Source of the DNA: Nevskia sp.
GTDB lineage: Bacteria; Pseudomonadota; Gammaproteobacteria; Nevskiales; Nevskiaceae
Direction of reading: 5' to 3'
Assembly: GCA_028291705.1 (NCBI GenBank)
Contig: JAQGNS010000227.1
Span: forward strand, 1 to 41,692
Length of the DNA: 41,692 bases
Shown in pieces: positions 1-41,692 of the stretch (position 1 is the stretch's first letter; each line of letters begins with the position of its first letter). Made by a program: the position numbers and the translations under genes. The notes under the pieces were generated by a model, which made no database searches, was not told where the DNA came from, and saw nothing but the letters and a program-made list of their open reading frames with translations.

Positions 1-662
1 CCGCGCATGAGCCGGATCACCGGTGTGGCGACACCGGGAATCTGGCTGTCGATACCGACCAGCCAGGGTTGACCATCGCGCCGCGGTGCGCTGCTGGCCA
101 GGTCGCCGCCGCAGTTCACCAGGATCGGATGTTCGCTGTCGTGCGCTGCCAGGCCGCAGGCGCGGTCGACCGCGTATTCCTTGCCGATGCCGCCGAAGTC
201 GATCTGCATGCCGGGCCTCATCCGTAGCAGCGGCGGCTGCCAGCTCAGCTTGTCCCAGCCCACCAGGGGCAGCAGCGCTGCGACGGAGGCGGGATCCGGA
301 ATCCGGTCGGAGCCGTCGAAGCACCACGCCTGGCGCAATACGCCAGAGGTGATGTCGAACTGCCCATCGCTGAGTTGGTACAGGTGCTGGGCATAGTCGA
401 GAAAGCGCGCCGTCTCCTCGTCGACGGTTATTGCTTTGCCCTGCGCCGTGTTGATCCGGTCGACAATATTGCCCGGAAGATAGCGGCTCCAGTGACGCTC
501 GATGCGCCACACCTCCTCGGCGACACATGCCGTCAGCGCCCGCAGCGTCGTTTCGTCCGCGCCATCCGCCAGCACTTCGCAGGGCGAGGCCATCGCCTCG
601 AAGTGCCCGGTCAGGGCGCCAGCGGGGGTGCGTTCAATCCGGATGTCGTGACTTCGGTTCAC
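1..662 (-). CDS. apbE: FAD:protein FMN transferase (ApbE family), 3' end outside window
   Basis: ApbE enzymes attach FMN from FAD to a threonine or serine of exported proteins, in the periplasm. The 220 residues visible here include the family's early motif FEAMASPCEV (about residues 21-30), the flavin-binding segment DFGGIGKEYAVDRA (about 155-168) and NCGGDLA (about 183-189). The C-terminal metal-binding part lies beyond the left edge. The GTG start at 662-660 overlaps the TGA of the DUF3570 gene by four bases (GTGA), so translation is probably coupled. No signal peptide is obvious after this start. It is the last visible gene of the thioredoxin-DUF4266-DUF3570-apbE operon, and the DUF3570 protein is the natural candidate substrate. 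Family assignment is firm; the substrate is inference. Confidence 0.9.
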   Translation of the reverse strand, partial: MNRSHDIRIERTPAGALTGHFEAMASPCEVLADGADETTLRALTACVAEEVWRIERHWSRYLPGNIVDRINTAQGKAITVDEETARFLDYAQHLYQLSDGQFDITSGVLRQAWCFDGSDRIPDPASVAALLPLVGWDKLSWQPPLLRMRPGMQIDFGGIGKEYAVDRACGLAAHDSEHPILVNCGGDLASSAPRRDGQPWLVGIDSQIPGVATPVIRLMR

Positions 663-1951
663 CAGTTGAAACGATAGCCGAAACTGATATTGAACGCCGA
701 CAGGTCGGGCGCGAGGTTGAATTGCGACAGTGCCGCCGCGGCCTGTTGCGGTACGCCGGTGGTCCTGCTGAACTGCTTGTAATACTCGGCGCGCACGCTC
801 AGTTCATGGCCGTTGGCCAGCACCTGGGAGTAGCCGAGACCGCCGGTCCAGGCGTTGAAAGCGCCCAGGCGTGGGTCGGCGCTGGCGTAGTCGACGGTCG
901 CATCCTCGCCGCTGTACAGGGCCGCGTGGTAGAAATCCGCCGCGCCCTGGTTGTAGAAGCGCACGCTGGGTTCGATCGCCTTGTGTTCGGCGAAATTCCA
1001 GCGATAACCCAGGTTCACGGTATGGGCGTGAATGCCCCAGCTGTCGGTGTAGTAGCGGTAGGACAGGTCGACCACGTCGCGCTTGAATACGTAGCGCTTG
1101 TACTGGATAAAGAGTGCGTTGCGGGTGCGGCTGCCGGGGCGTTTCTCGTAGACGTAATACTGCGGCACGGCATTGCTGTCGACCACGGACAGGATCTTGT
1201 ACGGATCGGTCTCGTAGCCATTGGACAGGCTCAGTGAATAGTTGAACTGCAGCAAGCCGCTCGGCCCGAGCACCTGGGTCACGCCCAGCAGGATGTCCTT
1301 GACGTTCTTGGACTTGCTCGAGCCGCCACTCTTCTCGGCGTTGATCGTCATGGTCAACGGCACCGGGGCGCGGCCCACCGGATCGACCTGGTCGTATTCG
1401 AAGGCGCCGCCGGCGCTGAGCGTGGTGTTCTTCTGGTTGAGATCGAGCGTGTAGTGGCCGTTGACGCCTACCGAGGTGAAGTCGTATTCCTTCGAGCCGC
1501 TGAGTCCCGCGCTGAACTTGCCGTTGGTGCCGAGCGGAAACAGGTAGCCGAGGTCGCCGGCAAAGCGCGTGTCCTCGAAGGTGTGATCCAGCGGTGTGGC
1601 GCCGGGGGCGGTGGTGTAGGTCTTGCCGCGCCCGGAAGGAGAGGAGAAGGTTTGCGGCGCCGCGGCGGGGGCTGCGCCATTCGGCGTGGCGCCGCTGAGG
1701 CTGTCGACGACGAAGCCGGCTGTCAGGGTGCGGTCGTTGCCCAGGTCGTAAGCGGCATTGACCGTGGGTTCGACTACCTGCACCCGGCCGCCATTTTCCT
1801 TGTAGAACAGCAGGCCGCTGTCGAAGGTCCACCGGTGCGCGGTGTCTTCCGCCGACGCCGGCGTTTCCGCGGTCATGCCCAGCAGACCCAGGGTGGCGAC
1901 AGCCAGGCTGATGCGGCGGCGGCTTGGGTCCTTCCCCCCGGTCAGTTGCAT
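659..1951 (-). CDS. DUF3570 outer-membrane beta-barrel-like protein with possible flavinylation motif
   Basis: Exported protein of 430 residues. A basic N-terminus and hydrophobic stretch ending near PASAEDT form the signal peptide, followed by alternating aromatic/polar strands and a terminal FGYRFNW typical of outer-membrane barrels. The start is set at the ATG at 1951 because GGAGG lies 7 bases upstream. The TTG six bases further up lacks such a site. It overlaps the DUF4266 gene by 10 bases and the apbE start by 4. Residues 83-89 read DSLSGAT, which fits the consensus Dxx(S/T)GAT modified by ApbE in NqrC/RnfG-type proteins. DUF3570 is known from clusters with DUF4266, thioredoxin and ApbE. 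Its biochemical role is not established, and flavinylation here is inference. Confidence 0.85.
   Translation of the reverse strand: MQLTGGKDPSRRRISLAVATLGLLGMTAETPASAEDTAHRWTFDSGLLFYKENGGRVQVVEPTVNAAYDLGNDRTLTAGFVVDSLSGATPNGAAPAAAPQTFSSPSGRGKTYTTAPGATPLDHTFEDTRFAGDLGYLFPLGTNGKFSAGLSGSKEYDFTSVGVNGHYTLDLNQKNTTLSAGGAFEYDQVDPVGRAPVPLTMTINAEKSGGSSKSKNVKDILLGVTQVLGPSGLLQFNYSLSLSNGYETDPYKILSVVDSNAVPQYYVYEKRPGSRTRNALFIQYKRYVFKRDVVDLSYRYYTDSWGIHAHTVNLGYRWNFAEHKAIEPSVRFYNQGAADFYHAALYSGEDATVDYASADPRLGAFNAWTGGLGYSQVLANGHELSVRAEYYKQFSRTTGVPQQAAAALSQFNLAPDLSAFNISFGYRFNW
1685..1705 (-). other. Candidate ApbE flavinylation site in the DUF3570 gene
   Basis: These 21 bases encode D-S-L-S-G-A-T, residues 83-89 of the DUF3570 protein, in a probable loop after the first predicted strands. 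They match the Dxx(S/T)GAT consensus in which the final Thr carries FMN. The presence of apbE in the same operon supports the reading. There is no direct evidence of modification. Confidence 0.55.
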
Positions 1952-2160
1952 CCGCAACCTCCGCCGCCGAAGCCGCGGCCGCCGCTGGCCGCTTCCTTGC
2001 TGAAATAGATGTGCTCGTCGAACCCGGTCTGGATTGGATGCGCGTCAAGTTGCATGTCGGCCCGTGCGAGCGTGCCGCGCTGCCAGGGTTTCACGTCCAT
2101 GCTGCTGCAGGCCGAGGCGCTCAACGCAAGCAGCAGGATGGATAGCTGTTGAAGTCTCAT
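1942..2160 (-). CDS. DUF4266 small lipoprotein with Gly/Cys-rich tail
   Basis: A 72-residue lipoprotein. The signal sequence ends in a lipobox with Cys18 (ALSASAC), followed by a short conserved body and the C-terminal tail GGRGFGGGGCGCN. The family signature (VKPWQRG, then DEHIYFSKEAASGG) identifies DUF4266. The ATG overlaps the thioredoxin stop by four bases (ATGA), and the last 10 bases overlap the DUF3570 gene. The Shine-Dalgarno of DUF3570 is embedded in the codons of the Gly/Cys tail. Two cysteines two residues apart at the extreme C-terminus, beside a thioredoxin and a flavin transferase, suggest a redox or cofactor-handling role. That is inference, since no function is established for the family. 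Confidence 0.85.
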   Translation of the reverse strand: MRLQQLSILLLALSASACSSMDVKPWQRGTLARADMQLDAHPIQTGFDEHIYFSKEAASGGRGFGGGGCGCN

Positions 2161-2690
2161 GGGGTGCTCCCGGTGGCGCTGCCTGATGGATCGAGCGCCT
2201 TGCGGATGGCCGCTTCGTATTCGCCGGAGCGGGCGTCGTGGAAGCCGCTGTGCTGGTGGATGACGTGGCCGGATGCATCCAGGATCACGCTGCTGGGCAT
2301 GCCGTCGATGTGGTAGTGCTCGGCCAACGCACCGGCCGGATCGTAGACCACGTTGAATTGCGCCGGATGGTGGTCGAGAAAGACCTTCGCGGCGTTCGCG
2401 TCGGTGTCCATGTCGACGGCGACGATGGTCATGCGGTTGCCGTAGCGGGTCTGCATCCGGTTCAGCCAGGGAAACGACTCGGCGCAGGGGCCGCACCAGG
2501 ACGCCCAGAAATCGACATAAACGATCTTGCCCGCATAGGCCTTCAGCGGCGCCGCGAGGGTGTCTTCTGCGGCGTGCGTCGATGTGCCGGCCAGCGCGGC
2601 CAGCAACAGGACGCTGCTCAACGCATGCCGCAATGGGAATCGATGGTTTTTACTTCGCACTGCTTCTACGCGCCGATTCGGAACGCTCAT
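2157..2690 (-). CDS. Periplasmic TlpA-like thioredoxin
   Basis: A 177-residue exported thioredoxin-fold protein. An N-terminal hydrophobic segment (about residues 20-40, ending THAAED) is the signal peptide or anchor. The active site WCGPC has cysteines at 66 and 69, and the cis-proline motif GMPSS lies near residue 140. TlpA/ResA-like proteins reduce periplasmic disulfides, for example during cytochrome or metal-centre assembly. It is the first gene of the operon and overlaps the DUF4266 gene by four bases, so its likely partner is encoded downstream, perhaps the CGC tail of DUF4266. The ATG at 2690 has no clear ribosome site. A GTG at residue 11, preceded by AGAAG, is an alternative start that leaves the signal intact. 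Confidence 0.88.
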   Translation of the reverse strand: MSVPNRRVEAVRSKNHRFPLRHALSSVLLLAALAGTSTHAAEDTLAAPLKAYAGKIVYVDFWASWCGPCAESFPWLNRMQTRYGNRMTIVAVDMDTDANAAKVFLDHHPAQFNVVYDPAGALAEHYHIDGMPSSVILDASGHVIHQHSGFHDARSGEYEAAIRKALDPSGSATGSTP

Positions 2691-2816
2691 GTTGTTGCGT
2701 GGACCTGTCTTGAAGCGGATGGCTGAACAGCGCGGTCGCGCCCGGATAGGGGGCGAGGTCCGTCGCGGAGGAAGTGGCGTTGCGGCTGCCTGCGGGCTGC
2801 CTGCAACAGGCGGCGT

Positions 2817-3299
2817 TCAGAGGCCCGCCATAATGCAGCGCACCTCCGCTTCGAGCGTTTGCAGGCCGGCGGCGCGGCCGGTGGCCAGCGAGGTCTCGAC
2901 CGAGCAGCGATCGATGAAGTGCGCCTTCAGTGCCAGCAAGGCGCCGACCCGGTTGCCATTGGCGCAGTGCACCAGTGCGGCTCCGCCAGCGGCCCGGTGC
3001 AGGGCTTCGGCAAGTTGGTGGGCATTGGCGCGGGTCAGATCGCCGGGACCGGTGATCGGGATATTCAGGTATTCCATTCCCAGCGATTCGGCGAGCCGGC
3101 GCTCGTCATAGTCGCAGGGTTCCGAAGGCGCGCACAGGTCGATGACGGCGCGGACCCCACCGCACTGTGCCTGGCGCAGGTGCTGTGGCCGCGGCCGCCC
3201 GCCGCTATAGATGCGCGCGCCCGGGAAACGGACATTGGGAAGATCCACCCATGCAGCGGCCACCGACGCGGGTGGCGTGACACTGCCTTCTGCAGCCAT
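2817..3299 (-). CDS. DUF442 / dual-specificity phosphatase-like protein
   Basis: A 160-residue cytosolic protein with the signature loop VHCANGNRVG (HCxxGxR) of cysteine-based phosphatases. DUF442 members carry this loop, occur alone or fused to metallo-beta-lactamase domains (Blh), and are tied to sulfide/sulfur metabolism in several bacteria. The N-terminal part (LPNVRFPGARIYSGGRP, then GVRAVIDLC) is typical of the family. The start at 3299 is chosen because AAGGAAG lies 6 bases upstream. It appears to be a single-gene unit with a 24-bp palindrome about 220 bases upstream. Substrate is unknown: phosphatase, persulfide or sulfurtransferase roles are all possible. Confidence 0.8.
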   Translation of the reverse strand: MAAEGSVTPPASVAAAWVDLPNVRFPGARIYSGGRPRPQHLRQAQCGGVRAVIDLCAPSEPCDYDERRLAESLGMEYLNIPITGPGDLTRANAHQLAEALHRAAGGAALVHCANGNRVGALLALKAHFIDRCSVETSLATGRAAGLQTLEAEVRCIMAGL

Positions 3300-3519
3300 C
3301 TCGCACTTCCTTTTCAAACCGACTTCCAAACCGACTCGATGCGGGCGGCGCCGTTGAAGCGATGCGCTTGAGGCCCCGTGAGCAGGCAAGGCGCAACCTC
3401 CGTGCCGCCACTGCCGCGGTGGCAGGGCGTGAGCGCCAAGGGGTTGTTTTAACGGGCAGTTCGGTTGTGGAAGGGGCTCGGCGGCTATGCTTGCCGCAGC
3501 CTTTGTAGCGAGGCTCCGT

Positions 3520-3543
3520 GCATTTTCCGTATACGGAAAATGC
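3520..3543. promoter_or_regulatory. 24-bp perfect palindrome, candidate operator
   Basis: Two exact 12-bp arms, GCATTTTCCGTA and its reverse complement, meet without a spacer. The site lies in the 283-bp gap between the PstS-like gene and the DUF442 gene, upstream of the latter. No T-tract follows on either strand, so an operator for a dimeric repressor is more likely than a terminator. Which protein would bind is unknown. The rest of the gap shows nothing recognisable. Confidence 0.45.
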
Positions 3544-3582
3544 CGGCTGCACGCATTCTGCGCACTGCCAGGCCAGCGGCAA

Positions 3583-4086
3583 TCAGCGAACCGGCTGTTC
3601 GCGCTTGCAGGCCGCCGGTGAGAATCGCTCCGCTGCCGAACCACCGGTATCGATCGTCAAAGCGATCGTTACGCGGTTGTCGATGCTGCACAGCGGCACA
3701 TAGCCGATGCCGCCCGGCGTCATCGACACGAAGCGCAGCACCGCTTCAACCGACTGAAGTACCGTGGGCGGCAACACGCCATGGAAGTACAACTCATTCC
3801 AGTACGCATCGAGCCGGTCGGGGGGCATGCCGAGCACCACTTGCGAGAAGCGTTGGCGCCGCGGATCGTCGGCCGGCAGGTTGATCGGCTCGATGTGCTG
3901 CCCGTCCGGCCAATACTGTTTTTTGCGGCGGTAGATCTCGGCCAGTGCGGGCAGCCCTTCAACGCGATGGCGGGAGCCTTCCGCGACGACCACGGCCATG
4001 GGTTCGTCCGCGGCCAAGGCCGACGGAGGCGCCAGGACATGCAGTCCGGCGATGGCCAGCAGAAGGATGCCGCGGGTGAGTTTCAT
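3583..4086 (-). CDS. Small PstS-like phosphate/oxyanion-binding protein
   Basis: A 167-residue exported protein. Its signal peptide runs MKLTRGILLLAIAG to LAADE. The body resembles the truncated PstS-like proteins annotated as phosphate ABC transporter substrate-binding proteins, with features such as ALAEIYRRKKQYWPDG (growth-site region), a middle QVVLGMPP segment and the C-terminal VSMTPGGIGYV, the usual PGAIGYV anion-site motif. It is about half the length of canonical PstS, and no permease or ATPase genes are nearby, so it is probably not a classical transport component. It begins 6 bases after the porin stop and is surely cotranscribed with it. Divergent two-component genes suggest a ligand-sensing or accessory role (inference). 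Confidence 0.75.
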   Translation of the reverse strand: MKLTRGILLLAIAGLHVLAPPSALAADEPMAVVVAEGSRHRVEGLPALAEIYRRKKQYWPDGQHIEPINLPADDPRRQRFSQVVLGMPPDRLDAYWNELYFHGVLPPTVLQSVEAVLRFVSMTPGGIGYVPLCSIDNRVTIALTIDTGGSAAERFSPAACKREQPVR

Positions 4087-4092
4087 GGGGCG

Positions 4093-5190
4093 CTAGAACA
4101 GCACCGCCACCGAGAGCAGGAAGCCTTCTTTCGCGTCGATCCGGTTATCGACCGCCTTGCTGTATTCCGATTTGAGGATCAGGGCGCGGTTCCAGCGGTA
4201 ATCCAGGCCGACCAGCCAGAGGTTGACGCCCGGTTGTGAGCCGGACTCGCGGAAGTACTCGTAGCGACCGACTGCGTACAGCTTGCCGCCCAGCGGGGCG
4301 ACGCCCTGGATGAAGCCGCCTTTCTCGGCCGAATTGTCCCCTTCGCTGGAGAAGCGCCAACCCAGTTCGGTCGAGACCTCATATCCGCCCCGCGACCAGG
4401 TGGCATCCACACCGACCAGGTTCTTGCGCTCGCCGCGCTCGTTGATCTGTTCGAAGTTGGCGAAGGAGATTCCCAGCTGCAACGAATCCTGGACCGGATA
4501 GGACAGGTGCGCGCCGTAGGCCTTGTTGAAGGTGTCCAGCCGGTGATTCGGCCGCAGTTCCTTGCCGATCGACCCGTACAGCGAATAGTCCAGGCCGGCC
4601 CCCACCGAAGTCAGCGTGCCGTAGACCATCGCACCGGTGGCGTTGGTCGGAAAAGGCTCGGAGGTAATCAGCGGGCGCGACGTGGTCCAGACCAGCGGCG
4701 CCGCATGGATCAGGTTCCAGCGGCCCACGGGAGTCAGGAATTTCCCTACGCGGAGATTCAGCGCGTCGGACTGGGTCCAGTCGGCGTACAAGCGTTCCAG
4801 GGCCAGGTAGGCTCCGTCCGACGACGTGCGTCGCTGCTGTACCGTCAAGGCGTTTTCCAGTTCCGTTTCCGAAAACAGCTTCAATCGTTCCAGAGGCTGC
4901 CACCAGAGGAACAGGCTGAGACTGTTGACGTCCAGCGTCCATGGCTGGCCTTGTACCTTGTCCAGAGAACTCGCGGCATAGCCGCCAAGGGTCAGGTCTG
5001 TGTCGGGCACCTGCCAGCCGTGGCCGAGCTGGTAGCCTGTATCATCGGCCACCGCTTGTTGAGCCAGTGCCGGCGTCGCCGGCTGCGCCAACAACATCAG
5101 CAGTCCTGCTGCCGCGACCGCCACGCTGTGCCGCGCAGCGGATGGGCGCCGCGGGGTCCGCACTATCCGGTCGATCCGATTTCTGTTCAT
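4093..5190 (-). CDS. Outer-membrane porin-like barrel
   Basis: A 365-residue protein. A signal segment after two arginine-rich stretches ends PALAQQA, followed by barrel strands: DLTLGGYAASSLDK, a plug-like KLFSETELENALT, LRVGKFLTPVGRWNLIHA, and a C-terminus LLSVAVLF ending in Phe, as outer-membrane insertion requires. The segment with KFLTPVGRWN resembles phosphate-selective or OprP/OprO-type porins, but no specificity can be claimed. It forms an operon with the PstS-like gene. The start codon lies only 8 bases from the start of the divergent histidine-kinase gene. No ribosome site precedes it, so the true start or promoter arrangement needs checking. Confidence 0.75.
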   Translation of the reverse strand: MNRNRIDRIVRTPRRPSAARHSVAVAAAGLLMLLAQPATPALAQQAVADDTGYQLGHGWQVPDTDLTLGGYAASSLDKVQGQPWTLDVNSLSLFLWWQPLERLKLFSETELENALTVQQRRTSSDGAYLALERLYADWTQSDALNLRVGKFLTPVGRWNLIHAAPLVWTTSRPLITSEPFPTNATGAMVYGTLTSVGAGLDYSLYGSIGKELRPNHRLDTFNKAYGAHLSYPVQDSLQLGISFANFEQINERGERKNLVGVDATWSRGGYEVSTELGWRFSSEGDNSAEKGGFIQGVAPLGGKLYAVGRYEYFRESGSQPGVNLWLVGLDYRWNRALILKSEYSKAVDNRIDAKEGFLLSVAVLF

Positions 5191-5198
5191 ATATTCGC

Positions 5199-6959
5199 GT
5201 GACGATACGAAGAACCCTGCTGGGCGCTTTTCTGCTGGTCGGCATGACCCCCAGCGTTATTCTGACTTATCTGTCCTATGTGCAGACGAGGGACGCCCTG
5301 CGCCACGAGGTCGAGACCAGCCTGGAAGCGCAGGCGGCGAGCGTGTCGGTCGATATCGACCACCTCCTGTTCGAGCGCCTGCAGAACGCCCTGGGCTGGA
5401 ATCGCCTGGATGTGATGCAGGACATCCGCATCAATGATGTGGACAAGCGGCTGTCGCAGTTCCTCGCCGAAGTGAAGGCCTCGTATGGCGATATCTACCG
5501 CGAGCTTTACTGCGTCGATGCCAACGGCCGCATCGTCGCCAGCAGTTCGCCGCAACTGATCGGCGGCTTGGCTCCGCCGGTGCAGCCCTGGCTCGATGTG
5601 GTCCTGCCCAACGGCTCGGTGGCGCTGGACGCGCTGCAGCTCGATGCCTCCGGCGTTCACCGCGTGCTGCCGCTGCGTACGGCCATCATCTCCGTCACCG
5701 ACGGCACCGAGATGGGCGAACTGGTGCTGTTGTTCGACTGGCGCCAGATCGATCGCATCCTCGACGGCATTTCGCGCAGCGGTCGCATGGCCGTGCTGCT
5801 CGACGGGATGCAGCGTGCCATCGACTCTTCGGAGGAATTGCGGCGGCAGGATGCACTGAGCGAAGCCATCCCGCAGCGCTGGGATCTGCCGGCCGGGCAA
5901 TCCGGTGCCATCACCCGCGAATATCCGCAGTTGAAGGGTCCCGCCATCCTCGGCTTCAGCCACTCGCAGGACTCCGCACGTTTCCCCGGACTGCGCTGGA
6001 CGACCGTGGTGTTGCAGCCCAGCGACACGGCCCTGGCCGTGGTACAGCGCATGCGCTTCACTTTCAGCGCGCTGTTGCTGGCCACCTTACTGCTCACGGC
6101 GATTTTCGCCGGCTTTGTCGCCCGGCAGATCGCGCGACCCATCGCAGGGCTGACCGATTTCACCCGCCGTTTTTCCCGTGAGCAGAAGCTGCCGCCGGTT
6201 CCCGAGGGCCAGCGGGGCGAGGTCGGTGAGCTGACCGAGGCCTTCGTCAAGACCGTGCGCGAACTGGACCGTTCAAGGCAGGATTTCCTGCGGGCATCCA
6301 GATTGGCGGTGGCGGGCGAGATTGCCGCGGTGATGGCGCACGAGGTGCGCACGCCCCTTGGTATCCTGCGCTCCTCGGCGCAGGTCTTGCGGGAGGAGCC
6401 CCACATCAGCGCCGAGGGCCGCGAACTGGTCGGCTTCATCGACAGCGAGACCGAGCGCATCAACCGTCTGGTCACCAGCGTGCTCGACAGTGCCAAGCCC
6501 CATCCGCCGGTGTTGGGGCGGCATGACCTGGGCCTGGTCGTCCATCGCTGCATCCTCATGCTGGGACCGCAGGCGGAGAAGCGCGGGGTCTTGCTCGAGG
6601 AAGGTGGCGAGGGCGGGCTGGAGATCGATTGCGATGAGGAGCAGATGATCCAGGTGGTTCTCAATCTGTTGCTCAATGCGGTACAGATCCTGCCGTCCGG
6701 CGGGCGGGTGCGGGTGGAGTGCAGCGATCGGGGCGAGAACGTGCACATTCAGGTCGATGACGACGGTCCCGGCATTTCCCCGGCGGAACGCGCCAACATA
6801 TTCGAGCCCTTCATCAGCAAGCGTCCCGGCGGTCTCGGCCTGGGGCTCGCGGTGGTCAAGCAGATCGTGCTGGCGCACCACGGCGATATCGAGATCGGCG
6901 AGAGCCGCTGGGGCGGCGCCCTGTTTTCAATTCATCTACCACGCAATGTGAAGCCATGA
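5199..6959 (+). CDS. Membrane sensor histidine kinase (NtrB-type partner)
   Basis: A 586-residue kinase. A first membrane helix (LLGAFLLVGMTPSVILTYL), a periplasmic sensor region of about 230 residues, and a second helix (FSALLLATLLLTAIFAGFV) are followed by HAMP, HisKA with the phosphoacceptor His381 in MAHEVRTPLG, and the ATPase domain. The N box is NLLLNAVQI, the G1 box DDDGPGIS and the G2 box GGLGLGLAVV. It autophosphorylates and passes phosphate to the sigma54 regulator whose ATG overlaps its TGA by four bases. GTG at 5199 is chosen because it leaves a complete first helix. An ATG at 5142 is an alternative; neither has a strong ribosome site. The divergent porin/PstS-like operon is the likely target and source of the signal (inference). 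Confidence 0.9.
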   Translation: MTIRRTLLGAFLLVGMTPSVILTYLSYVQTRDALRHEVETSLEAQAASVSVDIDHLLFERLQNALGWNRLDVMQDIRINDVDKRLSQFLAEVKASYGDIYRELYCVDANGRIVASSSPQLIGGLAPPVQPWLDVVLPNGSVALDALQLDASGVHRVLPLRTAIISVTDGTEMGELVLLFDWRQIDRILDGISRSGRMAVLLDGMQRAIDSSEELRRQDALSEAIPQRWDLPAGQSGAITREYPQLKGPAILGFSHSQDSARFPGLRWTTVVLQPSDTALAVVQRMRFTFSALLLATLLLTAIFAGFVARQIARPIAGLTDFTRRFSREQKLPPVPEGQRGEVGELTEAFVKTVRELDRSRQDFLRASRLAVAGEIAAVMAHEVRTPLGILRSSAQVLREEPHISAEGRELVGFIDSETERINRLVTSVLDSAKPHPPVLGRHDLGLVVHRCILMLGPQAEKRGVLLEEGGEGGLEIDCDEEQMIQVVLNLLLNAVQILPSGGRVRVECSDRGENVHIQVDDDGPGISPAERANIFEPFISKRPGGLGLGLAVVKQIVLAHHGDIEIGESRWGGALFSIHLPRNVKP

Positions 6960-8350
6960 GCGCCATACGGCAGAAAATCCTGATCGTCGACGACGAGGAG
7001 AAGATGCGGCGCGTGCTGGAGATCATGCTGCAACGCATGGGCCATCAGGTCGGCTCCGCGGAAAACGGTGAAGACGCTTTGCAAAAGCTGGAAAGTGCCT
7101 CCTACGACCTGGTGATCAGCGATCTGCGCATGCCGGGTATCGACGGCGCCGAGCTGCTCGGGCGCCTGCGCGAGGCTGGCAACGATGTGCCGTTCATCAT
7201 CGTCACCGCCCATGGCAGCATCGAGAGCGCCGTTGCCGCCATGAAGAAAGGCGCCAACGATTATCTCCTGCGTCCGTTCGACATGGAGACCCTGAAACTC
7301 GCCCTGGACCGGGTATTCGCCACCCGGCGGATGCGGCAGCAGAACGATTTCCTGCGCGCGGAACTGGATCGCGGCTGGGGCGGCCTGATCGGCACCAGCC
7401 AGCTCATGCGCGAGGTCTACGAGAAAGTGCGGCTGGTGGCACCCAACAAGACGGCCGTGCTGATCACCGGCGAAACCGGCACCGGCAAGGAGCTGATCGC
7501 CCGCGCCATCCACCAGGCTTCGCCGCGCAACGAGCGCTTGTTCGTGGCGGTGAACTGTGCCGCGATTCCCGCCGAGATGATCGAGAGCGAGCTGTTCGGC
7601 TACGAAAAAGGCGCCTTCACCGGGGCGCACAAGGATCGCATCGGCCGTTTCGAACTGGCCAGCGGTGGAACGCTGTTCCTCGACGAGCTGACCGAGATGC
7701 CCATCGCCCTGCAGTCCAAACTGCTGCGGGTGCTGCAGGATCAGGTGATCGAACGCCTGGGCAGCAGCCATTCGATCCCGCTGGACCTACGTGTGGTGGT
7801 CGCCACCAACCGTGACCCGCGCCGCGCGATCGCGGAGGGCCGGCTGCGCGAAGACCTTTACTACCGGGTCAACGTTTTTTCCATCGAACTCCCACCCCTG
7901 CGGCAGCGCCGCAGCGATATTCCCCCGCTTGCGCGCCATTTTGTTGACGAGTTCGTCCGCAGCGGACTGGATCCCGGCGGCATCACGCCGGATGCTCTCG
8001 CTGCGCTTGAGCGTTACGACTGGCCGGGCAATGTCCGCGAACTGAGAAACGTGATTGAGCGCGCCGCGGTCCTCTGCCACGGCGCCATGATCGATGTGGA
8101 GCATCTGCCAGCAGAATGGACGCCCGGACCGGAGTCCGCCCCGGATTCCACCCCTGGGGCCGCACCGGATGCGGTTGCCGCGACGGCGAGTGATCTCGAT
8201 CTCAATCAGGCGGTCGATGCCGTGGAATCGCGATTGATCGCCGAGGCGCTGCGGCGAGCCGGGGGAAACAAGACGCGGGCAGCCACGCTGCTGAATATCA
8301 GCGTGCGCTCGCTCTGGCACAAGCTCGGTAAATACCGCCTCGGGGATTGA
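6956..8350 (+). CDS. Sigma54-dependent NtrC-family response regulator
   Basis: A 464-residue activator of RNA polymerase-sigma54. The receiver domain (1-120) has acidic residues DDE at 12-14 and phosphoacceptor Asp56. The AAA+ domain has Walker A GETGTGKE (172-179), the sigma54-contact loop GAFTGA (219-224), Walker B TLFLDE and an arginine-finger region. The C-terminal Fis-type helix-turn-helix is near [21 protein letters not shown]. The usual receiver motif KPF reads RPF here (Arg106 for the conserved switch Lys). It is translationally coupled to the kinase (ATGA). The expected targets are sigma54 promoters of the adjacent porin/PstS-like operon, though no clear -24/-12 element was found there. 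Confidence 0.93.
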
Positions 8351-8412
8351 CTGCAAAATCGCGGTCCGGCCGGTGCCCCTGCTGCCGGAATGGCCTTGCA
8401 AAAGCGCCGCGG

Positions 8413-8465
8413 CCCGGTTGCGAACCGGGGAATCCGCCAGCGCATTCTCCCGGATGCGCTGGCGG
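8413..8465. terminator. Tandem hairpins, probable bidirectional terminator
   Basis: The 139-bp gap between two convergent genes holds a 7-bp stem with a 3-base loop (CCCGGTT 8413-8419 with 8423-8429) and then a 12-bp perfect stem (CCGCCAGCGCAT 8434-8445 with 8454-8465, loop of 8). No long T-tract follows, so a factor-assisted or structural terminator is inferred from the convergent position. Confidence 0.5.
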
Positions 8466-8489
8466 TCCTTCGCTACCCGATCGGGTGGG

Positions 8490-9119
8490 CTACTTCTTCT
8501 TGCCGGTCAGCGTGCCGCCGAGGAATACGCCGACGGCGTCGTCCACCAGCTTGCCGATCTCGCGCGTGCTCGGTGGCGGGGCGCCGGCGATGAGCTGGCG
8601 CAGCAGCTGCTCGGCGCTGAGCATGTCGAGGAACAGGCCGGCGAGGCGGCGCGGGGCGACGGTGCGCATGCGGCCGGCCTTCTGCAGCTTGAGGAAGTAA
8701 GCGGAGATGAAATCGCGGGCGCTTTCCGGGCCGGCCTTGAACCAGCGCTTGCCGACGCTGGGGAAGCGGGTCGATTCGGAAATGACGATGCGGTGTTGCC
8801 GCACCGAACGCTGCGAGAACAGGGCGCCGAGGAAGGCGCGGCCGACCTGGCGCAGCGCTGCTTCCGGCTCCAGGTTGCTGAGGTCCATGTCGGCGAAGGA
8901 GTGGACGATCTGCTGGCACAGCGCCTCCACCACCGCCGCGAACAATTCGGCTTTCCCTCCGAAGTGCTTGTAGACATTGGTCTTGGTGCCGCCGGCCTTG
9001 GCCACGATGGAATCCACGCTGACGGCGTCATAGCCCTTGGCGAGGAACAGGTCGGTTGCGATTTTCAGGATTTCGGCGCGCTTGGCGTCCGAGCGGGTTT
9101 GTCGCGTTGTCGATGCCAT
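8490..9119 (-). CDS. TetR/AcrR family transcriptional regulator
   Basis: A 209-residue repressor. The N-terminal helix-turn-helix (about residues 15-60) has the TetR pattern ILKIATDLFLAKGYDAVSV ... TKTNVYKHFGGKAELF, and the all-helical C-terminal ligand domain contains SVRQHRIVISESTRFP (AefR-like subgroup). The start at 9119 is taken from GAAAGGG 8 bases upstream; a GTG 24 bases earlier lacks one. It ends with a lysine-rich tail (LTGKKK). It lies downstream of, and in the same direction as, a DHA2 efflux pump, which is a likely target. The ligand is unknown. Confidence 0.9.
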   Translation of the reverse strand: MASTTRQTRSDAKRAEILKIATDLFLAKGYDAVSVDSIVAKAGGTKTNVYKHFGGKAELFAAVVEALCQQIVHSFADMDLSNLEPEAALRQVGRAFLGALFSQRSVRQHRIVISESTRFPSVGKRWFKAGPESARDFISAYFLKLQKAGRMRTVAPRRLAGLFLDMLSAEQLLRQLIAGAPPPSTREIGKLVDDAVGVFLGGTLTGKKK

Positions 9120-9247
9120 TTTTTTAGCCCTTTCGTTATGCACTTGTATGGTGACGTGTCAGGCGCCACCACTGCTTTTTTAAGCAATCATACCTATACG
9201 TGCAGACGGCGCGGTGCGCTACGCCGCATATGCGGTGGTTCGCCGTT

Positions 9248-9257
9248 ACCGTACGGT
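9248..9257. promoter_or_regulatory. Short palindrome in AT-rich leader upstream of tetR-like gene
   Basis: The 184 bp between the efflux-pump stop and the regulator start contains the perfect 10-bp palindrome ACCGTACGGT within AT-richer sequence than its surroundings. It could be an autoregulatory operator. It is short enough to be fortuitous. Confidence 0.25.
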
Positions 9258-9303
9258 GTTGTACTGTATTAAAGATTGCTTGCGGAATGCTTTCCACAGC
9301 GGC

Positions 9304-10689
9304 TCATACGGTTGTTCGACGCGGATGGATGCCCAGCCGCGCCAGTATGGCGGCGAGCAGCAGCAGGACGCCGGAAGCCAGGGCGGCATGCCCCAGCCCG
9401 GTGACGATGCGTGCCGCGCCGCCCCCTACCAATGCACCAAAAACGGCCACGCCGATAGCCCCGCCGGCCTGGCGCGCCGCATTGAGTACTGCCGAAGCGG
9501 TACCGGACCAGTGGCGTTCCACGCTGGCCAGGATCGCGGTGGTCATGGCTGGTACTGCAAGCCCCATGCCCGCCGGGATCAGCAGGAAGGCCGGCAGCAT
9601 CGCCCACCAGGAACTCTGCGCGTCCAGCCGCAGTAGCAACAGGTAGCCGATGGCGCCGACACAGGCGCCGAAAATCATCGGCGGGCGCGAGCCCAGCCGT
9701 TCCACCACCCGCCCGGCGACGACGTTGGAAAAGAAGAAGCCGCCGGTCAGTGGCAGGTAGGCGAGGCCCGCCTGCAGGGCGCTGTAGCCGTGTGCCTGCT
9801 GCAAATACAGGGTCAGCGCGAACAGCATGCCGTAATAGCTGAAGTTGAGCAGCACGCCGAACACCACGGCGGCGCTGAAATTGGGCATGCGGAAGAAGCG
9901 CAGCGGCAGCATCGGTGCCGCGACGCGCGCCTCGTTCCAGACGAAGCCGGCGCCGGTCAGCAGCGCCGTCAGCAGGCCGCCCCAGACCAGGGGATGCGTC
10001 AGCCCGCGCGAGCGGTACTCGATCACCGCCGCGGTGAGTCCGGTCAGCGCCAGGATCACCAGCACCTGCCCCAGCGGATCGAGGCCGCGCTTGCTCGGGC
10101 TGGTCGGTGCCGGCTGCACGTAGCGCTGGGTCAGCCACATGCCCAGCGCGCACAGCGGCAGGTTGACCAGGAAGATGCTGCGCCAGCCCAGGCTGGCCAT
10201 CAGCAGGCTGCCGATGACCGGGCCGGCGGCGATGGAGATGGCGCCGGAGGCGGTCCACAAACCCACGGCGCGGGCGCGCAGGCCGGATTGGTGCGCCGTG
10301 GCGTGGTTGAGCAGGGCCAGGGAATTCGGTACCAGCAACGCGGCGCCCAAGCCCTGCACCGCGCGCGCGGCGATCAGGGTGGCGGCATCCGGCGCCAGGC
10401 CGCAGGCGGCGGAGGCGAGGGCGAAGACCAGGAAGCCGAGCTGATAGGCCCGGCGTGAGCCGAAGCGGTCGCCGAGCACGCCGGCGGAGAGCAGCAGCAC
10501 GGCGAAGGCCAGGGTGTAGGCGTCGACGATCCATTGCAGCGTATCCACGCCGCTGTGCAGCTCCTCGCCGATGCGCGGCAGGGCCATGTTGACGATGGTG
10601 ACGTCGAGCTGCACCACCACGAAGCTGAAGCTGGTGGCGGTGACGATCCAGGCGAGCAGGGGAGGGAAGGCGCCGGTTTTGTCGTTCAT
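9304..10689 (-). CDS. MFS transporter, DHA2 (EmrB/QacA-like) drug efflux family
   Basis: A 461-residue integral membrane protein with about 14 hydrophobic segments. The first helix contains the DHA2 signature QLDVTIVNMALPRIG, and the loop after helix 2 has the MFS motif A-like GVLGDRFGSRRAY. The family exports hydrophobic toxic compounds by proton antiport across the inner membrane. The ATG at 10689 is chosen; a TTG at 10716 would add nine residues. No strong ribosome site is visible for either. It lies between a LysR gene upstream and the TetR gene downstream, all on the minus strand. Substrates cannot be predicted. Confidence 0.9.
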   Translation of the reverse strand: MNDKTGAFPPLLAWIVTATSFSFVVVQLDVTIVNMALPRIGEELHSGVDTLQWIVDAYTLAFAVLLLSAGVLGDRFGSRRAYQLGFLVFALASAACGLAPDAATLIAARAVQGLGAALLVPNSLALLNHATAHQSGLRARAVGLWTASGAISIAAGPVIGSLLMASLGWRSIFLVNLPLCALGMWLTQRYVQPAPTSPSKRGLDPLGQVLVILALTGLTAAVIEYRSRGLTHPLVWGGLLTALLTGAGFVWNEARVAAPMLPLRFFRMPNFSAAVVFGVLLNFSYYGMLFALTLYLQQAHGYSALQAGLAYLPLTGGFFFSNVVAGRVVERLGSRPPMIFGACVGAIGYLLLLRLDAQSSWWAMLPAFLLIPAGMGLAVPAMTTAILASVERHWSGTASAVLNAARQAGGAIGVAVFGALVGGGAARIVTGLGHAALASGVLLLLAAILARLGIHPRRTTV

Positions 10690-10827
10690 GCGCACATTTT
10701 GACCGCGAGGGGGCAAGGATGATTCGCCCTGGGGCGAAGCGTCGCGGATTTTACCGGGGGCTTACGTTTGTGCCGCCGGAATGCGGGGCCGGTTGCAGGC
10801 GAAGCGGGGGCTGTGGCCCGGGCAGCG

Positions 10828-11742
10828 CTAGCTGACCACGCGGTGCTTCTTCATCTCCGTCCGCACCAGCTTCATGAAGCCTTCCAGCGCGGGCGAGGGG
10901 CTGCGCTCGGGGTAGGCCAGGGCCATGCCGATGGACAATTCGGCGCCTTCCTGCAGCGGGCGGAACACCACGCCGGTGCGGCGGGTGTTCTGCAGGGATT
11001 CGGGAATCAGGGCGAAGCCGCGGCCGGCGGCGATGAGGCCGAGCAGGATGTGGTGGTCCGGCGGTTGCGGCGCGTTGACCGGGGTGTAGCCGGCCTGTTC
11101 GAAATGGTCCTCCCAGCGGTCGAACAGCAGCGGGTTCCACTGCCGCTCGAAGCGGAACATGCGCTCGCCGTGCAGGTCCGCCAGCGCGACGCGGCGCTTG
11201 CGCGCGGCCCGGCTGGTGGCGGGCAGGGCGGCCACCACCGGCTCTTCGCGCAGCACTTCCAGAGTTACGCCCTCGGCGCGGATCGGCCAGCCGACGAAGG
11301 CGGCGTCCATGGCGCCGTTGCGGATGTCGCGGATCAGGCTGTTGGAATGCCGCGACTTCACGCTCAAGCGCCAGCCCGGATAGCGGTTGCGGAAGCCATC
11401 GAACACGTCGGGGATGGCGCTGCGGTCGAAGGCCGGGGTATAGCCGAGCACGAAGTGGCCGCCGGCGCAGCCGCCGGCCGACTGGGCGGCCTTGATCGCC
11501 TTTTCCGCCTGGTCCAGCGTCTTGCGCGCGGCGGGCAGGAAGGCGGCGCCGGCGGCCGTGAGCTGGGTGCCGGTCTTGCCGCGGTCCAGCAGCTCCACCC
11601 CGAGCTCCTCTTCCAGTTGCCGGATCTGCCGGCTCAGCGGCGGTTGCGAGATGTGCAGGCGCTCGGCGGCGCCGCGGAAACTGTGCTCTTCGGCCACCGC
11701 CAGGAAATAGCGCAGGTGACGCAGGTCGATATGGACTGTCAT
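10828..11742 (-). CDS. LysR-type transcriptional regulator
   Basis: A 304-residue regulator. The N-terminal winged helix-turn-helix has the classic pattern LRYFLAVAEEHSFRGAAERLHISQPPLSRQIRQLE (about residues 8-42), followed by a co-inducer domain in the periplasmic-binding-protein fold (GHFVLGYTPAFDRSAIPDV onwards). It is divergent from a lipocalin gene with 98 bp between. A T-N11-A box overlaps its own start codon, which fits autorepression plus control of the lipocalin. The co-inducer is unknown. Confidence 0.92.
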   Translation of the reverse strand: MTVHIDLRHLRYFLAVAEEHSFRGAAERLHISQPPLSRQIRQLEEELGVELLDRGKTGTQLTAAGAAFLPAARKTLDQAEKAIKAAQSAGGCAGGHFVLGYTPAFDRSAIPDVFDGFRNRYPGWRLSVKSRHSNSLIRDIRNGAMDAAFVGWPIRAEGVTLEVLREEPVVAALPATSRAARKRRVALADLHGERMFRFERQWNPLLFDRWEDHFEQAGYTPVNAPQPPDHHILLGLIAAGRGFALIPESLQNTRRTGVVFRPLQEGAELSIGMALAYPERSPSPALEGFMKLVRTEMKKHRVVS

Positions 11743-11769
11743 ACCGAAAAGGTATCACGAAAAAGGTAT
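11741..11769. promoter_or_regulatory. LysR-type operator (T-N11-A) with extra half-site
   Basis: ATACC-GAAAA-GGTAT (11741-11755) is a 5-5-5 inverted repeat containing T-N11-A and overlapping the ATG of the LysR gene. A second GGTAT half-site follows at 11765-11769. The second site abuts a plausible -35 (TTGGCT 11769-11774) paired with a -10 (TATTGT 11793-11798) for the lipocalin. The arrangement is typical of LysR divergent promoters. Confidence 0.6.
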
Positions 11770-11840
11770 TGGCTGGCCTTCCGGGGCGGGAGTATTGTGC
11801 GCGACTTCCTCCCACGGACTCCGGTCCAAGGCGACCATAA

Positions 11841-12464
11841 ATGGACCAGTTGGTTCAGTCCAGGTTTAGCGGTATGCGGCGCTTGTTGCGCAGCAGCATC
11901 GCCGTGTCGCTGGTCGCCTTGCTGGCGGCCTGCGCCGGCGGTTCGCCGCGCCCGGACGCCGGCAAGCCGCTGGCGGTGGCGCAGAACATCGATGTGCAGA
12001 AGTTCGGCGGCCAGTGGTACCTGATCGCTCACGTTCCGTACGCGGAAGAGCGCGACCAGATGGACAGCTCCATCGACCTGCGGCCGCGCCTCGATGGCGG
12101 CTTCGACGAGATCTACCATTACTTCGACGCCGGCCGCATGCAGAGCCTGGCGCTGCCGCGAAGCCGCTACACCGCGGTGGCCGGCAGCAACAACGCCATG
12201 TGGGTCAGCCGCTCGCGCGCGCTTGAAAGTCATATGGACCTGGGCGTGCTGTATGTGGACCCGGACTACCGTTACGCCGTGGTCGGCGAGACCAAGCGCG
12301 AGCACGGCTGGATCTACGCCCGCGACCCGGTGGTCGACCCGGCTACTTACGCAGTCCTGGTGGCGCGCCTCAACCAGCAGGGTTACGACGTGGCGCAGCT
12401 GCACCGCCTGACGCATTCGCAGGTCACCGTGGGCGAGGCGCAGCCGGCTTCGGTCGCGCGTTGA
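11841..12464 (+). CDS. Lipocalin family lipoprotein (Blc-like)
   Basis: A 207-residue protein. A signal sequence with lipobox LLAACAG predicts an acylated Cys near residue 31, so it is probably anchored in the outer membrane. The lipocalin signature GGQWYLIAHVPYAEE is followed by strands typical of bacterial Blc (YTAVAGSNNAMWVSRS, YAVVGETKREHGWIYARDP). Blc-like proteins bind lysophospholipids or fatty acids and are linked to envelope maintenance. The ATG at 11841 is used, but the ATG at 11874 would give a more ordinary signal length. It is divergent from a LysR regulator that probably controls it, and a strong terminator follows about 120 bases downstream. Confidence 0.88.
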   Translation: MDQLVQSRFSGMRRLLRSSIAVSLVALLAACAGGSPRPDAGKPLAVAQNIDVQKFGGQWYLIAHVPYAEERDQMDSSIDLRPRLDGGFDEIYHYFDAGRMQSLALPRSRYTAVAGSNNAMWVSRSRALESHMDLGVLYVDPDYRYAVVGETKREHGWIYARDPVVDPATYAVLVARLNQQGYDVAQLHRLTHSQVTVGEAQPASVAR

Positions 12465-12586
12465 GTCCAGCCTCGGCGATTTGATGAAGGGTTTGATTTA
12501 AGGATTTCACGGTTCCGCAATGGGCTTCCGGCCGCAATGGTCGGGGCCGACGCCAGTCCCCCCTAGCCCCCTGGCGTCGCGGGAGA

Positions 12587-12616
12587 GAAGGCCGCTTCGG
12601 CGGCCTTCTTTTTTTT
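12587..12616 (+). terminator. Intrinsic terminator after the lipocalin gene
   Basis: The stem GAAGGCCGC / GCGGCCTTC (9 bp) closes a TTCG tetraloop and is followed by eight T residues. This is a textbook factor-independent terminator reading on the plus strand. Confidence 0.92.
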
Positions 12617-12720
12617 GCCTGTCGTTTTTGTCCGAGTAGCGGCGGATCGGTGTTCACACGCGGGAATGCGGCGATCGATGCGCGGCATCGGCCGGTGTCC
12701 TGCTTCCACCTGTTTCATTA

Positions 12721-12752
12721 AAAGAGGGGACGGCCAGGGCGAGCCGTCCCCA
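12721..12752 (-). terminator. Intrinsic terminator after the porin gene
   Basis: On the minus strand GGGGACGGC pairs with GCCGTCCCC across an 8-base loop (12727-12752) and is followed by TCTTTTAA. It lies 35 bases past the porin stop. Confidence 0.75.
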
Positions 12753-12787
12753 AGGTGGGGTCTTGCGGGATGAAAACGGTTTGCTGC

Positions 12788-13921
12788 TCAGAGACCGAAG
12801 GTATAGATCGCGGTGGCTCCCAACTCCGTGTCGTGCTTGCTCAGCACCGCCATGCCGTCGGCGTCGGTGCCGTCGGCGAAGTTGTCGGCCGAGGCATGGT
12901 CGTAGCGGAACTCGGCGAGCAGGCGCAGGTTCCGCGTGGCGGAGTAGCGGCCGGTCAGCGTCACTTCCTGTACCTCGGTGGAGGTGGCGGCGGTTTCGTT
13001 CTTCAGTTCCAGCGCTTCGAGGCGCAGCGAAGTGCTCCACTTCGGGGCGATCTGATAGTTGATGTAGCCGGCCGCGCCCGCGGTGAAGCTGGCGGGGCCG
13101 GCCGTGGTGGCGCGGAAGACGCGCTTGTAGTCGCCATTGAGCACCAGCTGCATTTTCTCGGTGGCCTGCCAGCTCGCCACCAGGTCGACGATGTCGTTCT
13201 TGCCGCCGTTGGCGTCGGACTCCTTGGAGTAGTAGTTGTACAGCGCGATGCGGATCGCCTTGGAGGGTGAGTAGGCGCCGCCGGCCTCGATCGCCTTCTG
13301 CTTGTTGTCGTCCACCGCCGCGGCGCTGCCGAAGCTGTCGCTGTTGGTGAGGCTGACGGTGGCGACGAAGTCGTCGGTGAGCTGGTAGTTGACGCGCACG
13401 CCGGTCAGCGGTACCGGCTGCGCCAGGCCAAGCATCAGCGAGCGCGAGATGTTGGTGTTGAGCGGCTCCAGCGCCAGCTCGGCGCCGGACAGGGCGGGGA
13501 AGCGGCCGGCGATGACGGTGAGCGGGCCGTTGGCGTACTGGGCGTAGGCGATGAACAGGGCGAGGTCGCTGCCGCCGTCGCCGTAGAAAGAGTTGAGCAC
13601 CTTGGCGTCGGAGCCGCCGACGATGACCGCCTTGGCGCCAAAGCCTTCGGCGGGGGTGTGCGCCAGGATCAGCGCGGCCTGGTTCAACTCAAAGGTGTTG
13701 GCGTTGCTGTCGAAGACGCGGTCGCTGAGCATCTGCCCTTTGTTGAAGGAGCCGGTGTAGCCGGCGGAGACATAGCCCGCGGCGAAGATGCCGGAATTGC
13801 CGAGCACGTCCGACAGGGTCGGCGAGGCATCGGCGGCGTTGGCGACGGCGGGCGCCAGCAGCGCGCCGCAGGCCAGGGTGGAGCCCGCGATGCGGGCGGC
13901 GATGCGCTTTTGTTTGGTCAT
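12788..13921 (-). CDS. BBP2/OmpL-like outer-membrane porin
   Basis: A 377-residue exported barrel protein. The signal peptide ends PAVANAADA; then come repeated amphipathic strands (GIFAAGYVSAGYTGSFN, NTFELNQAALILAHTP, AVIVGGSDAKVLNSFYGDGG) and a C-terminal ATAIYTFGL close to the expected terminal aromatic. The pattern matches putative beta-barrel porin-2 proteins, which often accompany uptake or catabolic gene sets. AAAGGG lies 9 bases before the ATG. It is divergent from the first MocR gene, so it may belong to the same regulon and admit a nitrile or nitrogen compound used by Nit1C (inference). Confidence 0.75.
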   Translation of the reverse strand: MTKQKRIAARIAGSTLACGALLAPAVANAADASPTLSDVLGNSGIFAAGYVSAGYTGSFNKGQMLSDRVFDSNANTFELNQAALILAHTPAEGFGAKAVIVGGSDAKVLNSFYGDGGSDLALFIAYAQYANGPLTVIAGRFPALSGAELALEPLNTNISRSLMLGLAQPVPLTGVRVNYQLTDDFVATVSLTNSDSFGSAAAVDDNKQKAIEAGGAYSPSKAIRIALYNYYSKESDANGGKNDIVDLVASWQATEKMQLVLNGDYKRVFRATTAGPASFTAGAAGYINYQIAPKWSTSLRLEALELKNETAATSTEVQEVTLTGRYSATRNLRLLAEFRYDHASADNFADGTDADGMAVLSKHDTELGATAIYTFGL

Positions 13922-14309
13922 GACTCAATCCCTTTCGATTGCAATGAATGGAATGAGCTGACGCGCAAGCTGCGGGAGCGGTTGCGGCGCCAGGCTCAAT
14001 GCCTCAGGTGGCGCGCAACGAAGTGCAACCGATATGCCATACATTAGAAAAAAAGTATGAATAAAAAGCAATCAAGAAGAGACATTCATGTTGGAGCAGG
14101 AAATTTAGTTTCGATTATTTTTGTAAACTGCTCGCGCCATTCTGTGCCGCGAGGGTTGGTGGACTCCATCGAGGTTGGCAGCGGCGCGGAGAGAAGCTTC
14201 AAAATGAAGCAACGGCGCGCTTCATGCTGGTGCTTTACCCCACGTAGATCATCGTGCGAGCCATCATGCGGGCCGCATCGCAACGCTGAAACCGGAGACC
14301 GTGTCAGTC
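13922..14309. other. 388-bp divergent promoter region, partly AT-rich
   Basis: This lies between the porin and the first MocR gene. Bases 14041-14130 are markedly AT-rich against a GC-rich background, as for promoters. An inverted repeat GCTTCA-AAA-TGAAGC (14196-14210) and another GCTTCA at 14219-14224 lie about 100 bases before the MocR start and are candidate regulator sites. No gene is convincing. Confidence 0.5.
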
Positions 14310-15710
14310 ATGTCCAATCATTCCGCCCGCTGGGCGGCCGCGATCCGCAACAGCCAGAAGCCGGCCTATGTCGCCATCGCCGATGCGATCGCGGAGGACA
14401 TACAATCCGGGAAACTGGCGGCCAATCAACGACTACCGCCGCTGCGAACATTGGCCCAGGCGCTGAAGCTGAATTTCACTACCGTGGCGCGCGGCTATGC
14501 GGAGGCGCAGCAGCGCGGTCTGGTCGATGCCCGGGCCGGCCGCGGCACCACCGTGCGGGAGTTCGTGCGCGCCGGGCCGGTGCGCCGCGCCGGCGCCGCC
14601 AGCCTGATCGACATGACCATGAACATGCCGCCGGAGCCGCAGGACCGGCAGCTGTTGCAGCGCATGCGCGAAGGGCTGGCCGCCGTCGCCGGCGAGGCGG
14701 ATATCTACGAGCTGCTGCGCTACCAGGAATTCGGCGGCGCCCTGGAAGACCGCGAAGCCGGCGCGCGCTGGCTGTCGCGGCACCTGCCGGGCGTCACCGC
14801 GGCGCGCGTGCTGGTCTGCCCCGGCGTGCAGAGCGCCCTGCTGGGGCTGTTCAGCGCACTGGCGCGCTCGGGCGACATCATCGCCTGCGAGGCGGTGACC
14901 TATCCCGGCATCAAGGGCTTGGCGGCGCAGCTCGGCATCCGCCTCTACGGCCTGCCGGCCGACGACGAGGGCCTCGACCCGGAAGCCTTCGCGGCGCTGT
15001 GCGCGGCCGAGCCGCCCAAGGCGCTGTACTGCAATCCCACCTTCCTCAATCCGACCACGGCGGTGATGTCGCAGGCGCGGCGCGAAGCGGTGGCCGAGAT
15101 CGCCCGGCGCTACAGCGTGCCGATCGTCGAGGACGACGCTTACGGTTGCCTGCCGGTGAAGCGCCCCACCGCACTGGCCAACCTGGCGCCGGAACTGACC
15201 TTCTATGTCACCGGCTTCGCCAAGATCCTCGGCGCCGGCCTGCGCATCGCCTACATCGCCGCGCCCAATGCGCGCTTCACCGCGCGCATCTCGGCCGCGC
15301 TGCGCACTTCGGTGGTGATGGCGGTGCCGTTCATGACGCAGCTGGCCACGCGCTGGATCGAGGACGGCACGGTGAAGGTCGCCACCCTGGCGATCCGCGA
15401 GGAATCGCGCGCGCGGCAGAAGCTGGCGGCGCAGATCCTGCTCAAGGCCGATTACGTGAGCAAGCCGGAAGCGTTCCACTTGTGGCTGTCGGTGCCGGAG
15501 CCCTGGACCCGGATCGAGTTCACCAGCCACCTGCGCGCGCATGGGGTGGGTGTGGTGGTGTCCGACACCTTCACCGTTACCGGGACGCCGCCGGAAGCGG
15601 TGCGGGTCTGTTTGGGGGGCAATACCAATCGCGACGAGTGCCGGCATTCGCTGGAGTTGATCGAGGATGCGCTGGAGCATCTGCCGGCGGCGGCTTCACG
15701 GGTGATGTAG
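14310..15710 (+). CDS. MocR family regulator (GntR HTH + aminotransferase domain), copy 1
   Basis: A 466-residue fusion of an N-terminal GntR winged helix (about 18-80, RLPPLRTLAQALKLNFTTVARGYAEAQ) and a fold-type I aminotransferase domain. The PLP-binding lysine is Lys305 in TGFAKILGAGLRIAY; the Asp of VEDDAYG (about 274-279) and the NPTFLNPTT segment are also present. MocR proteins use PLP or its amino-acid adducts to control transcription. The start is ATG 14310; a GTG at 14301 is only three bases from GGAG. It is convergent with a close paralogue at 15901-17301 and divergent from a porin. Regulation of the porin and Nit1C is inferred from position only. Confidence 0.9.
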   Translation: MSNHSARWAAAIRNSQKPAYVAIADAIAEDIQSGKLAANQRLPPLRTLAQALKLNFTTVARGYAEAQQRGLVDARAGRGTTVREFVRAGPVRRAGAASLIDMTMNMPPEPQDRQLLQRMREGLAAVAGEADIYELLRYQEFGGALEDREAGARWLSRHLPGVTAARVLVCPGVQSALLGLFSALARSGDIIACEAVTYPGIKGLAAQLGIRLYGLPADDEGLDPEAFAALCAAEPPKALYCNPTFLNPTTAVMSQARREAVAEIARRYSVPIVEDDAYGCLPVKRPTALANLAPELTFYVTGFAKILGAGLRIAYIAAPNARFTARISAALRTSVVMAVPFMTQLATRWIEDGTVKVATLAIREESRARQKLAAQILLKADYVSKPEAFHLWLSVPEPWTRIEFTSHLRAHGVGVVVSDTFTVTGTPPEAVRVCLGGNTNRDECRHSLELIEDALEHLPAAASRVM

Positions 15711-15752
15711 GCGGGGGTGCCGGGTGCACCGTGGGCGCTGATGCACTCGACA

Positions 15753-15841
15753 GTAGGGCGGAATAAGCGAAGCGCATTCCGCCTTTGGGGTTCATCGCGA
15801 CGGCCCGCAAGGCGGAATGCGCTTCGCTTATTCCGCCCTAC
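15753..15841. repeat. REPIN: two GTAG-headed REPs in inverted orientation
   Basis: A 33-bp perfect inverted repeat (15753-15785 with 15809-15841) encloses a 23-base loop. Each arm starts with GTAGG at its outer end and itself contains an inner 8-bp dyad (GGCGGAAT ... ATTCCGCC). A GTAG head plus a palindrome is the hallmark of REP sequences, and an inverted pair is a REPIN. These are mobilised by RAYT transposases; none is in this window. It sits between the convergent stops of the two MocR genes and may also terminate transcription. Confidence 0.85.
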
Positions 15842-15860
15842 GATTGCTGCGCCAAAGTTC

Positions 15861-15893
15861 GTAGGGTGGGCAAAGGTCGAAGGCAGTGCCCAC
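15861..15893. repeat. Single REP-like hairpin of a different sequence class
   Basis: It begins GTAGGGTGGGCA and closes with TGCCCAC, forming a 7-bp stem over a 14-base loop. It shares the GTAG head with the neighbouring REPIN but has a different stem, so it belongs to another REP family. It ends 8 bases before the MocR copy 2 stop. Confidence 0.65.
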
Positions 15894-15900
15894 GCGCGAG

Positions 15901-17301
15901 TTACAACACCGTCGATGCCACTTCCGGCAACTGCTCCAGCGCGTCGGCGATCAGTTCCAGCGAGTGCCGGCAATCCGCGCGCGTCGCGGCGCCGCCCAGG
16001 CAGACGCGCACGGCTTCCGGCGGGGTGGCGGTGATGGCGAAGGCGTCGCTGCCGACGACGCCGATGCCGCGGGTGCGCAGGTGGGTGGCGAAGTCGATGC
16101 GGTTCCACGGCGGCGGCAGCGTCAGCCACAGGTGGAAGGCTTCGGGCTTGGCGTAGTAGCTGCCGCGCGGCAGCAGTTCGGCGGCGATCTTCTGCCGCGC
16201 CTGCGATTCGCGGCGGATGGCGTGGAGCATGGCGTCGGCGCTGCCGTCGTTGATCCAGCGCGTGGCCAGGGCCACGGTCAGCGGCGCGGCCATGATGGTG
16301 GTGGCACGCAGGGTGGAGATGAGGCGCTTGGCGGTGCGCGCTTCCGGCGCGACCAGGTAGGCGATGCGCAGGCCGGCGCCGAGATGCTTGGCCAGGCCGC
16401 TGACGTAGTAGGTCAGCTCCGGCGCCAGGCTGGCCATCGGCGGCGGCGCTTTCACTGGCAGCAGGCCGTAGGCATCGTCCTCGATGATCGCCACGCCGTA
16501 CTGCCGCGCGATCGCCACCAGCGTTTCGCGCCGGGCCAGCGGGATCACCAGGGTAGTGGGGTTCTGGTAGGTGGGGTTGAGGTATAGCGCCTTGGGCCGG
16601 TGTACGCGGCAGGCGGTTTCGAACTCCTGCGGGATGACGCCGTCCGCATCCATCGGCAGGCCATGCAGGCGGATGCCGAACTGCGCGCTCAGCGCCTTCA
16701 CGCCGGGATAGGTGATGTCCTCACAGCACATCACTTCGCCGGGTCGCACCAGGGTGCTGAACAGGGCCACCAGCGCGCTCTGGATGCCGGGGCAGATCAG
16801 CACGCGGTCGATGGCCAGGCCCGGCAGCAGCGGCCCCAGCCAGCGCGCGCCGGCATCACGCTCCTCGGCGCTGCCACCGAATTCCTGGTAGCGCAGCAGG
16901 GTGGCGATGTCGCCCTGTTCCGCCACCTGCATCAGGCTGCGCCGCAGCCGCGCCTGCAGGGCCGGCTCCTGCGGCTCCGGCGGCAGGTTCATGGTCATCT
17001 CCACCAGGCCGACGGTGCGCGCGCTGCGGTTGGTCAGCGCGGCGGTGGTGGCGCGGATGAAGCTGCCCTGGCCGGCCTTGCTGTCGATCAGCCCGCGCGA
17101 CTGTGCCTCGGCGTAGCCGCGCGCGGCGGTGGTGTAGTTGAGGCCCAGTTCCCGCGCCAGCAGGCGCAGCGGCGGCAGGCGGTCCGAGGCGGTGAGGCGG
17201 CCGCTGCGGATGTCGTCGGCGATGGCGTCGGCGAGGGCGAGGTAGGCGGGCTTGTCGCTGTCCTTCAGGCTGGCTTTCCAGCGACGGGCTTGCTCGGACA
17301 T
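15901..17301 (-). CDS. MocR family regulator (GntR HTH + aminotransferase domain), copy 2
   Basis: A 466-residue paralogue of the gene at 14310-15710, visibly similar throughout. The GntR helix-turn-helix (RLPPLRLLARELGLNYTTAARGYAEAQ) is joined to an aminotransferase domain with VEDDAYG-type IEDDAYGLLPVK and the PLP lysine in SGLAKHLGAGLRIAY. The ATG at 17301 is divergent from the nitB start with 354 bp between, the usual place for the local regulator of a MocR-controlled operon. The pair of paralogues suggests duplication followed by different target or effector specificity. Control of Nit1C is an inference; the effector is unknown. Confidence 0.9.
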   Translation of the reverse strand: MSEQARRWKASLKDSDKPAYLALADAIADDIRSGRLTASDRLPPLRLLARELGLNYTTAARGYAEAQSRGLIDSKAGQGSFIRATTAALTNRSARTVGLVEMTMNLPPEPQEPALQARLRRSLMQVAEQGDIATLLRYQEFGGSAEERDAGARWLGPLLPGLAIDRVLICPGIQSALVALFSTLVRPGEVMCCEDITYPGVKALSAQFGIRLHGLPMDADGVIPQEFETACRVHRPKALYLNPTYQNPTTLVIPLARRETLVAIARQYGVAIIEDDAYGLLPVKAPPPMASLAPELTYYVSGLAKHLGAGLRIAYLVAPEARTAKRLISTLRATTIMAAPLTVALATRWINDGSADAMLHAIRRESQARQKIAAELLPRGSYYAKPEAFHLWLTLPPPWNRIDFATHLRTRGIGVVGSDAFAITATPPEAVRVCLGGAATRADCRHSLELIADALEQLPEVASTVL

Positions 17302-17655
17302 GGCTTCAGGGCGGCTCGGTGATGATTGGATGTAGTGCGATCAACTCGCCGCTATGCGCTGCAATCATCGTGCCGGTGCAGCGGCGCTCCGCCTTGGTGC
17401 GCCTGGGTAAATCGCTGATCCAGGATGCGGCATGCACCGCAACGGCGCTCGCGGCAATGATCGTATTTGTGTGCGATCAAGTGCGCCGCCGCGCGTTTTC
17501 GTTCAGCGCATCGCCATCAAAAAATCCTGCAAAACCATTCGCTAAGCGCAGTGATCGCAGCTTGATCGGATGCCACGTGTGCGCGAGGGCATATCGGTTG
17601 CAGCCCTATAGGGGCGTTCCGCAATTCACAGCCACACACCTATCAGGAGATGACG
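17302..17655. promoter_or_regulatory. Divergent MocR-Nit1C control region with TGCGATCA repeats
   Basis: No gene is convincing. The 8-mer TGCGATCA occurs at 17336-17343 and 17472-17479 and in reverse (TGATCGCA) at 17552-17559. The first two are part of a 10-bp direct repeat GTGCGATCAA. Two further TGATCG cores lie at 17458-17463 and 17563-17568. The clustering suggests an operator set for the divergent MocR protein or a nitrogen regulator. A sigma54-like element lies at the proximal end. Confidence 0.5.
17585..17600 (+). promoter_or_regulatory. Candidate sigma54 (-24/-12) promoter of Nit1C
   Basis: GGGCAT-N5-TTGCA has the invariant GG (17586-17587) and GC (17598-17599) separated by 10 bases, as in TGGCAC-N5-TTGCA. 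Transcription would start near 17611, leaving a leader of about 45 bases before nitB. Sigma54 control would fit a nitrogen-starvation operon, but it rests on one motif. Confidence 0.5.
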
Positions 17656-18138
17656 ATGCCCGCAGTAGCCACCCCCGCAACCAAGAAAGGCGATTTCTTT
17701 GTCGATTACGAAGAGAAGGTCTTTGAAGACGTCAAAGCCAAGCCGGGCGAAAAGGCGCTGGTGACCTTCCATACCGTCGCCTTCGAAGGCTCCATCGGCC
17801 TGGTCAACATCCTCCAGGCCAAGCGCCTGCAGCGCAAAGGCTTCGAGACCGCCATCCTGCTCTACGGCCCGGGCGTGACCCTGGGCATCCAGCGCGGCTT
17901 TCCCACCATCGGCGACGAGGCTTTCCCCGGCGCGCAGAACTTCGGCAAGCAGCTCGCCGCGTTCATGGAAGAGGGCGGCAAGGTCTACTGCTGCCGCTTT
18001 GCCCTGCAGATGCTCTACGGCCACGGCGAGCATTCGCTGCTGCCTGGCATCAAGCCGATCAACCCGCTCGATGTGCTGGACCTGATCCTGCTCTATCGCA
18101 ACGACAACGCCTTCATGATCCACACCTGGACCGTCTAG
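17656..18138 (+). CDS. nitB: Nit1C DsrE-like protein (MSMEG_0572/Sll0783 family)
   Basis: A 160-residue cytosolic protein of the MSMEG_0572/Sll0783 nitrogen-starvation family, with a DsrE-like fold ([39 protein letters not shown]). It is the conserved first gene of Nit1C clusters. The start at 17656 is used because AGGAGA precedes it by 5-6 bases; the ATG two codons earlier overlaps that site. Two adjacent cysteines ([10 protein letters not shown]) in the C-terminal half are the only evident reactive residues. In Synechocystis the homologue responds to nitrogen starvation. Its biochemical role is unknown. Confidence 0.88.
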
Positions 18139-18165
18139 GCCGAACCGCCCGCGAGGACTTTCGCC

Positions 18166-19268
<1,103 letters not shown>

Positions 19269-19272
<4 letters not shown>

Positions 19273-20429
19273 GTACCACCGCCGCCGTCCTTGCTCCACT
19301 GCGCGCCAACGAAGCCGCGCAGTATTTGATCACTGAGATGCAGGCCAGCGGCCTGCGCCTGGAAGACCCGGCCGCCGGTGCCGCCGCGCGCAAGGGCGGG
19401 GCGGGGCCGACCGATCACAAGGCGGTTACGGTGGACGGCCGCACCGTGATGGTGCCGGTGCATAGCGATGCGGCGAAGGCCTCGCCCTTCCTGGCGCGTG
19501 CGCCGGATGCGCGCGGGGTCAGCGTGCTGGAGCGCAACGGCCTGGCGGTGGCGCGCATCGAGTTTCCGCGCCAGCCGCGCTTTTACAGATTGCAGACCTT
19601 CGACGGTGTGCCCTATTCCAAGATCGCTCAGCTACACGGTTCCGACGTGCTCGCCACCACGGTCTTGCAGACCTGCATCCGCTACGGCCGGCGCAGCACC
19701 TCCTGCCAGTTCTGCGCCATCGGCGAATCGCTGAAGGAAGGCCGCACCATCAACCGCAAGACGCCGGAGCAGCTCGGCGAGGTGGCGCGGGCGGCGGTAC
19801 TGCTCGACGGCATCAAGCACATGGTGATGACCACCGGCACGCCCAACTTCACCGATCGCGGCGCGCAGATCCTGTGCGAGAGCGCCTTCGGCGTGAAGGC
19901 GGCGGTGGACCTGCCGATCCAGGGCCAGTGCGAGCCGCCGGACGATCCGCGCTGGTTCCAGCGCATGAAGGACGCCGGCATCGACGCGCTGGGCATGCAC
20001 CTGGAAGCGGTGACGCCGGAGGTGCGTGACCGCATCATGCCGGGCAAGGCTAGCGTCAGCGTGCCGGAGTACCTGAATGCCTTCGCCGACGCGGTGCGGG
20101 TTTTCGGTCGCGGCCAGGTCAGCACCTACATCCTCGCCGGCCTGGGCGACACCGACCAGGCCATCCTGGAGATGTGCGAGACGCTGATCCGCATCGGCGT
20201 CTATCCCTTCGTGGTGCCCTTCGTGCCGGTGGGCGGTACGCCGCTGGCCAATCATCCCACGCCGAACGCCGCCGCCATGCGCGGCCTGCTGTCGCCGCTG
20301 GGCCGCATGCTGGTGGAGGGCGGTTTGAAGTCCGCCGACATCAAGGCCGGCTGCGGCAAGTGCGGCGCCTGCTCTTCGCTGGCTTCCTACGAAACCGGCG
20401 CCCCGGCGGTGCGCACCCATGCCGCCTGA
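19269..20429 (+). CDS. nitD: Nit1C radical SAM enzyme (MSMEG_0568 family)
   Basis: A 386-residue protein of the conserved Nit1C radical SAM family. The cluster-binding cysteines appear as [18 protein letters not shown] (Cys136, Cys146, Cys149), a C-x9-C-x2-C spacing rather than the usual C-x3-C-x2-C. A second group, GCGKCGACS (Cys362, 365, 368), near the C-terminus may hold an auxiliary iron-sulfur cluster. TIM-barrel segments such as [18 protein letters not shown] and ILAGLGDTD fit the superfamily. It overlaps nitC by four bases and nitE by 11. The reaction is unknown. Confidence 0.92.
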
Positions 20430-21015
20430 AGTGATCGCGATCAATCGCGCGGCGATGGACTGGGTGCCCGGCATCAACGTCGCCGCGCACAGCGCCTATG
20501 TGCCTAGCGAATACATCGTCAAGCTGGTGACGGAGCGCTGGGAGCAGCGCGAGGCCGCGCGCCTGCGCCGCGCCGTGTTCTGCTCCGAGCAGGGGCTGTT
20601 CGACCGCGACGACCGCGACGAGATCGACCGCCATGCCACCACCATCGTCGCCGTGTCCTGCGTCTCCGGCATGCCGGAGCAGGTGGTCGGCACCGTGCGC
20701 ATCCATGAAGCCGAGCCCGGCCACTGGCAGGGTTCGCGCCTGGCGGTGCTGCATGAGTACCGCCGCGTCGCCCAGCTCGGCACCGAGCTGATCCATCTCG
20801 CCGTCGGCACTGCCCATGCGCGCGGCGCCGTGCGCTTCACCGCCCAGGTGCAGGCGCAGAACGTGCCGCTGTTCCGCCGCCTGCACTGGACCTCGCTGGA
20901 GGAGATCGTGCTGCGCGGCAAGCCGCATCACCGCATGGAGGCGGATCTAGCGCACTATCCGCCGTGCAGCACCGGCGAGCGCGGCTTCGTCACCACCTTG
21001 CGGCAGGCGGCCTGA
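20419..21015 (+). CDS. nitE: Nit1C GNAT acetyltransferase (MSMEG_0567/Sll0786 N-terminal type)
   Basis: A 198-residue GNAT-fold protein. RLAVLHEYRRVAQLGTELIHLAVGTAHARGA is the acetyl-CoA-binding region, with an R-x-x-x-L-G pattern, preceded by strands VVGTVRIHE. The N-terminal FCSEQGLFDRDDRDEID segment resembles that of GNAT/acyl-homoserine-lactone-synthase-like enzymes. In some genomes this domain is fused to the AIR-synthase-like partner; here they are separate genes. The ATG overlaps the nitD end by 11 bases. The acceptor is unknown. Confidence 0.88.
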   Translation: MPPEVIAINRAAMDWVPGINVAAHSAYVPSEYIVKLVTERWEQREAARLRRAVFCSEQGLFDRDDRDEIDRHATTIVAVSCVSGMPEQVVGTVRIHEAEPGHWQGSRLAVLHEYRRVAQLGTELIHLAVGTAHARGAVRFTAQVQAQNVPLFRRLHWTSLEEIVLRGKPHHRMEADLAHYPPCSTGERGFVTTLRQAA

Positions 21016-21017
21016 GC

Positions 21018-22034
21018 ATGAATCCGGGGGGGGATCTCGCGGCGCTCGCACAGGGCCTGCGCAACAGCCGCGGCGTCGCGCACAAGCGCGATATCGCGGA
21101 GGTGGTGTCGACCCTGGGCATCGCCGATCCGCGGGCCGTCATCGCGGTGGGCGACGACTGCGCCGCCATTCCCGACGGCGACGGCTATCTGTTGCTGGCC
21201 ATAGAGGGTTTCCTCAACGAGTTCGTCGCCGCCGAGCCTTACTTCGCCGGCTGGTGCGGCGTGATGGTCAATGCCAGCGACATCTACGCCATGGGTGGCC
21301 GGCCGCTGGCGGTGGTCGACGCGCTGTGGAGCGATGGCGCGGAACGCGGCAAACCGGTACTGGAAGGCCTGGCCGCCGCCGCGCGCACCTATGGCGTGCC
21401 GGTGGTCGGCGGCCACAGCAATGCGCGCTGCGACCGCGCGCAGTTCTCGGTGGCCATCCTCGGTCGTGCCAGGAAACTGCTGAGCAGCTTCGAGGCGCGG
21501 CCCGGCGATGTGCTGCTCGCCGTCACCGACCTGCGCGGCCGCTACCGCGAGCATTTCTCCAACTGGGATACCAGCTCCGGCAGCGATGCGCAGCGTTTGC
21601 GCGGTGATCTGGAACTGCTGCCCTTGATCGCCGAGGCCGGGCTGTGCCGCGCCGCCAAGGACATCTCGCAGGCCGGCCTGCTCGGCACCCTGCTGATGCT
21701 GCTGGAGTGTTCCGGCATCGGCGCCACGGTCGAGCCGGGCAGGGTGCCGATACCGCCGGATGTCTCCGCCGAGCGCTGGCTGCTGCACACCTTTCCCAGC
21801 TACGGCTTCCTGCTTGCCGTGCCGTTGGCCAATGTCGCCGCGGTGATCGCCCGTTTCGCCGCGCGCGATCTCACCTGTGCCGCCATCGGTGTGTGCGAGG
21901 CGCGCCGCCAGTTGCGTCTGCGCGATGGCACCGGAGAAGTGCTGGCCTGGGATTTCCAGCACAGCGCACTGATCGGCTGCGGCCCCGCGATTCCCTCATC
22001 CCTTGCTCCCGAACCGGAGACCTCCCATGCCTGA
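21018..22034 (+). CDS. nitF: Nit1C AIR synthase-like protein (Sll0787 family)
   Basis: A 338-residue member of the PurM/SelD/ThiL-type superfamily, which activates substrates with ATP. The N-terminal domain shows the phosphate/metal-binding AVGDDCAAI and MVNASDIYAMGGRP motifs, followed by GVPVVGGHSN, all characteristic of the fold. It is not a purine-pathway enzyme: the sequence belongs to the Nit1C-specific branch. It starts two bases after the nitE stop and ends 8 bases into nitG. The likely role is ATP-dependent activation of an amide or acid intermediate (inference). Confidence 0.9.
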   Translation: MNPGGDLAALAQGLRNSRGVAHKRDIAEVVSTLGIADPRAVIAVGDDCAAIPDGDGYLLLAIEGFLNEFVAAEPYFAGWCGVMVNASDIYAMGGRPLAVVDALWSDGAERGKPVLEGLAAAARTYGVPVVGGHSNARCDRAQFSVAILGRARKLLSSFEARPGDVLLAVTDLRGRYREHFSNWDTSSGSDAQRLRGDLELLPLIAEAGLCRAAKDISQAGLLGTLLMLLECSGIGATVEPGRVPIPPDVSAERWLLHTFPSYGFLLAVPLANVAAVIARFAARDLTCAAIGVCEARRQLRLRDGTGEVLAWDFQHSALIGCGPAIPSSLAPEPETSHA

Positions 22035-22314
22035 AATGAGCTTCCGTGTGCGTTGGCCGGATGCCAGCGAGCAGCTGTGCTATTCGCCTTCTTCCACCAC
22101 GCGCGATTTCTTTACGCCGGGTGAGGCCTACCCGCTGGACGAGTTCGTCGAGCGCAGCCGCCGCGCCCTCAACCTGGCCAGTGAGCGCGTGCGCCAGCGT
22201 TATGGCTACGCCTGCAGCAGCGCCGCCGCGCAGTTGCAACAGATCGAACAGACCGCCGCCCGTTTCGCCGCCACGCCGAATGCGCGCGTGACGGTGCAAT
22301 CCTTTGAAAGCTGA
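22027..22314 (+). CDS. nitG: Nit1C small protein (MSMEG_0570 family)
   Basis: A 95-residue cytosolic protein, MSMEG_0570 nitrogen-starvation family. It opens MSFRVRWPDASEQLCYSPSS and continues with a helical region (ALNLASERVRQRYGYACSSAAAQLQQIEQ). No catalytic motif is evident. Two cysteines (CYSP and YACSS) are visible. GGAGA precedes the ATG by 6 bases, and the start overlaps nitF by 8 bases. It may be a structural or carrier subunit, but this is a guess. Confidence 0.85.
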   Translation: MPEMSFRVRWPDASEQLCYSPSSTTRDFFTPGEAYPLDEFVERSRRALNLASERVRQRYGYACSSAAAQLQQIEQTAARFAATPNARVTVQSFES

Positions 22315-22324
22315 GACCGCAGAC

Positions 22325-23608
22325 ATGAACACGCACAGAAGCGAACCGCTCCCTCCGCAGCGTGTGCCGGTGGCCATCATCGGCGGCGGCCAGGCCGGCC
22401 TGTCGATGAGCTGGCACCTGAAGCAGGCCGGCATCGAGCATCTGGTGTTCGAGCGCAAGCGCTGCTTCAGCGAGTGGCGCGAGGCGCGCTGGGATTCCTT
22501 CTGCCTGGTCACGCCCAACTGGCAGTGCCGCCTGCCGGGCTTCCACTACGCCGGGCCCGATCCCAAGGGCTTCATGCTGCGCGAGCAGATCGTCGAATAC
22601 CTCGACGCTTACATTGCCAGCTTCAATCCGCCGGTACTGGAAGGCGTGGAAGTCACCCGGGTGGAGCGTGATCCCGAAGGCGGCTTCCACCTCAAGACCA
22701 ACGCCGGCGACTTCATCGCGCAGCAAGTGGTGCTGGCCAACGGCGTCTACCAGGTGCCGATCATTCCGCGCTCGGCCGAGCGGCTGCCGCCGCATATCCT
22801 GCAACTGCATTCCTCCAACTACCGCAACCCGCAATCGATGCCGCCGGGGGCGACGCTGGTAGTGGGCAGCGGCCAGTCCGGCTGCCAGATCGCCGAGGAC
22901 CTGCACCTGGCCGGGCGCCAGGCGCACCTTTGCGTGGGCCGGGCGCCGCGTTCGCCGCGCATCTACCGGGGCAGGGAAGTGACCGATTGGCTGACCGAGT
23001 CCGGCTACTACGACATCCCCTACGAGAACCACCCGCAGAAAGCGACGGTGCGGGAGAAGACCAACCACTACCTCACTGGCCGCGACGGCGGCCGCGAGAT
23101 CGACTTGCGCCAGCGCGCCCTGGAGGGCATGAAACTGTACGGTCTGTTCAAGGGCGTGGAAGGCTCGCGCCTCCTGTTCGAGCCGGACCTGACGCGCAAC
23201 CTGGCCGAGGCCGATCGCTCCTACAACAACATCCGTGAGCTGGTCGACAAGCACATCCGCGACCAGGGCATAGCCGCGCCGGTCGAGCCGCCATATCAGC
23301 CGGCGTGGACGCCGCCGCACGATCCAGTGGAGCTGGACTACGCGGCGGGGGGCATCACCAGCATCGTCTGGGCCATCGGCTTCACGCCGGACTACCGCTG
23401 GGTCGACCTGCCAGTGTTCAACGGCCGGGGGCATCCGGTGCAGCGCCGCGGTGTCACCCCCGTGCCGGGAGCGTACTTCCTCGGCCTGTCCTGGCAGAAC
23501 ACCTGGGGTTCGGGGCGTTTTGCCGATGTGGGCAAGGATGCCGAGTACCTGTTCGGGCATATTGCGGCAGCGCTGGCGGGGAGTAAACGGCAGGTGCAGG
23601 CCGCGTGA
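22325..23608 (+). CDS. nitH: Nit1C flavin-dependent oxidoreductase (MSMEG_0569 family)
   Basis: A 427-residue flavin monooxygenase-like enzyme. The FAD-binding GxGxxG is in VAIIGGGQAGLSMSWHL near residue 20, the NADPH-binding Rossmann motif is in TLVVGSGQSGCQIAEDL near residue 180, and an ATGY-like segment is WAIGFTPDYRWVDLP near 355. The ATG at 22325 is chosen; the in-frame TTG 21 bases earlier lies inside nitG. It is the last gene of the seven-gene cluster. An oxygenative step has been proposed for Nit1C cyanide use, and this is the obvious candidate. Confidence 0.92.
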   Translation: MNTHRSEPLPPQRVPVAIIGGGQAGLSMSWHLKQAGIEHLVFERKRCFSEWREARWDSFCLVTPNWQCRLPGFHYAGPDPKGFMLREQIVEYLDAYIASFNPPVLEGVEVTRVERDPEGGFHLKTNAGDFIAQQVVLANGVYQVPIIPRSAERLPPHILQLHSSNYRNPQSMPPGATLVVGSGQSGCQIAEDLHLAGRQAHLCVGRAPRSPRIYRGREVTDWLTESGYYDIPYENHPQKATVREKTNHYLTGRDGGREIDLRQRALEGMKLYGLFKGVEGSRLLFEPDLTRNLAEADRSYNNIRELVDKHIRDQGIAAPVEPPYQPAWTPPHDPVELDYAAGGITSIVWAIGFTPDYRWVDLPVFNGRGHPVQRRGVTPVPGAYFLGLSWQNTWGSGRFADVGKDAEYLFGHIAAALAGSKRQVQAA

Positions 23609-23756
23609 AGCGGCACATCCTGGACCGCTGATCCTTCGACGCCCTTGTTACGGTCCCCGCAGTTTTGTAACGTACGCCCATTCAAATAAGCACCTTCCGC
23701 CGGCAGTGCCGCGGCGGGTGCAATAACGGCTTTCGGGACTCTCGGGGAGTTAGGGC

Positions 23757-25106
23757 GTGGTGCGATCCAGGACTGCATGCTGGCTGCCGGCGGCGCTGCT
23801 GTTGTGCCCGCTGGCCCATGCCCTGTCCGTGGACAGCCATAGCCAGATGCACGCAGTGATCGGCCAGCCCTTGTCGCTGGACCTGCCGGTCAGCTTCGCG
23901 GGACTCAACGTCAATGCGGTGACGGTGCGGGTTACGCCGGGACCGGACCTGCCGGGCGAGGAAGAGGTGGTGGCCGAGTCGGTGCAGGCCGTTTACGACC
24001 CGCAGCGTTCGGTGGTGCACCTGGGGACGGCGCGGCGCGTGATGGTGCCGGCCCTGAGCCTGCACCTGGTCATCACCGCCGGCGCCCTGGTGGTGAACCA
24101 TGACGTCGACGTGCTGGTCGACGTGCCGGACCTGAGTACGCAGCACACGGCCCGGGCCGAGGCGGCCATCCCCGCCGCCGCGCCGCCGCCGGCCGTGGAC
24201 GAAGCCGCGGCGCAGGGCATCCACGTGGTAGCCATCCAGAAGGCGGAAACTCCGCCCGCCCGTGGTTACGGCGATGCCGCCGGCAAGGCCGCGCCGGCTT
24301 CCGCCGCGGCTGACGCGGAGCGTCCCAGCGTCACACCCCCGCCGCCGCCGCCGCCGCCCGATCCACGGCCGAAGACCTGGCAGGTGCGCTCCGGCGACAG
24401 CCTGAGCAGCATCTCGCGGCGCCTGGCGCAGATCTACGAAGTTTCGCCGGAGGCGATGTCGCTGGCGCTGTATGAGGCCAATATCGGCGCCTTCAGCGCG
24501 AAGAACCCGGAGCAGGCGGTGCCCGGCAAGTGGCTGCAGGTGCCGGAAGACTATGTGTCGCGCGGCGAGCCGGTGGACCGGGTGGCACAGTTCCGCGCTT
24601 GGCTGCGGCAGCCGCAGGGCGTCTGGCAACCGCATTCCTATCTGCCCTTCGGCCCCGGGGCGCCGGCACCGGCCGCCGCGCCGCATCCGGATTTCATCGG
24701 CGCCATCGCCCTGGTGGCGGGGGTGGCGGTACTGCTGCTGGCCGGCGTCTTGCTGCTGCGCCGGGTGCGGGTACGGCCGCTGCTGACCCGCTATGTGCCG
24801 ATGTCGGCGGTGCAGGTGAAGAAGGTCAAGCGCATCATCATCCCGGCGCCCCCGCCGCGGCGCGGCCTGTCGCAGGGCTCGGTGACGGAGAAGCTGCGCA
24901 TCAAGCGCCTGCGCGAGATGCTGGACCATTACCCGTTCCGCTCGGATATCCGCTACCGCCTGGCGCAGCGCCTGCACAAGGCCGGCGACGGCCGCACCTT
25001 CGCCCAGATCGCCCCGCCGCTGCGGCCCTCGCTCAGCCCCGAAGCCTGGGCGCGGGTCTGCGCCATGGGGCGCGAACTGCTGCCGGACGATCCGCGCTTC
25101 CGCTAG
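23757..25106 (+). CDS. Short FimV-like LysM membrane protein
   Basis: A 449-residue protein. The signal peptide ends AHALSVDS, followed by a FimV-type N-terminal beta domain (QPLSLDLPVSFAG...). An Ala/Pro-rich linker with eight consecutive prolines leads to a LysM domain (about 205-265, TWQVRSGDSLSSISRRLA), one membrane helix (about 312-338) and a basic cytoplasmic part of about 110 residues. FimV binds peptidoglycan at the pole and organises pili and motility proteins. Canonical FimV is roughly twice as long, with a TPR-bearing acidic C-terminal half that is absent here. The GTG start at 23757 is supported by GGGGAG 7 bases upstream. Confidence 0.75.
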   Translation: MVRSRTACWLPAALLLCPLAHALSVDSHSQMHAVIGQPLSLDLPVSFAGLNVNAVTVRVTPGPDLPGEEEVVAESVQAVYDPQRSVVHLGTARRVMVPALSLHLVITAGALVVNHDVDVLVDVPDLSTQHTARAEAAIPAAAPPPAVDEAAAQGIHVVAIQKAETPPARGYGDAAGKAAPASAAADAERPSVTPPPPPPPPDPRPKTWQVRSGDSLSSISRRLAQIYEVSPEAMSLALYEANIGAFSAKNPEQAVPGKWLQVPEDYVSRGEPVDRVAQFRAWLRQPQGVWQPHSYLPFGPGAPAPAAAPHPDFIGAIALVAGVAVLLLAGVLLLRRVRVRPLLTRYVPMSAVQVKKVKRIIIPAPPPRRGLSQGSVTEKLRIKRLREMLDHYPFRSDIRYRLAQRLHKAGDGRTFAQIAPPLRPSLSPEAWARVCAMGRELLPDDPRFR

Positions 25107-25329
25107 GTGTTTTTTCCCGGTGGATGAGGCCAGCGGAGTGCGCTGGCGCACAGTTTGGCTACTGCAGCCACATACACCTGCTGTACGATTCCCGTTGGCG
25201 GCCTGTGGCCCGATTCATGCCCTGTGTGGCTATATGTACGGGAGCAGGTGCAGGGGGCGTGTGGGGATGCCGCGCGGGGGTTTCACTGGTTTGATGGGCT
25301 GGTTTCAGCGGGATACCGGAAATGTGGCC

Positions 25330-26190
25330 ATGCAGATTCATGTTGAGCTGAAGAAGGTGCCGCTGTTCAAGGGGCTGAACGACAACGATATCGAAGCGCT
25401 GGTCGGGCGCCTGAGCATCCGGCGCGTGTCGGCGGGACAGGAAATCGTCTCCAAGGGCAATGTCGGCAGTTCCATGTTCGTGGTGCTGGAAGGCTCGGTG
25501 CGGATCTTCCTGCCGGCGGCGGAGGAGGGCGAGCAGCCGATCGTGCTGAAGGAACTCAGCAGCGGCGGTTTCTTCGGCGAGATGGCCCTGCTCGAGCGCG
25601 AGCCGCGCACCGCCAGCGTCGAGACCTTGAGCGAGGTGGTGCTGGGCGAGTTGTCGCGCGAGGGCTTCGTCGATTTCCTGCAAAGCTCCAGCCACGCCAT
25701 CATGGCGATGCTGGGCGAAATGTCCGGGCGCTTGCGCGCCACCACGCGGCTGCTGGAGCTGCCCACCGCCCGCGACATCAACCGCGAGGCGGACGAAAAG
25801 CTGACCTGGGGCCAGCGCCTCGCCGACCGGGTGGCGCAGTGGAACGGCAGCTGGTCCTTCATCGCCCTGCTGCTTGGCCTGACCGGGTTGTGGTGCGTGG
25901 CCAACGCGATGGAGCACATCGCTTTCGACCCTTACCCCTACCAGTTCTTCAACCTGTTCCTGGCCATCCTGGTGGCGCTGCAAGGGCCGCTGATCATGAT
26001 GAGCCAGAACCGTCAGTCGGTGAAGGAACGCCTGCATGCGGAAACCGACTACATGGTCAACCTGAAAAACGAGATCGGCATCGCCCAGATCCTGCGCGAG
26101 GTGACGCAGCTGAAGGAACAGCTCTACCTGCGCGAGGTGGGCGAGTACCGTTCCCGCTCCGAGCCCCCCACCGAAGGCTGGGGCGACTGA
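25330..26190 (+). CDS. Cyclic-nucleotide-binding domain + DUF1003 membrane protein
   Basis: A 286-residue protein. An N-terminal cNMP-binding beta-roll (about 1-130) has GSSMFVVLEGSVRIFLP and the phosphate-binding cassette FFGEMALLEREPRTASV. DUF1003 follows, with two hydrophobic helices (SFIALLLGLTGLWCVANA and FFNLFLAILVALQGPLIMMSQNRQ) and a helical tail. The ligand is probably cAMP or cGMP at the inner membrane; what the DUF1003 part does is unknown. The start at 25330 follows GGAA; an ATG at 25294 is an alternative. A GC-rich 7-bp hairpin (26193-26211) follows the stop. Confidence 0.88.
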   Translation: MQIHVELKKVPLFKGLNDNDIEALVGRLSIRRVSAGQEIVSKGNVGSSMFVVLEGSVRIFLPAAEEGEQPIVLKELSSGGFFGEMALLEREPRTASVETLSEVVLGELSREGFVDFLQSSSHAIMAMLGEMSGRLRATTRLLELPTARDINREADEKLTWGQRLADRVAQWNGSWSFIALLLGLTGLWCVANAMEHIAFDPYPYQFFNLFLAILVALQGPLIMMSQNRQSVKERLHAETDYMVNLKNEIGIAQILREVTQLKEQLYLREVGEYRSRSEPPTEGWGD

Positions 26191-26272
26191 GCCCCGCCGT
26201 CGCGCGGCGGGACGGGTGTCCGTAATGGCGGCCCGTTTCCCGGTAAAGTAGGGGCCATAGGGAACAGGGCTA

Positions 26273-26540
26273 AGAGCTTATCCGTGAATAAATCGCACCT
26301 GCGTTGCAGTCCAAAATCGCGTCAGGCAAGGCGGAAGGCTGAGCCATGGTGATTCCATGGCTCAGCCTGACAACGCAGTCTGGCGCGATTTTGGGCGCAA
26401 CCCTCCGGGACGGGGCCATTTTTGCGCATTGCTGCGCCGGCCAGAGCGCACCATGGAATGACCATGCCGCACTCTGTCCGACTTGCACTGCGCAAAAAAT
26501 GGCCGCCGTCGCAGGCGCGATTTATTCACGGATAAGCTCT
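26273..26540. mobile_element. Structured MITE-like element, copy 1 (TA-flanked)
   Basis: A 268-bp element with 31-bp terminal inverted repeats (26273-26303 and 26510-26540, one mismatch; outer end AGAGCTTATCCGTGAATAAA) flanked by TA on both sides (26271-26272, 26541-26542). The 206-bp core has two tandem hairpin domains. The first has a perfect 13-bp stem with a 5-base loop at its tip (26337-26367) and a long imperfect base (CCAAAATCGCG with CGCGATTTTGG). The second is closed by TTTTTGCGCA with TGCGCAAAAA. There is no transposase gene. TA targets suggest IS630/mariner-type mobilisation (inference). Confidence 0.85.
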
Positions 26541-26550
26541 TAATACACGG

Positions 26551-28599
26551 ATGCAATCGTTTTTCGCAGAGCTGCAGCGCCGCCACGTCTACAAGGTCGG
26601 GGCCATGTACGCCGTCGCCGGCTGGCTGCTGGTGCAGGTGGTGACGCAGGTGCTGCCGGTATTCGATGTGTCGCCGCTGGCGCAGCGCATCATCGTGCTG
26701 GTCATCGTCGCCTGCTTCCCGGTGGCGCTGGTGCTGTCCTGGCTGTTCGACATCACGCCGCAGGGCATCGTCCGCACCAGCGCCCAGGCTTCGTCGGCAA
26801 CGGCCGATGCCCCCGCCGCGCCGCCCGCCGGCCGCGAGCGCCTGCTCAATTACGTACTCGGGGCCATGTTGCTGCTGGCCGGGGCCTACCTGGTGGCGGA
26901 GCGGATCTGGTTGCGGCCGGCGGCCAATGCCGCGGCGGCGGCGGTTGCCAGCAAGTCCGTGGCGGACAAGTCCATCGCCGTGCTGCCGTTCGAGAATCTT
27001 TCCGACGACAAGGCCAATGCCTATTTTGCCGAAGGCATCCAGGACGAGATCCTGACCAAGCTGGCCCGCATCGGCGCCCTGCGCGTGATCTCGCGCAGCT
27101 CCACCCTGCAGTTCGCCGCCAGGCCCGGCAACCTGGCCGAGGTCGCGCGCCAGCTCGGCGTGGCCCATGTGCTCGAAGGCAGCGTGCAGAAGATCGGCGA
27201 TGCCGTGCACATCAACGTGCAGCTGATCCGCGCCGCCACCGACGACCACCTGTGGGCAGAGACCTACGACCGCAAGCTGGATAATGTCTTCGGCGTCGAA
27301 GCCGAAGTGGCCCAGGCCATCGCCCAGGCATTGCAGGCGCACATCACCGGTGGCGAAGCGCAGACTGTGGCCGCCAAGCCGACCGAAAATGCCGCCGCCT
27401 ACAATGCGTATTTGCGCGGCCTGGGTGCCGAGCGGCAGGCAATGAACGGCGCCACCAGCGAGGGCCTGGCGCTGTCGATCGCCGCTTACTCCGAAGCGGT
27501 GCAGCTCGACCCGGCTTTCGCCCTGGCCTGGGCGCGCCTGTCGATCATCAAGAGTTACGGCTACTTCAATCTGTTCAATCACACGCCGAAGCAGCTGGAC
27601 GAGGCGCGCCAGGCCGCCGATACCGCTTCCAGGCTGAATCCCGAGATGGGCGAGGCCTACCTCGCACAGGGCTATTATCACTACTGGGGATTGCGCGACT
27701 TCGATGGAGGCTTGGCCCTGTTCAACCAGGCCTTGCAGCGCCTGCCCAACAATGCCGATGTGCTGGCCGCGATCGCCTACATCGAGCGGCGCCAGGGCAA
27801 GTGGCAGGAATCGACCGATCATCTGGAACAGGCCACCCGTATCGATCCGCTCAACATCAGCATGCTGATGGGGCTGGCGACCAATTACGACTCGCTGCGG
27901 CAGTTCCCACAGGCCCTGGCGGTTTACGACCGCGCCCTCGTGGCGGTGCCGGACAATGCCAATGTGATCGCGGCGAAGGCCGGCGTGCTGCAGGACGCCG
28001 GCGATTTCGACGGTGCCGCCGCACTGCTCGCGAAACTGCCCGATACCAATGACAATCCGGGGGTATTCCAGGCCAAGCTGCAGCACCTGATCCGGGGGCG
28101 GCAATACGATCAGGCCATCGCCATGATCAAGGGCTATAGGTCGAAAGCCGCCGATCCCAGGCAGGACCCGGTGCAGATGTCGAATGACTTCTATCTGGGC
28201 TTCCTGATGATCTGGACCGGCAAGCCGCAAGAGGCGCAGGCCCCCTGCAAAGAGGCCCTGGATTCCCTCAATGCGATACGTGCAACAGGGGCCGATGACG
28301 CCAGGCTGGGCTCATCCTACGCGGCGGTCTATGTCTGCCTGGGCGACAAGGCCAAGGCCCTTCATGCGGCCACCCAGGCGGTCAAGCTCAACGCCAATGA
28401 CGCGCTGGAGCGCGCCAACGCCGATTCCATCCTGGCAATAACCCAGGCCTGGACCGGGGATCTCGACGCGGCTTTTGCCGCCCTGCCACGGTTGCTGCAG
28501 GAGCCCGGCGGTCTCGATCAGTCGGAACTCCGGATGAGTCCGCTCTGGGATCCGCTGCGCAAGGATCCGCGCTTTACGGCATTTGCTGCAAGCAAGTAA
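26551..28599 (+). CDS. TolB-like/TPR membrane protein
   Basis: A 682-residue protein of the type often found with, or fused to, adenylate cyclase and CadC-like regulators. The N-terminal FFAELQRRHVYKVGAMYAVAGWLLVQ leads into two or three membrane helices, then a periplasmic FlgO/TolB-N-like domain (SIAVLPFENLSDDKANAYFAEGIQDEILTKL ... VLEGSVQKIGD). About eight TPR repeats follow to the C-terminus. No cyclase or DNA-binding domain is present. The MITE copy 1 ends 10 bases before the ATG and has displaced the native leader. No strong ribosome site remains, so expression may depend on the element. Confidence 0.85.
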   Translation: MQSFFAELQRRHVYKVGAMYAVAGWLLVQVVTQVLPVFDVSPLAQRIIVLVIVACFPVALVLSWLFDITPQGIVRTSAQASSATADAPAAPPAGRERLLNYVLGAMLLLAGAYLVAERIWLRPAANAAAAAVASKSVADKSIAVLPFENLSDDKANAYFAEGIQDEILTKLARIGALRVISRSSTLQFAARPGNLAEVARQLGVAHVLEGSVQKIGDAVHINVQLIRAATDDHLWAETYDRKLDNVFGVEAEVAQAIAQALQAHITGGEAQTVAAKPTENAAAYNAYLRGLGAERQAMNGATSEGLALSIAAYSEAVQLDPAFALAWARLSIIKSYGYFNLFNHTPKQLDEARQAADTASRLNPEMGEAYLAQGYYHYWGLRDFDGGLALFNQALQRLPNNADVLAAIAYIERRQGKWQESTDHLEQATRIDPLNISMLMGLATNYDSLRQFPQALAVYDRALVAVPDNANVIAAKAGVLQDAGDFDGAAALLAKLPDTNDNPGVFQAKLQHLIRGRQYDQAIAMIKGYRSKAADPRQDPVQMSNDFYLGFLMIWTGKPQEAQAPCKEALDSLNAIRATGADDARLGSSYAAVYVCLGDKAKALHAATQAVKLNANDALERANADSILAITQAWTGDLDAAFAALPRLLQEPGGLDQSELRMSPLWDPLRKDPRFTAFAASK

Positions 28600-28679
28600 G
28601 CCATTCCAGCGCTGTCACGCAACTGCAACCAAATCTGTTTCCAACAGTCTGAATTGAAGGCGGAACGCCATCTTCCGCC

Positions 28680-28698
28680 GACGGACAGGATGTCCGTC
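28680..28698. terminator. Hairpin between TPR and MipA/OmpV genes
   Basis: GACGGACA pairs with TGTCCGTC across GGA (8-bp stem). It lies 81 bases after the TPR stop and 22 before the next start. It could be a weak terminator or an operator; the following bases are not T-rich enough to decide. Confidence 0.4.
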
Positions 28699-28720
28699 AT
28701 TTCGACGATCAAGGACTGTC

Positions 28721-29563
28721 ATGGACACTCGGAGCCTGTACAAGGGCGCTGCGGTTGCGTTCGGGCTGCAACTTTTTACGGTTGCCGGGCCGGCGCATGC
28801 GCAGACGCCGGGGCCGACGCCCGAGTGGCATTTCTCCGAAGGGCACCTGCTCGACGCCTATACCAAGGACGAGCTGCCCAAGTGGGACCGCGTCCTCGGC
28901 ATCGCCACCCAGACCGCGCCGAAGTACGAGGGCGGCAACGCCTACACCACTTCGTTCGGACCGACCTTCGATATCCGCTACCGCGATATCGCTTTCGCTT
29001 CCGCCGGTGAGGGCTTCGGCGTCAACCTGCTGCACGACAAGACCTATCGCGCCGGCGTGGCCCTGGCCTATGACCTCGGCCGCAACAATAGCGACGATCA
29101 CCACGTCGGCGAACTGGGCAACTACTCGATTTCGCCGGAGGCCAAGATCTTCGCCGAATACCTGTTGTTTCCGGTGACCTTCCGCATCGACCTGCGCCAC
29201 TCCTTCGGCGGCCAGGGTGGTTACATCGGCGATATCAGCTTCTACTCGCCGGTGGCGGGCAAGGACGGCAAGTACTTCGTCTTCGCCGGCCCTTCAATGA
29301 CGTTCGCCGACGCCAACAACCTGGGCCACACCTTCGGCGTCAGCGTCCCGCAGTCGGCCAAATCCGGTTATCCCACGCACTACCTGGGCAGCGGCGTGCG
29401 CAGCTACAGCTTCGGCGTCAGCGGCGGCTATTTCTTCACCAGGCACTGGCTGTTCGAGGGCTTCGTTTCCGGCGAGCAACTGGTCGGCGGCGCCGGCACT
29501 GCGCCCTTCGTGCAGCAGCGCGGCCAGCTCAATCTGCAGCTGACTACGGCGTATCGCTGGTAG
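28721..29563 (+). CDS. MipA/OmpV family outer-membrane protein
   Basis: A 280-residue exported barrel. The signal peptide ends GPAHAQTP; then comes the MipA/OmpV pattern (VLGIATQTAPKYEGGNAYTTSFGPTFDIRYRDIAFASAGEGFGVNLL), YRAGVALAYDLGRN, and a terminal LTTAYRW. In E. coli MipA scaffolds murein enzymes, and in vibrios OmpV is a porin-like adhesin; the role here is open. AAGGA precedes the ATG by 5 bases. It is probably transcribed alone, convergent with the GGDEF-EAL gene. Confidence 0.88.
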   Translation: MDTRSLYKGAAVAFGLQLFTVAGPAHAQTPGPTPEWHFSEGHLLDAYTKDELPKWDRVLGIATQTAPKYEGGNAYTTSFGPTFDIRYRDIAFASAGEGFGVNLLHDKTYRAGVALAYDLGRNNSDDHHVGELGNYSISPEAKIFAEYLLFPVTFRIDLRHSFGGQGGYIGDISFYSPVAGKDGKYFVFAGPSMTFADANNLGHTFGVSVPQSAKSGYPTHYLGSGVRSYSFGVSGGYFFTRHWLFEGFVSGEQLVGGAGTAPFVQQRGQLNLQLTTAYRW

Positions 29564-29596
29564 CCGGCTCCAGGGCTGACCAGGGCGGCGCTTTTC

Positions 29597-32176
29597 TCAG
29601 GCCGCCATGGCCAGGCTCATGAAGCGGTCGGCCGATACGGCAGCGCTGTAGTAGTAGCCCTGTGCCTCGTCGCAGCCGCGCTCGCGCAGGTAGGTTTGCT
29701 GTGCCTGATTCTCCACGCCCTCGGCGATGACGCGGATATTGAGGCTGCGTGCCATGGCGATGATGGCGTTGATGATGGCGGCGTCGGTGGCATCGGTGGC
29801 CAGGTCGCGCACGAAGCTGCGGTCAATCTTGATCTTGTCGATGGGGAAGCGCGTCAGGTAGGACAGGCTGGAATAGCCGGTGCCGAAATCGTCGATGACC
29901 ACGGTCACGCCCAGGGCGCGCAACTGCTGTAGCGTGGCGGCGCTCTCTTCGGGATTGCGCATCAGCATGCCTTCGGTGATCTCCAGCTCCAGGTGGCGCG
30001 GTGCCAGGCCGCTCTGCAGCAACGCCGTGCGCACCACCTCGAGCCAGTCCTGTTGCTGGAACTGGCGCGGTGAAACGTTCACCGCCAGCACCAGAGGCTG
30101 GCCGGTATGGCGCTGGATGCGCACCGCTTCGCGGCAGGCGGTCTTCAGCGCCCATTCGCCCAGCGGGATGATCTGGCCGGTTTCCTCCGCCACCGGGATG
30201 AAGCGGGCCGGGGCGATGTAGCCGTGTTCCGGATGCTTCCAGCGCAGCAGCGCCTCCATGCCGACGATATTGCCGGACTTGAGGCAGATCTCCGGCTGGT
30301 AGTGCAGCGACAGTTCCTCGTTCTCCACCGCATGGCGTAAGGCGCTGCCCAGGGCCAGGCGGTCCACGGTTTCCTGCAGCATGGCTTCGGTGAACCACTG
30401 CATATTGCTGCGGCCCGTGGCCTTGGCGTGGTACATCGCCACATCGGCGTGCTTGAGCAGGGCCGAAGTGTCCACGCCGTCCCGCGGATAGAGGCAGCCG
30501 CCGATGCTGGGCGTGACCAGCAGCTCGTGGCCTTCGATCGTCACCGGCGTGGAGATGGCCTCGGTGATCTTGGCCACCACCGGCATCACCTCCTCGCGGC
30601 TGTGCACGTCGGTGATGACGATGACGAATTCGTCGCCGCCGAGGCGCGAGACCGTGTCGATGTCGCGGATCGATTGCTTGAGCTGCTCGGAGATCTTGAG
30701 CAGCAGCTGATCGCCGAACTGGTGGCCGAGCGAATCGTTGATGCCCTTGAAATGGTCGAGGTCGATCATCAACACCGCCACCTGGCTGCCGAGGCGGCGC
30801 GATTGGCGCATCGCCATGTCCAGGCGGTCCAGCAGCAGGGCGCGATTGGGCAGGCCGGTGAGGGTGTCGTGCTGCGCGGTGTGGCGGATATAGGCCTCAA
30901 TGCGCTTGCGCTCGGTGATGTCCTCGGCGGTGCCGACCACGGCGAAGATGCGGCCGTCCTTGTACAGCGGGCCGGCGCTGAAGGAGATGGCGACGCGCGA
31001 GCCGTCGGCGCGCACGATCTCGGTCTCCTCGCTGCGCATGGAAACGCCGTCGCGCATGATGTCGCTGAACTTGCCGGCCATGTCCTCCACCAGCTCCGGC
31101 GCGATCAGGGCCGAGTAGGCGCTGCCGATCAGCTGCCCGTCGCTGTAGCCGGTGATCTCGCTGGTGCGCTGGTTGGCCATGGTGAAGTGGCCCTGCAGGT
31201 CGATGACGTAGATGGCGTTGCTGGCGCTCTGCATCACCCGTTCGCGGAATTCGGTGGCGCGGCGCAACTCCTCCTCGGCATGGCGGCGGTGGCGCACCAT
31301 GTCGTTGAAGATCACCGCCAGTTCGCCCAGCTCGTCGTTGGTGCGTACTTCGATCTGGTGGTCGAGCCGCCCCACCGAGACGCGCAGCGCGCCGTCGCGC
31401 AGGCCGCGGATGGCGTCCTCGATGCCGCGCGAGATCCACAAGGATACGCCCAGGCCGCATAGCAGCAATAACAGCGCGGAACTGATGATCAGGGTGGCCA
31501 ACGCCCTGCGCACCAGGCGCGCGCCATCGCCGAAATCGCTTGAGAACCGGTTCTCCAGGCGGGTGAGGTTGGCCGTGATGTCGTCCAGGCTGGTCAGCAA
31601 CTGGTCCTGGCGCTCGCGCGTCAACTGGCCCGAGCTGATCGCCTCGTGCACCGTCCTGCCGCAGTCCAGCAGCCGCAGCACATAGTCATCCGATTCCGCC
31701 CACACCGCCATGGCCGGGGCGAAGGCGGTGGAGTCGCCGAAGCGCCGGAACAGGTTGACCATGTAAGGGATGTCGTCGGCGGAGTTGCCGCCGTCGAGGA
31801 AGCCCTGGTGCACGATCGCGGGGTCGTACTGCGCCTTGGCCATCTCGATGCGCGCCGTGCGGTCGCCCAGCGGCAGGCGCATCGAATCGAGATAGCGGCC
31901 GTAGTCCTGCTCGTCGTGCGTGCGCAGATAGCGCAGCAGCCAGTAGACGCCGTCCTTCTGGCCCTTGGACCACAGGCCCTCGCTGCGGATATACCCGCGC
32001 ACGCCGGAGGCCAGGTTGAGCGACATGTCCATGATGCCGAGCAGGCCGATGATGGCCGCGCTGAAGACGAACACCATGGTGGCCAGCTTGGCGCGGATCG
32101 ACAGGTTGCGCAGGAAGCCTTCGGGCAGGCGGCGGCGCAGTGCTTTGCCGCCGGGCGCGGCGAGCACTGGGTTCAT
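29597..32176 (-). CDS. PAS-GGDEF-EAL membrane sensor for c-di-GMP
   Basis: An 859-residue inner-membrane protein: helix near 31-50, an extracytoplasmic sensor to about 225, a second helix (226-250), HAMP (about 250-305), PAS (about 310-425), GGDEF (435-590) and EAL (about 605-855). The cyclase signature GGDEF (513-517) is intact, with an upstream RxxD inhibitory site (504-507). The phosphodiesterase residues are also present (EALLRW 641-646, then NVSPRQF, EITEG, DDFGTGYSS, AEGVEN). Both activities are therefore possible, with product inhibition of the cyclase. No ribosome site is evident before the ATG. Confidence 0.93.
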   Translation of the reverse strand: MNPVLAAPGGKALRRRLPEGFLRNLSIRAKLATMVFVFSAAIIGLLGIMDMSLNLASGVRGYIRSEGLWSKGQKDGVYWLLRYLRTHDEQDYGRYLDSMRLPLGDRTARIEMAKAQYDPAIVHQGFLDGGNSADDIPYMVNLFRRFGDSTAFAPAMAVWAESDDYVLRLLDCGRTVHEAISSGQLTRERQDQLLTSLDDITANLTRLENRFSSDFGDGARLVRRALATLIISSALLLLLCGLGVSLWISRGIEDAIRGLRDGALRVSVGRLDHQIEVRTNDELGELAVIFNDMVRHRRHAEEELRRATEFRERVMQSASNAIYVIDLQGHFTMANQRTSEITGYSDGQLIGSAYSALIAPELVEDMAGKFSDIMRDGVSMRSEETEIVRADGSRVAISFSAGPLYKDGRIFAVVGTAEDITERKRIEAYIRHTAQHDTLTGLPNRALLLDRLDMAMRQSRRLGSQVAVLMIDLDHFKGINDSLGHQFGDQLLLKISEQLKQSIRDIDTVSRLGGDEFVIVITDVHSREEVMPVVAKITEAISTPVTIEGHELLVTPSIGGCLYPRDGVDTSALLKHADVAMYHAKATGRSNMQWFTEAMLQETVDRLALGSALRHAVENEELSLHYQPEICLKSGNIVGMEALLRWKHPEHGYIAPARFIPVAEETGQIIPLGEWALKTACREAVRIQRHTGQPLVLAVNVSPRQFQQQDWLEVVRTALLQSGLAPRHLELEITEGMLMRNPEESAATLQQLRALGVTVVIDDFGTGYSSLSYLTRFPIDKIKIDRSFVRDLATDATDAAIINAIIAMARSLNIRVIAEGVENQAQQTYLRERGCDEAQGYYYSAAVSADRFMSLAMAA

Positions 32177-32344
32177 ACGGAGAGGCGGCCGGACTTACCC
32201 TGGCTGATGCATGTGGATAACTTCATGGGCTGCATCCTAGGGGCTCCGCCCCAGGCCGCCTATGGTGTTTTTTTATACTGGCGACAGCCGGTATGTTTCC
32301 GCCCCGCCTGCGGCTGGTCCGGTATCTTCGGGGCCCCTCCAGGG

Positions 32345-33016
32345 CTACAGCAGACCGATGGCGCGGGACACCAGGATGGCCACGATCAGCAGCGAGATCA
32401 CCGCCTGGACCATGGTCAGCAGCTTGGCCCAGCGCGACAGCACCGGCGTGTCGGTGGGGGAAAAGGCGGTGCTGGTGTTGAAGGCCAGGAACAGGTAGTC
32501 GATGAAGTGCGGCGACCAGTTACGGTCGCGCAAGGTGGGGGTCGGCTCGGCCATCTGCGGGAACAGGAAGGCGCCGTCGCTGTGCCGCCCGCGCTGGTCG
32601 CGCTGGTGTGGGCCGCCCGCATCCAGGCGCCAGTACCACAGGGCGAACACCAGCACATTGCTGATCCACAGCACCCCGGCGGAGCGCAGCAGCTCTTGCG
32701 GCCCCTCGGTCTTGGCCGGCAGGCTGCGCATCAGCAGCACCAGGGACAGGATCATGGCCAGGGTGACGACGGTGCTGACGGCATAGCCCAGCACCTGGTT
32801 GACGCGGCTGCGGCCCATGCGCAGGGCGATCATCGACGGCGTGATCAGCGCCAGCACCAACCCCACCACCAGCCAGCGCGGCCCCACCATCATGTTGTCG
32901 GGCAGGGAGGTGAAGGCGCCGCTGAGGGCCGCCAGCGCCACCAGGGCCGGCCAGCGCGGCTCGGCCGTGCCGGCGGCGGCTTCCTGCTTGGGTTTCTGTG
33001 CGGGTGCGGTGCTCAT
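32345..33016 (-). CDS. Uncharacterised membrane protein, DUF1345/two-TM-channel-like C-terminus
   Basis: A 223-residue protein with about five hydrophobic helices. The C-terminal part, FIDYLFLAFNTSTAFSPTDTP followed by a hydrophobic helix, resembles DUF1345 and the pore-helix layout of two-TM ion channels, but there is no potassium-selectivity TVGYG. A polar insert (GGPHQRDQRGRHSDGAFLFP) lies before it. The start at 33016 follows GAGA by 2 bases; an upstream ATG would add 27 unlikely residues. It is divergent from the DUF5131 gene. A transport role is a guess. Confidence 0.6.
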   Translation of the reverse strand: MSTAPAQKPKQEAAAGTAEPRWPALVALAALSGAFTSLPDNMMVGPRWLVVGLVLALITPSMIALRMGRSRVNQVLGYAVSTVVTLAMILSLVLLMRSLPAKTEGPQELLRSAGVLWISNVLVFALWYWRLDAGGPHQRDQRGRHSDGAFLFPQMAEPTPTLRDRNWSPHFIDYLFLAFNTSTAFSPTDTPVLSRWAKLLTMVQAVISLLIVAILVSRAIGLL

Positions 33017-33377
33017 GGTCTCGGGCGGCCTGCCCGGGACCGGGTCGGCCGGGACCGGTCGATGATACCGCGTGGCGCCGGTGCGATCGCGCCACAAAGT
33101 GCCGCAGCTTGTCAGTCATCCCGCATAAATGTCAGGCGGGATTGCCGCCCCTGCGTCACCACACCGGCGGTCCTGTGCCGGCCGCGATCGGCGCCACGCC
33201 GATACCCGCGCGATCGCCCGTGGCAAATGGGCTTTTCGCAGGCGGGGGAAAGCGTACTGATCGGTTCGCATTGGGCTGTTTCTACCCAAGCCGGTTGGCC
33301 CCGCCCTTGCTAAATAGAGCTCAGGGGCAGGGAAGGCAGCCCCATCAAAAAACAGGCCGGATCATCAGCGGGACCTG
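33017..33377. other. Divergent intergenic region, no gene seen
   Basis: 361 bp between the channel-like gene and the DUF5131 gene. The only structure noticed is a spaced 7-bp inverted repeat GCGATCG (33184-33190) / CGATCGC (33211-33217), which may be fortuitous. Promoters for both genes must lie here, but none could be assigned. Confidence 0.5.
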
Positions 33378-34544
33378 ATGCGCCGGTTCACTCGGCCGGG
33401 ACTGACCTTGGGTCTGGAAAGCGGGCAATTGCTGCCGGAGATTCGCCTCACCGATCGTGAGCTGCTGCGCCGTCGCGAGGAAAGCCTGTCGCACAGCGAA
33501 CGGCCGTGGAACGTGGTGCTCGGCTGCCAGCCGGTGTCGGACGGCTGCATTGCCTGCCTGGCGCAGGCGCGGCTCGACGTGCACAACGCCAACGCCGGCC
33601 AGACCGTGGACTGGTCGCGCCGCGATGCCGCGGTGGAGCTGGAGCAGGCCCTGACCGAACCGGCGGCGTGGACCACGCCGCAGCGGGTGATGATCGCGCC
33701 GCTGTCCGACCTGTTCCAGCCGACGGTGAGCGGCCTGTTCATCGAACGCGTGCTCAAGGTGGTGGCGGCGCATCCGCAGCATGTATTCCTGCTCACCACC
33801 CGCTACCCGCGGCGCATGCGCGAACTGCTGAAGGCGCATCCGGCGCCGCAGAACCTCGGCATCGGCGTCTCGGCCGAGGATGCCGCCGCCCTGGAAGAAC
33901 GCCTGCCTTACCTGTTCGATATCGAGGCGCGCTGGCGCCATCTGCTGCTGGAGCCGCTGCTGTCGGCGGTGGACATCGAGCGCATCGAGCTGCCCACGCG
34001 CGACATCCTGTGGCCGCTGGAAGGCATCGTGCAGCAATACCTCGGCCTGGATGCGGACAACCAGCCGCAATGGCTGCCCAAGAGCGATCCGCTGCGGCGC
34101 CTGCCGCCGCTGGACTGGGTCATCGCCGGCGGCGAGCGCGGCCAGGCGCCGCGGCCGCCGCACCCGGCCTGGCTGCGCGCCATCCGCGATGCCTGCCTGC
34201 GGCAGCGCACGCCGTTCTTCTTCCGTGGCTGGGGCGATTATGTGCCGACGCGCAAGCCCGACGCGGAAGATCCGGGGCTGATGGTGGTGTCCGAGGACGG
34301 CGTGCGCCGTGGTCGCGGTGCCGGCTCCGCCATCAACCGTTTCGCCCTCGGCGCCAGCGATGTGCACTTCACCAGGCTGGCACGGGGCGACGAGCCGATC
34401 CAGTTCTTCCTCGACGGCCAGCGCCACCTCGGCGTGCCGGAGCAGCGCGCGCCGGAACAGCGGCTGTCGCCCTCGGATGCCTCGGTGCTGGAGCGCGAGT
34501 TGCAGCGGCTAACCCCGTCGGCCCTGGCGAGGAAGCCCGGCTAA
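33378..34544 (+). CDS. DUF5131 (phage Gp37/Gp68-like) protein
   Basis: A 388-residue protein recognised by an ordered set of DUF5131 motifs. WNVVLGCQPVSDGCIACLAQ has the family's C-x6-C-x2-C, although the aromatic residue usually after the last Cys is Leu here. LLTTRYPRRM, LGIGVSAEDAAALEERLPYL, LLEPLL, DWVIAGGERG and FFFRGWGDYVP then follow. The family is common in phages and plasmids and looks like a degenerate radical-SAM-type barrel; function is unknown. GGGA lies about 5 bases before the ATG. It is convergent with the Pycsar-effector-like gene (19-bp gap). Confidence 0.8.
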   Translation: MRRFTRPGLTLGLESGQLLPEIRLTDRELLRRREESLSHSERPWNVVLGCQPVSDGCIACLAQARLDVHNANAGQTVDWSRRDAAVELEQALTEPAAWTTPQRVMIAPLSDLFQPTVSGLFIERVLKVVAAHPQHVFLLTTRYPRRMRELLKAHPAPQNLGIGVSAEDAAALEERLPYLFDIEARWRHLLLEPLLSAVDIERIELPTRDILWPLEGIVQQYLGLDADNQPQWLPKSDPLRRLPPLDWVIAGGERGQAPRPPHPAWLRAIRDACLRQRTPFFFRGWGDYVPTRKPDAEDPGLMVVSEDGVRRGRGAGSAINRFALGASDVHFTRLARGDEPIQFFLDGQRHLGVPEQRAPEQRLSPSDASVLERELQRLTPSALARKPG

Positions 34545-34563
34545 GAAGCGCCGGGTTCGGCGC

Positions 34564-35181
34564 TCAAAGCGCCATCGCCACCCATACCACCACGCTACCG
34601 ATCAGCCCGGCCATGAAGCTGATGTAGCCGAGCCGCAGCCAGCGGTACTTGCTCTTGGCCAGGAAGCTGCCGAGCAGGTAGATCTCGCGCAACTGCGCCT
34701 CGTAGGCGGTGGAGGCGCTGGACATGGTCTGCTCCATCGTCTTCAGAAAATCGCCGTAACTCAGGCGGGTGAAGTCGCCGAAGAACAGCGGGTTGAAGCC
34801 CGGTGCCCGCGGCAGCGTGGATCCGGGTGCATCGCCCGCGCGGAAGAACTTGGGCATGGTGGTCAGCGCCGCGAACGCCACCGACACCAGGCAGCCGGCG
34901 ATCAGCACCATCGCCGGCCAGCGATAGCGGACATCGGCAAGGTGAGTGGCACTCAAGGTGACCAGGATCGAGCTGATGGTCAGCAGCATGTTTGCCTTGC
35001 TGTCCGCCATCATGCTCAGTTGCACGTGGTAGGCGCGCGTCTGGCGGATCAGCTGGTCGTTGTAGGAAGCCATGTCCGCGGTGAAGGCGGGCAGGGCGGG
35101 TGTGGCGGTACGCTCGGCGGCGAAGGGATCGGGAGTTTGCTCGATCCGGCCCAGTGCATTTTTCACGCGGCTTGCACCCAT
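34564..35181 (-). CDS. Orphan Pycsar-effector-like membrane protein (PycTM/DUF5706)
   Basis: A 205-residue protein with the layout of PycTM effectors: an N-terminal helical segment with MMADSKANMLLTISSILVTL, a paired hydrophobic region (YRWPAMVLIAGCLVSVAFAAL), the conserved NPLFFGDFTRLSYGDFLKTM, then REIYLLGSFLAKSKYRWLRLGY and a last membrane helix. In Pycsar anti-phage defence, a cyclic pyrimidine nucleotide made by PycC triggers membrane disruption by such effectors. No cyclase gene is adjacent, so this is either an orphan or has a housekeeping role. The ATG at 35181 is preferred over a GTG at 35241. Confidence 0.75.
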   Translation of the reverse strand: MGASRVKNALGRIEQTPDPFAAERTATPALPAFTADMASYNDQLIRQTRAYHVQLSMMADSKANMLLTISSILVTLSATHLADVRYRWPAMVLIAGCLVSVAFAALTTMPKFFRAGDAPGSTLPRAPGFNPLFFGDFTRLSYGDFLKTMEQTMSSASTAYEAQLREIYLLGSFLAKSKYRWLRLGYISFMAGLIGSVVVWVAMAL

Positions 35182-35521
35182 GCAGTCAATCAGAAGAGGC
35201 CCGCGGCGCCAGCTTGCGCTGCCGCCGTGACGGCCACCCACCAGGCCGTAAATCCGCTCGATTCCTTTCGTCCGGAAGCTGGAAAATATTTTGATTCTGG
35301 ATGGCGGGATTGTACAGGAAACAACGGCAAATCCCGTGCGTCAGGGCACAATTCACAACGCGTTCCCGCTGGTACCGGCCGATATCGCGGCGTGCGGCAC
35401 CATGTAATGAGGGGGTGACAGTCTTAGCCCCCTGTTTCGGCCGCGTCACGGGTGCTACCTTGCAGCGAATCCCGCCGGGGCTTACGCAATGCTTTCAAGA
35501 TCGGGCAATAGCGGTGTGTTG
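35182..35521. other. Divergent intergenic region with one hairpin
   Basis: 340 bp between the Pycsar-like gene and a small exported-protein gene. It contains AGGGGG (35410-35415) pairing with CCCCCT (35428-35433), followed by GTTTC. The region around 35281-35360 is less GC-rich and probably holds the promoters. No gene is convincing. Confidence 0.45.
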
Positions 35522-35923
35522 ATGCGTCGGCGATCGATAGCCCTGCTCGCCGCCTTGTGGTCCGGCTTGTGCCTGGCCCAGGGCGCGGCGGAAGTCAGGC
35601 CGCCGCTGAAGATCGACGTGCCGGCGGCGGTGGCGTCGACGCTCGATGCGCCGGACGATCCGAACGCCGTGCGCCTGCCGGGATTCGTGGTGCAGCACAA
35701 GCGTTCGATCATCAATCTGCTGCCCTGCCTCGGCTGCGGCGGCACGCAGAAAGTGCCGATGCATCTGATCCTGGATCTGGCGGATTCGGTCAACGCTTTG
35801 TTCGTGGTGCCGACCGGCAATCGGCCCGACGATCCGGCGGACGGCTCGCTGGAATGGGCCCACTACTACATGTGCACCCAGGGCAACCCGCTGGGCTGCG
35901 CCTACCGGCCGCAGGATCCTTGA
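35522..35923 (+). CDS. Small exported protein of unknown function
   Basis: A 133-residue protein, not recognised. The signal peptide is MRRRSIALLAALWSGLCLAQG. The mature part has a CLGCGG segment and a second Cys pair in MCTQGNPLGC near the C-terminus, so four cysteines could form disulfides or bind metal. The start at 35522 gives a compact signal; an ATG at 35489 would add 11 residues. It lies just upstream of the split DUF1653 gene. Confidence 0.6.
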   Translation: MRRRSIALLAALWSGLCLAQGAAEVRPPLKIDVPAAVASTLDAPDDPNAVRLPGFVVQHKRSIINLLPCLGCGGTQKVPMHLILDLADSVNALFVVPTGNRPDDPADGSLEWAHYYMCTQGNPLGCAYRPQDP

Positions 35924-36009
35924 TGCGGTGCTGAATACGGCCGGGCTGCAAAGCGGCGACGCATTCCGGACAATGCCGTTCGCTTCCGCCACCAGGTTTC
36001 CGTACCGCC

Positions 36010-36527
36010 ATGAGCCATTCCGACTTCAAGCCCGGTGTCTATCGCCACTACAAGGGCAAGCACTACCTGGCGCTGGGCGTGGCCCGTGAGGACGAGACTG
36101 ACGTCGCCGTGGTGGTCTAGGGCCTGTCATCAACCTCTTTGGTCGCTGCGTTGCAGTCCAAAATCGCGTCAGGCAAGGCGGAGGGCCGAGCCATGGTGAT
36201 TCCATGGCTCGACCTGACAACGTAGCGTGGCGCGATTTTGGGCGCAACCCTTCGGGACGGGGCTATTTTTGCGCATTGCTGCGCCGGCCAGAGCGCACCA
36301 TGGAATGACCATGCTGCACTCTGTCCGACTTGCACTGCGCAAAAATGACCTCCGTCGCAGCGATCAAAGAGGTTGATGACAGGCCCTATACGCGGCTGTA
36401 CCCGCGCGAAGGCCTGCCGATGAGCACGCGCCGCCTGAGCGTGTGGAATGAAATGATCACGGTCGAACCCGGCGGCCAGCCGCAGCCGCGCTTCGCTTTC
36501 ATCGGGCACGAAACCCCGGCCGGCTGA
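36010..36527 (+). pseudogene. DUF1653 gene split by MITE copy 2
   Basis: The first exon-like part (36010-36117) encodes MSHSDFKPGVYRHYKGKHYL through VAVVV, the typical start of DUF1653 (G-Y-RHYKG, LGVAR.. E.). It is cut by an in-frame TAG formed at the element boundary. The rest (36387-36527) encodes YTRLYPREGLPMSTRRLSVW through HETPAG. Deleting the element plus one TA rejoins GTC-TAT in frame and gives a product of about 82 residues, normal for the family. The lack of other damage suggests a recent insertion. Confidence 0.9.
36120..36386. mobile_element. Structured MITE-like element, copy 2 (TA-flanked)
   Basis: A 267-bp element whose core (36151-36355) differs from copy 1 at about 12 substitutions and one single-base gap in about 206 bp (about 94% identity). 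Its 31-bp terminal inverted repeats (36120-36150, 36356-36386; one mismatch) begin GGGCCTGTCATCAACC and are unrelated to those of copy 1. TA flanks it at 36118-36119 and 36387-36388. In the tip hairpin one pair changes from T-A to C-G with both bases altered, which fits selection on structure. Confidence 0.9.
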
Positions 36528-36557
36528 ACCCTCCGCAGGGTCTTCTGGAGGGGGGCT

Positions 36558-36587
36558 TGCAATTTATATTGCACACAATATAATTGC
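36558..36587. promoter_or_regulatory. OhrR operator candidate upstream of ohr
   Basis: GCAATTTATATTG (36559-36571) and CAATATAATTGC (36576-36587) form an AT-rich inverted repeat in an otherwise GC-rich leader, about 30 bases before the ohr start. The position and the TGCAAT/ATTGCA-like arms match operators of MarR-type OhrR repressors. Confidence 0.75.
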
Positions 36588-36617
36588 GTCACGTTTAATC
36601 CACCAAGGAGCACCGCA

Positions 36618-37043
36618 ATGAGCATTCTCTACAAGACCAAGGCCATCGCCGTCGGCGGCCGCAACGGTAACGTCCACACCGAAGACAACCTCCTCTCCAC
36701 CCGCCTGGCTCTGCCCAAGGCCATGGGCGGCAAGGAAGACGCGACCAATCCGGAGCAGCTGTTCGCCGCCGGTTACGCCGCCTGCTTCGGCAACGCCGTG
36801 CTGCACGTGGCGCGCCTGCAGAAGATCGCGCTGAAGGACGCGGACGTCGAGATCGACGCCGAAGTCGGTATCGGCCCGCGCGCCGAAGGCGGCTTCAAGC
36901 TGGAAGTGTCGCTGTCCGCCATCCTCACCGGCGTCGACCAGGCCACGGCGGAGAAGCTGGTGGAGACCGCGCACCAGGTCTGCCCGTATTCCAACGCCAC
37001 CCGCGGTAACATCGACGTGGCGCTGAGCGTGCAGACGCGCTGA
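36618..37043 (+). CDS. ohr: Organic hydroperoxide resistance protein (Ohr/OsmC)
   Basis: A 141-residue thiol peroxidase that reduces organic hydroperoxides using lipoylated partners. Both catalytic cysteines are in their conserved contexts: Cys56 in AGYAACFGNAV and Cys122 in HQVCPYSNATRGN. The N-terminal MSILYKTKAIAVGGRNG is typical. AAGGAG lies 7-8 bases before the ATG. It is followed 32 bases later by ohrR and preceded by an operator-like inverted repeat, so induction by peroxide through OhrR is expected. Confidence 0.96.
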   Translation: MSILYKTKAIAVGGRNGNVHTEDNLLSTRLALPKAMGGKEDATNPEQLFAAGYAACFGNAVLHVARLQKIALKDADVEIDAEVGIGPRAEGGFKLEVSLSAILTGVDQATAEKLVETAHQVCPYSNATRGNIDVALSVQTR

Positions 37044-37075
37044 GCCTTCACGAAGACCAGGACGGCAGGGACGCG

Positions 37076-37531
37076 ATGAGCAAGAAAGACGATCAGGCGC
37101 TGCAACTGGATGCACAGCTGTGCTTCCCGCTGTACGCCGCGTCCAACCTGCTCACGCGCCTCTACCGGCCGCTGCTGGATGAGTTGGGCCTGACCTACCC
37201 GCAGTACCTGGTGATGCTGGTGCTGTGGGAGCAGGCGCCGGCCAGCGTCGGCGAACTGAGCCAGAAGCTGTACCTCGACAGCGGCACCCTGACGCCGCTG
37301 CTCAAGCGCCTGGAAGCCGCCGGCCTGGTGCGCCGCCGGCGCTCCGCCGAGGACGAGCGCCGCGTCGAAGTTTCATTGACGCCGAAAGGGCAGGCGCTGA
37401 AAAAGCAGGCGCAGGACATTCCCGGCGCCATGGGCTGCCGCATCGGCCTTGGCGGCGAGGAATTCGTCAACCTGCGTTCCGAGTTGCGCGGCCTGATGCT
37501 GCTGCTGGGCGAGGCGAACGCGAAGGATTGA
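37076..37531 (+). CDS. ohrR: OhrR, MarR-family peroxide-sensing repressor
   Basis: A 151-residue MarR protein. The peroxide-reactive cysteine is Cys16 in LDAQLCFPLYAASN, and the winged helix has LSQKLYLDSGTLTPLLKRLEAAGLVRRRRSAEDERR, the canonical OhrR DNA-binding region. Oxidation of Cys16 should release the operator at 36558-36587 and induce both genes. It is codirectional with ohr, a common arrangement. Confidence 0.95.
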   Translation: MSKKDDQALQLDAQLCFPLYAASNLLTRLYRPLLDELGLTYPQYLVMLVLWEQAPASVGELSQKLYLDSGTLTPLLKRLEAAGLVRRRRSAEDERRVEVSLTPKGQALKKQAQDIPGAMGCRIGLGGEEFVNLRSELRGLMLLLGEANAKD

Positions 37532-37598
37532 GCCGCGGCGCTCGCGCAGTACAAGTACAGCCGTGCGCTACTATGGCCTCCGAACCAGGGGCCATCCG

Positions 37599-38564
37599 GT
37601 GGAGCAAGACACGTCAATCAAGCCTGAGCAGGAGCACGCCGCCCGGCTGCGTGCTTTGAAGATGGGCGTGGGGTTGATGATCCTGGCATTGCCCGACGCC
37701 AACGCGTGGGCCGACCGCTTCAGTTCCGATCTCGGCATTACCGCTCACGCCAACATCAGCGTGGCGGCGGACTCCGCGCATCCGGTGCCGAGTTCGCCCG
37801 CGGTCGGCAACGCCACGCAAGCCGCCACCCTCTCGCTGATCTCCGGCGGCATGACTTCCGCCGTCGCGGTGGACGGCAATCTCGTCGTGACCGGCCGTCT
37901 GCCGCTGAGCGGCGCCCTGCTCGATAGCGGCGACGGCGTCGGCATCGCTGCGACCATGAGCGGCATCGACGACGGCAAGCCGGCTAGCTCGGACGGCCTG
38001 TTCGGCGACTACGCGTTCTCCATCAGCAATCGCTCGGCGACCGATCCCTACAAGCTCAGTCTGAAGATCGACTACGGCAACAGCGTGCAGGCCTCGGGAG
38101 CGGTATCGGCGCAGGACGGCGCGTTCAACATCGGCCTGATCACCCTGAACCGCGGCGATGTCGCGCTGTTCTTCACCAATCTCACTTCGGATACCGTGTT
38201 CGGCGACAAGCATGACATCACCTTCACCGGCACATCCGGAAAAGACCTGCATGATGCCGGCACGCGCACCGTGGACTTGACGGTGCAGCCGGGTGAGACG
38301 GTCGAGTTGCGCGGACAGCACGATCTGCGCGGCGGGGCTTCCCATGCGGGCGCCTTGTATCAGGGCAAGCTTCAAGCGTTCATCAGTGTCGCCGCGGTGG
38401 TCGATCTCGCCGCGGCCGTCACGGCGCCGTTGCCTGTTGCTGCATCGCAACAGGCAACGGCGGAAGCCGCCAAGGGCGCGCACTTCGGCCTTTTCAAGCC
38501 GCTTGTCGTGGGCTTGGCGGTACTGGCCGGCATCGTTTTGCTGCTGCGCAAGCGCCGCAAATAG
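37599..38564 (+). CDS. Secreted protein with C-terminal membrane anchor, unknown function
   Basis: A 321-residue protein, not recognised. A signal-like segment (ALKMGVGLMILALPDANAWA) is followed by a Ser/Ala/Gly/Asp-rich body of beta-strand character (choice-of-anchor-like: TLSLISGGMTSAVAVDGNLVV, AFNIGLITLNRGDVALFFTN, TVQPGETVELRGQHDLRG). The C-terminal hydrophobic helix and RKRRK tail resemble sorting/CTERM signals, but no PEP motif is seen. The GTG at 37599 follows AGGGG by 9 bases; the ATG at 37662 is an alternative. It lies immediately before three secreted collar-domain genes. Confidence 0.6.
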   Translation: MEQDTSIKPEQEHAARLRALKMGVGLMILALPDANAWADRFSSDLGITAHANISVAADSAHPVPSSPAVGNATQAATLSLISGGMTSAVAVDGNLVVTGRLPLSGALLDSGDGVGIAATMSGIDDGKPASSDGLFGDYAFSISNRSATDPYKLSLKIDYGNSVQASGAVSAQDGAFNIGLITLNRGDVALFFTNLTSDTVFGDKHDITFTGTSGKDLHDAGTRTVDLTVQPGETVELRGQHDLRGGASHAGALYQGKLQAFISVAAVVDLAAAVTAPLPVAASQQATAEAAKGAHFGLFKPLVVGLAVLAGIVLLLRKRRK

Positions 38565-38769
38565 GGGGTGCGGCGGCGAAGCGGGCAGGGCTACGCTCAG
38601 CCGTGAAAAGCTCACGCGCAAGCGGCGTGCTTCGCATGAGCCATCTCGGTGACGGAGGCTCCATGGCATGTGTGCAGGGCATCACAACAGCGGCGTTGAA
38701 ATGCGCTTATAGTGTGCCGGCCTGGGGAGGTGGCCGCATCCAGCGGTCAAGAATAAGTAAGGGGGAATC

Positions 38770-39420
38770 ATGTTCCGCAAGTCCGTTCAAGGTCTGGCCC
38801 GAGCTTTCACATTGCTGGCCCTGGGATTTTTCCTGCCCGGCATCCACACCGCATCGGCTCAGGGCCAAGATCCGTTCGTCGCCCAGCTGATGTATGTCCC
38901 CTACACCTTTGCACCACTGGGCTGGGCGCAATGCGATGGCCAATCCGTACAGATCACCAGCAACACCGCCCTGTTCTCCCTGCTGGGCACGAATTTCGGC
39001 GGTAACGGCCAGACGAATTTCAACCTGCCCGACATGCGTGGTCGCTTTCCGGTCAGTTACGGCCAGGGACCGGGCTTGTCCGATTACGCGGTTGGTGATA
39101 CGGGCGGCAACACGACTGTAACGCTGCTCACTCAGAATTTGCCGTCGCACAGCCACGGCCTCAGCACCGTCAAGACCGGCCAGGTCAGCGCCAACAGCGC
39201 CGCCGCCAGCAGCGCCGTCCCGGCCGCGCATGTGCTGGCCAATACGGGCCGCAATTTCGCTTATAACGCCGCCTCGCCGGATGTCACCCTGGGCGGGACC
39301 GTCACCCTCTCCGGCAATACCGGCGCCTCCGGCAGCGGCACGCCGGTGAGCATCATGCCACCGTATCTCACCCTCAATTGCATCATCGCGCTGCAAGGCG
39401 TTTTTCCGCCGAGACAATAA
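38770..39420 (+). CDS. Secreted tail-collar-domain protein, copy 1
   Basis: A 216-residue protein with a signal peptide (ending ASAQGQD) followed by a phage tail-collar/microcystin-dependent-protein (Mdp) domain. Conserved segments are GWAQCDGQSVQI, ALFSLLGTNFGGNGQTNFNLPDMRGR, LPSHSHG (a metal-binding-type His motif) and the terminal MPPYLTLNCIIALQGVFPPR. Such domains form trimeric fibre or collar pieces in phages. Export through Sec is unusual for a phage tail protein and argues for an envelope or extracellular structure. GGGGGAA precedes the ATG. It is the first of three tandem paralogues. Confidence 0.85.
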   Translation: MFRKSVQGLARAFTLLALGFFLPGIHTASAQGQDPFVAQLMYVPYTFAPLGWAQCDGQSVQITSNTALFSLLGTNFGGNGQTNFNLPDMRGRFPVSYGQGPGLSDYAVGDTGGNTTVTLLTQNLPSHSHGLSTVKTGQVSANSAAASSAVPAAHVLANTGRNFAYNAASPDVTLGGTVTLSGNTGASGSGTPVSIMPPYLTLNCIIALQGVFPPRQ

Positions 39421-39456
39421 CAGCCTGTTCAGTCCGGATCGAGCACGGGGGATTTC

Positions 39457-40107
39457 ATGTTCCAGCAAACCATCAAGTCGTTCTCCAGGATCGCCGCGGC
39501 CGCAGTGCTGGCGATCGTCGTTCCGGGCACCTGGTCGCCCGCGCAGGCCCAGGGCGACGAGCCATTTCTCGGTCAGACCCTGTACGTCAGCTTCAATTTC
39601 GCGCCCAGGGGCTGGGCGTTTTGCAACGGCCAGACTCTGCCGATCAACCAGAACCAGGCGCTGTTTTCGCTGCTCGGTACGACCTACGGCGGGAACGGCA
39701 CCATCAATTTCCAGCTGCCCAACCTGCAGGGTCGCGCTCCGCTGCACCAGGGCGCCGGCGGTGGCGGCAACTACGTCCTCGGCCAGACCGGCGGCAGCCA
39801 GTCGGCGACCCTGACCTCGGCCAATCTGCCTTCACATACGCACAGCGTAAGCCTGACCGCGCAGATCCAGGCCAGCAGTGCCAATGCCACCAGCAGTGAT
39901 CCCACCGGGCATCTCCCGGCCAATACAGTGCACAACCTGAGCTACTCGACCAGCGCTCCCAATGTCAGTCTGAGCGACACGGTGAGCGTCAGCGGCTTCA
40001 CCGACGCCGGCGGCAGTGCTTCGCCGACTCCGGTCAGCACCATGCCGCCGTACACGACCGTCAATTGCGTCATCGCGCTGGCGGGTATTTTCCCTTCACG
40101 CAATTAA
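39457..40107 (+). CDS. Secreted tail-collar-domain protein, copy 2
   Basis: A 216-residue paralogue of the preceding gene with its own signal peptide (ending PAQAQGDE). The collar motifs are GWAFCNGQTLPINQNQALF, TTYGGNGTINFQLPNLQGR, LPSHTHSVSL and MPPYTTVNCVIALAGIFPSRN. The 36-bp spacer before it (CCTGTTCA, then GAGCACGG and ATGTTCC) reappears in similar form before copy 3, showing tandem duplication of a gene-plus-leader unit. Function is unknown beyond the domain. Confidence 0.85.
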   Translation: MFQQTIKSFSRIAAAAVLAIVVPGTWSPAQAQGDEPFLGQTLYVSFNFAPRGWAFCNGQTLPINQNQALFSLLGTTYGGNGTINFQLPNLQGRAPLHQGAGGGGNYVLGQTGGSQSATLTSANLPSHTHSVSLTAQIQASSANATSSDPTGHLPANTVHNLSYSTSAPNVSLSDTVSVSGFTDAGGSASPTPVSTMPPYTTVNCVIALAGIFPSRN

Positions 40108-40147
40108 ACACAAGCCTGTTCAACACCGATTGAGCACGGAGGGAATC

Positions 40148-40792
40148 ATGTTCCGAATAAAGATCAAGTCGTGCAGCTTGTACCCGGCTCTGCTGGCCCC
40201 GGCCGTGTTCCTCGGCAGCCTGCAGTCGGCCCATGCCACGCCCTTCGTCGGGCAGATGGATTATGTCGCCTTCAATTTTCCCCCGAATGGCTGGGCTTCC
40301 TGCAATGGCGCGTTGCTGTCGATCAGCGACAACGACGTGCTGTTCAACCTGATTGGTACCACCTATGGCGGCGACGGGGTCACTACCTTCGCGCTGCCGG
40401 ACATGCGGGGCCGCATTCCTATCCACCAGGGCGGCGGATTCGTTATCGGTCAGCTCGGCGGCAACGTAAGCAGGACGCTTATTGCCAACAACCTGCCGTC
40501 CCATGTGCATGCCGTAAGCCTCTCCGCGCCGATGGGCGGCAGCAGCGGCATCGCCACCAGCGCGGTTCCCGCCGGCCACGCCGTGGCGAACACCTCGCGC
40601 AACCTGACTTACGCCACTACCGCTCCGAACGTGAATCTGGCCGGCCCCGGCAACCCCCTCACGCCCGCGGCTACGGTCAGCGGTACCACCACGGGTTCGA
40701 CGGGAGGCAACATTCCTTTCTCCACCGTGCCGCCGTACCTCACGGTCAACTGCATCATCTCGCTGTTCGGAATTTTTCCTTCGCAGAACTAG
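40148..40792 (+). CDS. Secreted tail-collar-domain protein, copy 3
   Basis: A 214-residue third paralogue. The signal peptide ends QSAHATPF; then GWASCNGALLSISDNDVLF, TTYGGDGVTTFALPDMRGR, LPSHVHAVSL and VPPYLTVNCIISLFGIFPSQN. GGAGGGAA precedes the ATG at 40148; upstream in-frame starts lie inside copy 2 and are unlikely. Sequence between the motifs is more diverged than the motifs themselves. The three genes read in one direction with 36-40 bp spacing and probably form one transcript, perhaps subunits of a hetero-oligomeric extracellular assembly (inference). Confidence 0.85.
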   Translation: MFRIKIKSCSLYPALLAPAVFLGSLQSAHATPFVGQMDYVAFNFPPNGWASCNGALLSISDNDVLFNLIGTTYGGDGVTTFALPDMRGRIPIHQGGGFVIGQLGGNVSRTLIANNLPSHVHAVSLSAPMGGSSGIATSAVPAGHAVANTSRNLTYATTAPNVNLAGPGNPLTPAATVSGTTTGSTGGNIPFSTVPPYLTVNCIISLFGIFPSQN

Positions 40793-40862
40793 CCCGCCGG
40801 CATTGCATCCTTCCAACCGCCGTGTCGTGCGGCCCGGAGTTTCCCCGGTACGATTCCGATCC

Positions 40863-41692
40863 ATGAAAAACGGATTTTTCAAAAGCATTCTCGTCGTCTG
40901 CCTGCTATTGGCGCAGGGCATCACGGCTGCGGCTCCCAAGCCGGCCGACAAGGCCGTGAACAAGGCCCTGGACCAGGCCCAGCTTTCCCTGAGCGGGGGG
41001 AAGTACGACGATGCCTACAAGCAGTACCAGGCGATCTACCAGACCAGACAGCATCCGCTGGCGGCTTTCAGCCTGGGCATGTTCTACCGCGCCGGCTGGG
41101 GCCGGCCGGCCGATCCGGTGGAAGCCTGTCGCTGGTTCGAGAAGGCGGCATCTGGCAAGCTGCCGGCCTCGGAACATTTCCTCGCCGATTGCCTGCTCGC
41201 CGGTACCCATCGCCCCGCGGACCCGGCCAAGGCGGCCTATTGGTACCAGCAGGCTGCCCAGGGTGGTCACCTCATCTCCCTGTGCTCCCTGGCTGCGCTT
41301 TACATCGCCGGCAACGGCGTCGACAAGGATCCGCAGAAGGGCCTGGACCTGTGCAAGGGCGTGGCGGAGCAGGGCAGCGTTCCGGCCATGCTGCGGATGG
41401 GCTGGCTGCTCCTCGGTGATCAAAACGCCGCCGCCGATACCAAGGACGGCGTGCGCGATCCCGAAGCGGCATATGCCTGGTTCGAGCAGGCGGCGCAAAG
41501 CCGTTCCGCGGAAGCGCAGTACCAGCTCGGCGTGATGAGCCGGGATGGCGTCGGCCACGCCGCCGATCCGGCGCTGGCCAGGAACTGGTTCGAGGCCGCG
41601 GCCGCGCAGGGCTATGTGCTGGCCGACTTCCCCACGGCGCAGTTGTACTTCAAGGAACCCAACGATCCGGATACCGGCCACCCGCCGGCCGA
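40863..41692 (+). CDS. Exported Sel1-repeat protein, 3' end outside window
   Basis: The 276 residues visible include a signal peptide (FFKSILVVCLLLAQGITAAA) and then helical repeats of the Sel1-like type (about 36 residues each): AAFSLGMFYRAGWGRPADPVEACRWFEKAA, YWYQQAAQGGH, and AQYQLGVMSRDGVG...ALARNWFEAAAAQGY. Sel1 repeats are protein-protein scaffolds, often in envelope or secretion-related proteins. Several repeats contain extra cysteines. There is no clear ribosome site before the ATG. The protein may act with the adjacent collar proteins, but only proximity suggests it. Confidence 0.85.
   Translation, partial: MKNGFFKSILVVCLLLAQGITAAAPKPADKAVNKALDQAQLSLSGGKYDDAYKQYQAIYQTRQHPLAAFSLGMFYRAGWGRPADPVEACRWFEKAASGKLPASEHFLADCLLAGTHRPADPAKAAYWYQQAAQGGHLISLCSLAALYIAGNGVDKDPQKGLDLCKGVAEQGSVPAMLRMGWLLLGDQNAAADTKDGVRDPEAAYAWFEQAAQSRSAEAQYQLGVMSRDGVGHAADPALARNWFEAAAAQGYVLADFPTAQLYFKEPNDPDTGHPPA

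Follow-up and report, generated by a model that had tools for sequence, protein, structure and literature searches.

The operon at the start of the window (the whole 41,692-nt stretch of Nevskia sp. DNA that was analysed) encodes, in order and entirely on the minus strand, a thioredoxin-like protein, a DUF4266 lipoprotein, a DUF3570 protein and ApbE (Table 1), and it raises the question of whether the DUF3570 protein is an outer-membrane barrel with covalently bound FMN and, if so, where the flavin is attached and what it serves. The four genes are joined by overlapping junctions, namely ATGA between the thioredoxin and DUF4266 genes, 10 nt between DUF4266 and DUF3570, and GTGA between DUF3570 and apbE; thus, an earlier note on this DNA was correct in describing a coupled operon in which the DUF3570 gene overlaps apbE. 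The apbE gene is truncated by the contig end, and its remaining codons, including the HILDPRTGWP motif, lie on contig C364 of the same assembly, which shares 127 identical overlapping bases with the window. The joined ApbE (220 + 78 = 298 residues) has the length of the homologue that was modelled (L100). The thioredoxin-like protein matched Redoxin/Thioredoxin_8; PF08534, PF13905 and PF00085 were among its seven families at E<=0.01, PF13899 was missing from these seven, and the NCBIfam ResA/DsbE matches were below their cut-offs.

Table 1. Features of the operon in the window; the DUF4266 lipobox and the DUF3570 cleavage point were assigned by eye.
Feature	Position	Strand	Basis
Thioredoxin-like protein, TlpA/ResA-like Redoxin, WASWCGPC, exported	2157..2690	(-)	Pfam PF08534 6.9e-17; signal segment 2.52
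DUF4266 lipoprotein, 72 aa	1942..2160	(-)	PF14086 2.7e-24; signal segment 2.55, then SASAC
CxC thiol tail of DUF4266: the 24 conserved C-terminal residues, with GGGGCGCN at the end	1945..2016	(-)	CxC conservation
DUF3570 outer-membrane 16-strand barrel, 430 aa, ATG start	659..1951	(-)	PF12094 6.2e-123
Residues 1-34 of DUF3570, signal peptide cleaved after PASA	1850..1951	(-)	Hydrophobic segment 2.18
Flavinylation site D83-SLSGA-T89, T89 predicted FMN acceptor	1685..1705 (codons)	(-)	Conservation; homologous serines in the available part of PMC8238504
apbE, initial 220 residues from a GTG start; FAD:protein FMN transferase	1..662	(-)	PF02424 5.7e-39

The window DUF3570 contains a single [ST]GA[ST] site, SGAT at residues 86-89, and the DSLSGAT noted earlier at residues 83-89 holds its position when counted from the ATG. 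In an alignment of 80 rows (the window protein and 79 homologues), the site reads [ST]GA[ST] in 77, and the Ser/Thr acceptor is present in all 80, as are the aspartate, the leucine, the Ser/Thr at 86 and the glycine; the alanine is kept in 77. Such a word would be expected by chance about 0.05 times in one 430-residue protein (an estimate from typical residue frequencies), and the conservation across the aligned rows settles that the site is genuine. Single-letter variants of the site were found at L040, L105, L116 and L125, and the S-G-A-S pattern was lost from the Hymenobacter copy L248 and, within one clade, from three of its six proteins. By our own count, two-site rows were absent from the 32-row tree clade that holds the window protein (SH-aLRT 99); within this clade, L040, with AGAS, counts zero sites, and L105 was counted for an SGAS elsewhere than at the site. 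The suggestion that the motif is conserved specifically beside apbE was rejected, as all 14 loci without apbE within 2 kb (5/5 type-A and 9/9 nearby loci) retain it.

The AlphaFold2 model of DUF3570 (pLDDT 94.7) showed 16 long strands, with turns of 2-5 residues on one side and loops of up to 38 on the other; the barrel topology was derived from the strand order, not from coordinates. In this model, strand 3 ends on the outer side with T89, and the longest loop starts there. The barrel fold was accompanied by a signal segment and an aromatic C-terminus (FNW), as in outer-membrane beta-barrels. A Foldseek search gave 581 matches at E<=0.001. The PDB matches included porin types but were distant (TM 0.33-0.52 by model length), and the model aligned from N- to C-terminus with porins such as OmpG (2iwv, Z 18.0) and the anion-selective porin of Comamonas (1e54, Z 16.2). 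By sequence, no convincing solved relative was found for DUF3570 (one match, E 0.084, to a designed protein) or for DUF4266 (best E 0.42). The odd strand positions, mostly polar and taken to face the barrel interior, were clearly more conserved in 12 of the 16 strands, whereas strands 1 and 6 conserve the even positions instead and strands 2 and 16 showed little difference.

The earlier note had left the flavinylation of DUF3570 open, but it is already published. Méheust et al. 2021 (PMC8238504) described the DUF3570/DUF4266/thioredoxin/ApbE gene set among their 'DsbD systems', with two [ST]GA[ST] sites in DUF3570. According to the available part of that paper, Chlorobium luteolum DUF3570 became flavinylated when co-expressed in E. 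coli with its cognate ApbE, and changing the serines of both sites abolished the modification. A flavinylated DUF3570 is therefore not new as a central idea; together with the confident barrel model, the homologue supports the note's reading, and the window barrel very probably carries covalently attached FMN. The same source reports most of the C. luteolum protein in the cell pellet, by a strategy resembling that used for a signal-truncated DUF2271 pair; since the homologue was pelleted yet flavinylated, a misfolded, cytosolic precursor seems to be a substrate.

Export signals were assessed with our own hydrophobicity score, not with SignalP. The window ApbE scored 0.32 and has no signal segment; neither an N-terminal signal peptide nor a lipobox, the marks of periplasmic ApbE lipoproteins, was found. 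The same test gave no signal peptide in any of 103 ApbEs at DUF3570 loci (0/72 type-A, 0/31 nearby), whereas 24 of 30 control ApbEs passed; of the six signal-less controls, two had a misplaced core or nothing scorable. At type-A loci, a signal segment was detected in 65/79 DUF3570, 75/77 DUF4266 and 63/71 thioredoxin proteins. Because ApbE lacks a signal while the barrel, lipoprotein and thioredoxin mostly have one, the FMN is probably attached in the cytosol, ahead of export, as judged from these signals. In the phylum set, two of 15 nearby ApbEs exceeded the cut-off (L235, 1.84; L240, 1.86), and the high-scoring segment of L240 sits within the conserved ApbE core. Signal-less ApbEs away from DUF3570 were also seen by eye in this genome, on C403 and C358. 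A study of SecYEG (PMC6021171), considered as support for the translocation of dye-bearing preproteins, was set aside; in its available part the dyes sit on the translocon, not on the cargo.

All 140 DUF4266 proteins found end in CxC, 136 of them in CGCN like that of the window; the tails were gathered by similarity, by which tail-less members may be missed. In the type-A set, the last 24 residues had a mean entropy of about 0.3 bits, compared with 1.35 bits in the preceding 26. Of 299 genomes, 20 contain DUF4266 and exactly these 20 contain DUF3570, with 23 copies of each. A DUF4266-DUF3570 fusion at L141, left out of the 140 tails, was rejected as proof of contact; it is an in-frame read-through, but the Cys tail is absent. 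Among the 80 type-A loci, apbE lies within 2 kb in 72, five are without it and three are cut by a contig end; a thioredoxin partner was present in 73, with some of the remainder cut short, and a DsbD-group ORF in 11 (one member, L160, was Pfam-checked). Around the window operon, the upstream genes to 8.3 kb belong to families other than DsbD, and DsbD was not recognised downstream in C364 4300-6147, the part read by eye.

On these grounds, DUF3570 would be a Sec-exported 16-strand outer-membrane barrel with one FMN on T89. ApbE, having no recognisable export signal, would most likely load the FMN onto the unfolded precursor in the cytosol, and the flavinylated chain would then be exported by Sec and inserted by BAM, with the flavin at the extracellular mouth. 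This surface redox barrel, taken as a whole, has about an even chance of being correct. With less confidence, the exported thioredoxin may receive electrons from DsbD or a comparable donor in the inner membrane, and the flexible C-terminal CxC arm of DUF4266, a constant partner, may relay them to the FMN; the flavin in turn may reduce something outside, possibly ferric iron. We infer the place of flavinylation, the thiol-to-flavin step and the acceptor, and the 'periplasm-to-surface' electron flow suggested earlier is plausible. The fullest version, a haem-free outer-membrane conduit in which the 24-residue glycine-rich CGCN arm would pass through the lumen and hand periplasmic thiol electrons to the cytosol-attached FMN at the surface, is unlikely.

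The FMN might instead be attached in the periplasm, once Sec has exported the chain and before the barrel assembles; the enzyme would be an ApbE that leaves the cytosol without a recognisable signal or another, exported ApbE. This possibility is rather doubtful, but it accords with the statement in the available part of PMC12052999 that most ApbEs function in the periplasm, and an ApbE with a signal peptide does occur in three of the four members of the cytochrome-linked DUF3570 clade and on two Hymenobacter plasmids. The Bacteroidota survey rests on these two readable plasmids, and the plasmid search for relatives gave four records; one Hymenobacter plasmid has apbE split over two frames and the other has DUF3570 annotated as two pieces. 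Loci that keep the motif without a neighbouring apbE also favour periplasmic attachment, since all 11 genomes tested have an apbE somewhere (several apbE-less loci were included, the five type-A ones were not); this evidence is weak because 84 of 100 phylum genomes have one. The 0/103 count argues against it, as does the operon's own ApbE, which is translationally coupled to the barrel and, by the L100 homologue model (first strands at residues 8-11 and 17-23), starts almost directly with the folded core.

Two further explanations would dispense with outward electron transfer or with the thiol-to-flavin step. The FMN could sit in the barrel vestibule and sense or gate a solute channel according to the thiol redox state, as the porin-like fold, the conserved, presumably inward-facing odd positions and, at some loci, an adjoining cupredoxin, EfeU-like permease and second outer-membrane-like protein might suggest; yet all partners are redox proteins, the window's own neighbours point to no transported solute, and the exceptional strands 1, 6, 2 and 16 do not follow the pattern; gating is improbable. 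A CxC on a glycine-rich arm is a metal-ligand pattern as well, and the DUF4266 tail could bind copper or iron and pass it to the barrel. The type-A neighbourhoods, with the cupredoxin and EfeU-like genes and two-component systems whose nearest models, PmrAB/QseBC/PorY, were all matched below cut-off, are in line with this, but the frequent thioredoxin and the DsbD-group ORFs at type-A loci speak against it, and metal transfer seems an unlikely role.

Porin-cytochrome conduits such as MtrCAB provide a barrel-based electron route across the outer membrane. The surface redox barrel would serve a similar role with flavin and thiols, unlike MtrCAB; the Pfam matches of the four operon proteins include no haem-protein family. 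In LptDE-type complexes, a barrel is paired one-to-one with a lipoprotein inside it; DUF3570 and DUF4266 are likewise paired one-to-one, but DUF4266 is far smaller and its contact with the barrel is putative. The window shares with the system of PMC8238504, as far as its available part describes it, the clustering of the four families, the [ST]GA[ST] site and the CxC tail of DUF4266. It differs in having one site rather than two, a thioredoxin without a match to PF13899, a family counted in the paper, no DsbD seen within the stretches covered (316 clusters without DsbD are also counted there) and an ApbE without an export signal by our test. The cytosolic Klebsiella ApbE of PMC12052999 is similarly signal-less, but in the available part of that source its substrate, a soluble fumarate reductase, remains cytosolic, whereas that of the window is an exported outer-membrane barrel.

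In summary, the barrel model, the single-site clade, the signal-less ApbE, the DUF4266/DUF3570 partnership and the signal-bearing ApbE exceptions are added to the published chemistry of the DUF3570 systems, whose modification has been shown. The signal-less ApbE yields the sharp prediction that flavinylation precedes export. DUF4266, a constant partner whose CxC tail hardly varies, offers a handle on the electron path. A haem-free route of this kind would bear on how electrons might cross the outer membrane without cytochromes.

The four genes of the operon, read from the sequence, overlap successively by ATGA, 10 nt and GTGA. Contig C364 of the same assembly has 127 bases in common with the start of the window contig, and the remainder of apbE, including HILDPRTGWP, is located on C364. 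A near homologue of the window DUF3570 protein (73% identity) was found in a Nevskia MAG (L100). The genome also has a second, two-site DUF3570 on contig C588, accompanied by its own thioredoxin, DUF4266 and signal-less ApbE.

Features of the window
Feature	Position (nt)	Strand	Remark
Thioredoxin-like protein, DUF4266 lipoprotein, DUF3570 protein, ApbE (first 220 residues)	1-2690	-	operon
Phosphatase-like protein	within 2817-8350		weak BLH/PTP-like, below Pfam cut-off
167-aa protein, between phosphatase-like and porin-like genes	within 2817-8350		without Pfam match
Porin-like protein	within 2817-8350		weak BBP2-like, below Pfam cut-off
Histidine kinase and NtrC-type regulator, beyond porin-like gene	within 2817-8350	divergent	Pfam scan

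The earlier note proposed that DUF3570 carries covalent FMN. Among open-access full texts, DUF3570 and DUF4266 were each found in a single paper, which reports flavinylation of a homologue (Méheust et al. 2021, eLife, PMC8238504); this central idea was thus already established for a homologue. The 2024 follow-up (PMC11334425) presents models of other substrates, and its text does not contain the term DUF3570.

For the site, D83-SLSGA-T89 in the window, 79 of the best 80 loci among 485 relatives found by genome scan were aligned with the window protein; L103, whose N-terminus is missing, was omitted. In these 80 rows, D, L and G were invariant, position 86 was always S or T, A was present in 77, and the acceptor residue was S (63) or T (17). 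The three exceptions retain Ser/Thr (LTGSS in L105 and L125, LTGPT in L116). T89 of the window protein is very probably flavinylated. In a quick tree of 76 rows, the window fell within a 32-row clade (SH-aLRT 99), which has, like the window protein, a single site; it contains no two-site rows, and one member, L040 (AGAS), has no site. The two-site L233 joins this clade on a long branch (support 92). Other DUF3570 subtypes in related genomes have a pair of sites, spaced by about 20 or 11 residues. Since single-site proteins are also present in other clades, one site is not unique to the window clade. A 912-residue open frame of L076/L231 (3766-6501) encodes DUF3570 and, after it, an additional domain that may be a membrane barrel, as judged by eye.

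The AlphaFold2 model of the mature window DUF3570, built with 80 aligned sequences, showed 16 long strands with a pLDDT of 94.7. The Foldseek matches were porin-type barrels, the best at E 4.8e-13; TM, normalised by model length, was 0.33-0.52 for the 50 matches listed. VIA-align gave the best Z of 22.5 to BamA, with OmpG 2iwv at 18.0 and porin 1e54 at 16.2, both preserving the N-to-C direction of the model. DUF3570 is almost certainly a barrel. Turns of 2-5 residues occupy one side and loops of 2 to 38 residues the opposite one; in outer-membrane barrels the short-turn side is usually periplasmic, and this side was assigned to the periplasm accordingly. The 38-residue loop begins at T89; D83, on the face taken as inward, lies where strand 3 reaches its outer end. 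The flavin is likely located on the outer side, and T89 itself would be directed into the vestibule.

Export signals were scored by taking, behind each possible start near the core, the best hydrophobic and uncharged stretch of 10 residues (our own score, threshold 1.8). Among the type-A loci, the best 80 of 485 relatives of the window DUF3570, the threshold was exceeded by 0 of 72 ApbEs, 65 of 79 DUF3570, 75 of 77 DUF4266 and 63 of 71 thioredoxins. In the 40 loci from nearby genomes, where apbE lies within 2 kb of DUF3570 in 29, the corresponding values were 0/31, 14/21 scorable, 39/39 and 32/37. As three contigs, matched by their length, occur in both sets (L038/L100, L039/L101 and L044/L103), about 100 of the 103 ApbEs are distinct. 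The control consisted of 30 loci fetched from among the ApbEs that scored best in 100 phylum genomes, picked regardless of DUF3570; 24 had a signal segment and 15 a lipobox (19/30 segments with poorer core placement). The model of the L100 ApbE (pLDDT 93.8) has strands starting at residue 8. Two other ApbEs of the window genome, on C403 and C358, also appear signal-less by eye, which counts against uniqueness of this state. The results make flavinylation before export the somewhat favored order of events. The open-access literature, covered mostly through titles and abstract openings, yielded no paper in which an outer-membrane protein is the substrate of a signal-less ApbE; Figure 4D of the 2021 paper may already mark ApbE as non-secreted.

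In the phylum-wide survey, ApbE was near 15 of 21 DUF3570 loci, and two of these 15 exceeded the cut-off: in L240 the segment is part of the core, and in L235 it follows an alternative start. The six loci without adjacent apbE had lost the strict motif in three cases (SSAS, SSAS, SNAS) and kept SGAS in three, at a shifted position in L237. Five of them (not L237) form one clade with L071 (support 100). An apbE within 20 kb was read in four of the six, and three of these ApbEs have a signal peptide by our score, the L253 ApbE having none. Both Hymenobacter plasmids covered have a signal-bearing ApbE, and L248, the one with the site aligned, lacks the strict motif. Thus, in this sample, which is small outside Pseudomonadota, loss of the signal accompanies a strict site and an operon of the tight type. 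CXXCH-motif proteins, one of them HZS_alpha-like in L250, occur in the clusters of L250-L252 and of L254, which lacks apbE. These large clusters (L250-L252 in G067, G075 and G327, partly L254) hold divergent DUF3570/DUF4266/thioredoxin sets with two-CXXCH proteins (HZS_alpha-like and LamG-type by Pfam in L250, the one scanned) and with an SH3/barrel protein; L250-L252 also have a signal-bearing ApbE. The clusters appear to constitute a cytochrome system.

PF12094 and PF14086 were above cut-off in the identical 20 of 299 phylum genomes, including the window's own, with 23 copies of each once split matches were joined; one extra genome, G078, has a DUF4266 match below the threshold. DUF4266 was present in 77 of the 80 type-A loci and 39 of 40 nearby loci. 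All 140 DUF4266 proteins found end with CxC, 136 of them with CGCN, and conservation is far higher in the last 24 residues than in the preceding 26. In the window, the final DUF4266 codons overlap the start of DUF3570, which could keep a few bases constant, not the entire tail.

The window's own neighbour genes do not tell the function. ORFs around the type-A loci were grouped by BLAST, and the representatives alone were scanned against Pfam and NCBIfam. Among the 80 type-A loci, a DsbD group was found in 11, a histidine-kinase group in 32, a response-regulator group in 24, and groups with cupredoxin, an EfeU-like permease (weak assignment, 0.0019 for one of the two scanned members) and an outer-membrane-like protein in 9-12. 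In seven Alteromonadales-type loci (L131, L135, L143, L148, L157, L161 and L179), the DUF3570 operon lies close to a gene block coding for a response regulator, a kinase, a cupredoxin, an EfeU-like permease and a small outer-membrane-like protein. The 2021 paper (PMC8238504) suggested a metal/iron link from VIT1 neighbours. Electrons would pass from thiol to flavin, a transfer that is possible at slightly less than even chances, and iron is rather unlikely to be the acceptor. Taken together, the neighbourhood groups point to metal, perhaps iron, chemistry for the DUF3570 systems.
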